Shown here: positions 1 through 64,000 of the stretch, in pieces
Layout of the letters: every line of letters starts with the position of its first letter
Position numbering within the stretch: position 1 is the first letter of the stretch
DNA from: Tropicimonas sp. IMCC34043
GTDB taxonomy: Bacteria; Pseudomonadota; Alphaproteobacteria; Rhodobacterales; Rhodobacteraceae
DNA: 64,000 nt
Direction: 5' to 3'
Assembly: GCF_003390845.1 (NCBI RefSeq)
Contig: NZ_QMEK01000003.1
Span: 310,001-374,000, forward strand
The notes under the pieces: generated by a model
The model's input: only the letters and a program-made list of their open reading frames with translations
Database searches by the model: none
What the model was told of the DNA's origin: nothing
Position numbers and translations under genes: made by a program

Positions 1-629
1 ACCGGCTCCATCAGGAAGGCAAGCACGGTTTCCGCGCCTTCGGCCTCGATCTTCTCGCGCAGAAGCTCGGCATATTTGATGCCGCGCTGGTCCTCGGAAA
101 GGTTGTCGCGGTCGAGGTAGGTCGCGGGTGCTGCGATCTTCGGCATGTCGCGCATCATCGGATCGAAGGGGCGCGCAAGCGGGTCATAGCCCGTCAGCGC
201 AAGCGCCCCGAGCGTGCAGCCGTGATAGGAGGGGAAGCGCGAGATGACCTTGTAGCGGCCGGCCTCTCCCCTCGTCAGCGCATATTGCCGGGCAAGCTTG
301 GTCGCGGTCTCGACCGCCTCGGAGCCGCCCGAGACAAAGAACACCCGGTCAAGACCGGCGGGCATCAGGGCGGCTGTCCTGGCGGCCAGCTTCTCCGACG
401 GTTCGGTGCGGAAGTGCAGACGATAGCCGAACGTGGCCTTGTCCATCTGCGCCTTCATCTTGGCCAGCACCCGCGGGTTGGAATGGCCGATGTTCGACAC
501 CATCGCCCCAGAGCAGCCGTCGATATAGCGCTTGCCGGACTGATCGAAGAGATAGATCCCCTCGCCACGGTCCAGGAACGGCCGTGGTTGGCGCGACTGG
601 TAAAACAGATGCGACGGTTTCGTCGTCAT
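1..629 (-). CDS. Class III aminotransferase (N-terminal part)
   Basis: PLP-dependent fold-type I aminotransferase; the gene runs off the left edge, so about 209 N-terminal residues are seen. The start reads [14 protein letters not shown]. Family landmarks are the cofactor-phosphate segment [10 protein letters not shown] and the following Tyr/His region ([10 protein letters not shown]). The PLP-binding lysine lies outside the window. The ATG overlaps the TGA of the upstream ABC ATPase gene (ATGA at 626-629), so it is the distal gene of the transporter operon and probably processes the imported amino compound. The substrate is unknown; omega-amino acid or diamine transaminases belong to this class. 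Confidence 0.85.
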
Positions 630-1396
630 TTTGCACCTTCAAGATGTTTGCGCAGGAAGTTTCGGGTTCGGTCCTGGGTCGGGTTGCGAAAGACCAGCTC
701 TGGCGGGCCTTCCTCGACCACGACGCCGCCGTCCATGAAGATGACGCGGTCGCAGACCGAAGCGGCGAAATCCATTTCATGGGTCACGATGATCATCGTC
801 ATGTGCTCTTCGGCGAGCTTCTTCATGACGAGGTTGACCTCTTCGACCAGCTCGGGGTCGAGCGCCGAGGTCGCCTCGTCGAACAGCATCAGCTTGGGTT
901 TCATGGCAAGTGCGCGGGCAATCGCCACGCGCTGCTTCTGGCCGCCCGAAAGCTGCGAGGGAAAATAGTCGATCCGCTCCAGCATGCCGACATGGGCCAG
1001 TTGCTCTTCGGCAAGCCTGTCGGCCTCCTTGTCGGAGATACCCTTCAGCAGCTTCGGCGCCATGGTGACATTGTCGCGCACGGTCAGGTGCGGGAACAGG
1101 TTGAAGTGCTGGAACACCATGCCGATGTGCTGGCGCATCTGGTTGATGTGCTTTTCATACTGGCGGTGCGGCAGGGTCTTGTTGACCCGCACGCCGTCGA
1201 GCCAGACCTCGCCCGCCGTCAGCGGGTCGAGATCGTTGATCGCCCGCAACAGCGTCGACTTCCCCGACCCCGAGGGGCCGATGATGGCAACGATCTGGCC
1301 GCGATCGACGGTCAGAGAGATATCCTTGAGCACCTCGATCTCGCCATAGCATTTGCGGGCCTGGCGGACTTCGATGAAGGGCTGGCTTGCGGTCAT
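626..1396 (-). CDS. Amino acid ABC transporter ATP-binding protein
   Basis: 256-residue cytoplasmic ATPase of the polar amino acid uptake (PAAT) family. Walker [10 protein letters not shown], signature LSGGQKQR and Walker [13 protein letters not shown] are all intact, and the length is standard for GlnQ/HisP-like proteins. It sits 16 bp after a permease gene and overlaps the aminotransferase start by 4 bp. It should energise the two permeases encoded at 1413-2744 with the binding protein at 3630-4415. The solute cannot be read from the ATPase. Confidence 0.95.
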
Positions 1397-1412
1397 GTCT
1401 GATCCCCAAAGG

Positions 1413-2069
1413 TCAACGGGAGAGCTGGCTGCGGCGCTCGATCCGGCGCAGAACCGCCTCCATCCCGAGGTTGATGACGTAGTAGAAGGCCGCGACGACG
1501 ATGTAGAACTCGAACGGCCGATAGGTGCGCCCGATCGCGCGTTGCGCCGACAGCGTCAGTTCGGACACGCCGATCACCGACACGAGGGCACTGTCCTTCA
1601 GAAGCGCGATCATGTTGTTGCCGATCGGCGGGATCACGTCGCGCACCGCCTGCGGGATGACGACCTTGCGCAGCGCCTGCCCGCGCGACAGGCCAAGGGT
1701 GCGCGCCGCCTCCATCTGGCCGCGGTCGACCGCGATGATGGCGGTCTGGATCAGTTCGGAGTTGTAGACGGCAAAGTGCAGGCCAAGCCCGATCACCCCC
1801 GCGACAAAGGCCGGCAGGTCGATGCCGATCTGCACCAGCCCGAAATAGATCAGGAACAGTTGCAGCAGCAGCGGCGTGCCCATGAACAGCCATTCGAAGG
1901 CGCGGAACGGCAGGCGGATGAACCACGGCGCATAAAGCGTGATGACGGCAAAGACGATCCCGCCGAAGAAGCTGAGGATTGCCGACGAGACGGTGATCGC
2001 GATGGTCCAGAACGCTCCCAGCAGGAGGATGTCGAAGAACTTCGGGACGACGGAGAAATCAAGCCCCAT
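1413..2069 (-). CDS. Amino acid ABC transporter permease (first)
   Basis: 218-residue inner-membrane permease of the HisM/GlnP type. It has several hydrophobic segments and the cytoplasmic EAA loop around [22 protein letters not shown], which docks on the ATPase. It is paralogous to the preceding gene product (2097-2744); the two would form a heterodimer. The 27-bp gap to that gene and 16-bp gap to the ATPase gene support one transcript. Confidence 0.93.
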
Positions 2070-2096
2070 GGCGTTCTCCTTCTGTTGCGATGGCGG

Positions 2097-2744
2097 TCAT
2101 ACGATCCTCGCCCTCCGGTCCAGCCAGGCGACCGCGCGGCCGGTGCCGTAGATGATGATCATGTAGAGGACCCCCGCGATCAGGAACATTTCGAACGGCT
2201 TGTAGGTCGATCCGATATAGCGCTGCGCGGTGTAGGTCAGTTCCACCACCGAGATTGCGGCGACCAGCGCCGTGCCCTTGATCAGCGCGTTGATGTTGAC
2301 GCCAAGCGGACGGATCATCAGCCGCATCGCCTGTGGCAGCGTCACCTTGCGGAATGTCTGGAACTGCGACAGGCCAAGCGTGCGCGCGGCCTCGCGCTGG
2401 CCCTTGTCGACCGAAATGATGGCGCCGCGCATGGTCTCGGTCATGTAGGCGCCGATGTTGACGCCAAGCCCGATCACCCCGGCCTGAAAGGCATCGAGCT
2501 GGATGCCGATCTGCGGCCCGCCGAAATAGAGGATGAACAACTGGATCAGTGCCGGCGTGCCGCGAAAGACACTGACATAGGCCGCGCCGAGGAACCGCAG
2601 GAACCGGAAGCGCGACAGCCGCGCGGCCGCCCCGAGCGCTCCGCAACTGAGCCCGAGGATCCCTGTCAGGATCGAGAGTTCGACTGTGACCAAGGCCGCC
2701 TTCAGAAAGAAGGGATAGACCTTCAGCATCAGTTCGGTATCCAT
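2097..2744 (-). CDS. Amino acid ABC transporter permease (second)
   Basis: 215-residue inner-membrane permease of the same PAAT type, with an EAA loop around [18 protein letters not shown]. It starts MDTELMLKVYPF and is 28 bp downstream of the creatininase-family gene. Having two permeases rather than a homodimer is normal for this family. Confidence 0.93.
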   Translation of the reverse strand: MDTELMLKVYPFFLKAALVTVELSILTGILGLSCGALGAAARLSRFRFLRFLGAAYVSVFRGTPALIQLFILYFGGPQIGIQLDAFQAGVIGLGVNIGAYMTETMRGAIISVDKGQREAARTLGLSQFQTFRKVTLPQAMRLMIRPLGVNINALIKGTALVAAISVVELTYTAQRYIGSTYKPFEMFLIAGVLYMIIIYGTGRAVAWLDRRARIV

Positions 2745-2772
2745 CGCCTACCTCGTTCGGGTCCGTCGATTG

Positions 2773-3564
2773 TCAGTGATGGTCCTGGCGGTCCAGCATC
2801 GGCAAGGCACGGATCTCGCGCACCAGCGCCGTGGTTTCCTCGATTGCCGCCTGCAGAAACTTTCGCCCGGTCTCGGCATCGGCGACCGTGGGGTCGCCCA
2901 TTGTCCCGTCCGCGGAAACCGACGACCACCAGCGCATCAACATGGCCTTGCCGCCGCCCCGTGCCAGATCGAGGTTGAAGAACCGGCTGTCGGGATCGTG
3001 GAGGTTTTGGTTCGCCGCCTTTTCCAGATGCACGTGTTCCGGATGAAGGTGCAGATACATCGCCGCCTCGAACTCGCCCGCGTGTGCGATGCCGCCGATG
3101 TCGGACTTTCGCACCTCGTTGATCCGGTCCGCACAGAGGTTCCAGTACGAGGCCGAGACGCAGATGATCCCGGTCTCGATCACCGTCTTGCGCGCCGCGA
3201 GGTCCAGAACCGGATGGTTCGATCCATGCGAGTTCAGCAGCAGGATGCGCCGGAACCCGTGGTGCGCCAGCGATTTCGTCACGTCAGTGACAAAGGCGAT
3301 CAGCGTTTCGGGCTGGATCCAGATCACGCCCGGAAAATCCTTGTGGTGCTCGTTGAACCCATAGGGAACGGGCGGCATCACCAGAACCTCGTCAGGCGCC
3401 GCCGCAGCCACGCCATTGGCAACCGCCATGCCCAGCACCGTATCGGTGTCGAGCGGCATGTGCGGCCCGTGGTCCTCGGTCGCCGAGACGTTCAGGATCA
3501 CCACGCGATCCTTGTCGATGTCGCGCACCTGTTCCCAGGTCAGCTTGCCATAGTCGGTTGTCAT
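2773..3564 (-). CDS. Creatininase family protein
   Basis: 263 residues starting MTTDYGKLTWEQV; the start at 3564 was chosen because homology begins there and a GGGAC ribosome site precedes it. Visible family features are the early ATEDHGPHMPLDTDT segment, whose Glu, His and Asp match the metal ligands of creatinine amidohydrolase, then NSHGSN and HAGEFEAA. Members are metal-dependent amidohydrolases acting on creatinine or formamides such as FAPy. Its place between the binding-protein and permease genes suggests that it hydrolyses an amide or lactam bond in the imported solute (inference). Confidence 0.85.
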   Translation of the reverse strand: MTTDYGKLTWEQVRDIDKDRVVILNVSATEDHGPHMPLDTDTVLGMAVANGVAAAAPDEVLVMPPVPYGFNEHHKDFPGVIWIQPETLIAFVTDVTKSLAHHGFRRILLLNSHGSNHPVLDLAARKTVIETGIICVSASYWNLCADRINEVRKSDIGGIAHAGEFEAAMYLHLHPEHVHLEKAANQNLHDPDSRFFNLDLARGGGKAMLMRWWSSVSADGTMGDPTVADAETGRKFLQAAIEETTALVREIRALPMLDRQDHH

Positions 3565-3589
3565 GGAATGTCCCGGTAGGATTTCAGAC

Positions 3590-3610
3590 CCTCCGGGGCT
3601 GCCCCGGAGG
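3590..3610 (-). other. Perfect intergenic hairpin between binding-protein and creatininase genes
   Basis: CCTCCGGGGC at 3590-3599 and its exact complement at 3601-3610 are separated by one base, giving a very stable stem in the 65-bp gap after the binding-protein gene. No T-run follows on the minus strand, so it is not a classical full terminator. By analogy with other binding-protein operons it may protect the upstream message from 3' exonucleases or attenuate read-through, raising binding-protein output relative to the membrane components. Confidence 0.7.
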
Positions 3611-3629
3611 ATCCTGGAAGGGTCAAGGT

Positions 3630-4415
3630 TCAGCGGATGTCGCCGCCGACCCACTCGTTTGCGATCTCAAGATAGGTGCCGTCTTCCATCAGCGCATCCA
3701 GCGCCGATTGCATCGCCGCGTGCAGCTCGGGGTTGCCCTTGCGGATCGCGATGCCGGCGCCGAATTCCTCGGTCTCGAAGTCGTCGATCATGACATAGTC
3801 ATAGCCGTTTTCCTTCATCGCGAGGATCGCGGCGATCGAGTCGTTTGCGATCGCATCGACACGGCCGTTCTGAAGCTCCAGCAGCAGCTCGGGCAGGCCC
3901 TTGTAGGTGCGCACGTTATACCCCTGTTCGCGGGCCCATTCCTCGTGGGTCTCGCCCAGCGTCACGCCGATCTTCTTGCCGTCGAGCTGCGTGGCACTGG
4001 TGATCCCGCTGCTGGGCAGGACGAAGATCGCACGCTTGGTGGTGTAGTAGGGGCCGACGAAATCGACCACTTCGGCACGCTCGGGCGTGATCGACATCGA
4101 GCCGACGACGGCGTCGTACTTGTTGGCCAGAAGCCCGCCGATGATGCCGTCCCAGGCCGTGGTGACAATCTCGACCTCAAGCCCCATGCGCTTGGCGATC
4201 TCGGTGCCGATGGCCGGGTCGAAGCCGACGACCTCGTTGGAATCGTTGACAAAGTTGAACGGGGGATAGGCGCCCGACATGGCGATGCGCATCACGCCCT
4301 TTTCCTTCAGCGCCTCAAGCTCGTCCGCACTGGCGGCAAGCGGAAAGGTCATGCCCGTGACGGCAAGGGCGCCGGCGGTCAGAAACGTCGTAATGAAAGC
4401 TCTGCGATGTGTCAT
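3630..4415 (-). CDS. Amino acid ABC transporter substrate-binding protein
   Basis: 261-residue periplasmic family 3 solute-binding protein. The start at 4415 follows AGGAGAGC and gives a signal peptide MTHRRAFITTFLTAG with twin arginines (RRAF), so Tat export is possible. The mature part has the family segments VMRIAMSGAYPPFNF, EVVGFDPAIG and YDAVVGSMSITPERAEVVDF. First gene of the importer operon; it should set the transporter's specificity. The ligand is unknown, though the downstream amidohydrolase and aminotransferase suggest a nitrogen-rich amino compound. Confidence 0.93.
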   Translation of the reverse strand: MTHRRAFITTFLTAGALAVTGMTFPLAASADELEALKEKGVMRIAMSGAYPPFNFVNDSNEVVGFDPAIGTEIAKRMGLEVEIVTTAWDGIIGGLLANKYDAVVGSMSITPERAEVVDFVGPYYTTKRAIFVLPSSGITSATQLDGKKIGVTLGETHEEWAREQGYNVRTYKGLPELLLELQNGRVDAIANDSIAAILAMKENGYDYVMIDDFETEEFGAGIAIRKGNPELHAAMQSALDALMEDGTYLEIANEWVGGDIR

Positions 4416-4541
4416 GGTGCTCTCCTGCTGGATTATGATGTGGCGTCTGCGCGGTTTGCTGACGGCTTTTCCCGAATGCGGGACCCCTTGAAGGGCCTTC
4501 TTTGCAAAACGCTTGCATGTGACTGCGCATCGCGCAAATAA

Positions 4542-4561
4542 ATAATACCAATTCATATTAT
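4542..4561. promoter_or_regulatory. Candidate LysR operator (ATAATA-N8-TATTAT)
   Basis: A perfect 6-bp inverted repeat, ATAATA (4542-4547) and TATTAT (4556-4561), with an 8-bp centre, lies in the 157-bp divergent region between the binding-protein gene and the lysR gene. It is an AT-rich island in high-GC DNA, 11 bp before the lysR start. LysR regulators bind interrupted AT-rich dyads of this kind, usually auto-repressing and activating the divergent operon. The assignment is inference. Confidence 0.55.
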
Positions 4562-4572
4562 AGACAGGATCT

Positions 4573-5529
4573 ATGATGAAGCCCTATGAGCAGCGGTTTC
4601 CCTGGACGCTCGACTGGAACCTTCTGCGCACCTTCATGGTGGTGGTCGAACAGCGCGGGATCTCGCGGGCGGCGGATTTTCTGGGCCTGAAACAGCCGAC
4701 GATTTCGGCTGCATTGAAGCGGCTCGAGGATGCGACGGGCCACGAGCTTGTCATCCGGAAACCCAACGAATTCAGCGTCACGCGCGCGGGAAGCCTGCTC
4801 TACAAGGAATGTTCGCTGGTCTTCGGGGCGGTCTCGCAGCTTCCCTCGCTGCTGGCAGTTGGCGGCGAGGAACTGCGCGGCCACATCTCGATCACCACGA
4901 CGTCCCACGTGATCTCGCCGCACCTGGACGACACGCTTCACGGCTTTGCCATGGCGCATCCGAAAGTGACGTTCTCCGTCACCGTGGCCGACAGCGAGGA
5001 GATCGAGGCCCGTGTCCGACAGAACCGCGTGAGCTTTGGAATATGCTTGTTGCACAAGATTCCATCAAACTTGAAAGCGCGGATCCTTTACCGCGAATAC
5101 TTCGGGCTGTTCTGCGGCCCGCGACACCGGTTGTTCGACCGCAAGAGAATCACTTTGCCGGACCTCGAAGGCGAGACCTCGGTGTCGTTCCAGACCGAGT
5201 CGGATCAGGGCGCATTGCGGCCGGTTGCACAGTTGCGGGCGCGGGCAAAGCTTGCCCCCGGCTGGCGCGGCGTCTCATCGAACCTGCACGAGTTGCGGCG
5301 CATGATCGTGGCGGGCATCGGCATCGGGGCGCTTCCGCTGCATGTCGCGCAGCGTGATGTCGAACTTGGGCGCCTGCGGCAACTGCCGCCCTATGACGCG
5401 CTGCCGCTGGTGAACCTCTACCTGCTCACCAATCCGCGCCGGAAACTGCCCGACGCCGAGGAAGCCTTCATTGCGGCATGTGGCACATTGATGGACGACG
5501 TCGCGCTTGAGGAGCGAACCTATCGCTAG
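4573..5529 (+). CDS. LysR family transcriptional regulator
   Basis: 318 residues with an N-terminal winged helix-turn-helix (about residues 14-72; ISRAADFLGLKQPTISAALKRLE) and a C-terminal periplasmic-binding-fold effector domain. It is divergent from the ABC importer operon and probably controls it in response to the imported solute or a metabolite. Start MMKPYEQRF could be 4573 or 4576. The gene converges with the TauE-family gene, with only 23 bp between stops. Confidence 0.92.
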   Translation: MMKPYEQRFPWTLDWNLLRTFMVVVEQRGISRAADFLGLKQPTISAALKRLEDATGHELVIRKPNEFSVTRAGSLLYKECSLVFGAVSQLPSLLAVGGEELRGHISITTTSHVISPHLDDTLHGFAMAHPKVTFSVTVADSEEIEARVRQNRVSFGICLLHKIPSNLKARILYREYFGLFCGPRHRLFDRKRITLPDLEGETSVSFQTESDQGALRPVAQLRARAKLAPGWRGVSSNLHELRRMIVAGIGIGALPLHVAQRDVELGRLRQLPPYDALPLVNLYLLTNPRRKLPDAEEAFIAACGTLMDDVALEERTYR

Positions 5530-5552
5530 GTCCGCGGCCCCGGCCGCCGATG

Positions 5553-6293
5553 TCAGCCGAAGGCAACCTCGTAGAGCAGCTTCACCGACACGATCGCCAG
5601 CGCGATCTCGACCAGCAGGAAGAAGACCCGCTCGGGCAGCACGCGAGAGATGGCCGCCCCGCTCCACGCGCCGGCAAGCGCCATCGGTGCCAGCCAGATT
5701 GCCTGCGTGAAGCTTTCCCAGGTGATCTGCCCGGCCAGGATGAAGGGCGGCACCTTCAACAGGTTGACGACAGTGAAGAAGATTGTCGCCGTGCCAAGAT
5801 AGACCATCTTGTCGAGCTTCTGCGGCAGAACATAGGCCTGAAACGGCGGTCCGCCGGCGTGGCTGATATAGCTCGTCAATCCGGCAAGCGCCCCCCAGAG
5901 CAGCCCGCGCGGGACATCGGCCGTTCTTGCCGGGGCCTTCACCTTTGCAAAACGGTGGCGCAGCGCATTGACGAGATAGGAAATGCCGATCCCCGCGACC
6001 AGCAGTTTCACCAGCGCGCCCGGCACATAGGAAACGGCGAAGAACCCGATCAGGATCCCGCACAGGGCGCCGGGCAGCAGGATCTTCAGGTTGCGTGCCG
6101 AGAATGCCTTTCGGAACAGAAACACGGCGTACCAGTCGGCCACGATATAGATCGGCAGCAAAAGCCCCGCCGCCTGCGCAGGCTCCATGAACAGAGACAT
6201 GAGCGGCACGGACAGAATCGCGATCATCGGAATGCCGCCCTTCGACAGGCCCATCAGAAACGCCGCAAGCCCGGCCACAACCCAGTATTCCAT
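5553..6293 (-). CDS. TauE/SafE family sulfite/anion exporter
   Basis: 246-residue polytopic membrane protein beginning MEYWVVAGLAAFLMGLSKGG; the early LSKGG and the internal SHAGGPPFQAYVLPQ motif mark the two halves of the TauE/SafE (DUF81) fold. Members export sulfite, sulfonates or other anions. A longer start at 6320 is possible, but homology begins at 6293. It converges with lysR, so functional linkage to the ABC operon is not shown. Confidence 0.9.
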   Translation of the reverse strand: MEYWVVAGLAAFLMGLSKGGIPMIAILSVPLMSLFMEPAQAAGLLLPIYIVADWYAVFLFRKAFSARNLKILLPGALCGILIGFFAVSYVPGALVKLLVAGIGISYLVNALRHRFAKVKAPARTADVPRGLLWGALAGLTSYISHAGGPPFQAYVLPQKLDKMVYLGTATIFFTVVNLLKVPPFILAGQITWESFTQAIWLAPMALAGAWSGAAISRVLPERVFFLLVEIALAIVSVKLLYEVAFG

Positions 6294-6448
6294 GATCAGA
6301 TCTCTGCTTCCGCGGCACACTCGGCCCGGGGCCTCGTTAGGCCAATACCTCGTTGTGACTCAACGGCAAATCGCGCGCAGGCGTGCCGGGCGGGCTCGTC
6401 CCGTCCGGGGAAACGATGGGCCGGACCAAAGCGGGCAGGGCGCGGGTT

Positions 6449-6880
6449 TCAGCGAACCCCGATCTCGGCGAGTGCTGCGGTCAATTCCGCCGGAAGCACA
6501 TCGTCGCTGGCGCGGGCCTCGGCCAGATCGCGTGGAGCGTCCCCGGGGGTGAGATAGCGCCAACCCTGGAACGGGCGCCGCGGGGCAGGCTCGGTGCGGC
6601 GGATCTCGGCGTCGAGCACCAGCGCACAGCGCCTGATGCCGTCCTCGCCGATCTGCTCGTCCAGACGCAATATGCGCTGGCGGGCAAGGATCACGCCCTT
6701 GATCACCCAGTAAAGCGAACCGCCCTCCAGCAACTCGGCCTCACGCTTCGGCCACATCCGTGTGACGTGGCGCGGCAGGCCGTCCGGCCATCGGTGGCGG
6801 TTGGCGTGCTGCCACAGGCTCAGGTCCTCGACGCTGTCGGCGCCGACGCAGAGTTTCACAAGATGAACGGACGGTTCCAA
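6449..6880 (-). CDS. DUF1489 family protein
   Basis: About 143 residues resembling DUF1489, an uncharacterised alphaproteobacterial family: HLVKLCVGADSVEDL near the N-terminus, then a conserved Trp-rich segment (RHVTRMWPKR) and YWVIKGVILARQRI. The start is uncertain. A TTG at 6880 has GGGGGA four bases upstream and lies at the position where family members begin; a GTG at 6904 would add eight residues. It is divergent from the ribonucleotide reductase gene. No function is known. Confidence 0.75.
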   Translation of the reverse strand: MEPSVHLVKLCVGADSVEDLSLWQHANRHRWPDGLPRHVTRMWPKREAELLEGGSLYWVIKGVILARQRILRLDEQIGEDGIRRCALVLDAEIRRTEPAPRRPFQGWRYLTPGDAPRDLAEARASDDVLPAELTAALAEIGVR

Positions 6881-6975
6881 AGAGTCCCCCGGGGAAGATC
6901 GCACATACGGTGTCTATCGCCGTTCGTCTGGAAGGCAAAGCGTGCTAGGATAAAAAGCGAGTGACAGCCGCAACA

Positions 6976-6995
6976 TTTGGTGGCGCTCCGCCAAA
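6976..6995 (+). other. Hairpin in the nrdJ upstream region
   Basis: TTTGGTGG (6976-6983) pairs with CCGCCAAA (6988-6995) through one G-U across a CGCT loop, 45 bp before the nrdJ start. It could be a leader stem or an operator dyad. It does not match the NrdR box, and the leader is too short for a cobalamin riboswitch. Confidence 0.45.
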
Positions 6996-7040
6996 ACACG
7001 CTTTATGTGGTGCCTCTGCCGCAGCCGGAAGGAAATGCCT

Positions 7041-9305
7041 ATGACCCGCTTCACCGCCCCGATCGCCGAGTCCATCTGGGACATGAAGTATCGCCTGAAG
7101 GGCGCCGATGGCGCCCCGGTGGACGTTTCGGTCGAGGATACCTGGCGCCGAATCGCCCGCTCTCTGGCCGAGGTCGAGGCCGCGCCCGCCGAGTGGGAGG
7201 ATCGATTCTATGCCGCGCTGGAGGATTTCCGCTTCCTGCCTGCGGGACGGATCATTGCCGGCGCCGGCACCGGTCGGACCGTGACGCTGTTCAACTGCTT
7301 TGTCATGGGCACGATCCCCGACAGCATGGGGGGCATCTTCGACATGCTGAAAGAGGCCGCGCTGACCATGCAGCAGGGCGGCGGGATCGGCTATGATTTC
7401 TCGACCATCCGGCCGCGCGGCGCGGACGTGAAGGGGGTGGCGGCCGACGCCTCGGGCCCGCTGTCGTTCATGGATGTGTGGGACGCCATGTGCCGCACCA
7501 TCATGTCGGCGGGCAGCCGGCGCGGGGCGATGATGGCAACCATGCGCTGCGATCATCCCGACATCGAGGCCTTCATCACCGCAAAATCCGACCCGGCCCG
7601 TCTGCGCATGTTCAACATGTCGGTGCTGGCGACCGACGCCTTCATGGCCGCCGTCAAGGCCGACGAGCCGTGGGAATTGCAGTTCGACGGCACGATTTAT
7701 CACACGCTGCCGGCGCGGGATCTGTGGAACCGGATCATGCAGTCGACCTATGACCAGGCCGAGCCGGGCGTGATCTTCATCGACCGCATCAATACGATGA
7801 ACAACCTGAAGTATTGCGAAACGATCGCGGCCACCAATCCCTGCGGCGAGCAGCCCCTGCCACCCTATGGCGCCTGTCTGCTGGGGTCGATCAACCTTGC
7901 GCGGCTGGTGCGATCCCCGTTCGCGGACGGCGCGGACATCGACGAGGGCGAGCTGGAAGAGCTGGTCGCGACTGCGGTCCGGATGATGGACAATGTGGTC
8001 GATGCCTCGCGCTTTCCGCTGCCCCAGCAGGCCGAAGAGGCGCGCACCAAGCGGCGTATCGGGCTTGGCGTCACAGGTCTTGCCGATGCGCTGCTGATGG
8101 TCGGGCTGCGTTACGGCTCGGACGAGGCGGCGCGTCAGACCGAGCGCTGGTTGCACCGGGTCGCCCGCGCCGCCTATCTGGCCTCGGCGCATCTGGCGGC
8201 CGAAAAGGGCGCGTTTCCGCTGTTCGACGCGGACAAATACCTGCAAAGCGGCTCGCTGCAGCACATGGACGAGGATGTGCGCGACGCGATCCGTAGCAGC
8301 GGCATCCGCAATGCGCTGCTGACCTCGATCGCGCCGACCGGGACGATCAGCCTGCTCGCGGGCAACGTAAGCTCGGGGATCGAGCCGGTCTTTGCCTATG
8401 CCTATACCCGCAAGGTGCTGCAAAAGGACGGGTCGCGCACCGAGGAAGAGGTGGTCGACTATGCCGTGCAGATGTGGCGCGAGAAGTTCGGCGATGCCCC
8501 GCTTCCGGATCACTTCGTCGATGCCCAGACCCTTTCGCCGTCCGATCACGTCCGGATGCAGGCGGCGGCCCAGACCTGGGTCGACAGCTCGATCTCGAAG
8601 ACCATCAACTGCCCCGAGGACATCCCCTTCGACGCCTTCAAGGAAGTCTACATGCAGGCCTGGGATCAGGGCTGCAAGGGCTGCACCACCTATCGGCCGA
8701 ACGCGGTGACAGGGTCGGTGCTGGCGGTGAGCGAGGCGCAGGAAACGGTGCCCGAGCTCGATACCGGCGCCGATGTGGTCTACCTGTCCGAGCCGCTCGA
8801 CCGGCCGCAGGCGCTCGACGGTCATACCTACAAGCTGAAATGGCCGGGCAGCGAGCACGCGATCTACATCACGGTCAACGACATCGTGCTGAACGGCCAT
8901 CGCCGCCCCTTCGAGGTGTTCATCAACTCGAAGAACATGGAGCATTATGCCTGGACCGTGGCGCTGACGCGGATGATCTCGGCGGTGTTCCGGCGCGGCG
9001 GCGATGTGAGCTTTGTGGTCGAGGAGTTGAAGGCCGTGTTCGATCCGCGCGGTGGCGCCTGGATGCAGGGCCGCTATGTCCCCTCGATCCTCGCGGCGAT
9101 CGGCGGCGTGATCGAATGCCATCTGGTCTCGATCGGCTTCATCGAGGGCGAGGGGATGGGGCTGAAGGCCGATCCTCAGTCGGAACGCGCCGCAGTCGGC
9201 GAACGGCCGCACGGCCCGGCCTGCCCCAGCTGCGGGCAATATTCCATGCGGATGATCGAGGGCTGCATGACCTGTTCGAACTGCGGGCATTCAAAGTGCG
9301 GCTGA
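7041..9305 (+). CDS. nrdJ: Adenosylcobalamin-dependent ribonucleotide reductase (class II)
   Basis: 754-residue cytoplasmic enzyme that reduces ribonucleotides using a B12-generated thiyl radical, supplying dNTPs independently of oxygen. The start at 7041 was chosen because GGAAGG lies 8 bp upstream; ATG 7035 is too close to it. Visible motifs are LFNCFVMGTIPDSMGG (reductive-site Cys), ATNPCGEQPLPPYGACLLGS (radical-site region), ISKTINCP and CKGCTTYRPNA. The C-terminus ends in a CxxC...CxxC...CGHSKCG zinc-ribbon-like cluster, typical of long alphaproteobacterial NrdJ. It needs cobalamin, which connects it to the btu/cbiZ operon near 51-56 kb. An intrinsic terminator follows at 9439. Confidence 0.95.
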   Translation: MTRFTAPIAESIWDMKYRLKGADGAPVDVSVEDTWRRIARSLAEVEAAPAEWEDRFYAALEDFRFLPAGRIIAGAGTGRTVTLFNCFVMGTIPDSMGGIFDMLKEAALTMQQGGGIGYDFSTIRPRGADVKGVAADASGPLSFMDVWDAMCRTIMSAGSRRGAMMATMRCDHPDIEAFITAKSDPARLRMFNMSVLATDAFMAAVKADEPWELQFDGTIYHTLPARDLWNRIMQSTYDQAEPGVIFIDRINTMNNLKYCETIAATNPCGEQPLPPYGACLLGSINLARLVRSPFADGADIDEGELEELVATAVRMMDNVVDASRFPLPQQAEEARTKRRIGLGVTGLADALLMVGLRYGSDEAARQTERWLHRVARAAYLASAHLAAEKGAFPLFDADKYLQSGSLQHMDEDVRDAIRSSGIRNALLTSIAPTGTISLLAGNVSSGIEPVFAYAYTRKVLQKDGSRTEEEVVDYAVQMWREKFGDAPLPDHFVDAQTLSPSDHVRMQAAAQTWVDSSISKTINCPEDIPFDAFKEVYMQAWDQGCKGCTTYRPNAVTGSVLAVSEAQETVPELDTGADVVYLSEPLDRPQALDGHTYKLKWPGSEHAIYITVNDIVLNGHRRPFEVFINSKNMEHYAWTVALTRMISAVFRRGGDVSFVVEELKAVFDPRGGAWMQGRYVPSILAAIGGVIECHLVSIGFIEGEGMGLKADPQSERAAVGERPHGPACPSCGQYSMRMIEGCMTCSNCGHSKCG

Positions 9306-9438
9306 TGGATGTCTGATCGCGAGTAAGTGTGTTTTGTGACCGATAGTTTGCCCCTTTTTGCAAACAGGGGTCCACGATGATCGCATAACCTGCCCGTCGG
9401 TCCGGATTGTCCGGCCGATGGACGAGGGAACCAACAGA

Positions 9439-9476
9439 AAGAGCTCATCCTTCAGGGGGATGGGCTCTTGTCTTTT
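9439..9476 (+). terminator. Intrinsic terminator after nrdJ
   Basis: A 12-bp stem AAGAGCTCATCC (9439-9450) / GGATGGGCTCTT (9458-9469), with one G-U pair and a 7-nt loop, is followed by GTCTTTT. It lies 134 bp after the nrdJ stop and should insulate it from the DeoR-family gene. Confidence 0.85.
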
Positions 9477-9622
9477 ATCTTATTGAAATATCATTTTTCT
9501 ATGTCGTTTGGGTCGGGACTCATGGCCAATAAACGATGATCGCGGTGAGTGCGATTGCGGACGAGAAACCTCTGGACGGCAAGGATCTCGGATCAAGATC
9601 GTCGCACCGGCTTGACGCCGCC

Positions 9623-9666
9623 TGCATGATAGTGCATTTATATGCAATATTGTGCAGGAAATTGCA
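9623..9666. promoter_or_regulatory. Helically phased TGCA array upstream of the DeoR-family gene
   Basis: Five copies of TGCA start at 9623, 9633, 9643, 9653 and 9663, that is, at exactly 10-bp steps, ending 4 bp before the regulator's ATG. The array covers a possible -10 element (TTTATA, 9637-9642, downstream of TTGACG at 9612-9617) and the AGGAA ribosome site (9656-9660). Since TGCA is its own complement, each copy is also a dyad. The most likely reading is a multi-site autoregulatory operator for the DeoR-family protein, with protomers on one face of the helix; that role is inference. Confidence 0.7.
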
Positions 9667-9670
9667 AACC

Positions 9671-10432
9671 ATGAACTCGCCCCTCAATTCCCCTGATTCC
9701 AGACAGTCGATCCTCACCGAGCGTGCGGCCCAGGGACTTCCGCTGTCGCTTTCCGGCCTTGCCGAAGAGTTCGGCGTCTCGCCCGACACGATCCGCCGCG
9801 ATCTGCTGGCGCTCGAGGCGGCGGGCGCCGTTCGTCGGGTGCGTGGCGGTGCCTTGCCGGTTGTCACACCCGCGGGGCCGGTGCTGGAGCGATTGATGAC
9901 CGCGGACGACGCGGCCGAGCGGATCGCGGCGGCGGCGCTGTCGCTGATCGAGGACGGCATGGTGCTGATGTTCGATGGCGGCAGTACGGTCATGCGGCTT
10001 GCCCGCAGCCTGCCGGCGCTGCCGCGGGCGCTGGTGGTTACGCCCGCCCCGGCGGTGGCATTGGCGACGATGTCGAAGGGCATCGAGACGATTCTGGTCG
10101 GCGGCCGGCTTTCGGGCTTTGGCGGGATCGCGGTGGGGCAGGCGGCTGTTGCGGCGATTGCCGACATCGCGGCCGATCTGTGTTTTCTGGGCGCCTGCGG
10201 ACTTTCGGCCGACTTCGGCCTCAGTGCCGACAATCCCGACGAGGCGGCGGTAAAGCGGGCGATGTGCTCTGCCGCACCCCGAGCCGTGGTGCTGACCGGT
10301 GCGGCCAAGCTGGGCCGACGGGCGCGCCACCGGGTGGTGGCTTGCGCCGACCTCGATCTGCTGATTACCGATGCTGGCGGCGCCGAAACCGCCGCCCTTT
10401 CCGATGCCGTCCTGGAGGTGCGCCATGTCTGA
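9671..10432 (+). CDS. DeoR family transcriptional regulator
   Basis: 253 residues. The N-terminal helix-turn-helix (LSGLAEEFGVSPDTIRRDLLALEAAG, about 24-49) is followed by the DeoR sugar-phosphate-isomerase-like effector domain with DGGSTVMRLA. ATG 9671 is supported by AGGAA 10 bp upstream and by the position of the helix-turn-helix; upstream in-frame codons look untranslated. It overlaps the MFS gene by 8 bp (ATG at 10425), so the two are co-transcribed, and it probably represses its own operon through the TGCA array. DeoR proteins usually sense phosphorylated sugars or nucleosides. Confidence 0.93.
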   Translation: MNSPLNSPDSRQSILTERAAQGLPLSLSGLAEEFGVSPDTIRRDLLALEAAGAVRRVRGGALPVVTPAGPVLERLMTADDAAERIAAAALSLIEDGMVLMFDGGSTVMRLARSLPALPRALVVTPAPAVALATMSKGIETILVGGRLSGFGGIAVGQAAVAAIADIAADLCFLGACGLSADFGLSADNPDEAAVKRAMCSAAPRAVVLTGAAKLGRRARHRVVACADLDLLITDAGGAETAALSDAVLEVRHV

Positions 10433-11633
10433 AATACGAGTGCCCGGAGCGTCCCCCGCCCGTGCGCGTCTGCGAACGCCGTGGCGTGCCGTTGCCGCAT
10501 CCTTTGCGCTGAACGGCATCCTGCTTGGGGTCTGGGCCTCGCGCATCCCTGCCGTGGTCGATCACCACGGCCTCGGCCGGGCGCAGCTTGGCGTATTGCT
10601 GCTTTGCATGGGAATCGGCGCGCTGATCTCGTTTCCGCTCGCCGGCCGGCTGTCGGACAGCCGCGGGGCTGTTTCCGTCACCCGCTGGCTTGCCGCGGGC
10701 TATCCATTGGCACTGATCCTGATCGCGCTTGCGCCCTCGCCGGTCTGGCTGGGCGCGGCCTTGTTCGTCTTTGGCGCGATGCACGGGGCGATGGATGTCA
10801 CGATGAATTCCTGGGCGGGCGAGGTGGAAAAACGCATCGGCCATTCGGTCATGTCCTCGTTCCACGCCATGTGGAGCCTTGGCGCCGGGCTTGGTGCCGC
10901 CTCGGGTTTTGCCGCGGCCAGCCTGTCGCTGGCAGTGCCGGTGCATTTCATCGCCGCCGCGGTGCTGGGCGCGCTGCTGCTCGGGCCGTTCCTGACTCTG
11001 CCCTGGAAGTCCCAGACCAGCGCCCACAGCCACGATGGCCCGGTCTTTGCCTTTCCGCGCGGGGCGCTGATCGCGGTCGGCCTGATCACCATGGCCTCGG
11101 GCCTCGGCGAAGGGTCGGTTGCGGACTGGAGCGCGATCTACCTCAAGGACATCGTCGGCGTGGGCGAGGCGCATGCGACGCTGGGCTATGCGGTCTTTTC
11201 GGTGACCATGGTGGCGATGCGGCTGGTCGCGGACCGGCTGATCACCCGTTTCGGCCCGGTCGTCGTTGCCCGCCTGTCCGGGATCTCGGCCGCGGTTGGG
11301 CTTGCCATCGTCGTGCTGGTTCCTGCGTTCGTTCCGGCCTTGCTGGGCTATGTGCTTATGGGGCTTGGCTATGCCGCCGTCGTGCCGCTGGCCTACAGCC
11401 GCGCCGCGGCCGATCCGCTGATCCCGCCGGGCCGGGGCATCGCATCGGTCGCCACGCTTGGCTATGGCTCGCTGCTGATGGGGCCGCCGGCGATCGGTTT
11501 CGTGGCCGAGGTGACCTCGCTGCGCTTCGCCTTTGCGATCCTCGCGGTCGCCGCGCTGATGATCACCGCCCTTGCCCCGGTGCTGTCGCGCGCCGGCGGC
11601 CGGGCCGGGGGGGCGTTGCCGCAAGCGGACTAG
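10425..11633 (+). CDS. MFS transporter (YbjJ-like)
   Basis: 402-residue 12-TM major facilitator. Near the N-terminus it has the segment LGVWASRIPAVVDHHGLGRA, followed by PLAGRLSDSRGA, the pattern seen in YbjJ-like transporters; a second-half repeat contains VADRLITRFGPV. The start at 10425 is inside the end of the DeoR-family gene, giving translational coupling. It is probably the transporter controlled by that regulator. The substrate is unknown. Confidence 0.9.
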   Translation: MSEIRVPGASPARARLRTPWRAVAASFALNGILLGVWASRIPAVVDHHGLGRAQLGVLLLCMGIGALISFPLAGRLSDSRGAVSVTRWLAAGYPLALILIALAPSPVWLGAALFVFGAMHGAMDVTMNSWAGEVEKRIGHSVMSSFHAMWSLGAGLGAASGFAAASLSLAVPVHFIAAAVLGALLLGPFLTLPWKSQTSAHSHDGPVFAFPRGALIAVGLITMASGLGEGSVADWSAIYLKDIVGVGEAHATLGYAVFSVTMVAMRLVADRLITRFGPVVVARLSGISAAVGLAIVVLVPAFVPALLGYVLMGLGYAAVVPLAYSRAAADPLIPPGRGIASVATLGYGSLLMGPPAIGFVAEVTSLRFAFAILAVAALMITALAPVLSRAGGRAGGALPQAD

Positions 11634-11709
11634 GGCAAAGCGCGCGGGGCGAGCCGGGCACGCGGTCGAGAGGCTGGCGTGCCCGCGGCGCGGCGACTAG
11701 GCTCCGGCC

Positions 11710-12651
11710 ATGTTCGGTTATGTCGCCCACCGCCTGATCTCGCTTGCGCTGTCGCTTCTTGCGGCCAGCATCGTCGTTTTCGCGGTGATCGAGGTCATCC
11801 CGGGCGATCCTGCCTCCTACATGCTCGGTCTCAACGCGTCGGATGAAACCGTCGCCGCCCTGCGCGAGACGCTGGGCCTCTCCGGTGGGCCCATCGCGCG
11901 CTACCTCCACTGGCTTGGCGGGATGCTGACGGGCGATTTCGGCACCTCCTACACCTATCGCGTCCCGGTCGCGCAGCTTGTCGGCGACAGGCTTTGGGTG
12001 TCGCTGCCGCTTGCGGTCTATGCACTGGCGCTTTCGACCCTGATCGCGCTGCCCATCGGCGCGCTTGCCGCCGCCCGCCGCGGCCGCGCGGTCGATTATG
12101 GCATCATGGGCCTGACCCAGATCGGCGTCGCGGTGCCGAATTTCTGGTTCGCGATGCTGCTGGTGATCGCCTTCTCCATCACGTGGAAGGTCTTTCCGCC
12201 CGGCGGTTTCCCGGGCTGGGACGCTGGCTTTTTGCCCGGGCTGCGCGCGCTGACGCTTCCGGCGGTTGCGCTGGCGCTGCCCCAGGCCTCGATCCTCGCG
12301 CGGGTCATGCGCTCGGCGCTGATCGAGACGCTGCATCAGGATTTCATCCGCACTGCCCGCGCCAAGGGCCTGTCGGAGGGGCAGGCGATCCGCCGCCACG
12401 GCATGCGCAACGCCATGATCCCGGTCCTGACAATCGTCGGGCTTCAGTTCTCGTTCCTGCTGGCGGGCACGATCATCATCGAGAAGGTGTTCTTCCTGCC
12501 GGGCCTCGGGCTGCTGATATTCCAGGGCATCACCCAGCGCGACCTGATCGTGGTCGAATCCGTTGTCATGCTGCTGGTCTTTGCCGTCATCCTTGTCACG
12601 TTCATGGTCGATCTTGCCTATGCGCTGGTCGACCCGAGGTTGCGGCGATGA
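11710..12651 (+). CDS. Oligopeptide/opine-type ABC transporter permease (DppB-like)
   Basis: 313-residue inner-membrane permease. Hallmarks are the N-terminal VIEVIPGDPASYMLG segment after TM1 and the EAA-like cytoplasmic loop HQDFIRTARAKGLSEGQAIR. It starts a tightly coupled three-gene unit: its TGA overlaps the next ATG as ATGA. The upstream gap to the MFS gene is 76 bp, so a separate promoter is possible. Confidence 0.93.
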   Translation: MFGYVAHRLISLALSLLAASIVVFAVIEVIPGDPASYMLGLNASDETVAALRETLGLSGGPIARYLHWLGGMLTGDFGTSYTYRVPVAQLVGDRLWVSLPLAVYALALSTLIALPIGALAAARRGRAVDYGIMGLTQIGVAVPNFWFAMLLVIAFSITWKVFPPGGFPGWDAGFLPGLRALTLPAVALALPQASILARVMRSALIETLHQDFIRTARAKGLSEGQAIRRHGMRNAMIPVLTIVGLQFSFLLAGTIIIEKVFFLPGLGLLIFQGITQRDLIVVESVVMLLVFAVILVTFMVDLAYALVDPRLRR

Positions 12652-13472
12652 TGCGCCTGCCGGTCCAGTTCCTGCTTGGTGTGACGCTGTCGACGGCCTT
12701 CCTTGCCGCCGCCCTGATCTCGCTGGTCTGGACCCCGCAGGACGTGACAGCCCTCGACATCGCGGGCAAGCTTGCGGCCCCGGGTGCCGGCCATCCGCTT
12801 GGCACCGATCACCTTGGCCGCGACATGCTGTCGATGCTGATGGCGGGCGCGCGCACCTCGATCGCGGTGGCGCTGGTTGCGGTCGGCATCGGCATCGTGC
12901 TTGGCGTGCCGCTCGGACTTGCCGCCGCCGCGCGTCACCGCAGCCTGCTGGATGAATTCATCATGCGCGGCAACGACCTGATCTTTGCCTTCCCCTCGCT
13001 GGTGATTGCAATCCTGATCACCGCCGTGCTTGGCCCCTCGGCGCTGAACGCGATCCTGGCCATCGGGATCTTCAACATTCCGGTATTCGCCCGCGTCGCC
13101 CGCGGCGCCGCGCTGACGCTGTGGAACCGCGAGTTCATCCTGGCCGCGCGGGTTGCGGGCAAGGGGCCGGCGCGGATTTCGGCCGAACATATCCTGCCCA
13201 ATATCGCGAACCTGCTGGTGGTGCAGGGCACGATCCAGTTCTCGATGGGGATCCTGGCCGAGGCGGGGCTGTCCTATGTCGGGCTTGGCGCGCAGCCGCC
13301 GACGCCTTCCTGGGGACGGATGCTCGCCGACAGCCAGACGTTCTTCTACACCTTTCCCCGGCTTGCGGTGCTGCCCGGTCTGGCCATCGTGCTGATGGTG
13401 CTGGGGCTGAACCTGATGGGCGACGGACTGCGCGACATGCTCGATCCAAGGCTGCGGAGGACGATCCGGTGA
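12648..13472 (+). CDS. Oligopeptide/opine-type ABC transporter permease (DppC-like)
   Basis: 274-residue permease partner of the DppB-like protein. Typical elements are HPLGTDHLGRDMLSMLMAGARTS near the N-terminus, the EAA loop region around REFILAARVAGKGPARI, and LSYVGLGAQPPTPSWGRML. The start is at the ATGATG at 12648, overlapping the previous stop. Its own TGA overlaps the GTG of the ATPase gene. Confidence 0.93.
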   Translation: MMRLPVQFLLGVTLSTAFLAAALISLVWTPQDVTALDIAGKLAAPGAGHPLGTDHLGRDMLSMLMAGARTSIAVALVAVGIGIVLGVPLGLAAAARHRSLLDEFIMRGNDLIFAFPSLVIAILITAVLGPSALNAILAIGIFNIPVFARVARGAALTLWNREFILAARVAGKGPARISAEHILPNIANLLVVQGTIQFSMGILAEAGLSYVGLGAQPPTPSWGRMLADSQTFFYTFPRLAVLPGLAIVLMVLGLNLMGDGLRDMLDPRLRRTIR

Positions 13473-15040
13473 TCGACATCGCACACCTCGACCTGTCGAT
13501 CGCCGGCACACCGATCCTGCGCGATGTGTCGCTGAAGCTCGGTCAGGGCCGCATCCTCGGGCTGGCGGGCGAAAGCGGCTCGGGCAAGTCGATGACGGCG
13601 CTGTCGATCCTGCGGCTGCTGCCGCCCTCGGCCCGGCTGTCCGGCCATGTCCACCTCGATGGGCAGGACCTGACCACGCTCAGCGAACAGCAGATGTGTT
13701 CCGTCCGCGGCCGCCAGATCGGCATGATCTTCCAGGAGCCGATGACCGCCCTCAATCCGGTCCAGAGCATTGGCGATCAGGTCGCCGAGACGCTGGTGAT
13801 CCATGGCGCCGCCCGGCGCGGCGAGGCGCGCCGCATCGCGGTCGAGCGGCTGGAGCGGGTCGGCCTGTCCCCCGACCACATTCCCCCCGACCGCTTTCCG
13901 CACGAGTTGTCGGGCGGCCAGCGCCAGCGCGTCTGTATCGCGCTGGCCATTGCGCTGCGTCCCCGGGTGCTGATCGCGGACGAGCCGACGACAGCACTCG
14001 ACGTGACCACGCAGGAACGTATTCTGGGCCTGATCCGCGGTCTGGTGGACGAACAGAACATGGCCTGCCTGTTCATCACCCACGACCTTGCCGTGCTGGC
14101 CGAGCTTGCCGACGATATCGCGGTGATGAAGGCGGGCGAGGTGGTCGAGGCGGGCGCGACGCTCGATGTCCTGCGCCACCGTCGCCACCCCTATACCCGC
14201 GCCTTGTTCGAGGCCTCGCGCCATCAGCCGGTCCGCGTCCCGGCCCCGCCCGCGGCCGCGCCGCTGTTGCGCGTCGAACGGGTCGTGCGCGACTATCCCC
14301 TGCCGCGCCAGCGGCTGTTCGGGGCGCGTCCCGGCTTTCGCGCCGTCGATGGCGTCAGCTTCGATCTGCACCGCGGCGAGAGCCTTGGGCTTGTCGGCGA
14401 GTCGGGCTGTGGCAAGTCCACGCTGACGCGCGCGATCCTTGGGCTCGAACCGATCCAGGGCGGTGCGATCCGGCTTGGCGGGGAGAAGATCACCCCGCAG
14501 ATGCCGCCCGCCCTGCGCCGCCGGATGCAGGTGGTGTTTCAGGACCCTTACGGCAGCTTCAATCCCCGCCACAGTGCCGCGCGGCTGATTGCCGAGCCAT
14601 TCCACCTTGGCGGGCGGCCGGCCGATCTTGACCTGCGCGTGGCCGAGGCACTGGAAAGTGTCGGGCTTCGCCCCACGGATGCCGACAAGTATCCGCACGA
14701 GTTCTCCGGCGGCCAGCGCCAGCGCCTGGCGATTGCCCGCGCGCTGATCACCCGCCCCGACCTGATCGTGCTGGATGAGGCGGTGTCGGCGCTCGACGTC
14801 CGCGTCCGGGCCCAGATCCTCGACCTTCTGGCCGATCTGCAGGGACGACTTGGCCTGACCTATCTGTTCATTTCCCATGACCTGACGGTGGTTCGCGCCG
14901 TGACCGACCGCGTGCTGGTGATGAAGGCGGGCCAGATCGTCGAGGCGGGGACGACGGCGGCGGTCTTTGCCGCCCCGAGCCATCCCTATACCCGGACGCT
15001 GCTGGACGCCGCCCCGATGCTGCCCGAGGCCATGGCATGA
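13469..15040 (+). CDS. Fused dual ATP-binding protein of a dipeptide/oligopeptide ABC transporter
   Basis: 523 residues carrying two complete ABC ATPase modules in one chain (DppD-DppF fusion). First module: [28 protein letters not shown]. Second module: [32 protein letters not shown] 13469 is preferred because it overlaps the permease stop (GTGA) and has GGAGG 8 bp upstream. No substrate-binding protein gene is adjacent, which is unusual for this importer class. The next gene, 88 bp on, encodes an aldehyde dehydrogenase. Confidence 0.93.
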
Positions 15041-15128
15041 CGGCGCCTGAGAGGTCCCGCGGGTTTGACGTTTCACGACACGGCACAAGCTGGCATTCCA
15101 GTGTCCGCGGCCAATGGGGGAGGCGAGA

Positions 15129-16580
15129 ATGAGCGATGCGACAGAGGGCTGGTTCGACAGCCGCGAGATCCTGATAGGCGGTGACTGGATCCCCGCCGCG
15201 CGGACCCTGCCGGTCGAGGACCCTTCGGACGGCACCCAGATCGGCGAGATCCCTCGCGGCAGCGCGGACGAGGTGGATCGTGCCGTCACAGCCGCCCGCG
15301 CCGCAATGGAGGGTGCGTGGGGCCAGACCCCCGCGGCCGAGCGTGGCCGCATCCTCGCCCGCATCGGCCGGCGCGTGGCCGAGCATGCCGAGACCCTGGC
15401 AAGGCTAGAGGCGCGCGATGTCGGCAAGCCCCTGTCCCAGGCCCGCAACGATGCCCTGGCGCTGGCCCGCTATATGGAATTCTACGCCGGTGCCGCCGAC
15501 AAGCTGATGGGCGAGACCATTCCCTATCTGCCGGGCTACACCGTCTATACCCTGCGCGAACCGCTCGGGGTCACCGGGCATATCATCCCCTGGAACTATC
15601 CGATGCAGGTCCTTGGCCGGTCGGTCGGTGCCTCGCTTGCCGCCGGGAACGCCTGCGTGCTGAAACCGGCCGAGGAGGCAAGCCTGACCGCGCTCGCTTT
15701 TGCCCGGATTGCGGTCGAGGCGGGCCTGCCTGCCGGGGCGCTCAACGTTGTGCCGGGCCTTGGCGAAGAGGCGGGGGCGGCACTTGCGGCCCACCCCGGC
15801 GTCGCGCATCTGTCCTTCACCGGATCGTTCTGCGTCGGCCAGTCGGTGCAGGCGGCGGCGGCGGCAAATGCCGTGCCGGTGACGCTCGAACTTGGCGGCA
15901 AGTCCCCGCAGATCGTCTTTGCCGATGCCGATCTCGACGCCGCATTGCCGTTTCTTGTGAACGCCGGCATCCAGAACGCCGGTCAGACCTGTTCGGCGGC
16001 CTCGCGCATCCTTGTCGCGCGCCCCCGCTTTGACGAGGTGGCCGCGGCCATGGCGGCCCGCTATCGCAGCCTTCGCGTCGGACCGGCGCTGGCCGATCAC
16101 GACCTTGGGCCGATGATTTCGGCGCGTCAGAAACAGATCGTCGCGGGCTATCTTGCCGCCGCCCCCGAGGCCGAAGTGCTCGCCCGCGGCACAATCGTCG
16201 AGGATGCCCCCGAGGGCGGGCATTATCTTGCCCCGCACCTGCTGGCCGGTCTCGCCCCCGGTCACCGGCTGGAGCGGGAGGAGATCTTTGGCCCGGTCCA
16301 GCTGTTGATCCCGTTCGAGGACGAGGCCGAGGCGGTCGCCATCGCCAATGGCCCCGGACTGGGGCTTGTCGCCGGGATCTGGACCGCCGACGGCGCGCGC
16401 CAGATGTGGATGGCGCGAGCGATCCGTGCAGGCCAGGTATTCCTCAACAACTATGGCGCTGGCGGCGGGGTCGAGCTGCCCTTCGGTGGCACCGGCCGAT
16501 CCGGGCATGGCCGCGAGAAGGGCTTCGAGGCACTTTACGGTTTTACCCAGCTGAAGACCGTCGCGGCGCGCCACGGTTGA
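15129..16580 (+). CDS. Aldehyde dehydrogenase family protein
   Basis: 483-residue NAD(P)-dependent enzyme oxidising an aldehyde to a carboxylate. The catalytic residues are Glu254 in LELGGKSP and Cys288 in AGQTCSAAS; the cofactor segment is LSFTGSFCVGQS. It resembles betaine/aminoaldehyde dehydrogenases, which would fit amine or peptide catabolism, but the substrate is unproven. The start at 15129 follows GGGGGAGGCGAG; ATG 15114 lies before that site. It is possibly co-transcribed with the ABC importer, and converges with the NUDIX gene. Confidence 0.92.
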   Translation: MSDATEGWFDSREILIGGDWIPAARTLPVEDPSDGTQIGEIPRGSADEVDRAVTAARAAMEGAWGQTPAAERGRILARIGRRVAEHAETLARLEARDVGKPLSQARNDALALARYMEFYAGAADKLMGETIPYLPGYTVYTLREPLGVTGHIIPWNYPMQVLGRSVGASLAAGNACVLKPAEEASLTALAFARIAVEAGLPAGALNVVPGLGEEAGAALAAHPGVAHLSFTGSFCVGQSVQAAAAANAVPVTLELGGKSPQIVFADADLDAALPFLVNAGIQNAGQTCSAASRILVARPRFDEVAAAMAARYRSLRVGPALADHDLGPMISARQKQIVAGYLAAAPEAEVLARGTIVEDAPEGGHYLAPHLLAGLAPGHRLEREEIFGPVQLLIPFEDEAEAVAIANGPGLGLVAGIWTADGARQMWMARAIRAGQVFLNNYGAGGGVELPFGGTGRSGHGREKGFEALYGFTQLKTVAARHG

Positions 16581-16594
16581 TCCTGCACCCCGGT

Positions 16595-17266
16595 TCAACT
16601 CAGCCGGGTGATGCCCGACACGATGTCGTCGTTCTTGACGAAGGGCACGGTTTCGGGCCGCCGTCCCTGCAGGATCAGCGGGCCGATCTCGGCCAGCACC
16701 ACCTCGGTGATGAAGGGCAGATCAAAGCTGCGGACCCGCGACAGCGGTATCCATTGCAGCAACTGCAGCTCGTCGCAGGCGCCCGAGAAGTCGTCGGCAT
16801 CGCCGCGCACCTCTGTCGCCGGCACCAGAAAGAACCGCGCGTCGAAACGCCGGGTCCGGCCCGGGGGCGTGATGGCGCGGAACACGAACTGGAACCCCGC
16901 GGCCGACGGCCGATGGCCGGTCGCGGCAAAGCCCCGCCAGTCTGACGGCGGGTCGGGCCATTGGCCGGGCTTGCCCAGCACCAGACCGGTTTCTTCCCAG
17001 ACCTCGCGGATGGCACCGGCCAGCAGCGCGGGCACCAGCGCCGGTGACGCGGCAAGCCCGAGCCTGCGCTGGCAGACGGGATCTGGCGCGCCGGCAAGCG
17101 GCACGGCGCCGTCACCGGCGTCGATCGCGCCGCCGGGGAACACGAACTTGTTGGGCATGAAGACGGCCGAGGCGCCACGCTGGCCCATCAGCACCTCGGG
17201 CCCGTCGCGGCCGGCTCGCCACAGGATCACTGTCGCGGCGTCGCGAATTGCGGCTGCATCCGCCAT
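16595..17266 (-). CDS. NUDIX hydrolase (NUDT7/19-like arrangement)
   Basis: 223 residues beginning MADAAAIRDAATVILWR. The Nudix elements are split: FVFPGGAID is followed by an insertion of about 30 residues before REVWEETGLV, as in RP2/NUDT19-type CoA- or nucleotide-diphosphatases. The acidic REVWEE helix is intact, so catalysis is plausible. It starts 5 bp after the DUF983 stop and is probably co-transcribed. Confidence 0.88.
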   Translation of the reverse strand: MADAAAIRDAATVILWRAGRDGPEVLMGQRGASAVFMPNKFVFPGGAIDAGDGAVPLAGAPDPVCQRRLGLAASPALVPALLAGAIREVWEETGLVLGKPGQWPDPPSDWRGFAATGHRPSAAGFQFVFRAITPPGRTRRFDARFFLVPATEVRGDADDFSGACDELQLLQWIPLSRVRSFDLPFITEVVLAEIGPLILQGRRPETVPFVKNDDIVSGITRLS

Positions 17267-17271
17267 CGGCG

Positions 17272-17694
17272 TCAGGTCCTGGCCGTCTCTTCGGGCGCGC
17301 CGAAGCCATGCATCCGGCGCGACCATTGCAGGGCAACGAAGGCGCCCTTGATCCGCGGCAGCAAAAAAAGCGACAGCGCCACACAGATCACGCTGAGGCT
17401 CAACGCCATGACGAGGGGCTGCAGGTGAAGCTCGGTATAGAAAATCAGGATCAGCGGCGCCATCAGGTGGCCGACCAGCAGGATCGTCAGATAGGCCGGT
17501 CCGTCGTCGGCGCGGTGGTGGAAATAGGCCTCGTTGCAGACCGGGCAGTGATCGGCGATCTTGAGATAGCCGACAAACAGCCGACCGCGGTTGCAGTTCG
17601 GACACCGCCGGCACCACCCGCGCAGCATCGCCTGCTTCAGCGGACGGTCTTCGGGGCCTGTCTCCGGCGCGCGATGTCGTTCTGGGCCCTGCAT
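17272..17694 (-). CDS. DUF983 family membrane protein
   Basis: 140 residues starting MQGPERHRAPET. A zinc-ribbon-like segment (CRRCPNCNRGRLF, then CPVC) precedes two hydrophobic helices (TILLVGHLMAPLILIF and LSLSVICVALSLFLL). This is the DUF983 pattern common in alphaproteobacteria; function unknown. Located directly upstream of the NUDIX gene. Alternative upstream starts exist, but homology begins at 17694. Confidence 0.85.
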   Translation of the reverse strand: MQGPERHRAPETGPEDRPLKQAMLRGWCRRCPNCNRGRLFVGYLKIADHCPVCNEAYFHHRADDGPAYLTILLVGHLMAPLILIFYTELHLQPLVMALSLSVICVALSLFLLPRIKGAFVALQWSRRMHGFGAPEETART

Positions 17695-17865
17695 GGCGAT
17701 CTCCCTCTTCCCCCGGCTCTCTATGCCCGGCTTGATGCGCTGGCGCAACTGCGCGGGGGGGTCAGAAAACCGCCATCGGGGCGACGGAACCGGCGCCTGG
17801 CTGCGTAGAATGAACATGAAAGGGCGCGGCACGGCCGCGGCCTTGCAGAAATCGGGAGATCAGAC

Positions 17866-18435
17866 ATGACCCGCATACTTGTTCTCGGATCGGCCATCGC
17901 ACTCGGACTTGCGGTCACCGGCGGCGCCGACGCCTTCGGCGGATCGCTGGCGCAATCCTCGCGGCCGAGCTTTGCCGAGCTTGATTCGAATGGCGACGGT
18001 CGCGTCACCGCGGCCGAGCTTGGCGTGCTGCCGGCGACCCGGATGAACGACCTGTTCGCCACGGCAGACCGCAACCGCGACGGCAGGATCACCCGCGAGG
18101 AGTTGTCCCGGATGACCGCGACGCGTGGCACGCTTGGGCCGCAACGGGCCGACCGGATGATGATGCGGCTCGATCTCGATCGCGACGGCACGATCACCTG
18201 GGCCGAGGCGAGGACCGCTGCGGGCCAGAACCGCAGTACTCCGCCGGGCGCACAGCTGATGGCGCGTGCCGACACCAACCGCGACGGGGTGATCACGGCC
18301 GCTGAATACGCTGCCGCAACCGCCCTGATGCAGCAGCGGCTGGGCGGTCAGGGCCAAGGCCAGCGCCAGAGCGGTCGCGGCCAGCAAGGGCAGGGTGGCC
18401 AGGGCCAGGGTGGCCGGGGTGGATGGCAGAACTGA
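17866..18435 (+). CDS. EF-hand domain protein, exported
   Basis: 189 residues with a signal peptide (MTRILVLGSAIALGLAVTGGADA) and four canonical calcium-binding loops: DSNGDGRVTAAE, DRNRDGRITREE, DLDRDGTITWAE and DTNRDGVITAAE. The C-terminus is a low-complexity Gly/Gln/Arg tail. It is periplasmic or lipid-free secreted. It lies 107 bp before an ECF sigma gene and may be part of, or controlled by, that signalling locus (inference). Confidence 0.9.
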   Translation: MTRILVLGSAIALGLAVTGGADAFGGSLAQSSRPSFAELDSNGDGRVTAAELGVLPATRMNDLFATADRNRDGRITREELSRMTATRGTLGPQRADRMMMRLDLDRDGTITWAEARTAAGQNRSTPPGAQLMARADTNRDGVITAAEYAAATALMQQRLGGQGQGQRQSGRGQQGQGGQGQGGRGGWQN

Positions 18436-18542
18436 GACAGGCCCGCGGACGTCCCCGCAGGCAGCGCGGCCAAGCCTGCGTCCATGGCGGCGAGACAATT
18501 GTACCCCGGACCTGAATGGCGTTAGTCGACAGGAAGATGGAG

Positions 18543-19136
18543 ATGCCCTTCGATACCCTGTCCGACACGACGGACGAGACGCTGCTGGCGTCCTACGCTG
18601 GCGGCGATCGGGCGGCGGCGCGGGTTCTGACATTGCGCCTGACGCCGCGGGTTCTGGGGCTTGCCACGCGGATGCTGGGCGACCGCAGCGAGGCCGAGGA
18701 TGTGGCCCAGGAGGCGATGCTGCGGCTGTGGCGGTTCGCGCCCCAGTGGCGCGAGGGCGAGGCGAAGGTTTCGACCTGGCTTTACCGAGTGGCGAGCAAC
18801 CTGTGCACCGACCGCTTGCGACGGCGGCGCAGCATCGGGCTTGACGATGCCTTCGGCGAAGGCAACGAGCCCGAAGACGAGCGCCCCGGGGTGCTGGGGC
18901 AGATGCAGGAGGCGGCGCGGTTCGAGGCGCTGCGCAGCGCGCTGGCAGATTTGCCGGAACGGCAGCAGCAGGCGGTGGTTCTGCGGCACTTCGAGGGGCT
19001 TTCGAACCCCGAGATCGCCGAAGTGATGGAGATCGGAGTGGAGGCGGTCGAAAGCCTGACCGCCCGCGGAAAACGAGCGCTGGCGGCCCGGCTGGTCGGG
19101 CGGCGCGCAGAACTGGGGTTGTGCGATGACGACTGA
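18543..19136 (+). CDS. RNA polymerase ECF sigma factor
   Basis: 197 residues with region 2 (RMLGDRSEAEDVAQEAMLRLW; VSTWLYRVASNLCTDRLRRR) and region 4 (LPERQQQAVVLRHFEGLSNPEIAEVM). ATG 18543 has AGGA 8 bp upstream; ATG 18516 would add nine residues but has a poor ribosome site. The stop overlaps the next ATG (19126), so sigma and membrane protein are translationally coupled, the usual sigma/anti-sigma arrangement. Confidence 0.92.
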   Translation: MPFDTLSDTTDETLLASYAGGDRAAARVLTLRLTPRVLGLATRMLGDRSEAEDVAQEAMLRLWRFAPQWREGEAKVSTWLYRVASNLCTDRLRRRRSIGLDDAFGEGNEPEDERPGVLGQMQEAARFEALRSALADLPERQQQAVVLRHFEGLSNPEIAEVMEIGVEAVESLTARGKRALAARLVGRRAELGLCDDD

Positions 19137-19530
19137 GTTCGACAGAAACCCGGAGGGGGATCTCGACCGCGAACTGGAAGCCTTCTTCCAGGCGATGCGG
19201 ACAGAGGTGGCAGAGCCGACGCCAGACCTGATGGCGCGGATTCTGGAAGATGCCTATGGTGAACAGGACCTGAGGGCGCCGGTCGAGGCGGCCCCCGTGG
19301 AGACGCAGGCGCGGGCCGGCCGGCGGTTTGGCCTTGGCGCGGTGCTTGCGGCGCTTGGCGGCTGGCCGTCGCTGGCGGGGCTTGCGTGTGCCACGATTGC
19401 CGGGCTGTGGATCGGGTTTCATCCTCCGGTGGCCGTCGACACGCTGTCGCTGGTGTTGTTCGACGGTAGCTATAACCTGACCATGGACAGTTCGTTGCCC
19501 GAGTACGGGTTCCTGCTGTCAGACGGATGA
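19126..19530 (+). CDS. Putative membrane anti-sigma factor
   Basis: 134 residues: an acidic, helical N-terminal half (DLDRELEAFFQAMRTEVAEP), one transmembrane segment near residues 84-101 (LAGLACATIAGLWIGFH) and a short periplasmic tail. I see no zinc-binding HxxxCxxC motif. Called an anti-sigma from its overlap with the ECF sigma gene and its topology, not from sequence homology. It is followed 13 bp later by a periplasmic sensor gene. Confidence 0.6.
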   Translation: MTTEFDRNPEGDLDRELEAFFQAMRTEVAEPTPDLMARILEDAYGEQDLRAPVEAAPVETQARAGRRFGLGAVLAALGGWPSLAGLACATIAGLWIGFHPPVAVDTLSLVLFDGSYNLTMDSSLPEYGFLLSDG

Positions 19531-19543
19531 AAGGGCGCGCGAC

Positions 19544-20131
19544 ATGACCGAGACCGGATCCGCCCCCGTCAGGGCGCCGCGCCGAGGCCGGTGGCTGCGG
19601 GTATTGCTGTTTGTGTCGCTGGCGCTGAACCTCGCTGTGGTCGGGATCGTCGGCGGTGCGATTCTGGGCCGTGCCGTCGATGGGCCGGGGCCGGTCCAGG
19701 TCTCGAAGGAACTGGGCCTCGGGCCATTCCTGACCGCGCTCGATCCGGCGCAGCGCGCAGCGCTTCGTTCGGCAAGCTGGGAACGGCGGAGCGAAATGCG
19801 GGCCGGTCGGGCCGCGTGGAAACAGGCTTTCGACGAGACGCTGCAAGTGCTTCGGACCGAACCCTTCGACGCCGCGCGGATGCAGGCGCTGGTCGACCTC
19901 CAGGCCGACCTTGCCGCCAATGCGCGGAAGGTCGGGCAGGAGGTGCTGATCGCGCAGCTGACGCAGATGTCGCCAGAGGAACGTCAGGCCTTTGCCGACC
20001 GGTTGGCGCGGGACCTGCATTTCGGTCGCGGCGGTCGGTCTGACGGCAAAGGGCCCCGCGATGGGTCTGGCTATCGCGCGGGCGGCGGCGCGGGCTATGG
20101 GCATCCCCCGCCGCCGCCGCCCGATCAATAA
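19544..20131 (+). CDS. Periplasmic heavy-metal sensor (Metal_resist/CnrX-like)
   Basis: 195 residues: basic cytoplasmic N-terminus, one membrane anchor (VLLFVSLALNLAVVGIVGGAILG), then an all-helical periplasmic domain with features of the Metal_resist/Spy-CpxP superfamily (LTALDPAQRAALR, QMSPEERQAFADRL). The C-terminus is Gly-rich and ends with a run of six prolines. The ECF sigma, membrane protein and periplasmic helical sensor trio resembles the cnrH/cnrY/cnrX logic for metal or envelope stress sensing. Confidence 0.75.
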   Translation: MTETGSAPVRAPRRGRWLRVLLFVSLALNLAVVGIVGGAILGRAVDGPGPVQVSKELGLGPFLTALDPAQRAALRSASWERRSEMRAGRAAWKQAFDETLQVLRTEPFDAARMQALVDLQADLAANARKVGQEVLIAQLTQMSPEERQAFADRLARDLHFGRGGRSDGKGPRDGSGYRAGGGAGYGHPPPPPPDQ

Positions 20132-20179
20132 GCTTATCGGTCCCCGAATGCTGACCGGCGCCGAGGTGCCGGCCTTCGC

Positions 20180-21589
20180 TTATGCGGCGGCGCGGCTTTG
20201 TTCGCCGCGGGTGACAAGGTTGCGTCCCAGCGCCTTCGAGCGATACAGAGCCTGATCTGCGGCGGCGAGGATCCCGCCAGTGTCCGGCATCGCGTCCATC
20301 TGGTTCGCGTCGACGGCCACAAGGCCGATCGAGACCGTCTGATGCAGGTCGGCCACATCGCTGATGAGCCCGGGCGGGATCGAAATTGCGGTGGCGGCAA
20401 TTGCACCGCGCAGCCGTTCGGCGGCGTTTTCGGCCGCGGCGGGCGTGATGTTGGGCAGGATCGCCAGAAATTCCTCGCCGCCGATTCGGGCCACCAGATC
20501 GACGCTGCGCAGGTTCGCGGTCAGCAGCCGGGCCACCGATTGAAGCACCGTATCGCCAGCGGCGTGGCCATGGGTGTCATTGACCCGCTTGAAGTTATCG
20601 AGGTCGATCAGCAGCAGCGCATAGCCGCGGGCAGAGTCCTGCGCGCGTTCATGTACCCGGGCGAGGTGGGACATCGCATAGCGGCGGTTATAAAGCCCGG
20701 TCAGGGGATCTGTCACCGCCATCTGCAGCCCGTCGCGCACCTGCCGGCGCAGCCGGTCGGCCTGACGCTTGCGTTCAAGCTGGGTCCGCAGACGGATTGC
20801 CAGTTCACGGCCGTCGAGCGGCAGGGAAATGATGTCGGAGGCCCCGAGGTCGAGTGCCATGGTTGCCGAGCGGCGCGCCTCGGGCTCGACAACGACCAGG
20901 ATTGCGGCATGCCGGGTTTGCGGGCGCGAGCGCAGTTCGGACAGCAGCATCAGCCCGTCGCCCTCGTGTTCGAGATCGGCCGCGATCAGGAAGACGTCGG
21001 GGACCCGTTCGGCAGAGCTGGAAGCAAGCGCCTTGGAGGGCGAGCAGATCTCGATCCGGTCGCGAATGACTTCTGACAGCATGCGCTCCCAGGCGAGCGC
21101 GGTCGGCCTGTTGCCGGCCACCAGACAGACCCGTCCGGCCGCGACAAAGCAGCTTGGCGCATCGGAAAATCCGAGTGCCTCGCAGGTGCCGTCGCGCAGC
21201 GAGAGTTCGGCGTCGATCGAGCGGGCGCGCAGCAGGCTGCGGACCCGGGCGAGCAGTGCCATCTCGTCGACCGGTTTGGTCATGAAATCCTCGGCGCCGG
21301 CCTCGAGTGCGGCGAGCTTGGTGGCCATGTTGGCCGATGAGGTGACCATGACGACCGGGATCCCCGCGGTGCGAGGGTCGGCCTTGAGACGGCGGCAGGT
21401 CTCGAGCCCGTCGAGCTCGGGCATTGCAATATCGAGCAGAATCAGGTCTGGCGCCTGCTCCCGCGCGATGCGCAGCGCCTCAATTCCATTCCCCGCCTGC
21501 AGCACGTCATAGCAGGCGCCGGAAAGCTTCGCTTTGAGGATGATCCGATTCGTCGCGACGTCGTCCACGACCAATATCCGCCCGGGCAT
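20180..21589 (-). CDS. PleD-like response regulator diguanylate cyclase (REC-REC-GGDEF)
   Basis: 469 residues. The first receiver (1-120) has the acidic pair DD9-10, phospho-Asp53 and Lys105 (MTKPVD). The second receiver (about 152-270) is degenerate: the Asp-bearing strand reads DVFLIAADLE and the conserved Lys is replaced (ISLPLDG), as in PleD's adaptor domain. The GGDEF domain has GGEEF (370-374) and an inhibitory I-site RSVD (361-364), so it should make c-di-GMP with product feedback. No histidine kinase gene is adjacent. Confidence 0.93.
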   Translation of the reverse strand: MPGRILVVDDVATNRIILKAKLSGACYDVLQAGNGIEALRIAREQAPDLILLDIAMPELDGLETCRRLKADPRTAGIPVVMVTSSANMATKLAALEAGAEDFMTKPVDEMALLARVRSLLRARSIDAELSLRDGTCEALGFSDAPSCFVAAGRVCLVAGNRPTALAWERMLSEVIRDRIEICSPSKALASSSAERVPDVFLIAADLEHEGDGLMLLSELRSRPQTRHAAILVVVEPEARRSATMALDLGASDIISLPLDGRELAIRLRTQLERKRQADRLRRQVRDGLQMAVTDPLTGLYNRRYAMSHLARVHERAQDSARGYALLLIDLDNFKRVNDTHGHAAGDTVLQSVARLLTANLRSVDLVARIGGEEFLAILPNITPAAAENAAERLRGAIAATAISIPPGLISDVADLHQTVSIGLVAVDANQMDAMPDTGGILAAADQALYRSKALGRNLVTRGEQSRAAA

Positions 21590-21698
21590 CGCGCCGATCT
21601 CCTGTTCATGACCCTGTTGGAGCCTGTTGGCGTTGTTGGGAACAGTCTGTATTGAGATTGGTTAAGGAAACCTTTCGAGTCACTTCACGGAGCCGTGC

Positions 21699-21977
21699 AT
21701 GCACAGGGATACCGCGGAAACGATTGCCCTCGATGCCCTGGCTTGGCTGGCCGGGAACGACGAGTTGCTGCCGGTATTCATGGGCTCGACCGGCGCGGGG
21801 ATCGACGATTTGCGGACCGGGGCGAGCAATCCCGAGTTTCTTGCGGCGGTGCTCGATTTCCTGACCATGGACGATGCCTGGGTGCAGGCGTTCTGCACAT
21901 CGGCGGGGCTTGGCCTTGATCGCCCGCTGGCGGCCCGGCAGGCGTTACCGGGCGGCGCGCTGCCGAACTGGACCTGA
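21699..21977 (+). CDS. DUF3572 family protein
   Basis: 92 residues beginning MHRDTAETIALDALAWLA, with the motif MGSTGAGIDDLR; an alphaproteobacterial family often located next to pleD/divK genes, as here (divergent from the PleD-like gene). Function unknown. It is followed 20 bp later by a HAD phosphatase gene. Confidence 0.85.
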   Translation: MHRDTAETIALDALAWLAGNDELLPVFMGSTGAGIDDLRTGASNPEFLAAVLDFLTMDDAWVQAFCTSAGLGLDRPLAARQALPGGALPNWT

Positions 21978-21997
21978 GCCGGGGCGGTCAGATAGCC

Positions 21998-22693
21998 ATG
22001 AAAACCTTGCGTGGCCTGCTGTTCGACAAGGACGGCACGCTTTTCGACTTTCAGGCGACCTGGGGGGGCTGGGCCGCGGACCTGCTGCTGGATCTGGCCG
22101 CGGACGACCCGGTTCAGGCCGATGCGCTTGCGGCGCGTCTTCGGCTGGACCGGCATGCGCGGCGCTATCATCCCGACAGCGTGGCGGTCGCCGGCACCAC
22201 CGAACACGTTGTGCGCGCGCTGCTGCCATTGCTGCCGGATCAGAGCTTTTCGGTTCTGTATGAGCGGATTGTTGCCGAATCTCAGAAAATCGAGGCGATC
22301 GAGGCTGTACCGCTCGTCCCGCTGCTCGACCGCCTGCGGGCGGAAGGATTCGTTCTGGGCGTGGCGACCAACGACGAGGCTGCCGCCGCCGCGGCGCAAC
22401 TGCGCGGCTGCGGCGTTTTGCAGTTGTTCGATTTCGTGGCGGGCGCCGACAGCGGCCATGGCGCCAAGCCCGGCCCCGGCCAGTGCCTGGCATTTGCCGA
22501 GGCGACCGGGATCGACCCTGCCCGGGTGGCAATGATCGGCGACAGCATCTTTGACCTGAGTGCCGGCGCCGCCGCCGGTATGGTGCCGGTCGGGGTACTG
22601 ACCGGCCCCGCGACCGAGGCGGAACTCGCACCTTTTGCGGCGGCGATCCTGCCTGACATCGGCCATTTGCCGGGCTGGTTGGGGCTCGGCTGA
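21998..22693 (+). CDS. HAD family hydrolase (phosphoglycolate-phosphatase-like)
   Basis: 231 residues. Motif I is LLFDKDGTLFD, motif II lies near LGVATND, motif III Lys in GHGAKPGPG, and motif IV is MIGDSIFDLSAG. The helical cap follows motif I, as in Gph-type phosphatases. A cytoplasmic small-molecule phosphatase; the substrate cannot be deduced. Confidence 0.88.
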   Translation: MKTLRGLLFDKDGTLFDFQATWGGWAADLLLDLAADDPVQADALAARLRLDRHARRYHPDSVAVAGTTEHVVRALLPLLPDQSFSVLYERIVAESQKIEAIEAVPLVPLLDRLRAEGFVLGVATNDEAAAAAAQLRGCGVLQLFDFVAGADSGHGAKPGPGQCLAFAEATGIDPARVAMIGDSIFDLSAGAAAGMVPVGVLTGPATEAELAPFAAAILPDIGHLPGWLGLG

Positions 22694-22942
22694 GCGCCGC
22701 GACGGACGCCGTCGGGCCAGGCTGACCTGCCGAGAAAGACCTGTAACGGGTCAGATCGTATCGACCATTGTCCAAAGGCGACGGGTCGTGCCCATTTCCA
22801 TCGTCCGAAAATCCGCAGAATTCGTCGAAAGGCAGACATACGTTTGGGGCTTGCTCGACGATTTCCACGCGCCTGCGCAGCTTCGCCTTTGCCATTTGTT
22901 AAACGCCGCCCCGTAGCCTCACCGGTGACAAAGGGGTTGGGA

Positions 22943-23551
22943 ATGCATGGGCTCGTGAATCGATCTATCCAGTGCTTTGTGCGCGATACCTACGGTACCG
23001 GGTGCTGGAACCGCGTGGCCGCCGTGCTGGATCTGGGGCCGGACGGCTTCGAGACGATGTTCAGCTATGACGATGCGGTGACCCAGCGCCTGATGGACGA
23101 GGTCGTGCGCGTGCTCGACAAGCCGCACGACATGGTGCTGGAGGATGTCGGGACCTATCTGGTCAGCCATCCCAATACGGAATCGATCCGCCGCCTGTTG
23201 CGCTTCGGCGGCGAGACATTCGCCGATTTCCTCCACTCGCTGGAGGATTTGCCGGACCGTGCCCGGCTTGCGGTCCCCGAACTGCGTCTACCCTGCCTCG
23301 ATCTCGTCGAAGAATCCGAGGGGCGGTTCGCGCTCCATGTCGAGAATCTGCATCCGGGATTTGCCTTTGTCCTCGTCGGGGTGCTGCGGGCGATGGCGGA
23401 CGATTACGGCGCGCTGGCGCTGCTCGATCAGCGAATGGCGCCGGACGGCCGCTACGTGGTCGACATCAGCCTGCTCGACAGCGCCTTTGCCGAAGGCCGA
23501 CGATTCACGCTTGCCCGTCCCGTCGGCCCGGCCAAGGAGGCCGCGGAATGA
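22943..23551 (+). CDS. H-NOX (heme NO-binding) fold protein lacking the haem ligands
   Basis: 202 residues starting MHGLVNRSIQCFVRDTYG, the usual H-NOX N-terminus; the rest aligns by motif with bacterial H-NOX. The helix that normally carries the haem-ligating His (LDxLHxR pattern) reads SLEDLPDRARL, with Pro104 in place of His. The YxSxR porphyrin-propionate motif reads V133-E-N-L-H137. It may therefore not bind haem in the canonical way, or may use another ligand such as His98. The TGA overlaps the ATG of the HNOBA-GGDEF gene, so the products are expected to act together, as H-NOX/cyclase pairs do in NO signalling. Confidence 0.88.
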   Translation: MHGLVNRSIQCFVRDTYGTGCWNRVAAVLDLGPDGFETMFSYDDAVTQRLMDEVVRVLDKPHDMVLEDVGTYLVSHPNTESIRRLLRFGGETFADFLHSLEDLPDRARLAVPELRLPCLDLVEESEGRFALHVENLHPGFAFVLVGVLRAMADDYGALALLDQRMAPDGRYVVDISLLDSAFAEGRRFTLARPVGPAKEAAE

Positions 23552-24603
23552 GCGGGCAGGGCGGCACCGAAGCGGTCTGCAGCAGCACCTGTTGCGGCGG
23601 GGTTCCGGGGTTTGGTGTCGCGGCGCTGAACCGGCTGATGCCGATGCATCTGACGGTCGCGGCGAATGGCCGGATCCTCCGGGTCGGTCCGACCCTGCAG
23701 AAGCTGCGGCTGGGCTCGCGGCTTGAGGGGATGCAGCTGTTCGACCTGTTCGAGTTGCGCCGTCCCAAGGGGCTCTGTCACGTCCGCGATCTGATCGAGA
23801 CCGACAGCGGGCAAGTGTCGCTGGCGTTCCGCAACGGTGTCCGCGGCAACTTCAAGGGCGTGGCGGCGGCACTGCCCTGCGGGCACGGTGTGCTGATCAA
23901 CCTGTCGTTCGGGATTTCGGTTGTCGATGCGGTGCAGGCCTATGATCTGACGCTGGGCGATTTCGCCGGCACCGACCTGGCGGTCGAGATGCTGTATCTG
24001 GTCGAGGCGAAATCGGCGGCGCTGCAGGAATCGAAGAAGCTGAACCTGCGGTTGCAGGGCGCCAAGGTCGCCGCCGAGGAGCAAGCCTTCACCGATACCT
24101 TGACCGGGCTCAAGAACCTTCGGGCGATGGACCACGTTCTGGGACGGTTGATCGCCGACGGCACCCCCTTCGGGGTGATGCATGTCGACCTCGATTTTTT
24201 CAAGGAGGTCAACGATACCTATGGCCATGCCGCGGGCGATCTGGTCTTGCAGAACGTCGCCCGGGTGCTGGTGTCCGAGACCCGCGCAGTCGATACCGTG
24301 GCTCGGGTCGGCGGCGACGAATTCGTGCTGATCATCCGCGATCAGATCGACTTGCAGAAGCTCGGCAATATCGCGATGCGGATCATCGCCCGGCTGGAGG
24401 AGCCGGTCCCCTACAACGGGGTCTATTGCCGGATCTCGGGCAGCATCGGCCTGACCACCAGCATCGCCCGCGGCCGTTCCGGGCAGGCCCGCATTCTGAA
24501 GGATGCCGACCTCGCGCTCTATGCCTCCAAGGACGCCGGGCGCGGACGCTATACCGTGTTCACGCCCGATCTGGAACGCGCGCGACGCTCTCCTGACATC
24601 TGA
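23548..24603 (+). CDS. Diguanylate cyclase with HNOBA-type sensor domain
   Basis: 351 residues. The N-terminus has a Cys cluster (C11, C15, C16 in AVCSSTCCGG) followed by an HNOBA/PAS-like domain (ALNRLMPMHL, RILRVGPTLQKL, LFDLFELRRP) known from proteins that partner H-NOX. A short helical linker (about 152-180) leads to a GGDEF domain with intact GGDEF (255-259) and an I-site RAVD (246-249). It should synthesise c-di-GMP under control of the H-NOX-like partner encoded in the same operon with ATGA overlap. Confidence 0.92.
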   Translation: MSGQGGTEAVCSSTCCGGVPGFGVAALNRLMPMHLTVAANGRILRVGPTLQKLRLGSRLEGMQLFDLFELRRPKGLCHVRDLIETDSGQVSLAFRNGVRGNFKGVAAALPCGHGVLINLSFGISVVDAVQAYDLTLGDFAGTDLAVEMLYLVEAKSAALQESKKLNLRLQGAKVAAEEQAFTDTLTGLKNLRAMDHVLGRLIADGTPFGVMHVDLDFFKEVNDTYGHAAGDLVLQNVARVLVSETRAVDTVARVGGDEFVLIIRDQIDLQKLGNIAMRIIARLEEPVPYNGVYCRISGSIGLTTSIARGRSGQARILKDADLALYASKDAGRGRYTVFTPDLERARRSPDI

Positions 24604-24979
24604 CCCCGGCCCGGACGGGATCTGACCCCGACAGGGACCGGGGCGACGAAACAGGCGCACACGCGATGTGGACCCCGGCTGCGATGGCACCCCTTGCAGT
24701 GGGCCCCGCAAGAGGTGCCATTGCCAAGGCAGGACCCTCCGGCATGCGTCCCAGGCAGGCGCTGTAGACGACAGGATGCTACAGTCTGTCCGGACTTGAC
24801 TGCCCCTGCCGTGGCTCTGCGGACGGCAGGGAGACGGCAGGGAGATTGACCGAACCACGGTCATCTGGCCCAACGCGCGACGTCTCCGGGGCCGTCGATG
24901 TCCGGGCTTTGAAGGCCTGTTCCGGATCGGGCATACGTGGACACTTTCCAAACTCCCTGGCCCCGCGTAAGCAGTTTGC
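24598..24979. other. Intergenic region with direct repeats and a long hairpin
   Basis: About 376 bp between the cyclase and MFS genes, with no convincing ORF. ATCTGACCCCG occurs at 24598-24608 (containing the cyclase stop) and again at 24620-24630. GACGGCAGGGA is tandemly repeated at 24822-24832 and 24833-24843. A long hairpin lies at 24684-24721. I see no clear promoter for the MFS gene. Confidence 0.6.
24684..24721. other. Long intergenic hairpin
   Basis: ATGGCACC (24684-24691) pairs with GGTGCCAT (24714-24721), and CTTGC (24693-24697) with GCAAG (24708-24712), around one C/A mismatch and a 10-nt loop containing GGGCCCC. No T-run follows on either side. It may serve as a Rho-assisted terminator, an mRNA end stabiliser or a repeat-family element. 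Confidence 0.65.
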
Positions 24980-26248
24980 ATGCGCACCATGAGCCTCTCC
25001 GACTCCGCCAACTTGCCGCGCTGGCGGCGGCCCGAGACCCTGCTGTTCGTCACAGCCGCGGCGATGCCGATCGCGTTTGCGACCTGGACCGCACTTCTGA
25101 ACAACTTTGTCATCGAAGTTGCCGATTTCAACGGTTCGGACATCGGCTGGCTGCACACGGTACGCGAGATCCCGGGCTTCCTCGCAATCGGCGTGATCCT
25201 GGTGATCCGGCTGATGCGCGAACAGGTCTTGCTGCTCCTGGCGCTCATGCTGCTCGGGCTTGCAACCGCGGTGACGGCCTGGTTCCCCTCGCTCGGCGGG
25301 ATCCTGACCATTACCATGCTCAGCTCGATCGGATTCCACTATTACGAGACGATCAACCAGTCGCTGCAACTGCAATGGATCGACCGCGCCCGCGCGCCGA
25401 AGATGCTTGGCTGGCTGCTGGCGGCGGGATCGGCGGCGACGCTGGTCGCCTATGGGCTGATCGTGCTGACCTGGAAGACGTTCGATCTGGATTTCAACAC
25501 GGTCTACATGACCGCGGGCCTGACCACGGCGATCGTCGCGGCTGCGGCCTTTGTGCTCTTCCCGCAGTTCGAATCGCCGACCCCGCAGACCAAGAAGATG
25601 GTCCTGCGGCGGCGCTATTGGCTCTATTACGCGCTGCAGTTCATGGCGGGCGCCCGGCGGCAGATATTCGTCGTCTTCGCCGGTTTCATGATGGTCGAGC
25701 GCTTCGGCTTTGCGGTTGAAGACGTTGCCGCGCTGTTCATGATCACGCTCGTCACAAATGTCGTTGTCGCCCCGCTGATCGGCCATGCGGTCGCGCGGTT
25801 CGGCGAGCGGCGGGCGCTGATGTTCGAATATTCGGGGCTCGTGCTGATCTTTCTGGCCTATGGCGGCGTCTACAGCTTCGGCTGGGGCGTGATGATGGCC
25901 GCCGGGCTCTATGTCATCGACAACATCTTCTTCGGTCTCGCGCTGGCGCTGAAGACCTATTTCCAGAAGATCGCCGACCCGGCCGACATCGCGCCGACGG
26001 CGGCCGTGGCCTTCACGATCAATCACATTGCTGCGGTGTTCCTGCCGGCGGCCCTCGGCTATCTGTGGCTCGTCGCGCCGTCGGGGGTGTTCGTTCTGGC
26101 CGCCGTCATGGCCAGCGGATCGCTGGGGCTTTCGCTGTTGATCCCGCGCCATCCGCGGCCGGGCAACGAGACGGTGCTGGCCCGCCTGCGTCCGGTCGTG
26201 AGCCAAGGGTCCGAACCGTCGGCCGTCGAACCGGCCCTTGCAGAGTAG
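24980..26248 (+). CDS. MFS transporter
   Basis: 422-residue multi-spanning membrane protein of the major facilitator type; early helices carry LLNNFVIEVADFNGSDIGWLHTVREIPGF, and the cytoplasmic loop motif is RFGERRALMFEYSG. No specific substrate family recognised. It is a single-gene unit, with a start at MRTMSL (24980, or 24989 for MSL) lacking an obvious ribosome site. Confidence 0.88.
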   Translation: MRTMSLSDSANLPRWRRPETLLFVTAAAMPIAFATWTALLNNFVIEVADFNGSDIGWLHTVREIPGFLAIGVILVIRLMREQVLLLLALMLLGLATAVTAWFPSLGGILTITMLSSIGFHYYETINQSLQLQWIDRARAPKMLGWLLAAGSAATLVAYGLIVLTWKTFDLDFNTVYMTAGLTTAIVAAAAFVLFPQFESPTPQTKKMVLRRRYWLYYALQFMAGARRQIFVVFAGFMMVERFGFAVEDVAALFMITLVTNVVVAPLIGHAVARFGERRALMFEYSGLVLIFLAYGGVYSFGWGVMMAAGLYVIDNIFFGLALALKTYFQKIADPADIAPTAAVAFTINHIAAVFLPAALGYLWLVAPSGVFVLAAVMASGSLGLSLLIPRHPRPGNETVLARLRPVVSQGSEPSAVEPALAE

Positions 26249-26301
26249 CGTTAACAGCCGCAGGCGCCCATATAGATGGCAGGAAACGATAGGAGACACC
26301 G

Positions 26302-26955
<654 letters not shown>

Positions 26956-26980
26956 ACCGGCAGGGCAGGGGTACGGCGCA

Positions 26981-27541
26981 TTGGCTGGTCATCGGATCCA
27001 CATCTTCGGGGCCAGCGGCACCGGCACGACCACGGTGGGTCGGGCGCTGGCCAATGCGCTGGCCACGCAGCATTTCGAGACCGACGATTTCTACTGGATG
27101 CCGACCGATCCGCCGTTCCGGGTGAAACGTCCGATCCCCGAACGCCGCGCCCTGATGGAGACGGTGTTCCTGCCGCGGCGCGACTGGGTGTTGTCGGGAT
27201 CGATCCACAGCTGGAGCGAGGGCATCGCGCAGCGGTTCACCCTTGCCGTCTATCTGGAGCTTGATACCGATACCCGGCTGTCGCGGCTGCGCCGGCGCGA
27301 GCGGTGGCGTCTGGCGCTCGCCGACGGCGGCGCCGACGGCGAGCAGGAAGAGGTCGACGCCTTTCTGGAATGGGCGGCGGGCTTCGAGGACGGGTTGTTG
27401 CCCGGGCGCAGCCGCACCGGGCTCGACAGTTGGGCGGACGAGCTTGACTGTCCGCTGATCCGCCTCGGTTCGCAGGGGCCGGTCGATGCAATGGTGGCGC
27501 AGATCATGGCGGCCCTTGACCACGAGAAACGGCTGGACTAG
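26981..27541 (+). CDS. P-loop kinase-like AAA protein
   Basis: 186 residues with Walker A GASGTGTTTVG directly after the N-terminus (IHIFGASG), then ETDDFYWMPTDPPF, RREWVLSG-like RRDWVLSGSI and a C-terminal helix. The pattern resembles adenylate/shikimate-kinase-like small-molecule kinases annotated only as AAA ATPases. There is no ATG upstream of the P-loop; a TTG at 26981 preceded by GGCAGGGCAGGGG is the best start. It lies 25 bp after msrA. Confidence 0.75.
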   Translation: MAGHRIHIFGASGTGTTTVGRALANALATQHFETDDFYWMPTDPPFRVKRPIPERRALMETVFLPRRDWVLSGSIHSWSEGIAQRFTLAVYLELDTDTRLSRLRRRERWRLALADGGADGEQEEVDAFLEWAAGFEDGLLPGRSRTGLDSWADELDCPLIRLGSQGPVDAMVAQIMAALDHEKRLD

Positions 27542-27601
27542 CGCGGGCACCAGCCGCGACCCGGACCCCCGTCGGGAGCGCCCGACCACAGGAGCCGCCC
27601 G

Positions 27602-28471
27602 ATGCCGATCTTTACTGCACTGACCACGCTTCCCGGCAAGGACCGGGCCGAGGCCCTGGGCGAGGCGATGGAGGATCTGATCCCCGAGCCGACCGGCATC
27701 GGCATTCTCGAGATCGAGGACGGATCGGGCCTGTGGGAGGTCGGCGGCTATTTCACCGAGGCCCCCGACGATATTGCGCTGGCCCTGCTGGCGGCAGCCT
27801 ATGGCGCGAAGGCCTTCGCCATCTCGGAAGTGCCCGAGGTCGACTGGGTCGCCAAGGTCCGGCGCGAACTTGCGCCGGTGCAGGCCGGCCGGTTCTGGCT
27901 CTACGGCAGCCACGACGCCGCCAGCGTCCCCGACGGGGTCGAACCGCTGCTGATCGAGGCGGCGATGGCCTTTGGCACCGGTCATCACGGCACCACATTG
28001 GGATGTCTGCGCGCCCTCGACCGGCTGATCGAGGCGGGCGAACGGCCGTTGCCGGTGGCCGATATCGGCTGTGGCACCGCGGTGTTGGCGATGGCTGCGG
28101 CACGGGTCTGGCCCGGGGTGATGATCGCATCAGACATCGATCCGGTGGCAATCGAGGTGGCCGAGGCCAATGCCGTGGCGAACGGGCTGGAAGGCCGGTT
28201 GCGCTGTGTGGTGGCAGCGGGACTCGAGCATGACGAGATCGCGGCTGCCGGCCCCTTTGGCCTGATCTTCGCCAATATCCTCAAGGGTCCGCTGGTGACC
28301 CTCGCCCCCGATATCGCGGGTGCGCTGCAGCCCGGCGGCTTTGCCATTCTCAGCGGGTTGCTGACCGAACAGGCCGCCGACGTGCTGGCGGCCTATGACG
28401 CGGTGGGCCTGTCGCTGCACGACCGCGAGGACATCGGCGAATGGGCGACGCTGTGCCTGCGCCGGGCGTGA
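27602..28471 (+). CDS. prmA: Ribosomal protein L11 methyltransferase
   Basis: 289-residue SAM-dependent methyltransferase that trimethylates ribosomal protein L11. It shows the PrmA-specific AMAFGTGHHGTTLGCLRAL segment, SAM motif VADIGCGTAVLAMAAARV, acidic SDIDPVAIEVAEAN, and the NILKGPLVTLAP catalytic region. It converges with the SLC13 gene with only 4 bp between stops. Confidence 0.94.
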   Translation: MPIFTALTTLPGKDRAEALGEAMEDLIPEPTGIGILEIEDGSGLWEVGGYFTEAPDDIALALLAAAYGAKAFAISEVPEVDWVAKVRRELAPVQAGRFWLYGSHDAASVPDGVEPLLIEAAMAFGTGHHGTTLGCLRALDRLIEAGERPLPVADIGCGTAVLAMAAARVWPGVMIASDIDPVAIEVAEANAVANGLEGRLRCVVAAGLEHDEIAAAGPFGLIFANILKGPLVTLAPDIAGALQPGGFAILSGLLTEQAADVLAAYDAVGLSLHDREDIGEWATLCLRRA

Positions 28472-28475
28472 CGGC

Positions 28476-29885
28476 TCAGATCCAGCCCAGCAGCCGCCAC
28501 CACAGATAGTTGATCGGCACCAGCACGATCAGCGAGATTGCCGCCAGTGGCAGGGTAATGCGCAACAGGGTCCCCAGACGCTCGCCCGAAAGCTGCATGG
28601 CAACGACGAGCGGTCCGACCTGATAGGGGAACAGCACGGTCGAGAACCCGATGACCTGGGTCATCAGCACCGCGGGCACGCTGAATCCGGTCACATTGGC
28701 CAGATCCGGCGCCATCGGCGTCAGAACGGCCGGGACCCCGGGCACGGTCGCGATCAGCCCGGTCAGCGTCGACATGACGACCAGCGAGGCGAAGTTCACC
28801 GCGTCGCGTCCCGCTTCCAGCGGCAGGACGTCCTGCAGCAACTGCCCGATCATGGCACCCAGCCCCGAGGCATTGACGATGGCGCCAAGTGCCAGCGCGC
28901 CGGCGACAAACAGCAGCGTGCCGAAATCGACGGAGGCCTTGAACGCCGGCGGCGTCACCACGCCGATCCCCGGCATCAGCAGGATCGCCGAGGCGGCAAG
29001 CCCGATCCAGGCCGGGTTGATGCCGTGCCAGCCGTCGGTCATCCACAGGGCGAGCGTGACCAGCAGGATCGCCATCACCCGGATCTGCACGCCGCGGTTG
29101 AAACCGGCGCCGGGCGTGCCGTCGTGATCCTTGTGCGAGGCGATCTCTGCGGCCTCGACCGTGGCCGGGAACAGCCGCAGCACCAGCAGCACCGTTGCCA
29201 GCGACTTCAGGACGCCAAGCACCGGATAATGCAGCAGCAGATAGTCGGCATAGGTGAAATGCACGCCAAGGATGGTTTCGGCGCTGCCGGACAGGATCAC
29301 GTTGGGGATGTTCGAGGGCAGGATCGCGAAGCTTGGCATGTTGCAGCCGACGGCAAGCACGGCGGCAACGCCGATCCTGCCGTTCGATCCTGTGCCAAAG
29401 CCGCAGCGCTCGGCCAGCGCCATACCGATCGGCACCATCACCACCGCGCGGCCAAGCGATGAGGGCATGAGAAACCCCAGCGCCATGCAGGTCAGCATCA
29501 GCCCGCCGATCAGCCGCGGATAGCTGCCGGTCAGCATGGGACCGACCAGCGATGCCAGCCGCTCGCCCAGACCCGAGACCGAGATCGCGCTGCCGATGAC
29601 AAAGCCCGAGATGATCAGCCAGATCGCCGCCGAGGCGAAGCCCGAGAACACCAGCTCTGGCGGCGCAAGCCCGGCAATGATCGTCACCGCAAAGAAGATC
29701 AGGCTGGCCAGATAGCCCGGCACCAGCCCGGTGCCCCAAAGCGACAGCGTCACCAGCACGATCCCGAGGGTTTGCGCCTGATGCGGGCTCAACGCCGCAG
29801 GCGGCAGGATCGACAGCCACAGTGCCACCAGCACGAGGCCCGCGACGAACAGTTGCTTCCCTTCAATTCCGGCTTTCGAGGGCAT
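28476..29885 (-). CDS. SLC13/DASS family anion permease
   Basis: 469-residue polytopic membrane protein beginning MPSKAGIEGKQLFVAGL. The Ser-Asn-Thr-type substrate signatures of the family appear near LPSNIPNVILSGSAE (first half) and TVPGVPAVLTPMAPDL (second half). Members carry di/tricarboxylates, sulfate or other anions with sodium. It is divergent from the AraC-family gene at 29954 (68-bp gap), which is the probable regulator. Confidence 0.88.
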   Translation of the reverse strand: MPSKAGIEGKQLFVAGLVLVALWLSILPPAALSPHQAQTLGIVLVTLSLWGTGLVPGYLASLIFFAVTIIAGLAPPELVFSGFASAAIWLIISGFVIGSAISVSGLGERLASLVGPMLTGSYPRLIGGLMLTCMALGFLMPSSLGRAVVMVPIGMALAERCGFGTGSNGRIGVAAVLAVGCNMPSFAILPSNIPNVILSGSAETILGVHFTYADYLLLHYPVLGVLKSLATVLLVLRLFPATVEAAEIASHKDHDGTPGAGFNRGVQIRVMAILLVTLALWMTDGWHGINPAWIGLAASAILLMPGIGVVTPPAFKASVDFGTLLFVAGALALGAIVNASGLGAMIGQLLQDVLPLEAGRDAVNFASLVVMSTLTGLIATVPGVPAVLTPMAPDLANVTGFSVPAVLMTQVIGFSTVLFPYQVGPLVVAMQLSGERLGTLLRITLPLAAISLIVLVPINYLWWRLLGWI

Positions 29886-29953
29886 CGAACCTCCGCTCGT
29901 TCAACAGACGCGCGACCCTAGCCCGACGTCGTGAATTGCGTTAGAGCGAAATA

Positions 29954-30808
29954 ATGACAAAGGATGTCGCCGACACGCCAAACTATGTTCCCAGCGGCAA
30001 GGGGTTTGTCGACGATCCCGCGCGGCCGATCCTGGTCTATGCGCGGACGCGTGCCGCGGGGGCGACGATCCCGCCGCACCGGCACCCGCGCAGTCAGCTG
30101 CTGTGGGCCTGGCAGGGCGTTCTGCGGGTGACGAGCGCGGGCTGCGTCTGGATCGTGCCGCCAAGCCACGCGGTCTGGATCCCCGGCGGAACACTGCACG
30201 ACGTCGTGACCGAAACCGACGTCGAGATCCGCAACCTCTATGTCGATCCCTCTTGCCCGATCCGGGCCGAACCTGAGGGGCAGTGTTCGGTGCTGCTGTT
30301 GACCCCCTTCATGCGCGAACTGATCCTGCGGCTTGGCGGTGCCGACATGCGGGCGCCGTTCGACGCGCCGCTGCGGCGTCTGTGCGCCGTCGCCCTCGAC
30401 GAGATCGAGGCGCTGGAAGAGGCGCCGCTGAACCTGCCGGGCGGGCAGGACCCGCGGCTTTTGCGGCTGACCCGGCATCTGCGCGGCCATCCCGAGGATC
30501 CACGGCACCTGAACCAGCTTGCCGCCATTGCGGGGGCAAGCCCGCGCACATTGGAACGGCTGTTCCGGCGCGAGACCGGCCTGACCTTTCGCCAATGGCG
30601 CAGCCGGCTGAAGCTGCTCGCTGCAATCGAATTGCTGAGCCGCGGGCAAAGCAGCACGGCCATCGCCTGGTCGCTCGGTTATCGCAGCCCCAGCGCCTTT
30701 GTCGCGGCGTTCCGCCAGCATTTCGGCCGTGCGCCGCAGGCGTTCCTGCACTCCTGGCAGCAGGGGGCCGCTGGCTCAGCCAGAATCGGCCTGCCTGCCG
30801 GCGAGTGA
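29954..30808 (+). CDS. AraC family transcriptional regulator (cupin type)
   Basis: 284 residues: N-terminal cupin-like ligand domain (IPPHRHPRSQLLWAWQG, PPSHAVWIPGGTLHDV) and C-terminal double helix-turn-helix (LNQLAAIAGASPRTLERLFRRETG; STAIAWSLGYRSPSAFVAAFRQHFG). It is divergent from the SLC13 permease gene and likely controls it. Its 3' end overlaps the convergent qhpE gene by 33 bp. Confidence 0.9.
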   Translation: MTKDVADTPNYVPSGKGFVDDPARPILVYARTRAAGATIPPHRHPRSQLLWAWQGVLRVTSAGCVWIVPPSHAVWIPGGTLHDVVTETDVEIRNLYVDPSCPIRAEPEGQCSVLLLTPFMRELILRLGGADMRAPFDAPLRRLCAVALDEIEALEEAPLNLPGGQDPRLLRLTRHLRGHPEDPRHLNQLAAIAGASPRTLERLFRRETGLTFRQWRSRLKLLAAIELLSRGQSSTAIAWSLGYRSPSAFVAAFRQHFGRAPQAFLHSWQQGAAGSARIGLPAGE

Positions 30809-31417
30809 ACCCTCCGGTGCCGGCTCACGGCGCCGTTCGCGGCCGTGAAACCGGGCTGTGGCGGCCAGACGGCTGGCGACAGTGGCGGGGTCTCCGCCGC
30901 GCTCCAGATCGGCGGCCAGAAGCCCGCTGAAATGCGCCGCGGCAATGCTGGCGCCCGCCATTGCGTCGGGTGCGGGCAGGGCCGGGCAGGCGCCGAACCA
31001 GCGTTGGGCGGGGTCGAGGGCGGTGTGATCCGGCGCCCCGCAGCGGGCATCGCCCTGCACCGCAAAGACGGATGGATGTGCGGCGGGCCAGATCGGCCGC
31101 AGTCCGCGCGCGGGGCGCGCCGCGACCACCAGCGCACCGGTGTCGAGCAGCGCCTCGAGCGCCGCATCGAGCGGCACCGCCGCCCGTGGCAGGCCGAGCG
31201 AGCAGTGGACGATCTGCGGTGCCGCGGCGCGGGCGACGGCAAGTGCGCGGATCAGCCGGTCGAGCGAGGTCGAAAGCCCGCCGTCGAAGACCGGAAAGCA
31301 CTGGATCTCGACCGCCGCCCCGGCGCGGCGGATGGCGCGGACCATGGCCGTTGCGTGCAACCGGGCCGGGGTTTCGGGGCCATCGAGCGGGCCGTCGATC
31401 AGCGCGAGGCGGATCAT
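30776..31417 (-). CDS. qhpE: Subtilisin-like serine protease for amine dehydrogenase gamma-subunit maturation
   Basis: 213 residues, short for an S8 protease and without signal peptide or propeptide. The triad positions can be placed as Asp8 (LALIDG), His21 (LHATAM) and Ser157 (AGASIAAAHFSG). The oxyanion-hole Asn (normally AAGN) is not evident; the segment reads VVAARPARG. In the known system QhpE removes the 28-residue leader of QhpC in the cytoplasm. Last gene of the qhp operon; its ATG overlaps the qhpF stop (ATGA). Confidence 0.88.
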   Translation of the reverse strand: MIRLALIDGPLDGPETPARLHATAMVRAIRRAGAAVEIQCFPVFDGGLSTSLDRLIRALAVARAAAPQIVHCSLGLPRAAVPLDAALEALLDTGALVVAARPARGLRPIWPAAHPSVFAVQGDARCGAPDHTALDPAQRWFGACPALPAPDAMAGASIAAAHFSGLLAADLERGGDPATVASRLAATARFHGRERRREPAPEGSLAGRQADSG

Positions 31418-33216
31418 GCCGGGCTCGGCGCCAGGATACGGTCAAAGGGGCCGTGGACGCCCGCATCGCCATGAGTGGTGATAATGCGGGTCCGGTCGGC
31501 CCAGCGGGCATGAAGGCGGGCCATGATGCGGGCGGCAGTCGCGGCATCGACCTCGCTTAGCGCCTCGTCAAGAACGATGACCCGGCCGGGCGCCACCAGT
31601 GCCCGCGCGAGGCAAAGCCGCTGTCGTTCGCCGCCCGAAACGGTCAGCCCGTCTTCGCCGATCACCGCCGACAGCCCGGCCGCGCGGAACCTTTCGTCAA
31701 GCTCGACCAGCGCCAGACGGTCGTGAAGGGTGGCGTCGGACGCCTCGGGGCAGGTCAGCCGCAGGTTCTCGGCCAGGCTCGCGCGCAGCACGAAGGGACG
31801 TTGCGGCACCAGCGTCACGGCGCGGCGCAGCTGGGCCGGGTCGATCTGGCGCAGGTCGATACCGTCGAGCAGGACCCGACCCGCATCCGGGTCGGCGTGA
31901 CGATGCAGCAGTGCCAGCAGGCTCGATTTGCCGATGCCGCTTGCCCCGGTCAGCAGGCAGGCCTCTCCCGGCGCGATTTCGGCGTTGACCGGGCGGAACA
32001 GGCCGCGCAGGGTGACGGCGTCGAAGCAGATCGCACCGCCTGTGCGGGGCAGCGGCCGCGGGCGGGACGGCGGCGTGATCGTATCGGCGGCCTGCAGCAG
32101 CCCGCCGATCCGGTCGAGCGCGGCGCGGGTCCGCGCCTGCGCGTGCCACAGCCCGATCAGCGATTGCGTCGGCCCGGTCAGGAACCCCAGATAGGCGAGG
32201 AAGGCGATCAGCGAGCCAAGCGGCCAGTCGCCGCGGATCACGGCCAGCCCGCCGGCCAGAAACACCGCCCCGCGCACCAGGGCCGACAGGACCTGCGGCA
32301 CGGCGCGGGTCGCCTCGCCCCACAGGTGGGCGGCGACGGTGCGGGCGTTCAGATCGCGTTGCGCGGCCTCGATCCTGTGGCTGACAGCGGCCTCGGCGCC
32401 GACGGCCTGAAGGCTGCCAAGCCCGGCAAAGATCTCGCCCAGTTGACCGGCGAACCGGCCACGCGCGGCGCGGCTGTCGCGGGCCAGCCGCTCGGTCCGC
32501 GGCCGGGCACGGGCGAAGAACAACAGCTCCAGTGGCGCAAGGCTCGCAGCCAGCAGCGCAAGTTTCCAGTTGAGCACGGCCAGCAGTATGGCACCGCCGC
32601 AAAGCCGCACCAGCGCACCGCTGCCGGTCAGCAGCGCGTTGAAGGCGAATTTCTGCACCTCGGCCGCATCGCCGTCGATCCGCGCCATCAACTCGCCGGT
32701 CTGATGCTGCGCCCGCCAGGACGGCGGGCGGGTCAGGACGGCGCCGATCAGGCTGCGGCGCAGATCGGCCAGCATGGTGACCGAGGCGCGCATGTGCAGC
32801 ACGCTGCTGAGCGCGCCGAGCCCGAGAGCGGCAAGGCCCACGGCGAACAGCGCAAGCGACCAGGCGACAAGGGCCGAGGCATCGCCCGCGACCAACCCGC
32901 GATCGATCACCAGCTTGGTGATCCAGGGCGGCAACAACCCGATCCCGGCACCGACCAGCCCTAGCAGGAACAGCAGCGCCAGACGCCTCTGTCGCGCCTG
33001 CAGCAGCGGCAGCAGCCAGGGGGCGGTACGGGAATCGAGCAGGCCTCCGGCGATCAGGCGCCAGGGGCGGGAAAGAGTGTCGGGGGAGGCGGCGCGCCGT
33101 TCGGGCGGTGTGTCCGGCGCATCAGCCCCGGATCGCGCCCGCCCACCCCCAGGCGGGCGCGATTGCGCGCCCACCCGGCCGGGCGCGATCCTGAGTACGA
33201 CGCTCGACGGTTCCAT
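31414..33216 (-). CDS. qhpF: ABC transporter for export of the amine dehydrogenase gamma subunit
   Basis: 600-residue half-transporter: an exporter-type transmembrane domain (about residues 75-370) followed by an ATPase with GASGIGKSSL, VSGGERQR and VIVLDEALSEVD. The start at 33216 (MEPSSVVLRIA) is 28 bp after qhpB. In Paracoccus-type systems this protein is proposed to move the cross-linked gamma subunit to the periplasm, fitting QhpC's lack of a normal signal peptide. The first 70 residues are Arg/Pro-rich and probably cytoplasmic. Confidence 0.88.
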   Translation of the reverse strand: MEPSSVVLRIAPGRVGAQSRPPGGGRARSGADAPDTPPERRAASPDTLSRPWRLIAGGLLDSRTAPWLLPLLQARQRRLALLFLLGLVGAGIGLLPPWITKLVIDRGLVAGDASALVAWSLALFAVGLAALGLGALSSVLHMRASVTMLADLRRSLIGAVLTRPPSWRAQHQTGELMARIDGDAAEVQKFAFNALLTGSGALVRLCGGAILLAVLNWKLALLAASLAPLELLFFARARPRTERLARDSRAARGRFAGQLGEIFAGLGSLQAVGAEAAVSHRIEAAQRDLNARTVAAHLWGEATRAVPQVLSALVRGAVFLAGGLAVIRGDWPLGSLIAFLAYLGFLTGPTQSLIGLWHAQARTRAALDRIGGLLQAADTITPPSRPRPLPRTGGAICFDAVTLRGLFRPVNAEIAPGEACLLTGASGIGKSSLLALLHRHADPDAGRVLLDGIDLRQIDPAQLRRAVTLVPQRPFVLRASLAENLRLTCPEASDATLHDRLALVELDERFRAAGLSAVIGEDGLTVSGGERQRLCLARALVAPGRVIVLDEALSEVDAATAARIMARLHARWADRTRIITTHGDAGVHGPFDRILAPSPA

Positions 33217-33244
33217 CACGTGGCCCTGTGCATCGAAATCGGCC

Positions 33245-34333
33245 CTACTCCGCCTTCGCGATCTGCAGTGTCGTGATCGCCATGTCGGCGCCGGTCGGGA
33301 TCTGCATCTCGCCGATCCGTTCCAGCGTCTCGGTGTCATAGACCCCGATATCCGCATTGGTGCCGCCGACATAGACTTCGGACCCGTCCGAGGAGATGTT
33401 GATCACGTAATAGGTGTGCGGCAGGTCCACCCGCTTGATCAACTCGCCGGTGTCGACGTCGTGCTTCGACAATTGGGTATAGACCCCGAACAGCTCGTTC
33501 GGCCGGACCGGGTTGCGCACGCCCGAGAACATGATGACCTCGAAACTGGCAAAGTCGCGCACGTCGGTTTCGCCGGTCTTCAGATCGACCGTCGAATAGC
33601 CCCAAACGAAATCCGCGATGTCCGACATGGTCTCGTCGGTGAACAGCGCCGCCGAATACATAAGAAGGAATTCGTCGTTCTGGGTGCCGATGGGCCAGAA
33701 GGCCAGAACGTCGGGCGGCGAATGGCGCGGCATGTCCCAATGCGCGTTGGGAATGGCGACTGTCGTCGTCCCGTCCGACGGATCGATGGCAAAGATGTCG
33801 TGTCCGGCGGCATAGACCAGTCCGGTGTCGCCCGCGGCCATCACCGTGACCCGCCGCGGTGCCTCGAAACTTGCCTTTGGCTGGGCATCGAGGCCCGCCT
33901 CCGCGTCGAAGACGACGAATTCGGGCGGCAGGGTCTCGTAGCGGTCGATCAGCTTGCGGACCTGATTGCGGATCGCATAGATCTCGGTCCCGTCGCGGCT
34001 GACCGCGAGCGAGGCCATGCTTTTGCGCGTCACGTCCTTGCTGCTGCCGACCGCGTGAAACACCTTTTCGCAGGTCGCAAGGTCGATGCCGATCACGTCC
34101 TCCCAAAGGTTCACCACCAGATAGGCGATGCTTGAATCGGGCGACATGACGATGACGCCCGGCATGACCTGGCCGCCGATCGGGCAGGACTGGATCAGGC
34201 TGCGTTCGGTGGCATCGAAGACGTAGAGCGTGTTGTCCTTCGCGGTGGTGACCAGCAGGTCCCTGGCCGCAAGCGGCATCGCGGAAAGGCCGAGCCCTGT
34301 GGCAAGCGCCAGGACGGAAATCAGTCGTTTCAT
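33245..34333 (-). CDS. qhpB: Quinohemoprotein amine dehydrogenase beta subunit
   Basis: 362-residue periplasmic protein with signal peptide MKRLISVLALATGLGLSAMPLAA. It has repeated beta-propeller blades (DNTLYVFDATERS, SSIAYLVVN, DGTEIYAIRN, GSEVYVGGTNADIGVYDTETLERIG). In the known heterotrimer the seven-bladed beta subunit cradles the CTQ-bearing gamma subunit and completes the active site. Starts 10 bp after qhpC. Confidence 0.92.
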   Translation of the reverse strand: MKRLISVLALATGLGLSAMPLAARDLLVTTAKDNTLYVFDATERSLIQSCPIGGQVMPGVIVMSPDSSIAYLVVNLWEDVIGIDLATCEKVFHAVGSSKDVTRKSMASLAVSRDGTEIYAIRNQVRKLIDRYETLPPEFVVFDAEAGLDAQPKASFEAPRRVTVMAAGDTGLVYAAGHDIFAIDPSDGTTTVAIPNAHWDMPRHSPPDVLAFWPIGTQNDEFLLMYSAALFTDETMSDIADFVWGYSTVDLKTGETDVRDFASFEVIMFSGVRNPVRPNELFGVYTQLSKHDVDTGELIKRVDLPHTYYVINISSDGSEVYVGGTNADIGVYDTETLERIGEMQIPTGADMAITTLQIAKAE

Positions 34334-34343
34334 CGCTGTCTCC

Positions 34344-34673
34344 TCAGGTTTCGCTGTCGCCGGGGAACACCGACCCGAGCGCGCGCCAGTCGGTTGCGGC
34401 CGAGCCGACGCCCTGGTTCCACTCGGGATAGCTCGACATCGTGTCGGGCACCTGGGCGGGCCACCAGCAGGGGTCCGAGCAGCCATAGAGGTCGGCCTCC
34501 ATCGGCTGGCAAAGGGCTGCGACGCCGCCGAAGGGGTCGACCTCCCATCCCGGATCGAAGGTGGTGGTGCAGCCCGCGGGCACCGTCTGCATGGCGCGCA
34601 CCTCGTCCATTCCGGTGTCCTCGCCGGAGAGGGCCCGGGTCACCCGGGCGGCCTTCTGGTTGAGCGGTTTCAT
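34344..34673 (-). CDS. qhpC: Quinohemoprotein amine dehydrogenase gamma subunit (CTQ-bearing)
   Basis: 109 residues: a 28-residue leader (ending VRAM) and an 81-residue mature chain. With mature numbering the sequence has Cys7/Glu16, Cys27/Asp33 and Cys41/Asp49, the three thioether pairs of the known enzyme, and Cys37/Trp43, the pair that becomes cysteine tryptophylquinone. The segment GCSDPCWWP holds Cys37, Cys41 and Trp43. The leader is not a Sec signal. It sits between the radical SAM gene and the beta-subunit gene. Confidence 0.96.
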
Positions 34674-34678
34674 GGTCG

Positions 34679-36115
34679 TCAGGCCCTCCTGGCTTGTGGT
34701 CTGGCCGCGGTCGCGGGGGCGAAAAAGCCCGGCCGCGCGGCGGCGATCTCGGAATAGAGGCGGATGCCGAAATCCACCCAGTCGCGCATCAGGTCGCAGT
34801 AATGATACGCGGGTTTCAGCGGGTCGGAGAAATGCGCATAGCTTTCGTGATAGCAGCCGCCTGAACAGATGCTGCGGATCCGGCAGGTGGCGCAGCCCTT
34901 GTCGGTGCGGTCGAGCCGCTGGGTCAAAAAACCCTTCAATGCCTCGCGCCGCAGCCCGGTGTCGACATGGCCAAAGGTTTCCATGTCGGACCCGGTGAAG
35001 CGATGGCAGAGGTTGACCTCGCCCGCGTGATCGACGGCCAGAAGGCCCAGACCCGCGCCGCAGGGCAGCGATCTGGCGCGCCCCTCGGTCAGGTCCTTCA
35101 TCAGGTTCTGGATGTTCGAGAATCCAAGGCTTTCGCCCCGCAGCGCGGCATCGCGATAGCGCAGGCCAAGCCGCTTCATGCCGGCGAAGACCTCGGCCAG
35201 CTCGTCGCCCGACAGGTTGAAGATCGCCATGTCGCCCGAAGTGACCGGTGCCATGCCGACCTCGGCAAATCCGATGTCGTATTTCAGATGCTCGAAGATC
35301 TCCTCGACCGCTGTCACCCCGGCGGTCAGGGTCACGCGGGCGCCGACCGGGCGCGATTTGTAACGCGCCAGCAGCATCCGCGCCTTGGCGGCGACCACAT
35401 CATAGCTGCCCTTGCCACCAACCGTCTTGCGCCGGAGGTCGTGCAGCGCCTTCGGCCCGTCCATCGAGATCGTCAGGCCAAAACGATGCGCGTCCAGCCA
35501 GTCGACGATCTCTTCGGTCAGCAGCGTCGCATTGGTGGTCATGGTAAAGCTGACCCGCTTGCCAAGGGCCGCGAACCGCGGCTCGGCGTGTTCGACCACC
35601 GCCTTGATCAGCCCGAGGTTCGACAACGGCTCTCCGCCGAAGAACACGAGGTTATAATCGTCGCGATCCGGGCTTTCCTTCAGCAGCAGGTCGATCGAGC
35701 GCACGGCCGTCTCGAACTCCATCCGCCGGTTGTTCTTTGGCGTATCGAGGTCTTCCTTGTAGCAATAGCTGCAGGACAGGTTGCAGCCGGTGTTGACGTT
35801 CAGCACGATGGTGCTGAGCGGGAATTGTTCGATCTTCGCCGCCGGGCGGTCGGGTTTCGGCCCGCCGGCATCGCAGACGATATCCAGATCCATCAGATCC
35901 TTGATACTGCCCGCCACCCGGTCGGGGTCCTGTCCCGCGAACCGCGCTGCGACCTCGTGGGCGTCGAGCGTGCCGCGTTCGGCGAAAAAGCCCAGCACCT
36001 CGCCCTCGAGCCCGTCAAGCTCGAACAGCGCGGTGGTGGGGACGTGAAACAGCAGCTCGCGCCCGTCCACCCGGACCCGGTGCGCGTTCTGCGGCTGAAA
36101 GAAGAGTTGTCCCAT
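34679..36115 (-). CDS. qhpD: Radical SAM enzyme forming intrapeptidyl thioethers in QhpC
   Basis: 478 residues. The radical SAM cluster is C111-x3-C115-x2-C118 in [18 protein letters not shown]-terminal SPASM-like region holds further cluster cysteines ([36 protein letters not shown]). In the characterised homologue the enzyme makes Cys-to-Asp/Glu thioether bonds in the gamma subunit. The N-terminal about 95 residues form a recognition domain for the QhpC leader by analogy with RRE-type domains (inference). It lies 5 bp from qhpC. Confidence 0.95.
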
Positions 36116-36127
36116 GTGTCTGGCCCC

Positions 36128-37660
36128 TCAGCGGATCGGTGGATCGACAAAGCGTTGCACGGTGACGATCAGTTCGGCATCGCCGGTCACCCCCGCCGCC
36201 TCGGCCGTCACGACCAGTTCGCCCGCATTGTTGGTGGAAAACGGCCGGTCCGGGTTGGGGCCTGCGACCGCTGGCATGAAGATGCCGGTCACCGGGTCCA
36301 TCGTGCCGGCAAAGGCCGCATCCTGCATCGCCTCGGCCACCTCGCCGTGGTTGCTGACGCTCCAGCTTGCCGGCAGCACGCCGATGCGGATGTCGTCCTC
36401 GGTGCCCGGCGCGCCATCGGGGCCGTTCCAGAACCCCACCGCCTTGAAATAGGCGGGTGCGGGGTCTGGCACCAACCCGCCGCCGCCACCGACCCGGGCG
36501 ATGGTAAAGGCAGGCTCGACCTGCAGGCTGTCGACGCTGTCATAAAAGGTCAGGCTGGCCGAAAGCCCCTCGGTCAGGGCGATTTCGACCGGCCCGCTCT
36601 CGCCCAGGACCTCGCCCGTGCTGCCATAGGCATTGGCGGTGAAGCCGTCGGCAGGCGGCAGGTCGGCGCCGACGATCTGGACCGACACGCTGCCCGCCGG
36701 TGCTGCCTCGGGCAGGGTGCCCAGAACGACCGGGCCGTTGCCCGCCTTGGCGGCCGTGAAGGCGCCGCCGAGGCTGTCCTGCCCGTGCACGAACTGGCGA
36801 CCCGACAGGAGGCCGGTCGCAGGGTCGATCGCCAGGATCTGGCGCAGCTTCAGGTCGCCGACCATCACGTTGGCGCGCCATTCGTACCCGGAATAGAAGT
36901 TCATCGACCCCGTGACCGGCAGCGTCTGGCCGGTTTCGGTCACATAGCTGCCGCTGACGGCAAAGGGGCTTGCCTCGCCCGTCACCTCAAGCGTCCCATA
37001 GACCGGCCCGAGGCCCGGAACCTCGGTCAGCACGACCCACTCGCCTGCGGCGGCAGGCTTGTCGGAGGCCAGCCATTCGTCCCAGGCCGGCGCGTCGAAG
37101 GGATAGATCTCGGCCAGATAGGGCACGACCTCGTCCTTGGCGATCCGGTACCATTCGCGGTCGCGCGCCGTCGCCTGGTATTCGATCGACGGGTTGTGGC
37201 CCATGTGGAATTCGGTGTTCAGGTCCCATTCCTCAGGCGTCATCCGTTGCAGCCCGAACCGGGCGACGGTGTGACAGCGCCCGCACATGGTGTTCAGATC
37301 GGCGCCCTGGTCGGCCTCGATCACCGACGGGTCGCGTTCAAGCGCATAGCGGAACGGTTCTGCCTCGGAGGGCGCGAGGCCCTGGGTGTCCGAGAGGTAC
37401 TGGACCAGCGCCTGCTCTTCGCCGGGCTTCAGCATCAGACCGTTCAGCAGCCGCATCCGCACGATGGTCATCAGCCAGCCCTCGGGGGTCTTGCGGGCGC
37501 CGGGGATGCGGGTCAGCCCGCCCGCGCCATCGCTGTGGCAGGCTGCGCATTTCTGCATCACCAGCTCTTCCGAGGCGGCCGCAGGCAGCGCGGTCAAAAG
37601 CGGCAGGATCAGGGCCATTGCCGTGGCGGTCAGGAATGGCGGCGTCAAGGGGGGCGTCAT
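36128..37660 (-). CDS. qhpA: Quinohemoprotein amine dehydrogenase alpha subunit (dihaem)
   Basis: 510-residue periplasmic subunit with signal peptide (MTPPLTPPFLTATAMALILP...PAAAS). It has two c-type haem sites, C38-A-A-C41-H42 and C126-G-R-C129-H130, followed by beta domains. It takes electrons from CTQ and passes them to cytochrome c or cupredoxin acceptors. The ATG overlaps the qhpG stop, and its GGAG ribosome site lies in a duplicated 15-bp unit at the end of qhpG. Confidence 0.95.
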   Translation of the reverse strand: MTPPLTPPFLTATAMALILPLLTALPAAASEELVMQKCAACHSDGAGGLTRIPGARKTPEGWLMTIVRMRLLNGLMLKPGEEQALVQYLSDTQGLAPSEAEPFRYALERDPSVIEADQGADLNTMCGRCHTVARFGLQRMTPEEWDLNTEFHMGHNPSIEYQATARDREWYRIAKDEVVPYLAEIYPFDAPAWDEWLASDKPAAAGEWVVLTEVPGLGPVYGTLEVTGEASPFAVSGSYVTETGQTLPVTGSMNFYSGYEWRANVMVGDLKLRQILAIDPATGLLSGRQFVHGQDSLGGAFTAAKAGNGPVVLGTLPEAAPAGSVSVQIVGADLPPADGFTANAYGSTGEVLGESGPVEIALTEGLSASLTFYDSVDSLQVEPAFTIARVGGGGGLVPDPAPAYFKAVGFWNGPDGAPGTEDDIRIGVLPASWSVSNHGEVAEAMQDAAFAGTMDPVTGIFMPAVAGPNPDRPFSTNNAGELVVTAEAAGVTGDAELIVTVQRFVDPPIR

Positions 37661-38991
37661 GGCTGGGTCTCCACTGGCTGGGTCTCCATTGGCTGAAACG
37701 GGGGAACGGGGCCGGCGACGGGCATCCCGCGGCTGGCAAGCCAGGCGTGCAGAAAACCCGCCTCGGCCGGGGAAAACTGGGGCAGCGCGGCGGCAAAGTC
37801 CGCGGCCTCGGGCAGCGGACCGGTGCCGAAACGGTCAAGGACCGGGGCAAGCGGCAGGCCGCGGACAAAGGCGGCGCCGGCGGGCTCCTGCGGGGTCAGC
37901 AGCACCTCGGCCTCGGTCAACACGCCATCCCGAAGGATCACCTTGCGGGCGCTCTCGGGAGCGGTTCTTTCGGCATGGGCGGGCAGGGCATCGGGCCATG
38001 TGGCCCGCACCCGCCAGAAGGCCGTGCCATGGACCGCTGCGGCAAGGGCATGAAAGTCGCGGGATATGCGTGCCTGTCGCCAGAATGTCTCGGTCACGCG
38101 GTCGGCATGGAAGCGGCGGGCAAGGTCCTCGCGCCCAGCATCGATGGCTGCCAGCAGCGGCGGCGCCATCAGCGCCGAGGACAGCGCCCAGAACAACCCG
38201 TGCCCGGACAATGGGTCGATGGCGACGGCAGCATCGCCGACCCTCAGGCGGGCGGGATCGAGCCGCGGTGCGGTCAGCCGCAGCTCGCAGGCCCGGGCCC
38301 TGGCGCCGGCGGGAAACGCCTGCGGCGTGACCCCGGGCTGGGCATGAAACACGGCCCAGGCCGCCGCGGCGCCGTATTTTGCCGCGCTCGCATCAAGGCA
38401 AATCTGCACCCAGCGGCGGCCCGTGCCGGTCTCGACCCGCCATTGCCAGCCGAGCGGCGTGGCGACAAGCGCGGTGCCGGGGGCCTGCCGGTCGCCAGCG
38501 CCGGCAACCCAGCCAGCGATTGCAATGGTTGCGGGGCCGCGCTGGGCCCGTTCCGTGCTGGGGGCGCGGCGGCCGCGAGCCTCGACAATGTGGCGGGCGC
38601 GGATCTCGCCTGCCGAGGTCGATGCGACAGGGCCGCGGACCGAGGCGATTTCTGCTGGGGTGACGCGCACGCCCGATGCGCGGGCGAGTTCCAGCAGGTC
38701 GCGGTCGAGTACCTGGCGGTCGACGGGATGTTCGGTGTTGGGTGCAGCCGGTAGCCCGGCCCAGTCGGCGCGGCGGCGCAGGGGCGGCCCGAAAGCCTCC
38801 GTGTCGAGCCCCTCGTGGCGCAGCAGCGCGACGACGCGGGGGCTGGCGCCTTCGATCCGCGGCCGCGGGTCGGGCCGGCCGATCAGGTGCACGTGCGCCC
38901 CCGCCCGTGCCAGCCGGATCGCGGCGAGGCTGGCTGCAGGACCCGCCCCCAGCACCAGAACCTCGGTCGAGCTTTTCGCGGACTGCGCCAT
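37657..38991 (-). CDS. qhpG: FAD-dependent monooxygenase for CTQ biogenesis
   Basis: 444 residues. Rossmann dinucleotide-binding motif VLVLGAGPAASLAAIRLA at the N-terminus; the second FAD motif reads LRVGDAAVAIDPLSGHG. In the known system QhpG is a flavoprotein that hydroxylates the precursor tryptophan of QhpC. The C-terminus ends in a short repeat, METQPVETQP, produced by the 15-bp tandem duplication. It starts 2 bp after qhpR. Confidence 0.92.
   Translation of the reverse strand: MAQSAKSSTEVLVLGAGPAASLAAIRLARAGAHVHLIGRPDPRPRIEGASPRVVALLRHEGLDTEAFGPPLRRRADWAGLPAAPNTEHPVDRQVLDRDLLELARASGVRVTPAEIASVRGPVASTSAGEIRARHIVEARGRRAPSTERAQRGPATIAIAGWVAGAGDRQAPGTALVATPLGWQWRVETGTGRRWVQICLDASAAKYGAAAAWAVFHAQPGVTPQAFPAGARARACELRLTAPRLDPARLRVGDAAVAIDPLSGHGLFWALSSALMAPPLLAAIDAGREDLARRFHADRVTETFWRQARISRDFHALAAAVHGTAFWRVRATWPDALPAHAERTAPESARKVILRDGVLTEAEVLLTPQEPAGAAFVRGLPLAPVLDRFGTGPLPEAADFAAALPQFSPAEAGFLHAWLASRGMPVAGPVPPFQPMETQPVETQP
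37660..37695 (-). repeat. Tandem 15-bp repeat spanning qhpG end and qhpA start
   Basis: TGGCTGGGTCTCCA(C/T) occurs at 37660-37674 and 37675-37689, with a partial third TGGCTG at 37690-37695. On the coding strand each unit contains GGAGACCCAGCC, so the qhpA ribosome site is present twice. It encodes the repeated ETQP at the QhpG C-terminus. Confidence 0.9.
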
Positions 38992-38993
38992 GC

Positions 38994-40004
38994 TCAGGTC
39001 TGCCGCCGGAACTGGGTGGGCGACAGCCCGGCCGCGCGCCGGAACGCCCGGTCAAAGGCAGTCGGGTCGGAATAGCCCAGCTCTTCGGCGATACTGGCGA
39101 CCGATTGCGTCGAATGCTGCAACCGGTGGCGGGCAACGCCGATGCGGCAATCGGCCAGCACCCGGGAATAAGAGGTCCCGCTTTCGGCAAGCCGCCGGCG
39201 CAGGCTGCGCCGCGAACATCCGAGAGCGCGGGCGATGTCTGTCTGGTCGAGCGAGGCCGCGCCGAAGCGTTGCAGGATCAGTTGGCGCACCCGGCCTTCG
39301 GGGCCGCTCTGGCCGGCGATCTGGTGCGCGATGCGCCTGGTTTCGGCGCATTCGGCACGAAAGCGGCCCTGATTGCTGTCCGGCATCGGCGCCGACAGGT
39401 GGGCCGCGGGAAACTGCATCTCGTTGCAGGCGCCGCCATAGTCCACGCCCTGCCGCGCCCGCAGCATGGCGGCGGCCGCGGTTCTGCCCGCGGCATGTTC
39501 GAATATCAGCCGGTCCGGTCGCCAGTCCGGGCCCTTGGCCAGCCACAGCACCCGGCCGATGGCAGCCAGCGTCAGCTCGGCATCCTGATCGCGCGGCCAG
39601 ATCCGAGGGTCGAGCACCCGATATTGCAGGCGCGCGGTCTCGCCCTCGACCCGCAGGCACAGCTCGGAATGCGCCTGCACCGAGGCGAAGGCGTCGCAAA
39701 CCAGCCGCAGCGCCGATCCCGCGTTGGGGGCGCTCAGCATGGCGCGCCCGACCGGGCCGAGGTTTGCCAGATCAAAGCGGCTGCCGGTAAGCCAGCCGAA
39801 ATCGGGCCGGTTCAGGCAGTCGGCCGCGGTCTGCGACAGCGCCACGAAGGCGCGCAGGGGGATTGCGGCGGGAGCCTTGTCGAATGTGTCGGGGCCGAGA
39901 CCCGCACGCCGCATGACGGCTTGAACGTCGCCGCCGAACCGGCCGATCTGCCGCAGCGGATCGGTGATCGAAGAGGTCACGATGGTCGGCTCGCTGGAGG
40001 TCAC
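38994..40004 (-). CDS. qhpR: AraC family regulator of the amine dehydrogenase operon
   Basis: 336 residues: an OruR/ArgR-like N-terminal arabinose-binding type domain and a C-terminal AraC DNA-binding domain (DIARALGCSRRSLRRRLAESGTSY; SVASIAEELGYSDPTAFDRAFRRAAG). GTG 40004 is the most upstream start; a GTG at 39980 is an alternative. It precedes qhpG by 2 bp on the same strand, so it is the promoter-proximal gene. In the known system the AraC-type regulator activates qhp genes in response to primary amines such as n-butylamine. Confidence 0.88.
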   Translation of the reverse strand: MTSSEPTIVTSSITDPLRQIGRFGGDVQAVMRRAGLGPDTFDKAPAAIPLRAFVALSQTAADCLNRPDFGWLTGSRFDLANLGPVGRAMLSAPNAGSALRLVCDAFASVQAHSELCLRVEGETARLQYRVLDPRIWPRDQDAELTLAAIGRVLWLAKGPDWRPDRLIFEHAAGRTAAAAMLRARQGVDYGGACNEMQFPAAHLSAPMPDSNQGRFRAECAETRRIAHQIAGQSGPEGRVRQLILQRFGAASLDQTDIARALGCSRRSLRRRLAESGTSYSRVLADCRIGVARHRLQHSTQSVASIAEELGYSDPTAFDRAFRRAAGLSPTQFRRQT

Positions 40005-40357
40005 GTCGGGTCCGCTGGCTTGGGGCTGATCTGAACTTCACGTTTGCATCACTCTTTTGCGAGGCTCGCGCGGATTGCATGGCTGGGGGAAGGCTGCTGC
40101 CGTGTCCGGGACAATGAATGCGTGAAACTTGAGCACGAATTGTCCGAAAATGTCAGGTCGCGTCCCCTGGCTGCGCAGCTTGCGGACGCTGCCGGCCCGC
40201 GCGGCCCCGAATCCGGGACGCGGGGCCGACGGGGTGCGGAAGCGCCCGGTCTGATCGCAGCGGGCGGGCGCGGGCTCCAGCCGTCTATTGTCGATCCGGC
40301 CACCCCTGTGTCAGGCTCTGCTCGGGGGGTGGAGCCCCTTGGGGAGGAGACGGCGCC
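40005..40357. promoter_or_regulatory. Divergent region between qhpR and the indolepyruvate oxidoreductase gene
   Basis: 353 bp that must hold the qhp promoter. A perfect dyad TGTCC-G-GGACA lies at 40103-40113; TGTCC recurs at 40141 and TGTCA at 40151, exactly 10 bp later. AraC proteins bind direct repeats at helical spacing, so these are candidate QhpR sites. I could not assign -35/-10 boxes with confidence. A strong GGGGAGGAGA site (40341-40350) belongs to the rightward gene. Confidence 0.5.
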
Positions 40358-43300
40358 GTGCGGATGCAGGACGTGACGCTGGAGGATAAATATGCCCTGA
40401 AGCGGGGGCGCGTTTTCGTGACCGGGAGCCAGGCGCTGGCGCGGCTGCCGATGTTGCAGCGCGACCGCGACGTGTTGGCGGGGCTGAACACCGCGGGCTT
40501 CATCTCGGGCTATCGCGGCTCGCCGCTTGGCGGCTACGACATGGCGCTGTGGAAGGCGGCCGCGCATCTGGAGGCAGCGCATGTCCGGTTTCAGCCCGGT
40601 CTGAACGAGGATCTGGCCGCGACCGCGGTCTGGGGCACCCAGCAGGTCGGGATGGGCGGGCGGTCGCAATATGACGGGGTCTTTGCCATCTGGTACGGCA
40701 AGGGGCCGGGGGTCGACCGTTCGGGCGACGTGTTCAAACATGGCAACATGGCGGGCACCGCACCCCATGGGGGCGTGCTGGCGCTGTTCGGCGACGATCC
40801 GATGGCGAAATCCTCGACCGTCCCGCATCAGAGCGAACCGGCGCTGATCGCGGCCGGAATGCCCGTCTTCGATCCCGCTTCGATCCAGGAATACCTCGAT
40901 TTCGGGCTGATGGCCTTTGCGCTGTCTCGGTTCTCGGGGCTGTGGACCGGGATGAAGTGCATCACGGACATAGTCGAGGGCTCGGCCTCGGTCACGATCG
41001 ACCCGTTGGCAGCGGCTTTCGTGACACCGGGGGATTTTGTCCTGCCCGAGGGCGGTGTGCATATCCGCCCGCATGAATGGGGGGTCGGGCCCGAACGGCG
41101 TCTGGTCGAGGTCAAGCTGCCTGCGGCGCTGGCCTTCGTGCGGGCGAATGGCTGGAACCGGGCGACGCATCTGGCGCCGCGGCGGCGGATCGGCGTGATC
41201 GCGGCGGGCAAGTCCTGGGCCGACCTGATGGCGGCGCTGGAGGATCTGGGGCTCGACGCAAAGGGCCTCGATGCGCTGGGGATCAGCGTCTGGAAGCCTG
41301 CGGTGACCTGGCCGCTGGAGCCCGAGGGGCTGCGCGCCTTTGCGGCGGGTCACGAGACCCTGCTGGTGATCGAGGAAAAACGGCCGCTGATCGAGGATCA
41401 GGTGGCGCGGATCCTCTATGACCTGCCCGACCGGCCGCAGATCCTGGGCAAGGCCGATGCCGCGGGCCGGCCGCTGCTGCCGGGCTTTGGCGAGTTGACA
41501 GAGCGGGTGATCGCCCGGACGCTGGCGCGCCTGCTGGTCGCGGACGCGCCCGAAGGGCTGCGCCCGCAGCTTGACCGGGCGCTGCAGGCGGCCCCCGCAC
41601 CCGCCGCGGCGGCGGCGCGGCGTACGCCCTGGTTCTGTGCGGGCTGCCCGCACAACAGCTCGACCCTGGTGCCCGAGGGCAGCCGGGCCTTCGCCGGGAT
41701 CGGTTGCCACACCATGGCGCTGTTCATGCCGAACCGGCATACCGAGGGCTTTACCCAGATGGGCGGCGAGGGCGCGCAGTGGATCGGGCAGGCGGCGTTC
41801 TCGAAGGACCGGCACGTGTTCCAGAACCTCGGCGACGGCACCTATTGCCATTCGGGATCGCTTGCCATCCGTGCCGCCGTCGCGGCCGGCGTCAACATCA
41901 CCTACAAGATCCTGTTCAACGATGCGGTCGCGATGACGGGCGGCCAGCCGGTGGACGCGCCGCTGACACCCTGGGGCATCACCCGGCAGGTCGCGGCCGA
42001 AGGCGTTGCACGCATTGTCGTCGTCACCGACCGGCCCGAAAACTATCCGCCCGGAACCCCATGGGCCGAGGGCGTCACGATCCACCACCGGCGCGAGATC
42101 GACGCGGTTCAGCGTGACCTGCGCGAGGTGCCGGGCGTCACGGTGTTGCTTTACGACCAGACCTGCGCGGCCGAGAAGCGCCGCCGCCGCAAGCGCGGCA
42201 CCTATCCCGACCCGGCGGAGCGGATCTTCATCAACCCCGCTGTCTGCGAGGGTTGCGGCGACTGCGGGATAAAGTCGAACTGTGTCGCGATACGGCCGCT
42301 CGAGACCGCGTTCGGCCGCAAGCGGCAGATCGACCAGTCGAGCTGCAACAAGGATTTCTCCTGCGTCGCGGGTTTTTGCCCAAGCTTCGTGACCGTGCAC
42401 GGGGCCGAGCCGCGCAAGCCCGCGCCTCGGGCCGGTGACGATCTGGCGGGCCTTCTGGCCGCGATGCCGGACCCCGACCTGCCGGCGCTGGGGGCGGGCT
42501 TCAACATCCTTGTCACCGGCATCGGGGGCACGGGCGTCGTGACCGTGGGCGCGTTGCTTGGCATGGCCGCGCATCTGTCGGGGCTGGGCGCGTCGGTTTT
42601 GGACCAGACCGGGCTCGCGCAGAAGAACGGGGCCGTGACCAGCCACGTTCGGATCGGCCCCGACCCCGCGGCGCTGCATGGCACGCGGATCCCGGCCGGG
42701 CATGTCGATCTGGTGATCGGCTGCGACATGGTGGTGGCAGCGGGCGCCGAGGCGATGGCGCTGCTGTCGCCGGGGCGCACCCGGGTCGTTCTGAACGACC
42801 GGGTCACGCCGCTGGCAAGTTTTGCGCTCGACCCCGACGAGTTCCAGGACGGCCCGGCGATCGTGGCCGCCCTTGGCGCGGCGCTACACCCGGCGGCGGT
42901 GGCGACGGTGGCGTCGGACCGGCTTGCCAGGACGTTGCTTGGCGATGCGATCTTTGCCAACCCCTTCCTTTTGGGCTTTGCCTGGCAGAAGGGGCTGATC
43001 CCGCTGGGACGGGCGGAACTGGAACAGGCGATCCGGCTGAACGGCACGGCGGTCGCGCGCAACCTCGCCGCCTTTGGCTGGGGTCGGGTGGCGGCGCAGG
43101 ACCCGGATCGGGTCGCGGCCCTTGCCGACCAGGGCGGCGCAGAACAACTGCCGATGACGCTCGACGCGCTGATCGACCACCGTGTCGCCCACCTGACCGG
43201 CTATCAGGACCCGAAACTCGCCCGCCGCTATTGCGACCGGGTCGACCGGGTGCGCGCGCTCGAAGCGCGGCTCTTGCCGGGGCAGGAGGAGCTGAGCCGC

Positions 43301-43798
43301 GCGGTCGCCTGGAATTATGCCAAGCTGCTGGCCTTCAAGGACGAATACGAGGTGGCGCGGCTTTATGCCGATCCGGCCTTTGCGACCGCGCTGGCCGAGC
43401 GGTTCGAGACGCCGGAGCGTCTGAGTTTCCATCTTGCCCCGCCGATTCTGGCGCGAATTGATCCGGCCACGGGCGAGCCTGTGAAGCGGGTGTTCGGCCC
43501 CTGGATCCTGCGGCTTTTCCGGCTGCTCGCGGGCCTTCGCGGGTTGCGGGGCACGCCGTTCGATCCCTTCGGATACACGGCCGAGCGGCGGCAGGAGCGG
43601 CAGTTGATCCGCGACTATGAAAGCTGGCTGGAGGCGCTGGAGGCCGGATTGACGCCCCAGACCGCGGCCGACTGGCTGGCATTGCTGAGCCTGCCCGAGC
43701 GAATCCGCGGTTTTGGCCCGGTCAAGGCGCGGGCGCTGACCGCGCTCGCACCCGAGCGGCAGGCGCTGACTGTCCGGCTGGGGCTGGCCCAAGCCTGA
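40358..43798 (+). CDS. Indolepyruvate ferredoxin oxidoreductase family protein (single chain)
   Basis: 1146-residue cytoplasmic fusion of alpha and gamma parts. N-terminal TPP-enzyme pyrimidine region (SGYRGSPLGGYD), a TPP/metal region (FCAGCPHNSS; FQNLGDGTYCHSG), iron-sulfur cysteines (CEGCGDCGIKSNC; SCNKDFSCVAGFCPSF) and a C-terminal gamma domain (LVTGIGGTGVVTVGALLGMAA). It oxidatively decarboxylates aryl-pyruvates from aromatic amino acids with ferredoxin. GTG 40358 is preferred, being 7 bp after GGAGGAGA; ATG 40364 is possible. It may extend amine/aromatic amino acid catabolism beside qhp (inference). Confidence 0.93.
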   Translation: MRMQDVTLEDKYALKRGRVFVTGSQALARLPMLQRDRDVLAGLNTAGFISGYRGSPLGGYDMALWKAAAHLEAAHVRFQPGLNEDLAATAVWGTQQVGMGGRSQYDGVFAIWYGKGPGVDRSGDVFKHGNMAGTAPHGGVLALFGDDPMAKSSTVPHQSEPALIAAGMPVFDPASIQEYLDFGLMAFALSRFSGLWTGMKCITDIVEGSASVTIDPLAAAFVTPGDFVLPEGGVHIRPHEWGVGPERRLVEVKLPAALAFVRANGWNRATHLAPRRRIGVIAAGKSWADLMAALEDLGLDAKGLDALGISVWKPAVTWPLEPEGLRAFAAGHETLLVIEEKRPLIEDQVARILYDLPDRPQILGKADAAGRPLLPGFGELTERVIARTLARLLVADAPEGLRPQLDRALQAAPAPAAAAARRTPWFCAGCPHNSSTLVPEGSRAFAGIGCHTMALFMPNRHTEGFTQMGGEGAQWIGQAAFSKDRHVFQNLGDGTYCHSGSLAIRAAVAAGVNITYKILFNDAVAMTGGQPVDAPLTPWGITRQVAAEGVARIVVVTDRPENYPPGTPWAEGVTIHHRREIDAVQRDLREVPGVTVLLYDQTCAAEKRRRRKRGTYPDPAERIFINPAVCEGCGDCGIKSNCVAIRPLETAFGRKRQIDQSSCNKDFSCVAGFCPSFVTVHGAEPRKPAPRAGDDLAGLLAAMPDPDLPALGAGFNILVTGIGGTGVVTVGALLGMAAHLSGLGASVLDQTGLAQKNGAVTSHVRIGPDPAALHGTRIPAGHVDLVIGCDMVVAAGAEAMALLSPGRTRVVLNDRVTPLASFALDPDEFQDGPAIVAALGAALHPAAVATVASDRLARTLLGDAIFANPFLLGFAWQKGLIPLGRAELEQAIRLNGTAVARNLAAFGWGRVAAQDPDRVAALADQGGAEQLPMTLDALIDHRVAHLTGYQDPKLARRYCDRVDRVRALEARLLPGQEELSRAVAWNYAKLLAFKDEYEVARLYADPAFATALAERFETPERLSFHLAPPILARIDPATGEPVKRVFGPWILRLFRLLAGLRGLRGTPFDPFGYTAERRQERQLIRDYESWLEALEAGLTPQTAADWLALLSLPERIRGFGPVKARALTALAPERQALTVRLGLAQA

Positions 43799-43843
43799 GG
43801 TTCACGGGGACGGCGCGGAGCGGCGCCTGCCGGCAGGTCTGTC

Positions 43844-44542
43844 TCAGGGCGGCAGCCCGGTGCCCGCGCCCGTTGCCGGGCCCGCCAACCCGCGCAGGAA
43901 GATCGCGATGGCAAGTTCGCGACGTTCGGCCGAACAGGCGGGGTCCGGGTGCGACAGGTCGGATCTCAGCAGCTTCGGGATCGGGTTCTCGAATGTCATG
44001 TCGACCAGGATCCGCGCGGCCAGCGGGATCTGATCCTCGGGCAGCGCGATCTCGCCCGTGCGCACGCCGATGTCGATCTCGGTCGCGATGTTGCGCACCA
44101 GAACCCCGAACCCCTCGTCACAGGCCCGCCGCGCCAGATCAGGGAATGCCTTGGCCGAGGTGATTATGGTCCGCAGCAGTTCGATCTTGTAGTTCTCGGC
44201 CCCCGGCACGGTGTTCACCGTCATCAGCCGCCGCAGCCGGTCGGCCAGCGGCAGGGCACGGGCCGTGTCGTCGAGCGGGCGAAAGATCGCCCGGCTGACA
44301 TGGGTGATCGCGGCCTCGAGCAGCGCCTCGCGGCTGTCGAACATCCCGTAGATCGTGCGCTTGGACATGCCGGCCCGGTCCGAGACAGCGGTCATCGTGA
44401 CCTCGTCTAGGCGACGTTCCGACAGCAGTTCGGCAGTGGCGGTCAGAAGCAGTTCCTGGCGGCGTTCGGGTTCTATCTGTACCGGACGGCCCCGACGCCG
44501 CGGTCCTTTCGGGTTGCCCGATTCAGGACATCTGCAGGACAT
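43844..44542 (-). CDS. TetR family transcriptional regulator
   Basis: 232 residues; helix-turn-helix at VTMTAVSDRAGMSKRTIYGMFDSREALLEAAI (about residues 48-79) followed by an AcrR-like ligand-binding helical domain. It is divergent from the RND adaptor gene with 145 bp between starts, the usual layout for a pump repressor. No obvious dyad operator could be picked by eye in the shared region. Confidence 0.9.
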   Translation of the reverse strand: MSCRCPESGNPKGPRRRGRPVQIEPERRQELLLTATAELLSERRLDEVTMTAVSDRAGMSKRTIYGMFDSREALLEAAITHVSRAIFRPLDDTARALPLADRLRRLMTVNTVPGAENYKIELLRTIITSAKAFPDLARRACDEGFGVLVRNIATEIDIGVRTGEIALPEDQIPLAARILVDMTFENPIPKLLRSDLSHPDPACSAERRELAIAIFLRGLAGPATGAGTGLPP

Positions 44543-44687
44543 TCTCTTCCCTTTCACGGCGCTTTGCGGAATTTCTCGCGCCCGCAGCATACAACGCCTT
44601 TACAAAACCTGCCGGTATCCTTAATCAAAATCAAGTGCCATCGTGGCGGAGCCACTCCGCCGGTCCCCATTTCACCGAAGCGAGATC

Positions 44688-45851
44688 ATGCGACACCGAT
44701 TGTCCCCCCTTGCAGGTTCCCTGTTTGCTGCCGTTCTTGCCCTTGTCGGACTGGCCGATGTCGCCGCCGCACAGGGTGCGCCGTCGTCGATGCCGCCGCC
44801 GCATGTGACGGTGGTAACGCTCAAGGCCGAGGACGTGACCCTGACGATGCCCTTGCCGGGCCGCGTCACCGCCTCGCGAGTGGCCGAAGTGCGCCCGCAG
44901 GTCAATGGACTGATTACCGAACGGCTGTTTGAAGAAGGCCGGCCGGTGAAGGAGGGCGATGCGCTCTATCGTATCGACGACGCCACCTATGCCGCGCTGA
45001 AAGCGGCCGCTTCCGCCGGTCTGGCGCAGGCCGAGGCTCAGCTGAAGCAGGCCGAGCAGGAGGTCACGCGTCAGGAGACGCTGCTGCAGCGCTCGGTGTC
45101 GAGCCAGCAGAACTATGACGATGCGATCGCGGCACGCGATGTCGCGGCGGCCTCGGTCAAGGTGGCCGAGGCAAATCTGCTGTCGGCCGAGATCGATCTG
45201 GACCGCACGACGATTCGCGCCCCGATCTCGGGCGCCGCCGGCCTGAGTCAGGTGACCGAGGGCGCGCTGGTGACATCGGGGCAGTCGACGCCCTTGACGG
45301 TGATCCGCACGCTGAACCCGGTCAATGTGGACGTTACCCAGTCTTCGGCCGAACTGCTGCGCTGGCGGCGGTCGGCCGAGATGACGGGAACCGACGCCCG
45401 CGACGACGCGGTGCTGACCTTGCGGCTGGCCGATGGCAGCACCTATGAGCAGACCGGAAAGATCTCGGCGGCCGAGCCGCATGTGAACGAACAGACCGGG
45501 GTGATCGTGCTGCGGCTTGCCTTTGACAATCCCGACGGCTTGTTGCTGCCGGGGATGTATGTGCAGGTCGAGGTGCCGCAGACCGTGGTGCACGACGCGA
45601 TCCTTGCCCCGCAGGAGGGTGTGACCCGCGACCGTCGCGGCAAGCCGCTGGCGATGGTCGTCAATGCCGACAATGTGGTCGAGGCCCGCGAACTGACGGT
45701 GCAGCGCGACAGCGGTCCGTTCTGGGTGGTGACCGGCGGGCTCGCGTCGGGCGACCGGATTGTCGTCGCCGGGCTGCAAAAGATCGCGCCTGGCCAGACC
45801 GTCGTTCCCGAAGAGCGCACACCAGAACCCGCCGCAGACGCCGCCAACTGA
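44688..45851 (+). CDS. RND efflux periplasmic adaptor (AcrA/MexA-like)
   Basis: 387 residues with signal peptide (MRHRLSPLAGSLFAAVLALV). Domain order: barrel-sandwich half (VRPQVNGLITERLFEEGRPVKEGDALYRID), alpha-hairpin (AQAEAQLKQAEQEVTRQETLLQRS), second lipoyl half (DRTTIRAPISGAAG) and beta-barrel/MP domains. Ala/Gln follow the signal instead of a lipobox Cys. It links the pump at 45907 to an outer-membrane channel encoded elsewhere. Confidence 0.93.
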   Translation: MRHRLSPLAGSLFAAVLALVGLADVAAAQGAPSSMPPPHVTVVTLKAEDVTLTMPLPGRVTASRVAEVRPQVNGLITERLFEEGRPVKEGDALYRIDDATYAALKAAASAGLAQAEAQLKQAEQEVTRQETLLQRSVSSQQNYDDAIAARDVAAASVKVAEANLLSAEIDLDRTTIRAPISGAAGLSQVTEGALVTSGQSTPLTVIRTLNPVNVDVTQSSAELLRWRRSAEMTGTDARDDAVLTLRLADGSTYEQTGKISAAEPHVNEQTGVIVLRLAFDNPDGLLLPGMYVQVEVPQTVVHDAILAPQEGVTRDRRGKPLAMVVNADNVVEARELTVQRDSGPFWVVTGGLASGDRIVVAGLQKIAPGQTVVPEERTPEPAADAAN

Positions 45852-45906
45852 CACCACGGCCGCCCGACGCCGACCTTTTCCGCAATGCTTTGCAGGACGT
45901 TTCCCC

Positions 45907-48900
45907 ATGGCTCGCTTTTTCATCGACAGGCCGGTCTTTGCCTGGGTCATCTCGATCCTCATCATGGGGGTGGGCCTGCTGTCGATCCTGACCCTGCCGA
46001 TCGCCCAGTATCCCCAGATCGCGCCACCCTCGGTCCGGATCTCGGCGACCTATCCCGGCGCCTCGGCCGAGACAGTGGCCAATACCGTCACCCAGGTCAT
46101 CGAACAGGAGATGACCGGGCTCGACGGGATGCGATACATGTCGTCGAGTTCGACATCGGCCGGGACCTCCTCGATCACCTTGACCTTCGAGACCGGGACC
46201 GACCCCGACGTCGCCCAGGTCCAGGTGCAGAACAAGCTGGCACAGGCGACGCCCTCGCTGCCCGAAACGGTGCAGCGACTGGGTGTCCGGGTCGAAAAGG
46301 CCTCGTCCTCGTTCTTCATGGTGATCGCGCTGATCTCGGAGGACGGTTCGCTCGATCAGGCGGACCTGTCGGACTATCTCGACACCACGCTTGTTGACGA
46401 ATTCAGCCGGATCGATGGAGTTGGCGGCAGCCAGGTCTTTGGCGCGCCCTATGCGATGCGGATCTGGCTCGATCCCTCGAAGCTGTCCGCCTATGAACTG
46501 ACGCCCACAGACGTGGTGCAGGCGGTTTCGGCCCAGAACGCCCAGATCTCGGCCGGCGCCTTCGGCACGTTGCCGGCGCCCGATGGCCAGGAACTGAACG
46601 CCACCATCTCTGCCCAGTCGCTGCTGACCACGCCCGAGGATTTCGAAAACATCGTTCTGCGGGCCGAGACCGACGGCGGCCTCGTGCTGCTCAAGGACGT
46701 CGCCTCGGTCGAGATCGGGGCGCAGGACTATTCGATCATCGCGCGTTTCAACGGCAAGCCGGCCTCGGGCATGGCGCTGCAGCTTGCCTCGGGCGCAAAC
46801 GCGCTGGATACAGCCGACCGTGTGAAGACGAAACTCGAGGAATATTCCAAGTTCTTCCCCGAGGGCGTGAGCTATGTGATCCCCTACGACACCACGCCGT
46901 TCATCCGGATCTCGATCCACGAGGTCGAGAAGACCCTGTTCGAGGCCATCGTCCTGGTGTTCTTCGTGATGCTGCTGTTCTTGCAGAACTTCCGTGCCAC
47001 GATCATTCCAACGCTTGCGGTGCCGGTCGTCATCATGGGGACATTCGCGGTCCTCAGTGTCGCGGGTTTCACCATCAACACGCTGACGATGCTGGCCATG
47101 GTGCTGGCGATCGGTCTGCTGGTCGACGATGCCATCGTGGTTGTCGAGAACGTCGAACGGATCATGGAGGAAGAGGGGCTGGGTCCCCGCGAGGCCACGC
47201 GCAAGTCGATGGATCAGATCACCGGCGCCCTGATTGGTGTTGCCCTCGTGCTGTCGGCGGTGTTCGTGCCGATGGCGTTCTTCGGCGGCTCGACCGGCGT
47301 GATCTATCGACAATTCGCGGTGACCATCGTTTCGGCGATGACGCTGTCGGTGATCGTGGCCTTGACGCTGACGCCGGCGCTTTGCGCCACGATCCTGAAG
47401 GCGAAGGACGCCCATCACGCCCGCCGCGGACCGCTCGGCTGGTTCAACCGCGGGTTCGAGGGGCTGACGCGTGGCTATACCGCGACCGTGGGCTATGTCA
47501 TTCGCCGTCCGGTGCGGATCCTGCTGATCTATCTGGCGATGGGCGCCAGCATCTGGTGGCTGTTTGCCAACACGCCGACAGGCTTCCTGCCAGACGAGGA
47601 TCAGGGCATCCTGATCACGCTGATCCAGGGGCCGACCGGGGCAACCGCCGAACGGACCGAAAGTGTCGTTGACGATGTGACGCAGTATTATCTGGGCGCC
47701 GAGAAGGAGGATGTCGCCTCGGTCTTCGGCGTCGTCGGGTTCTCGTTCGCCGGACGCGGCCAGAACGCGGGTCTTGCCTTTGTGCGGATGAAGGACTGGG
47801 ACGAGCGCCCGGCCCCCGACCAGAGCGTGCAGGCGGTTGCCCGCCGGTCGTTCGGCGCCTTCATGGGCGTCCAGGACGCCAACGTCTATCCGATCGTGCC
47901 GCCCTCGGTGATCGAACTTGGCAACGTCTCGGGCTTTGACTTCTACCTGCAGGCCGTCGGCGGGCAGACCCACGAGCAACTGCTTGAGGCACGCAACCAG
48001 CTTCTGGGCATGGGGATGCAGAGCCCGCTGATCGCCTCGATCCGGCCCTCGGGGCTCGAGGATGCCTCTCAGTTCGCGCTCGACATCGACTGGCGTGCCG
48101 CGGGTGCAGTCGGCGTATCGCCGGCCGATGTCGGCGATACCCTGTCGATTGCCTGGGCCGGAAAGTACGTGAACGACTTCAACGACAACGGGCGGATCAA
48201 GCGGGTCTATGTCCAGGGTCGACCCGACTCGCGCGCCGTGCCATCGGACATGCACAAGTGGCGGGTGCGCAATGCCACCGGCGATCTGGTGCCCTTCGCC
48301 AACTTCACGGAGGAAAACTGGACCTATGGGGCGCAGAGCCTGTCCCGCTATAACGGGATCCCGTCGATGCAGCTTCAGGGGTCGCCCCCGCCCGGCGTGA
48401 CCACCGGCGAAGCCATGGCCGCGATCGAACAGATGGTGCAGCAATTGCCGCCGGGCTACACCGTCGCCTGGACCGGGCTGTCGCTGGAAGAACGCGAATC
48501 CGGGGGACAGGCGCCAATGCTTTATGCCCTGTCGCTGGCAGCGATCTTCCTGTGCCTCGCGGCGCTGTACGAAAGCTGGGCCATTCCGTTCTCGGTCATC
48601 CTTGCGATGCCGATCGGGGTCATGGGCACTCTGTTCGCGGCGCACCAGTTCGGGTTCGAGAATGGCGTGTTCTTCCAGGTCGGCCTGCTGACGGTGATCG
48701 GCCTGACGGGCAAGAACGCGATCCTGATCGTCGAATTTGCCCGCGATCGCTATGACGCAGGCGAACGCCTGTTCGATGCGCTGATCGAGGCGGCGCGGCA
48801 GCGCTTCCGCCCGATCATCATGACCTCGATGGCATTCTCGCTGGGCGTGGTGCCGCTGGTGCTGTCGACCGGCGCGGGCTCTGGCGGCCGGACTGCGGTC

Positions 48901-49023
48901 GGTGCCGCGGTGCTGGGCGGAACGCTGACCGGTACGATCCTCGGCGTGATCTTCGTGCCGCTGTTCTTCTCGGTGGTCATGCGGGTTTTCGTGAAACGGC
49001 GTGACGAGACCAGCCCGGTGTGA
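45907..49023 (+). CDS. RND multidrug efflux permease (HAE1, AcrB/MexB-like)
   Basis: 1038-residue inner-membrane pump. It begins MARFFIDRPVFAWVISILIM; the TM4 proton-relay Asp pair is in IGLLVDDAIVVVENVERI, and the late repeat has GLTGKNAILIVEFA. Two large periplasmic porter loops follow TM1 and TM7. Length and motifs match the hydrophobe/amphiphile efflux-1 family, which expels drugs, dyes and detergents. It lies 55 bp after the adaptor gene. No outer-membrane factor follows; the operon ends at a strong terminator (49071). Confidence 0.95.
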   Translation: MARFFIDRPVFAWVISILIMGVGLLSILTLPIAQYPQIAPPSVRISATYPGASAETVANTVTQVIEQEMTGLDGMRYMSSSSTSAGTSSITLTFETGTDPDVAQVQVQNKLAQATPSLPETVQRLGVRVEKASSSFFMVIALISEDGSLDQADLSDYLDTTLVDEFSRIDGVGGSQVFGAPYAMRIWLDPSKLSAYELTPTDVVQAVSAQNAQISAGAFGTLPAPDGQELNATISAQSLLTTPEDFENIVLRAETDGGLVLLKDVASVEIGAQDYSIIARFNGKPASGMALQLASGANALDTADRVKTKLEEYSKFFPEGVSYVIPYDTTPFIRISIHEVEKTLFEAIVLVFFVMLLFLQNFRATIIPTLAVPVVIMGTFAVLSVAGFTINTLTMLAMVLAIGLLVDDAIVVVENVERIMEEEGLGPREATRKSMDQITGALIGVALVLSAVFVPMAFFGGSTGVIYRQFAVTIVSAMTLSVIVALTLTPALCATILKAKDAHHARRGPLGWFNRGFEGLTRGYTATVGYVIRRPVRILLIYLAMGASIWWLFANTPTGFLPDEDQGILITLIQGPTGATAERTESVVDDVTQYYLGAEKEDVASVFGVVGFSFAGRGQNAGLAFVRMKDWDERPAPDQSVQAVARRSFGAFMGVQDANVYPIVPPSVIELGNVSGFDFYLQAVGGQTHEQLLEARNQLLGMGMQSPLIASIRPSGLEDASQFALDIDWRAAGAVGVSPADVGDTLSIAWAGKYVNDFNDNGRIKRVYVQGRPDSRAVPSDMHKWRVRNATGDLVPFANFTEENWTYGAQSLSRYNGIPSMQLQGSPPPGVTTGEAMAAIEQMVQQLPPGYTVAWTGLSLEERESGGQAPMLYALSLAAIFLCLAALYESWAIPFSVILAMPIGVMGTLFAAHQFGFENGVFFQVGLLTVIGLTGKNAILIVEFARDRYDAGERLFDALIEAARQRFRPIIMTSMAFSLGVVPLVLSTGAGSGGRTAVGAAVLGGTLTGTILGVIFVPLFFSVVMRVFVKRRDETSPV

Positions 49024-49070
49024 CGCGCCGTACCGGCCCGGTGACGGTGCCCAAATGCCCGCAACACGAA

Positions 49071-49102
49071 AAACGCCCCTGCCGATACCGGCAGGGGCGT
49101 TT
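49071..49102. terminator. Bidirectional intrinsic terminator
   Basis: A perfect 14-bp stem, AAACGCCCCTGCCG (49071-49084) with its complement at 49089-49102 and an ATAC loop. Both flanks supply T-rich tails: TTTCC on the plus strand and TTTTTCG on the minus strand. It sits between the convergent RND pump and DUF1254 genes and should stop transcription from both. Confidence 0.9.
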
Positions 49103-49143
49103 CCTTTGGTGCAGCGCGGCGCGGTCGCGGCGCCGCTGCCGGT

Positions 49144-50757
49144 TCAGTTTACCGGTTCGATCTCGGTCGGCCGCCAGGATTTGTCGAAGAACGACGGCAG
49201 CGGGCTGTAGAGCCGCAGGATGGTAAACCAGCCCTTCGCCGGGTCGGTCTGGATCCAGTTGCCGCGCGCCACGCCTTCGGGCTGTTCGGGGGCGAACCAG
49301 ACCGTGGTCGCGCCGTCCTCGGCCGCCTCTGCCGCGGGCGAGGGGTAGCTCTGGGACCCGGCGCGGGGGTATTTCTGCGGCGTCTGCAGCATCGAACGGG
49401 TCTGGTTGTCATAGACCGTGAAGGACCAGAACGCCCTGGCCGGGATATCCTTGGGCAGCGTCACCTTGTAGGTCTTGGCGCCGTCGAATACCTCGCCGTC
49501 CGCATCGACGAAGCCCATCAGATACTGCGATCCGACGCCGGGGATGTTCATGATCATGCCGGGGCTGTCGAGCGTGTAGCCATAGTAAAAGGCCGTGCGC
49601 GAATCGAGCGTGCGGGCCCCGGTCGGCGGCAGCGGCTTGAACATGCCGTCCTGATACGCGGGCGGCGGGGTCTCGAAGAAGGCGCCGCCCTCCCAAAGCA
49701 TGCTGCTCCACATCGAACCGGGGTAATAGGCCCAGTCCGGGTGAGCGCCGTAGGGGCGCCAGTTCAGCACCCGTCCGGACGCATTGCCGACGGCGGCGGC
49801 GTCGGTCAGGATCTTTTTCATCCGCTCGTCCGGCGCGAAGTCCTTGCCCTTGACGATGCCGATAGCGGCGAGCTGGCCCGCGAGTTCCGGATCATAGCTC
49901 GTCGCCGGTTCGTTCTGGACGTTTTCGTTGATCATCTCGAAGAAGCCGAAGTCGCTCGGCGGGATCGTGTTGTACGCCTTGCCGGTGCCCTCGATGAACG
50001 TCGTCTCGGGAACCTTGGGCTCGCCGGCCAGCTTCACGCCGCCCTCCAGCGCCGTCGCGATGCTGGTGCCGTAGGAGCCGGGCACATAGGGGTAGATCTT
50101 CAGGTTCGCCTTGATGTTGTCCACAGCGGGTTTCGGGTCGTTGTCGACGAGGTAGGCGCGCGACGCATAGAGCACGTGGTTGGTCTTGGAATGGGCGATG
50201 AAATAGCCGCCCTCGGGCAGCGGCCCGTCATAATCCGGGCCGACGATCAGGTACTTGCCACCCAGCCCGCGGTCCGGACCGGGACCGCCGATGTCGATGA
50301 TCCATGAAAACCACATGTCATTGATGGTCCCGACCGAGTCGGACGGCTGTTCGATCACCATCGGACCCTGCGTCAGGTTGATCCCGCTCAGGTAATAGAC
50401 CGTGTCCGCATTGGCGGTCAGATAGAGCGAAGAGGAGTCCATCAGTTCGGAAAAGATGATGACGTCGTTATCCTTGGCACCGATGCTGGCGGCGCCTTTC
50501 AGCAGCGCCAGCGCGGAGGCGCCGCGGAAGCTGTTGTTGTAGACGTTCAGTGCGCGCGTGAAGTCGAGCGCATCGAAAACCTTCTGCGCGGTTTCGGCGC
50601 TGGGTGCGCCGTCCCTGAAGGTCAGCGTGCCGACACTCGTCTCGAGGCTGTCGGGCGCGCCGAGCGCGGTGACGGTTTCGGTCGAGACATCCGCCCAGGC
50701 GGAGCCGAAGGACAGGGTCACCGCCAATGTGCTGACGGTAATTCTTTTAAATTTCAT
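49144..50757 (-). CDS. DUF1254/DUF1214 family exported protein
   Basis: 537 residues with signal peptide MKFKRITVSTLAVTLSFGSAWA. The N-terminal DUF1254 part includes ALNVYNNSFRGASALALLKG and LTANADTVYYLSGINL; the C-terminal DUF1214 part includes MGFVDADGEVFDGAKTYKV, FWSFTVYDNQTRSML and WFTILRLYSPLP. The family is widespread and of unknown biochemical role. The start at 50757 follows GGGAG; an upstream ATG (50772) is less likely. It stands alone with its own promoter region. Confidence 0.9.
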   Translation of the reverse strand: MKFKRITVSTLAVTLSFGSAWADVSTETVTALGAPDSLETSVGTLTFRDGAPSAETAQKVFDALDFTRALNVYNNSFRGASALALLKGAASIGAKDNDVIIFSELMDSSSLYLTANADTVYYLSGINLTQGPMVIEQPSDSVGTINDMWFSWIIDIGGPGPDRGLGGKYLIVGPDYDGPLPEGGYFIAHSKTNHVLYASRAYLVDNDPKPAVDNIKANLKIYPYVPGSYGTSIATALEGGVKLAGEPKVPETTFIEGTGKAYNTIPPSDFGFFEMINENVQNEPATSYDPELAGQLAAIGIVKGKDFAPDERMKKILTDAAAVGNASGRVLNWRPYGAHPDWAYYPGSMWSSMLWEGGAFFETPPPAYQDGMFKPLPPTGARTLDSRTAFYYGYTLDSPGMIMNIPGVGSQYLMGFVDADGEVFDGAKTYKVTLPKDIPARAFWSFTVYDNQTRSMLQTPQKYPRAGSQSYPSPAAEAAEDGATTVWFAPEQPEGVARGNWIQTDPAKGWFTILRLYSPLPSFFDKSWRPTEIEPVN

Positions 50758-50829
50758 AATGATAGCTCCCATATCTCTGGAATGCCTGTGCGATTTCGGT
50801 TCTATAACACGGTTTTCAGGACCAACTAC

Positions 50830-50848
50830 GTGCCATTTCGTGCCATTC
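50830..50848 (-). promoter_or_regulatory. 10-bp direct repeat upstream of the DUF1254 gene
   Basis: CGTGCCATT occurs at 50830-50838 and 50840-50848, one helical turn apart, about 75-90 bp before the DUF1254 start. This is a candidate activator site. No dedicated regulator gene is adjacent. Confidence 0.4.
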
Positions 50849-50900
50849 AGACGCGGGTGCGAACACAAAGACGCGTGGGCGAGGATAGCGCTATCGCGGG

Positions 50901-51563
50901 TCAATCCTGCGGCACGCCGCTCAGATCGGGGCGGGTTTCGAGCCAATGGGCACATCCGGCGGCGACGGCGTCAAAGGTGGCGCGGCCGATGGCTTCGCCC
51001 ACCGCGGTATGGAGACCGGCAAAGGGCCCGTCCCCCGGCGGGACGGCCAGCGCGATGCAGTCTGTGCCGGTGCCGGTGGCGGGACCTTCGGGCAGGTTGA
51101 ACCCGGCCGCGATCACCGCCGCGGTTCGCGCCTCGGTCGCGATGCTCAGTGCCTCGATCTGGCCGGCTTCGCTCAGCCCGGCGCTGCAGGACAGGGCGAT
51201 ATTGATGGTGCCGAAGCGGGCCGGATCGAACCGCTGGCGGTGCCCGACGCGCTCGGCGTTCGACAGGCCCACCGTGGCAAGGCACTGCGCGGCGATGCCC
51301 TCGGCCTCGGCATGGGTCAGCCGATAGCTTGCGATGCTGCGCGAGGTCAGAAGCGCCGGAGCGTCCGACAATCCGGCCTCTGCCAGCGCAGCGTTCAGCC
51401 AGGCGGCGGCGTCCAGATCGGGCGGCAGGTCGCGGTTGCGCACCTCGCGGAAGACGATACGCGAGGCGGTGACAAAGCCCGGACGGTTCAGCGCCCAGCT
51501 CAGCACGCGGTGCGGCGCGGCAAGATCGGCGATCAGCCAGGGACCGGTGTGGGTCACCTTCAT
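50901..51563 (-). CDS. cbiZ: Adenosylcobinamide amidohydrolase
   Basis: 220 residues. CbiZ features: RVLSWALNRPGFVTA near the N-terminus, IVFREVRNRDLPP, NIALSCSAGLSEAGQIEAL and GTGTDCIALAVP. CbiZ cleaves the aminopropanol/nucleotide-loop side of cobinamide or pseudo-B12 to adenosylcobyric acid, allowing salvage of foreign corrinoids. Last gene of the btu operon; the ATG overlaps the btuD stop. The pairing with BtuFCD and BtuB under a cobalamin riboswitch makes the assignment strong. Confidence 0.92.
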   Translation of the reverse strand: MKVTHTGPWLIADLAAPHRVLSWALNRPGFVTASRIVFREVRNRDLPPDLDAAAWLNAALAEAGLSDAPALLTSRSIASYRLTHAEAEGIAAQCLATVGLSNAERVGHRQRFDPARFGTINIALSCSAGLSEAGQIEALSIATEARTAAVIAAGFNLPEGPATGTGTDCIALAVPPGDGPFAGLHTAVGEAIGRATFDAVAAGCAHWLETRPDLSGVPQD

Positions 51564-52327
51564 GGCCGCAGGCCCGAGCGCGACAGCGGCTGCAGAACCA
51601 GGCCATCGGCGGTATCGGCGAGAAAGGCGGTGATGCCGAAGACAGCGGCCAGTCGGTCGGGCGAAAGCACCTCGGCCGGTGGGCCGTCGGCGACAACCCG
51701 CCCCGCCGCCATCAGCACGAGGCGGCTGCAATACCGCGCCGCGAGCCCCAGATCGTGCAGCGAGACCACGACGCCGCAGCCTTCGGCGGCGAGGTCGTTG
51801 AAAACCTCCATCGTCGCAATCTGGTGGCCGGGGTCGAGCCCGGCGATGGGCTCGTCGGCCAGAAGCAGCGGCGCCTCCTGCGCCAATGCCCGCGCAAGCA
51901 GCACGCGCGCCTGTTCGCCACCCGACAGCCGTGTCGCGATACGTTTGCGAAAACCGCCCAGATCCATGCGCGCGAGCGCCCGTTCGACCGCGGCGGCATC
52001 CTTGGCCGACAGCGCGGACAGTCCGGCGCCGTGCGGCACCCGGCCAAGCGCGACCAGGGTTTCAACGTCGACCGGCCAGGCGATCTCGCGCCCCTGTGGC
52101 AGCCAGGCGGCGTGGCGGGCGCGGGCGGCGGGCGGCATCTGGCTTAGCGACGAACGGCCCGTATGCGGCAAAAGCCCCAGCGCGCCGCGCAGCAGCGTGG
52201 TCTTGCCGGCCCCGTTCGGACCGATCAGGCCCACGACCTCGCCCGCGTCGATGGCAAGCGACACCGCATCGACCACCGGGCATTGCCCGCGCAGCACGGT
52301 CACGGCGTCGAGCGTCAGCAGGCTCAT
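51560..52327 (-). CDS. btuD: Cobalamin ABC transporter ATP-binding protein
   Basis: 255 residues: Walker A GPNGAGKTTL, signature LSGGEQARVLLARAL, Walker B LLLADEPIAGLD. FecE/BtuD-type ATPase. Overlaps both neighbouring genes by 4 bp (btuC and cbiZ), so the whole operon is translationally coupled. Confidence 0.92.
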   Translation of the reverse strand: MSLLTLDAVTVLRGQCPVVDAVSLAIDAGEVVGLIGPNGAGKTTLLRGALGLLPHTGRSSLSQMPPAARARHAAWLPQGREIAWPVDVETLVALGRVPHGAGLSALSAKDAAAVERALARMDLGGFRKRIATRLSGGEQARVLLARALAQEAPLLLADEPIAGLDPGHQIATMEVFNDLAAEGCGVVVSLHDLGLAARYCSRLVLMAAGRVVADGPPAEVLSPDRLAAVFGITAFLADTADGLVLQPLSRSGLRP

Positions 52328-53316
52328 TCCAGATCCCTTCGGGTCCGATAGACCAGATGCAGAAACAGCGGCGCGCCGACGATGGCGGTCAGAACGCCAA
52401 GTTTCAGGTCGCGCCCGGGCAGCACGATCCGCACCGCAATGTCGGCGGCCAGCACCATCGCGGCCCCGCCAAGCGCCGAGGCGGCGAGCAAGCGCCCGGG
52501 CCGGGCGCCGACCGCGCCGCGCAGCAGGTGAGGGACCACAAGGCCGACAAATCCGATCGTGCCGGCGACAGCGGTCGCGGCCCCCACCATGGCGGCGGTG
52601 CCCGCGACCAGCATCAGCCTGAGCCTGCCAAGCCGGGTGCCAAGGGCGGCTGCCGCATCCTCGCCCAGCGTCAGGGTGTCAAGCCCGCGCGCCAGCGGCA
52701 ACAGCAGGGCGGCGCCACCGGCCATGAAGGGCAGGGCCAGCGCCACATGCAGGAACGAGCGGTCGGCAAGCGAGCCCAGCATCCAGAACACGATGTCCGA
52801 CGCCGCAAAGGGATTGGGCGACAGGTTCAGCACCAGCGAGGTCAGCGCACCCGCAAGCGCCGAGATCGCGATGCCGGCAAGGATCAGCGTCAGCGAATCG
52901 CCGCGCGGCCCGGCCAGCGCCAGCAGCAGGCCGACCGCGATCCCGGCGCCGGCAAGGGCGGCAAGCGGCAGCGCCAGGGCGAAGGACGCGGCAACACCGG
53001 TCTGGATCGCCAGCACCGCGCCAAGGGCGGCAGAGCCGCTGACCCCGATCAGTCCCGGTTCGGCCAGGGGGTTGCGCAGATAGCCCTGCATCGCCGCCCC
53101 CGACAGCCCGAGACTGGCGCCGACCATGACGCCAAGGAGCGCCCGCGGCAGCCGGATCTCGCGCATCACAAGCGTCATCGGACCGCCGTCGTCGTGAAAC
53201 AGCGCGGCAAGGCCGCGGCCCGGCGAGATCCCGGCCGGACCGATCAGAAGCGAGACCAGAAACAGCGCCACGACCAGCGCGGCAAGTCCGGCGAGCAGCC
53301 GAGGGAAGGGGATCAT
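52324..53316 (-). CDS. btuC: Cobalamin ABC transporter permease
   Basis: 330-residue FecCD/BtuC-type permease with ten predicted helices; family segments are IRLPRALLGVMVGASLGLSGAAMQG, NPLAEPGLIGVSGSAALGAV and GTIGFVGLVVPHLLR. Works as a homodimer with BtuD, importing corrinoid delivered by BtuF. Confidence 0.93.
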   Translation of the reverse strand: MIPFPRLLAGLAALVVALFLVSLLIGPAGISPGRGLAALFHDDGGPMTLVMREIRLPRALLGVMVGASLGLSGAAMQGYLRNPLAEPGLIGVSGSAALGAVLAIQTGVAASFALALPLAALAGAGIAVGLLLALAGPRGDSLTLILAGIAISALAGALTSLVLNLSPNPFAASDIVFWMLGSLADRSFLHVALALPFMAGGAALLLPLARGLDTLTLGEDAAAALGTRLGRLRLMLVAGTAAMVGAATAVAGTIGFVGLVVPHLLRGAVGARPGRLLAASALGGAAMVLAADIAVRIVLPGRDLKLGVLTAIVGAPLFLHLVYRTRRDLE

Positions 53317-54143
53317 GGCGTGCGCCCCAGATCCTTGCGCGCCTCTGCAAGCCGCGCAATGGCGCGCAGCACCTGCGGCGTGCCACAGACCCAGTCTGCG
53401 TCGGTAAGGGGGGCAGTTCCGGCCGCCTCGCGCAGGGCTTCAAGTGCGGGGTGATCCAGCACTTCGCCCGCACGCGCGGCGCCGGGCTGGCGGGTCGGCA
53501 GCACCACCATGTCGGGATCGAGCATCACCAGCCGCTCCAGCGGCAGGAAACCCGAAACGTTGAGCCCGGCCTCGGCGGCAGCATTCTCGAACCCCGCGGC
53601 ATCGAGGATCGCACCGGCAAGGCTCGCCGGGCCGGAGGTATAGCCCTGTTCGGCATAGATCGCGGCGCGCGGGCGACCTGCCGCGGGGTCGCGCAGCGCG
53701 GCAAGCCCGGCGTCGAAATCGGCCACCAGTCGTTGGGCCTCAGCCTCGCGGCCGAGCAGGTGGCCCATCGTGGCGATCCGGTCGCGGACGTCAGCCAGCG
53801 AATAGGCCGGCGGCATGGTTTCGACCGGAATGCTCAGCCGGCGCAGCATCGCGACCGAGGGCCGGGCGGTGAAGGTGCCCGCAAGCACCAGATCGGGGTC
53901 GAGCAGGAAGACCTCCTCCGCTCCGGCATGGTTCACCGGGAAGTCCCGCGCCGCCTCGACCATGGCCGAACTGCGCGGGTCCTGGGACAGATCGGAGACC
54001 GACACCAGTTGCCCCGGCGCCGCCAGCAGGATCGCAAGCTGGTCGGTGCAAAGGTTCATCGACACCACCCGCCCGGGCGCGGCCTGCCCCGCGCCGGCAA
54101 GGGCGAGGGTCAGGACGGCAGCAAGGGCGGGCGGGCAGCGCAT
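53313..54143 (-). CDS. btuF: Cobalamin ABC transporter substrate-binding protein
   Basis: 276 residues with signal peptide MRCPPALAAVLTLALAGAGQA. Class III binding-protein fold: RVVSMNLCTDQLAILL, VFLLDPDLVLAGTF, a long connecting helix, and LERLVMLDPDMVVLP. It begins 2 bp after btuB and overlaps btuC. Assignment to corrinoid rather than haem/siderophore rests on the riboswitch and cbiZ. Confidence 0.9.
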   Translation of the reverse strand: MRCPPALAAVLTLALAGAGQAAPGRVVSMNLCTDQLAILLAAPGQLVSVSDLSQDPRSSAMVEAARDFPVNHAGAEEVFLLDPDLVLAGTFTARPSVAMLRRLSIPVETMPPAYSLADVRDRIATMGHLLGREAEAQRLVADFDAGLAALRDPAAGRPRAAIYAEQGYTSGPASLAGAILDAAGFENAAAEAGLNVSGFLPLERLVMLDPDMVVLPTRQPGAARAGEVLDHPALEALREAAGTAPLTDADWVCGTPQVLRAIARLAEARKDLGRTP

Positions 54144-54145
54144 GA

Positions 54146-56095
54146 TCAGAAACTCGCGTTCAGCCCGGCATAGAATGTCCGCGGCGGGGCGAGATAGCCA
54201 AGCATTTCCTGGTAATTCTCGTCGAACAGGTTTTCGATCCGGGCGGTCAGCACGAGGCTGTCGTTGACCTGATGCTGGGCGGTGACATTGACGACGGTAT
54301 AATCGTCAAGCTCCACCCGGTCGACGCCGAAGGACGCCGTGGTGTAGTCGAAGTCCCAGTTGCCGGAGATATAGCGCAGATCGGCCCCGATCAGGGTCTT
54401 GTCGTTCGGCAGCAGATAGCTGGCGCGCAGGCCAAGCTCGTTCTTCGGGCGGCGCACTTCGACATCGCCATCGGGATCGGTGGCGTCGAGCCAGGTGTAG
54501 TCGAGCCCGAGCGTCAGCCCGTTGTTGAGATCGAGCGCCGCCGAAAACTCGACACCATGGCGGTCGCTGGTGCCGTCCTCGTTGAAGGGCGTCGATTCGC
54601 CGGTGTCATAGTCATAGGTCGAAGAAATCTCGTCGGTCAGTTCCGAGCGGAAATAGGTCACGTCGATGACCGCCATGTCGTTCAGGAACCGCTGCTCGAT
54701 GCCGACATCCCAGCCCTTGCTCGACTCGGGCTTCAGGTCCGGATTGCCGACCCAGGTGCCGGGGTTATAGCCGAACTGTTCGTACATCGTCGGGTTCTGC
54801 GTGCCGGTTCCGGCCGAGGCGTGCAGCCGCGTGGTCTGGTTCGGCAGCAGATAGGACAGGCCCAGCGACCAGGTGTCGGTATCCTCGAAGTCGTCGTTGT
54901 CGTCATGCCGCGCCGTCGCCTGCAGGGTGAAGGCATCGTCGAAGAAACTGCCGCGGTATTCGACGACATAGCCGTAAAGGCGCCGCTTTTCTTCGTCCAT
55001 CATCGCGGGGTCATAGACGAGGCTCGCATCGTTGTTCTGGAAGGTCTCTTCCTTGCTTTCGACCAGAAAGCTGACGATCTGCGCCGCGCTGTCGACGTCG
55101 GCACCGTCGAGCGACACGCTGCCGCGATAGGCCAGCCGCGTACGGGTCGAGGTGGTGTCCGAGGTCGCCTGGCCCGCGTCGGTATCGCGGCTGTCCATGA
55201 TCCCGCGGTTGAAGCTGAGTTCGGACCGGAACCGGCCATCGAAGCTGTCGATATTGGCAAAGGCCGAGCCGAAGAAATCGTTGACCTCGGACTGCAGGTC
55301 GGCGTCGGTCACCAGGTCCTCGACCGTCGCCGCGCCGAAATTGAACTGGTCATAGTCGGAATTGCGTTCGACGTGGCGCAGGGTGGCGCCAAGCGTGATG
55401 TCTTCGCCCAGATTGATCTCGCCCTTGGCGTTCAATGTGGTGTTCGCGTCGGAGTCGTCGTTGCCGCCGTCGCTGTCCGAGATGTCATAGCCGCCGGTTA
55501 CCCGCCGCGCGGCCGAGAACGACAGGTTCCCGGTCTCGCCGCCATAGCGCAGCGAGAGCTTTCCGCCGCCGCTGTGCAATGTGCCGACCTCGGCATTGGC
55601 GCTGCCGGAGAAGCCGGGTTCGGTTGCGCCCTTGGTGATGACATTGATCACGCCGCCCATGGCGTTCGAGCCGAAGACCGACGATTGCGGCCCGCGCAGC
55701 ACTTCGATCCGCTCGATGTCGTCGGTCAGCAGATTGGCAAAGTCATAGGCGCCCGAAGCGGGGTTCGAGACCTCGATCCCGTCGATCAGCACCAGCGTGT
55801 GGTTGGCCTCGGCGCCGCGCAGCCGCACGGTCGTCAGCCCGCCGGGGTTGCCGGTCTGGCTGACCGAAACGCCGGGCAGCGCGCGCAGGGCATCGGCCGC
55901 ATGCTTGATCTGACGCTCGGCAATATCCTTGGCGGTGACGACGCTGACGGCGTGGCCATAACGTTCGGCCTCGATCGGGGTCAGGCCGCCGCCGACGATG
56001 ATCTCGTCAAGCTGCACGGGCTCGCTGTCCTGGGCAAGGGCGGGGGCGGCCACCAGCATGGTGGTGGCGCCAAGGGCGTAAAGGGCGTGTTTCAT
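54146..56095 (-). CDS. btuB: TonB-dependent cobalamin receptor
   Basis: 649-residue outer-membrane receptor. Signal peptide MKHALYALGATTMLVAAPALA, a TonB-box-like stretch (LDEIIVGGG), plug domain (IAERQIKHAADALRALPGVSVS, VLIDGIEVSNPASGAYDF, IERIEVLRGPQSSVFGSNAMGG) and a 22-strand barrel ending in an aromatic residue (FYAGLNASF). The start at 56095 follows GGGG. Preceded by a cobalamin riboswitch about 150 nt upstream, so expression should fall when B12 is plentiful. Confidence 0.94.
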   Translation of the reverse strand: MKHALYALGATTMLVAAPALAQDSEPVQLDEIIVGGGLTPIEAERYGHAVSVVTAKDIAERQIKHAADALRALPGVSVSQTGNPGGLTTVRLRGAEANHTLVLIDGIEVSNPASGAYDFANLLTDDIERIEVLRGPQSSVFGSNAMGGVINVITKGATEPGFSGSANAEVGTLHSGGGKLSLRYGGETGNLSFSAARRVTGGYDISDSDGGNDDSDANTTLNAKGEINLGEDITLGATLRHVERNSDYDQFNFGAATVEDLVTDADLQSEVNDFFGSAFANIDSFDGRFRSELSFNRGIMDSRDTDAGQATSDTTSTRTRLAYRGSVSLDGADVDSAAQIVSFLVESKEETFQNNDASLVYDPAMMDEEKRRLYGYVVEYRGSFFDDAFTLQATARHDDNDDFEDTDTWSLGLSYLLPNQTTRLHASAGTGTQNPTMYEQFGYNPGTWVGNPDLKPESSKGWDVGIEQRFLNDMAVIDVTYFRSELTDEISSTYDYDTGESTPFNEDGTSDRHGVEFSAALDLNNGLTLGLDYTWLDATDPDGDVEVRRPKNELGLRASYLLPNDKTLIGADLRYISGNWDFDYTTASFGVDRVELDDYTVVNVTAQHQVNDSLVLTARIENLFDENYQEMLGYLAPPRTFYAGLNASF

Positions 56096-56812
56096 ATCGA
56101 ACCCCGACTGGCGGGCAGCACACAGGCTGCACCGGTGACAGAAATCATGCCCTTGGCCGGTGTCATCCATGCCGCGGGCGATTGCGTGTGCCACCACTGC
56201 GGAAAGGGTCCGCTGTCCGCCGCGCGCCCCGCACGGGAACCGGGTTGGCCGCCTTGGCAGGTCTCCTGACTTACGGGTCGTCGCAGGGGCCGGCCTTCCC
56301 GCGGATTGGCTCCGCAGTGGCGTCGTCGGCCCTGCTCTCCGCTTACAGTTGCGGGGGCAGTCGCGGATTCGGCGTATTTCGCCCCACCGCTGTTCCCTTT
56401 TCATCGGACGGCAGACCGCCCGAACCAAAGCGCGCGCACTTTTGATCTCTGTGCCCCTGGTGCCAAGGGCAAAACCGCGGAACGCTGCCGTCGGACTGCG
56501 ACTGCGGTCGATCTGCAACGGAGCGAGGGACGGGTCGGTCCGGGCACGCAGCATTCCGCCAAAACTGGATCCGGCACCGCAGATGGTCCGTTACACCTCG
56601 CAACCGATCCTGTATGGATTCGGTCCTGAACGACATGGACGGAAGCAACCGTTCAGCGACCCCCGAGGCATGATGTTGGCCGAGCAGCAGACGCATCAGA
56701 TCGAACCGTCAGCCATGACGGGGCGGGCGCCAACAGGCGTCGGTCCCGGCACCGTTTCGTCGATCCCGATCCTCAACCAGAAGTCCCGAACCATCAATAC
56801 AGGAACCGACCG
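56096..56812. other. btuB leader and divergent intergenic region
   Basis: 717 bp with no supported gene. It contains about 150 nt of leader between btuB and the riboswitch, the riboswitch itself (56245-56425), and about 390 bp upstream of it. The upstream part carries two dyads, CTGAACG (56626-56632)/CGTTCAG (56650-56656) and CCGTCA (56706-56711)/TGACGG (56716-56721), of unknown role. The btuB promoter must lie right of 56425, but I could not fix it. Confidence 0.65.
56245..56425 (-). promoter_or_regulatory. Cobalamin riboswitch
   Basis: Read on the minus strand, the conserved aptamer blocks occur in order: AAAAGGGAACAGCGGTG, AATCCGCGACTGCCCCCGC, AACTGTAAGCGG (56350 leftwards), GCCACTGCGG, and the B12-box AAGTCAGGAGACCTGCC (about 56255-56270). 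Order and spacing match the cobalamin aptamer. It lies upstream of btuB and should switch off the btuBFCD-cbiZ operon on adenosylcobalamin binding. The exact ends and the expression platform were not resolved. Confidence 0.95.
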
Positions 56813-56995
56813 ATGATCGACCGCCTGATCCAGGACATGATCATGATGCTGGACCAATTCGTGACAAATGTCGGTGCAGGCCGGATGGGCGCCGCGGAAT
56901 GGGGGGTGCTCCTGGGCATGGCGCTGTTCACTGCGGGGACCGTCGTTGTCGGGGTGATAATGCGCGGGGCCATCTCCGAGACTCCCGAAGACTGA
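56813..56995 (+). CDS. Small single-pass membrane protein, hypothetical
   Basis: 60 residues: MIDRLIQDMIMMLDQFVTNV, a hydrophobic helix WGVLLGMALFTAGTVVVGVI and an acidic tail ending ETPED. AGGAA lies 8 bp before the ATG. Coding is plausible from the ribosome site, the clear transmembrane helix and the lack of any competing gene, but I recognise no family. Confidence 0.5.
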   Translation: MIDRLIQDMIMMLDQFVTNVGAGRMGAAEWGVLLGMALFTAGTVVVGVIMRGAISETPED

Positions 56996-57059
56996 CTGTC
57001 CCGCGCTTCGCGCAGCCGATATGGGCCATGTCTGGGCGGAAGGGGGCAGCCGTGCGCGC

Positions 57060-57863
57060 CTATTTCTTTGGATACAGCATGGTGATCTGCAGCCGGGCAC
57101 CCCAGCCCTCTGGGCCGTATTCGGGGGCATCGGCCCAATAGCGGGCGCCGAGCGTTACCTGCACCGGCAGATGCCCGACCTTCACGATTTGTCCCACCGT
57201 CAGGTTGATCGGCACCGACCAGTCCTCGTCCACCCAGTCATAGGTCGATTCGGTGTTCACGCCGAACGATGTGGCCTTTTTCGTCGTGTAGCTGACGAAA
57301 GGCTGGGCATAGAGCTGGTTGATCTCGCCATCGTCGTCATTGTCGGTGACCGACCAGATCTGGTTGACCAGTGCGCCATAGGTCCAGCCGTGGCTTTGCT
57401 TCAGCGCGACGCCGGTCAGGCCGAGCCCCCATTGGTCGGTCGCGATGTCGTCGGTCACGGTCGGGATCAGGACGACCGGCCCCACCCCCCAGATCAGCCC
57501 GGCCGGGCCGGGATCCTTGGGCGAGAAGAAAAAGCTTTGCGTGGTCGGGCCGAAGCCGATCTGGCGGCCATCGACGTCCGAAATGTTCTGGTTGTAGACC
57601 GGCAGGATGGTGCGCGAGATCAGGTTCCAGTTCTCGCTGATCGAGATCGGAATCACTGGCTGGATGTTGAGGTAGTACTGCTCACCCTTGCCGCCGGGAA
57701 AGCCCTGATTGTAGTTGAACTGGAACGGCACCGAGATCAGGTCGGCGACCGGGTTCGACAGTTTCTTGGCCAGATCGGCGCTGTCCGAACCGCTCTGGGC
57801 TGTTGCGGCCGATGCCAGCGCAAAGGCCGACAGGGTGGCGAGGGCGGTCAGCTTGCGGATCAT
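57060..57863 (-). CDS. Outer-membrane beta-barrel protein (phenol-degradation MetA-like transporter)
   Basis: 267 residues with signal peptide MIRKLTALATLSAFALASAATA. The mature part alternates polar and hydrophobic residues as in a barrel: PVADLISVPFQFNYNQG, LNIQPVIPISISENWNLISRT, WGVGPVVLIPTVTDD; it ends LQITMLYPKK. The pattern resembles proteins annotated as transporters of the MetA-pathway-of-phenol-degradation family. It lies downstream of the sulfatase gene on the same strand, separated by a terminator, so it is probably its own unit. Confidence 0.75.
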   Translation of the reverse strand: MIRKLTALATLSAFALASAATAQSGSDSADLAKKLSNPVADLISVPFQFNYNQGFPGGKGEQYYLNIQPVIPISISENWNLISRTILPVYNQNISDVDGRQIGFGPTTQSFFFSPKDPGPAGLIWGVGPVVLIPTVTDDIATDQWGLGLTGVALKQSHGWTYGALVNQIWSVTDNDDDGEINQLYAQPFVSYTTKKATSFGVNTESTYDWVDEDWSVPINLTVGQIVKVGHLPVQVTLGARYWADAPEYGPEGWGARLQITMLYPKK

Positions 57864-58035
57864 GGCAGTCCCCTGTGGTCGTTGCGACGCATCACAGAAT
57901 GGCAGTTTCCGTAGGGTCCGAAAAGTTTGTCCTTTGGTCAACTTTTGCACCGGCGACGTGCCCGCGTCCATTCGGATGTTCGCCGCGACGCTGTGCGATT
58001 GCCCCTGTGTGGCGAGGTTGCGGCACCAGAAGGCG

Positions 58036-58070
58036 GAAAAACGCCGGGCCCAAGCGGTGGGACCCGGCGT
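58036..58070 (-). terminator. Intrinsic terminator after the sulfatase gene
   Basis: ACGCCGGG (58041-58048) and CCCGGCGT (58063-58070) form a GC stem that can extend through CCCA/TGGG. On the minus strand it is followed by a run of five T (58041-58037). It lies 25-60 bp after the sulfatase stop. Confidence 0.85.
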
Positions 58071-58095
58071 GATGTTTACAGAAGGCCGGTCTGTC

Positions 58096-60666
58096 TTAGC
58101 CTTTGTCGCCCTGGGCGCTCGCGGCGGCCTCGAGCTTCTGGATATCCTCGGGGCTGAGCTTCGGGCGCGTGATGTCGAGCGTGATCTTGTCGATCGTCCC
58201 GTTGAAGGCGAACGGCACCTGGTAATCGGCGTCATTGACCCCGGTCAGGGTATCCGAGCCGATGTCCTGGCTCTCGTCCCAGGCGAGGGTGATCGGGATG
58301 GTATGCTCCATCTTCTGCCGCGCCACCTCCTTGCCGTCGACGCGCATCACCCCTTCGGCGCCCCGGCCGACGCCGGAGAGGCTGTTGAAGGCGAAGGTGC
58401 CGAAGCCGAGCCCGTCGTAGTTGAACTCGAACTCGAGCGTGTGCTTGCCCGGAGTGAGCTTGGTGTCGCTCTCCCAGCGCACCCGCTCCAGATCGACGAG
58501 GTTCCAGGTGTAGACCGGCACGCCCTTCAGGATATAGAAACCGTGTCCGCCGAACTTGCCGCCCTGGGTGAACAGCATCCCGTCGCCGCCGTCCTCGCCC
58601 ACCTCGATATCGGCGGTGATCTTGTAGGACGCGTTGAGCAGCAGCGGCTCCGTGCCGTTCGGGTTGCCCGCGACCGGATAGGTGTACTCAAAATGGCTCT
58701 TGCCGGCGATGACGCTCGGACGCGGCGTCACCATTCGCGGGGCGAGCGAGTTGTCGAGCGGGAAGACATGGTACTTCGACGCCTCGGCGATGAAGAGTTG
58801 CTGCATGTCGCGCAGCTTGTCAGGCATCTCCGCCGCGAGGTCGTTGTTCTGCGTCCAGTCCTTCGTCAGGTCATAGAGCTCCCATTTGAAACTGTTCATC
58901 ACGTCCTGCGCCGGCACCGAGAACAGCGACCAGGGATCGACGATCGGCGTGGTGTTCGCGTACCAGCCGTTGTTGTAGATGCCGCGGTTGCCGAACATCT
59001 CGAAATACTGGACCTTGTGCCGGGTCGGGTCGTCCGGCTTCGCGTCCCAGGTGTAGACCATGCTGGTGCCGTCGAACGGCTTTTGCTCGATGCCATAGAC
59101 GAACTGCGGCGCCGGGATGCCGGTCGCTTCGAGAACCGTCGGAACGATGTCGATGAAATGGCTGAACTGGTTGCGGACCCCGCCCTTGTCGGTGATGCGG
59201 TTCGGCCAGGACATCACCATTCCCTGCCGGGTGCCGCCGAAGTGCGAGGCGATCTGCTTGGTCCACTTGAACGGCGTGTCGAAGGCCCAGGTCCAGCCCA
59301 CGGCCATGTGGTTGTAGGTCTGGTCGGTGCCCCAGAGGTCGTAGAAGTCCTTGAGTTGCACGTCGACCGGCGGGGTCACGCCATTGAACTGCGCGACCTC
59401 GTTCGGCGTGCCGATCGGCGAGCCCTCGGCCGAAGAGCCATTGTCGCCGACGATGTAGATGATCAGCGTGTTGTCGAGCTTGCCCATCCGCCGGATGGTG
59501 TCGATCACCCGGCCGTTCTCGTGGTCGGCGTAGGCGAGGTAGGCGGCATAGACGTTCACCTGCCGGAGGAAGAGCTTCTTCTCGTCGTCGCTGAGGTCGT
59601 CCCACTGCTTCAGATCATCGGGCCACGGCGTCAGCTCGGCTGTCTGCGGGATGACCCCAAGCTCTTTCTGCTTGGCGAAGATCGTGTCGCGCAGCTTGTT
59701 CCAGCCGTCGTCGAACAGGTGCATCGCTTCGATCTTGTCGACCCACTCCTTCGTCGGATGGTGTGGCGCATGGGTGGCGCCGGGCGCGAGATAGACGAAG
59801 AACTTCTTGTCCGGGTCGATCGAGTTCAGCGTCTCGAGCTGACGGATCGCGTCATCGGCCTCGGCGGTGATCAGGTTCCAGCCCGGGTTGTCCCGGAACG
59901 GGTAGATCTGCGTCGTGTCGTTGAACAGGTTCGGCTGCCACTGGTTGGCGTCGCCGCCCATGAAGCCGTAGAAATGGTCGAAGCCGAAGACTTCGCCGGT
60001 CGGCCACTGGTCGAACGGCCCGACCTGGCTTTCGGTATAGGGCGGGGTGTTGTGGTTCTTGCCGTACCACGAGGTGTTGTAGCCGTTGGCCGACAGGATC
60101 GTCGCCACGGCGACCTCGTCGCGGCCGATCACCGAGTCGTAGCCCGGATAGCCGGTCGACTGCTCGGCGATGACGCCGAAGCCGGCATTGTGGTGGTTGC
60201 GCCCGGTGAGCAGCGCCGCCCGCGACGGCGAGCAGAGCGCCGTCGAGTTGAAATTGGTGTAGCGCAGCCCGTCCGCTGCCAGCTGGTCGAGCGCCGGCAT
60301 CGGGATCACCCCGCCGAAGGTGGAGCCGGCGCCGAAGCCGGTGTCGTCGGTCAGGATGACGAGGACATTCGGCGCATCCTGCGGTGGCACGATCCGCGGC
60401 GGCCAGTAGGGCGTCGAGTCGTGGGCGTTGAGTTCGATCGTTCCCGCGAAGGACGGTGGGACATTCGGGATGTAGTTGCCGTCGATCACAGCGGTCGCGT
60501 CCGGGGATCCCGGCGCCGGCGCGGCATCGCGATGGTTGTTCATCCCTGTCGTGACATGCGAGTCGATCGCGACCCCGGCAGGATTGTCCTGCGCAAAGCC
60601 CGGCATCGTGCCGAGCGCCGTCAGACCAAGGCCGATGGCCAGTCTGAAAAGCAATCTGGAAGTCAT
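58096..60666 (-). CDS. Arylsulfatase, periplasmic
   Basis: 856 residues with signal peptide (MTSRLLFRLAIGLGLTALGT...GFAQ). Type I sulfatase features: metal Asp pair in VLVILTDDTGFG (107-108) and the C145-S-P-S-R149 motif in ALCSPSRAALLTGRN, whose Cys is converted to formylglycine. It is long for the family, with a C-terminal beta-sandwich-like extension (from about residue 650), as in large bacterial arylsulfatases. It hydrolyses sulfate esters; the formylglycine-generating enzyme is not in the window. Divergent from an AraC regulator and followed by a terminator. Confidence 0.93.
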   Translation of the reverse strand: MTSRLLFRLAIGLGLTALGTMPGFAQDNPAGVAIDSHVTTGMNNHRDAAPAPGSPDATAVIDGNYIPNVPPSFAGTIELNAHDSTPYWPPRIVPPQDAPNVLVILTDDTGFGAGSTFGGVIPMPALDQLAADGLRYTNFNSTALCSPSRAALLTGRNHHNAGFGVIAEQSTGYPGYDSVIGRDEVAVATILSANGYNTSWYGKNHNTPPYTESQVGPFDQWPTGEVFGFDHFYGFMGGDANQWQPNLFNDTTQIYPFRDNPGWNLITAEADDAIRQLETLNSIDPDKKFFVYLAPGATHAPHHPTKEWVDKIEAMHLFDDGWNKLRDTIFAKQKELGVIPQTAELTPWPDDLKQWDDLSDDEKKLFLRQVNVYAAYLAYADHENGRVIDTIRRMGKLDNTLIIYIVGDNGSSAEGSPIGTPNEVAQFNGVTPPVDVQLKDFYDLWGTDQTYNHMAVGWTWAFDTPFKWTKQIASHFGGTRQGMVMSWPNRITDKGGVRNQFSHFIDIVPTVLEATGIPAPQFVYGIEQKPFDGTSMVYTWDAKPDDPTRHKVQYFEMFGNRGIYNNGWYANTTPIVDPWSLFSVPAQDVMNSFKWELYDLTKDWTQNNDLAAEMPDKLRDMQQLFIAEASKYHVFPLDNSLAPRMVTPRPSVIAGKSHFEYTYPVAGNPNGTEPLLLNASYKITADIEVGEDGGDGMLFTQGGKFGGHGFYILKGVPVYTWNLVDLERVRWESDTKLTPGKHTLEFEFNYDGLGFGTFAFNSLSGVGRGAEGVMRVDGKEVARQKMEHTIPITLAWDESQDIGSDTLTGVNDADYQVPFAFNGTIDKITLDITRPKLSPEDIQKLEAAASAQGDKG

Positions 60667-60867
60667 TGTCGTTCCTTCTCCCGTTTGTCCGGCCTGTCGT
60701 CCGATACGCGCCACCACGGCGACCGGTTCGCCGCGCAATTCAGGCGCCATGCCGAATCCGTGATGGTAGAATGCGTCGGCTTGACCTAGCGTGGCTTCCC
60801 ATTGCGTGCCAAAACCTCATCAACTTCATCTTGTTTGAGCCATGTGATAGTTGAACAGCCGCCGCCA

Positions 60868-61959
60868 ATGTCCAGTTCCTTTCCCCTGATACGTGCCTCG
60901 GTCCTCGTTCCCTTCGTGAGATGGATGCGCGACAACGGGCGCCCGATAGATCAGGCCCTGCGGTTGGCCGAGCTGAACGCTCCGCCATGGGAACAGCCCG
61001 ACCGCCCGATCGCCTTTCATAGTGGAATGCGGTTTCTGCAGGATCTGGCGCTGCGCGAGGGGCCGGACATTGGCCACCGCGTTGTATCCGAGGCGAGCCT
61101 TTCGGAAATTGGCCTGCTGAGCCGGATCACGGCGGCGGCGGAAACGCCGCGGGAGGCGCTGGGTCTTTTGACGGTGGCGATGGCGCGCCATTCAACGCAC
61201 GAAAATATCTCCGTGGCACGGGTGTCTGGCGGCATGATGCTCCGCGAGCAGTTGCTGTTTCAAAGCGAACCCGAGCTGCGCCATGTCGAGCAGCAATATG
61301 TGGCGGCTCTGGTGCGGGCATTGTGCCGGGCGACCGGCTATCGCGGCGAGCCGCTGGAACAGGTCGAAATGACCCCGCATCCCGTCGCGGGGCTGTCGGG
61401 AATGTGGAACGGCCCGGGGATGCATGTGGTGGCAAGCACGACGCGAACGCTGTCGATCTTCATCCCCGACAAGGTCCTCGATCTGCCGTTTCGGCCGCAG
61501 ATTCGGGGTCAGATGCCGGTGGACGGATGCGAGCCGACCTGGGGCAGGGGATTTGTCAGCACGGCACGGGTCTATATCGAGAACATGCTCGACGGTGGCG
61601 AGCAATCGATCGACCGGTTCGCCGCCGCGGCGGGGCTGAGCCGCCGGACGCTGCAGCGCCGGCTGTCCGACGAAGGGACAAGTTATTCGGCGCTGCTGGA
61701 CGAGGTGCGGCGGAACCGGGCGCTGCGCGGTCTGGCTGAGGGATCGTCGCGGATTGGCGATATCGCCGCCGACCTCGGATATTCCGGGCAGCCGGCATTC
61801 CACCGGGCGGTGCGCCGATGGGCGACGGTCTCGCCAAGCGAACTGCGGCGTCTCGGCGGCGCCGGGGTGGCCGACAGGCCGGCGCTGGTGCCGGGGCGCC
61901 TGAGCGAGCCCGGCGCAAAGCAGCCCCGGACACGGTCGGCATCCCGCGCGGACCCCTGA
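60868..61959 (+). CDS. AraC family transcriptional regulator (arabinose-binding-domain type)
   Basis: 363 residues from MSSSFPLIRAS. N-terminal domain of the OruR/ToxT-related group and a C-terminal AraC domain (DRFAAAAGLSRRTLQRRLSDEGTSY; SRIGDIAADLGYSGQPAFHRAVRRW). Upstream in-frame starts (60802) look too early for homology. Shares a 201-bp divergent region with the sulfatase gene and probably regulates it. The last about 40 residues are a Pro/Arg-rich tail. Confidence 0.9.
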   Translation: MSSSFPLIRASVLVPFVRWMRDNGRPIDQALRLAELNAPPWEQPDRPIAFHSGMRFLQDLALREGPDIGHRVVSEASLSEIGLLSRITAAAETPREALGLLTVAMARHSTHENISVARVSGGMMLREQLLFQSEPELRHVEQQYVAALVRALCRATGYRGEPLEQVEMTPHPVAGLSGMWNGPGMHVVASTTRTLSIFIPDKVLDLPFRPQIRGQMPVDGCEPTWGRGFVSTARVYIENMLDGGEQSIDRFAAAAGLSRRTLQRRLSDEGTSYSALLDEVRRNRALRGLAEGSSRIGDIAADLGYSGQPAFHRAVRRWATVSPSELRRLGGAGVADRPALVPGRLSEPGAKQPRTRSASRADP

Positions 61960-62127
61960 GGATGTTCCGGAGGCCGGTGAGTTCCGGCGACGGACGGGCC
62001 GCGGGCGGATGGGCCGACCAGTTCGAGGCGCGGCTCAGACCTGGCGGTTGAGCACACCTATTGTGTATGTCTGCCGGCCCGACCGCGGCTGCGGGGCGCG
62101 GATCGGGCCGGCGCGGCTGAACCGGCG

Positions 62128-63105
62128 CTACTTCGGCCCCTCGACATGGCCACCGAAGCCAAAACGCATGGCCGACAGCAGCTTGTCGCCAAAGGTGTGC
62201 TCGACCCGGCTGCGATAGCGGGCATAGAGCGCCGAGGTCAGGACATGGGCCGGCACCGCTTCTTCCATCGCGGCCTCGATGGTCCAGTGCCCTTCGCCGC
62301 TGTCGGCGACATCGCCGCGGAACCGGTCGAGCCCGGGGTCCTCGGCCAGTTGTCGTGCGCAGAGATCGAGAAGCCACGAGCTGATCACGCTGCCGCGGCG
62401 CCAGACTTCGGCGACATCGGTCAGGTTGATGTCGAAGCGCTCGGCTTCGGGCAGGTGCTCGGCGCTCTTGCCTTTTAGGATGTCGAAGCCTTCGGCATAG
62501 GCTTGCATCAGGCCGTATTCGATGCCGTTGTGCACCATCTTGACGAAATGGCCCGATCCCACCGGCCCGGTGTGGATATAGCCCTGCTCGGCCCGGGCAT
62601 CGGCGGTGTCGCTGCGTGGGGTGCGGGGAATGTTGCCGATCCCCGGCGCGAGAGTGGCGAAGATCGGGTCGAGCCGGCACACCACCGCCTCTTCCCCGCC
62701 GATCATCATGCAATAGCCGCGCTCGAGTCCCCAGACCCCGCCCGAAGTGCCGACATCGACGTAATGCATGCCCTTTTCCTGCAGCGTCGCCGCCCGCCGG
62801 ACATCGTCCTTGTAATAGGAATTGCCGCCGTCGATCACCGTCTCGCCGGCCACACCGGCGGCGGCGATCTCGGCGATTGTCTGTTCGGTCGGCTCGCCCG
62901 CGGGCAGCATGACCCAATAGATCGCGTTGTCGCCGAGCTTCTCGCGCATGTCCCCGACCCCGAGGGAGGCTATCGCCCCGTCGCTGGCGAGCGCCGCGAC
63001 CGCCGCGTCGCTGCGGTCAAAGGCCACGACCTCGTGCCCGTCTCTCATCAGGCGGCGCGCGATATTGCCGCCCATCCGCCCCAGGCCGATTACGCCGAGT
63101 TTCAT
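62128..63105 (-). CDS. gnd: 6-phosphogluconate dehydrogenase, decarboxylating (GntZ/GndA type)
   Basis: 325 residues, the short form usually NAD-linked. N-terminal Rossmann motif [19 protein letters not shown], substrate/catalytic segments [21 protein letters not shown] and [22 protein letters not shown] (catalytic Lys in HFVKMVHN). Converts 6-phosphogluconate to ribulose 5-phosphate and CO2; the neighbouring rpe product then makes xylulose 5-phosphate. 131 bp separates it from rpe on the same strand. Confidence 0.94.
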
Positions 63106-63236
63106 GTTGCTGTCCTTTGCTGCTGTCCGCGCCGATTGTCGTCTCCGGTGCGGCAGGGCCGGCACGGAAGACGCACATGCGCCAAGGTCGCGCGTTCGGA
63201 CGGCGGGGGCAAGCAGCTGTCGCGCGGTGCGCGGCG

Positions 63237-63935
63237 TCAGGCGGGCTCGTGTACCGGCGCTGTGGCGGCCGCGCGGATCGCGCGGATGTTGGCGCCGTAG
63301 GCTGCGGGGCTTTCGACCGATCCGCCGCGGAACACCGCCGAGCCTGCGACCAGCACATTGGCGCCGGCCGAGACGACGATGGGGGCCGTCGTCGGGTCCA
63401 CGCCGCCGTCGATCTCGATATGCACCGGGCGGTCGCCGATCATCGACCGGAGCTTGCGGATCTTGCTCGACAGGTCGAGAAACTTTTGTCCGCCAAAGCC
63501 CGGGTTGACGGTCATCACGCAGATCAGGTCGGTCAGGTCGAGCAGATGCTCGACCGCCTCGGCCGGCGTGCCGGGGTTGAGCGCCACGCCCGCCTTCATC
63601 CCGGCGCCGCGGATCGCCTGCAAGGTGCGGTGGATATGCGGGCCCGCCTCGATATGCGCGGTCAGGATGTCGGCGCCCGCCTCGGCATAGGCGTCGATAA
63701 AGGGATCGACCGGCGCGATCATCAGGTGCACGTCCATGACCGTTTTCACGTGCGGGCGGAACGCCTTGACCGCCGGCGGGCCGAAGGTGAGGTTCGGCAC
63801 GAAATGACCGTCCATCACGTCGACATGCACCCAGTCGGCGCCCTCGGATTCGATGGCGCGGATCTCGGCGCCGAAGTTGGCGAAATCGGCGGAAAGGATC
63901 GACGGCGCGATCTTGATGGAACGGTCGAAGGTCAT
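63237..63935 (-). CDS. rpe: Ribulose-phosphate 3-epimerase
   Basis: 232-residue TIM barrel. Signature segments are [55 protein letters not shown] and [13 protein letters not shown]; metal-binding His and Asp residues are present. Interconverts ribulose 5-phosphate and xylulose 5-phosphate in the pentose phosphate or Calvin cycle. The start at 63935 lies 16 bp after the preceding gene's stop. Confidence 0.95.
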
Positions 63936-63951
63936 CTTGGTCTCCTGTCGG

Positions 63952-64000
63952 TCATTCGGCGGCGTCGGCGGCCGGGCGGCGGTCGACATCGAGCCCGCCG
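63952..64000 (-). CDS. C-terminal end of an unidentified gene
   Basis: The last 15 codons before a TGA at 63954-63952 read GGLDVDRRPAADAAE. It runs off the right edge and lies 16 bp upstream of rpe on the same strand, so it is likely an operon partner, perhaps another sugar-phosphate enzyme. Too short to name. Confidence 0.45.
   Translation of the reverse strand, partial: GGLDVDRRPAADAAE

Follow-up and report, generated by a model that had tools for sequence, protein, structure and literature searches.

Introduction

In canonical H-NOX proteins, the activating step is the displacement of the proximal His by NO, and the H-NOX of V. cholerae can also respond in a haem-free form through Cys, as described in the available parts of two sources (PMC7108781, PMC12329717). 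A large H-NOX 'Group 5' has been delineated in which less than 10% of the members carry the His, most have Pro instead, and Cys is not conserved (PMC8738867). The accessible portion of that 2022 review, whose network edges were drawn at E < 1e-47, lists GGDEF and HAD among the neighbouring genes and asks how such proteins sense anything, a matter that it says 'begs the question'. Earlier, the H-NOX proteins of P. denitrificans and R. sphaeroides had been reported to lack the axial His (PMC5588039, 2017). According to the available text of that paper, the hnoX mutant of P. denitrificans is biofilm-deficient and the dgcAB one overproduces biofilm; the authors suggest that DgcA is inhibited by H-NOX; biofilm formation is still stimulated by NirS-derived NO without hnoX, and the authors infer that NO acts via H-NOX too. 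A hnox-deletion phenotype in P. denitrificans is likewise mentioned in the accessible part of PMC12582929, which contains no measurement of haem. In D. shibae, where a sole H-NOX gene was counted, the NO-bound protein is described as inhibiting Dgc1 (PMC8846402, PMC7232146, PMC6473078, in the portions available), and it is reported as NO-responsive and tabulated as a haem sensor (PMC8846402, PMC7232146). Excerpts of two further papers state that, in P. inhibens and D. shibae, mutants of the CtrA system show decreased hnox and dgc (PMC11974857) and raise a constitutive regulator role as a possibility for a Caulobacter H-NOX (PMC10746521).

Here we analyzed an H-NOX gene in a 64,000-nucleotide stretch of the genome of Tropicimonas sp. 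IMCC34043 (the window). The loss of the His in this group is already published, and by its residues and neighbours the window gene is a member of the described group. We add that the YxSxR clamp is gone even where the His survives, that a single loss of the His is rejected on a quick tree, that His98 fails as a substitute shared by the group, and that the group carries a ten-residue signature; in the parts of the literature that we searched, mostly non-subscription papers, we found no mention of the clamp loss, of repeated His loss or of the signature. The window protein is most likely a haem-independent regulatory subunit of the neighbouring cyclase that would dock on its N-terminal part and hold its activity down, a reading to which we give a probability of roughly 0.53.

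Results

The window gene encodes an H-NOX protein without the canonical haem sites

The gene and the positions of its haem sites are as follows (window positions).

22943..23551, forward strand: H-NOX gene of the Group-5 type (HNOB), an intact ORF of 202 aa with an ATG start at 22943
23252..23254, forward strand: Pro104 codon, in place of the proximal haem His (sequence; alignment to Nostoc H-NOX)
23339..23353, forward strand: V-E-N-L-H (residues 133-137), in place of YxSxR (sequence; alignment to Nostoc H-NOX)
23234..23236, forward strand: codon of His98, proposed earlier as an alternative ligand and not conserved (column counts, conservation ranks)

A previous reading made from the sequence only had recognized this ORF as an H-NOX protein by its length and N-terminus, and both the profile search and the modelled fold agree. 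The Pfam HNOB profile (PF07700) matches residues 2-155 with an E-value of 2.9e-23 (83 bits, against a cut-off of 25.5), while an NCBIfam search of the protein gave zero matches at E 0.01. By sequence, the nearest solved structure is the H-NOX of Nostoc Alr2278 (4iah, E 2.9e-17). In the pairwise alignment with it, Pro104 falls on His105, and Val133, Asn135 and His137 fall on Tyr134, Ser136 and Arg138, exactly the substitutions of the proximal His and of the clamp that had been proposed. The alignment is free of gaps around both haem sites, so the proximal His is replaced and not displaced; a displaced but still present His, the outcome that the earlier reading had named as contrary to its own claim, is thereby ruled out. 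Of the features of a canonical haem H-NOX, the window protein consequently lacks the proximal His and YxSxR and retains the Pro: P117 aligns with Nostoc Pro118, which we take to be the conserved haem-contacting Pro of H-NOX.

An AlphaFold2 model of the protein, built from 83 aligned relatives, reached a mean pLDDT of 91.2, and in it a single helix (93-110) passes through Pro104. H-NOX structures ranked at the top when the model was searched with Foldseek and VIA-align. With the latter, 178 residues superimposed with an rmsd of 2.3 both on the Nostoc structure 2o09 (Z 20.6) and on the NO-active human sGC beta chain 8hbh (Z 21.5); these Z values tie within 1, and the model shows no preference for the NO-active state. 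The predicted fold is that of an H-NOX, and the model is silent on haem.

The loss of the clamp extends to the whole group

An HNOB match is present in 319 of 390 Rhodobacterales genomes and a match to the window protein in 317, although at least five of the latter (G003, G028, G325, G331 and G349) match weakly, via a His-bearing near-canonical protein. We compared 189 H-NOX sequences drawn from 211 loci. Excluded from the counts were both loci of the window itself, the split genes L161 and L166, rows whose first 180 residues duplicate those of a different row, and loci in which the H-NOX gave no profile match at E 1e-4 (including L027-L031, L190, L192, L195, L196 and L199). Sorting by N-terminus and motifs gave 161 window-type rows (window included), 9 near-canonical and 19 far-canonical ones; the sample is non-random, as closeness to the window defined the 80 named loci and distance was the reason for choosing others, and all fractions given here are descriptive. 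The near-canonical genes (L002-L008, L023 and L024) lie in the same order of bacteria and have the His, YxSxR and the Trp, and they offer a natural haem-bearing control. Far-canonical H-NOX genes with His and YxSxR are also present in the window's genus (L014 in genome G304, L018 in G365); the 4.6-Mb window genome has one HNOB match, the window protein itself. A search of 385 genomes of the class, in many of which eight first-look candidates were scored, returned at least 12 matches. Five, counting the window genome, belong to the window's family; the seven from other families each have His and YxSxR. Window-type H-NOX was confined to Rhodobacterales in this class sample.

At position 104 the window-type rows have Pro in 116 cases and His in 16, followed by Glu (10), Gln (7), Ala (5), Ser (2), Asn (2) and one each of Arg, Gly and Tyr. 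The full YxSxR motif was found in none of the 161, and in all near-canonical (9/9) and far-canonical (19/19) rows. A Trp at position 73 is shared by Nostoc and the nine near-canonical proteins and is missing from all 161 window-type rows; it is also missing from all 19 far-canonical ones, so its loss alone is weak evidence. P117 and G146 are kept in 161/161 and G70 in 160/161 window-type rows.

We then ranked the 191 alignment positions by weighted entropy in the 145 rows without His104. P117 ranks 3 and residue 104 ranks 73 (Pro 0.70 by weight), and the clamp positions 133, 135 and 137 rank 122, 166 and 190. The conservation in orthologues that the earlier reading had named as support for its claim is found for Pro104, which is also present in P. 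denitrificans, and not for the Val/Asn/His triplet, two of whose three positions are among the most variable of the alignment.

To gauge constraint we calculated dN/dS for 31 non-overlapping pairs at 75-97% identity, and removed five of them, as dS was undefined in two and exceeded 3 in three. The median of the remaining 26, two of them from His-bearing members, was 0.105 and the maximum 0.245. At the level of codon comparison, such low values show that these genes are maintained under purifying selection. Together with the absence of the His in 145 of 161 rows and of the clamp in all of them, this rejects a sequencing error, as the earlier reading had judged. It also makes it highly improbable that the window gene is a decaying relic. 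That idea could draw on L161 and L166, whose H-NOX gene is spread over two frames, either as a broken gene or through an assembly error, next to a cyclase that matches over most of its length; against it stand the dN/dS values, the fact that 317 of 390 genomes have a match (in a few cases to the near-canonical type), and a partner that has kept its GGDEF and RxxD motifs.

Candidate replacement ligands

Among the 145 rows lacking His104, the alignment contains no invariant His or Cys, and no Cys column reaches 60%. The best kept His columns are H2 (126 rows) and H76 (101). His98, which the sequence-only reading had singled out as the only nearby alternative ligand, occurs in 87 rows and ranks 123 of 191, and we rejected it as a substitute ligand shared by the group. 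H2 is also found in 10 of the 16 His-bearing members, Y42 in 129 and Y155 in 142 of the 145 non-His rows; judged by conservation, H2, Y42 and Y155 are candidate ligands.

These residues bear on the possibility that haem still sits in the old pocket although the proximal His is gone. Hydrophobic contacts and the conserved Pro would then keep it in place, its axial ligand would be weak, variable or exogenous, and NO would still be sensed. As His is dispensable for a five-coordinate Fe(II)-NO haem, the NO signal to the cyclase would persist. The H-NOX fold, the invariance of P117 and the three candidate ligands all speak for it, as do the reported NO response of the D. shibae H-NOX (PMC8846402, PMC7232146) and the stimulation of biofilm by NO in P. 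denitrificans (PMC5588039), each as given in the available text. However, the full clamp is gone from every window-type row, and so, for what it is worth, is the Trp; residue 104 is any of ten residues; and, in the accessible part of the same paper, P. denitrificans lacking hnoX still responds to NO (PMC5588039). Weighing both sides, we consider haem binding without the His the second most likely explanation, well short of even odds.

In some lineages the clamp went first, and a quick tree rejects a single loss of the His

The 16 His-bearing window-type rows (for example L142, L143, L145 and L151) are already without the full clamp, which means that in those lineages the clamp was lost before the His. 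On a tree of 79 rows, the His/non-His trait needs 10 changes. A single loss, with all 54 non-His rows of the 79 as one clade, was rejected by an AU test on a quick tree (p 0.000274), a value that should be approached cautiously as the tree had been seen beforehand, column 104 was left in, 31 of the 76 inner branches are weak and two rows are very long. In this test, gain of His is indistinguishable from loss, and both repeated loss and some regain of the His are possible. For a link between retention of His104 and of Tyr133, the supported branches offer only three independent pairs.

A ten-residue signature marks the group

Ten residues of the window protein, E67, D68, R83, R84, R87, R106, R149, D153, D154 and Y155, rank between 2 and 31 of 191 in conservation. 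They are encoded at the following sites (alignment counts, conservation ranks).

23141..23146, forward strand: E67-D68
23189..23203, forward strand: R83 to R87 (R83, R84 and R87)
23258..23260, forward strand: R106
23387..23407, forward strand: R149 to Y155 (R149, D153, D154 and Y155)

Individually, they occur in at least 150 and up to all 161 of the window-type rows. All ten occur together in 130 rows, nine in 24, eight in 4, and four to six in the remaining 3 (L157, L167 and L208), whereas no near-canonical or far-canonical row (9 and 19, respectively) has more than two. Even among the 40 rows less than 42% identical to the window protein, 26 have the complete set. The 16 His-bearing members have eight to ten of the residues, so the signature marks the group and does not track the loss of the His. 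From the helix boundaries of the model, E67 and D68 could face R83, R84 and R87 across a helix hairpin.

Such near-invariance, retained in those distant rows, would fit a pocket taken over by another small ligand, or polar residues that bind a charged metabolite, so that a new chemical is sensed. The same pattern fits intradomain salt bridges or a docking surface for the cyclase, and no ligand is known; we regard a new ligand as improbable. A broader scenario, which we advance tentatively and at less than even odds, is that the H-NOX of one order shed its haem stepwise, losing the clamp early and groupwide and the His afterwards, on more than one occasion. Gas sensing would have given way to a haem-free input or a partner-control surface built on these ten new, nearly invariant and mostly charged residues.

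The partner is a diguanylate cyclase

The downstream gene has the following features.

23548..24603, forward strand: partner diguanylate cyclase of 351 residues, with N-terminal HNOBA, long helix and GGDEF (Pfam, model)
23620..23802, forward strand: HNOBA match, cyclase residues 25-85 (Pfam, 25.8 bits, cut-off 23.4)
24283..24324, forward strand: RxxD (246-249) and GGDEF (255-259) motifs of the cyclase (sequence; invariant in the cyclase alignment)

Its ATG at 23548 overlaps the end of the H-NOX gene by 4 bp, and with the HNOBA and GGDEF matches this upholds the earlier description of an overlapping gene for an HNOBA cyclase. We presume the RxxD motif to be the inhibitory site. By a scripted rule, a same-strand cyclase adjoins the H-NOX gene in 157 of 160 loci; the three that failed (L175, L187 and L189) did so as the first H-NOX match fragment was used, and there the cyclase match begins within 40 bp of the ORF ends. 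The 161 distinct partner ORFs (from 159 loci) all have GG[DE]EF and RxxD. A related cyclase is found in 6 of the 9 near-canonical loci.

A model of the window cyclase (pLDDT 90.0, pTM 0.58) comprises an N-terminal domain of mixed alpha/beta type, a helix (144-182) and the GGDEF domain. Its Foldseek matches include the PAS-GGDEF-EAL protein PA0861, with sGC beta chains at a TM of 0.31-0.33 only; VIA-align confirmed the GGDEF part and hardly tested the N-terminal remainder. A sequence search of the PDB with the N-terminal part gave 12 matches, every one to a single phosphatase and at E 0.38 or worse, and we took them as chance.

Upstream of the pair, a HAD gene (21998-22693) lies near the H-NOX gene, and with the GGDEF gene at 23548 both neighbour types named in the review text are present. 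In a Phaeobacter locus on a 120-kb plasmid (L213), H-NOX and cyclase stand behind HAD and trimethylamine methyltransferase genes; the window has the HAD gene, and the methyltransferase gene is absent between it and H-NOX. A PleD-like REC-GGDEF gene with two receiver matches lies on the reverse strand (20180-21589), 1.35 kb from the H-NOX gene, and of the four GGDEF matches in the whole genome two are inside the window. The region 17866-20128 encodes an EF-hand protein, an ECF sigma factor, a short ORF and a protein of the heavy-metal-resistance fold (PF13801), possibly a calcium/metal ECF system.

Discussion

Taken together, the absence of the His in 145 and of the clamp in all 161 rows, the signature, the purifying selection and the cyclase next door favour a haem-independent regulator, as do the hnoX/DgcA biofilm data available for the Pro-bearing P. 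denitrificans system (PMC5588039). We propose that an H-NOX without proximal His or clamp would dock on the N-terminal part of the HNOBA-GGDEF cyclase and, once docked, would hold down its activity, which would make it a regulator and probably an inhibitor. As canonical activation consists in the release of the His from the iron, a protein lacking that bond could be constitutively active and sit permanently in the partner-inhibiting conformation; or the newly conserved polar residues might let another input switch it.

Several observations count against haem independence. If the D. shibae H-NOX is His-less, NO sensing survives the loss of the His, and the inference in PMC5588039 that NO acts partly via H-NOX also counts here. 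P117, G146 and G70 are kept, so, judging from the alignment, the pocket and the hinge may persist, and H2, Y42 and Y155 might supply another ligand. That 16 of the 161 rows retain the His would be odd if haem were wholly irrelevant to the group. Moreover, the predicted fold is indistinguishable from that of haem-bound H-NOX, with 2o09 and 8hbh tied. In the portions of the literature searched, we found no case of direct cyclase inhibition by a known His-less H-NOX.

Public records label such genes 'heme NO-binding'. If haem is not bound, most of them are misnamed, and the control of c-di-GMP by these genes has an unknown input. The ten-residue signature and the His-bearing members are direct targets for testing haem independence.

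Finally, we compared the window protein with the known systems. Relative to Group 5, as characterized in the available text of PMC8738867, it is alike in the Pro in place of the His, in the lack of a conserved Cys and in the GGDEF and HAD neighbours, and we saw no difference. The P. denitrificans H-NOX/DgcA pair (Pden_3719/Pden_3720) shares the Pro at the His position (strain HAMBI_2443) and an H-NOX gene overlapping the GGDEF gene; across query residues 1-191, this H-NOX and the window protein share 43.5% identity, with an E-value of 3e-39 that comes from another database than that of the published network. The order of the parts is like that of sGC, but here H-NOX is on a separate chain, which is a likeness and not membership. 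In its haem-free, redox-responsive form, the V. cholerae H-NOX resembles the proposed regulator in reaching a signalling state without haem, and differs, in the portion of PMC7108781 available, in its Cys-ligated zinc site, which the window group lacks, and in its conserved proximal His. Nostoc Alr2278 and the near-canonical Rhodobacterales proteins share with the window type the fold and the invariant Pro and Gly, but they keep the His, YxSxR and the Trp at position 73, and the window protein is without all three.
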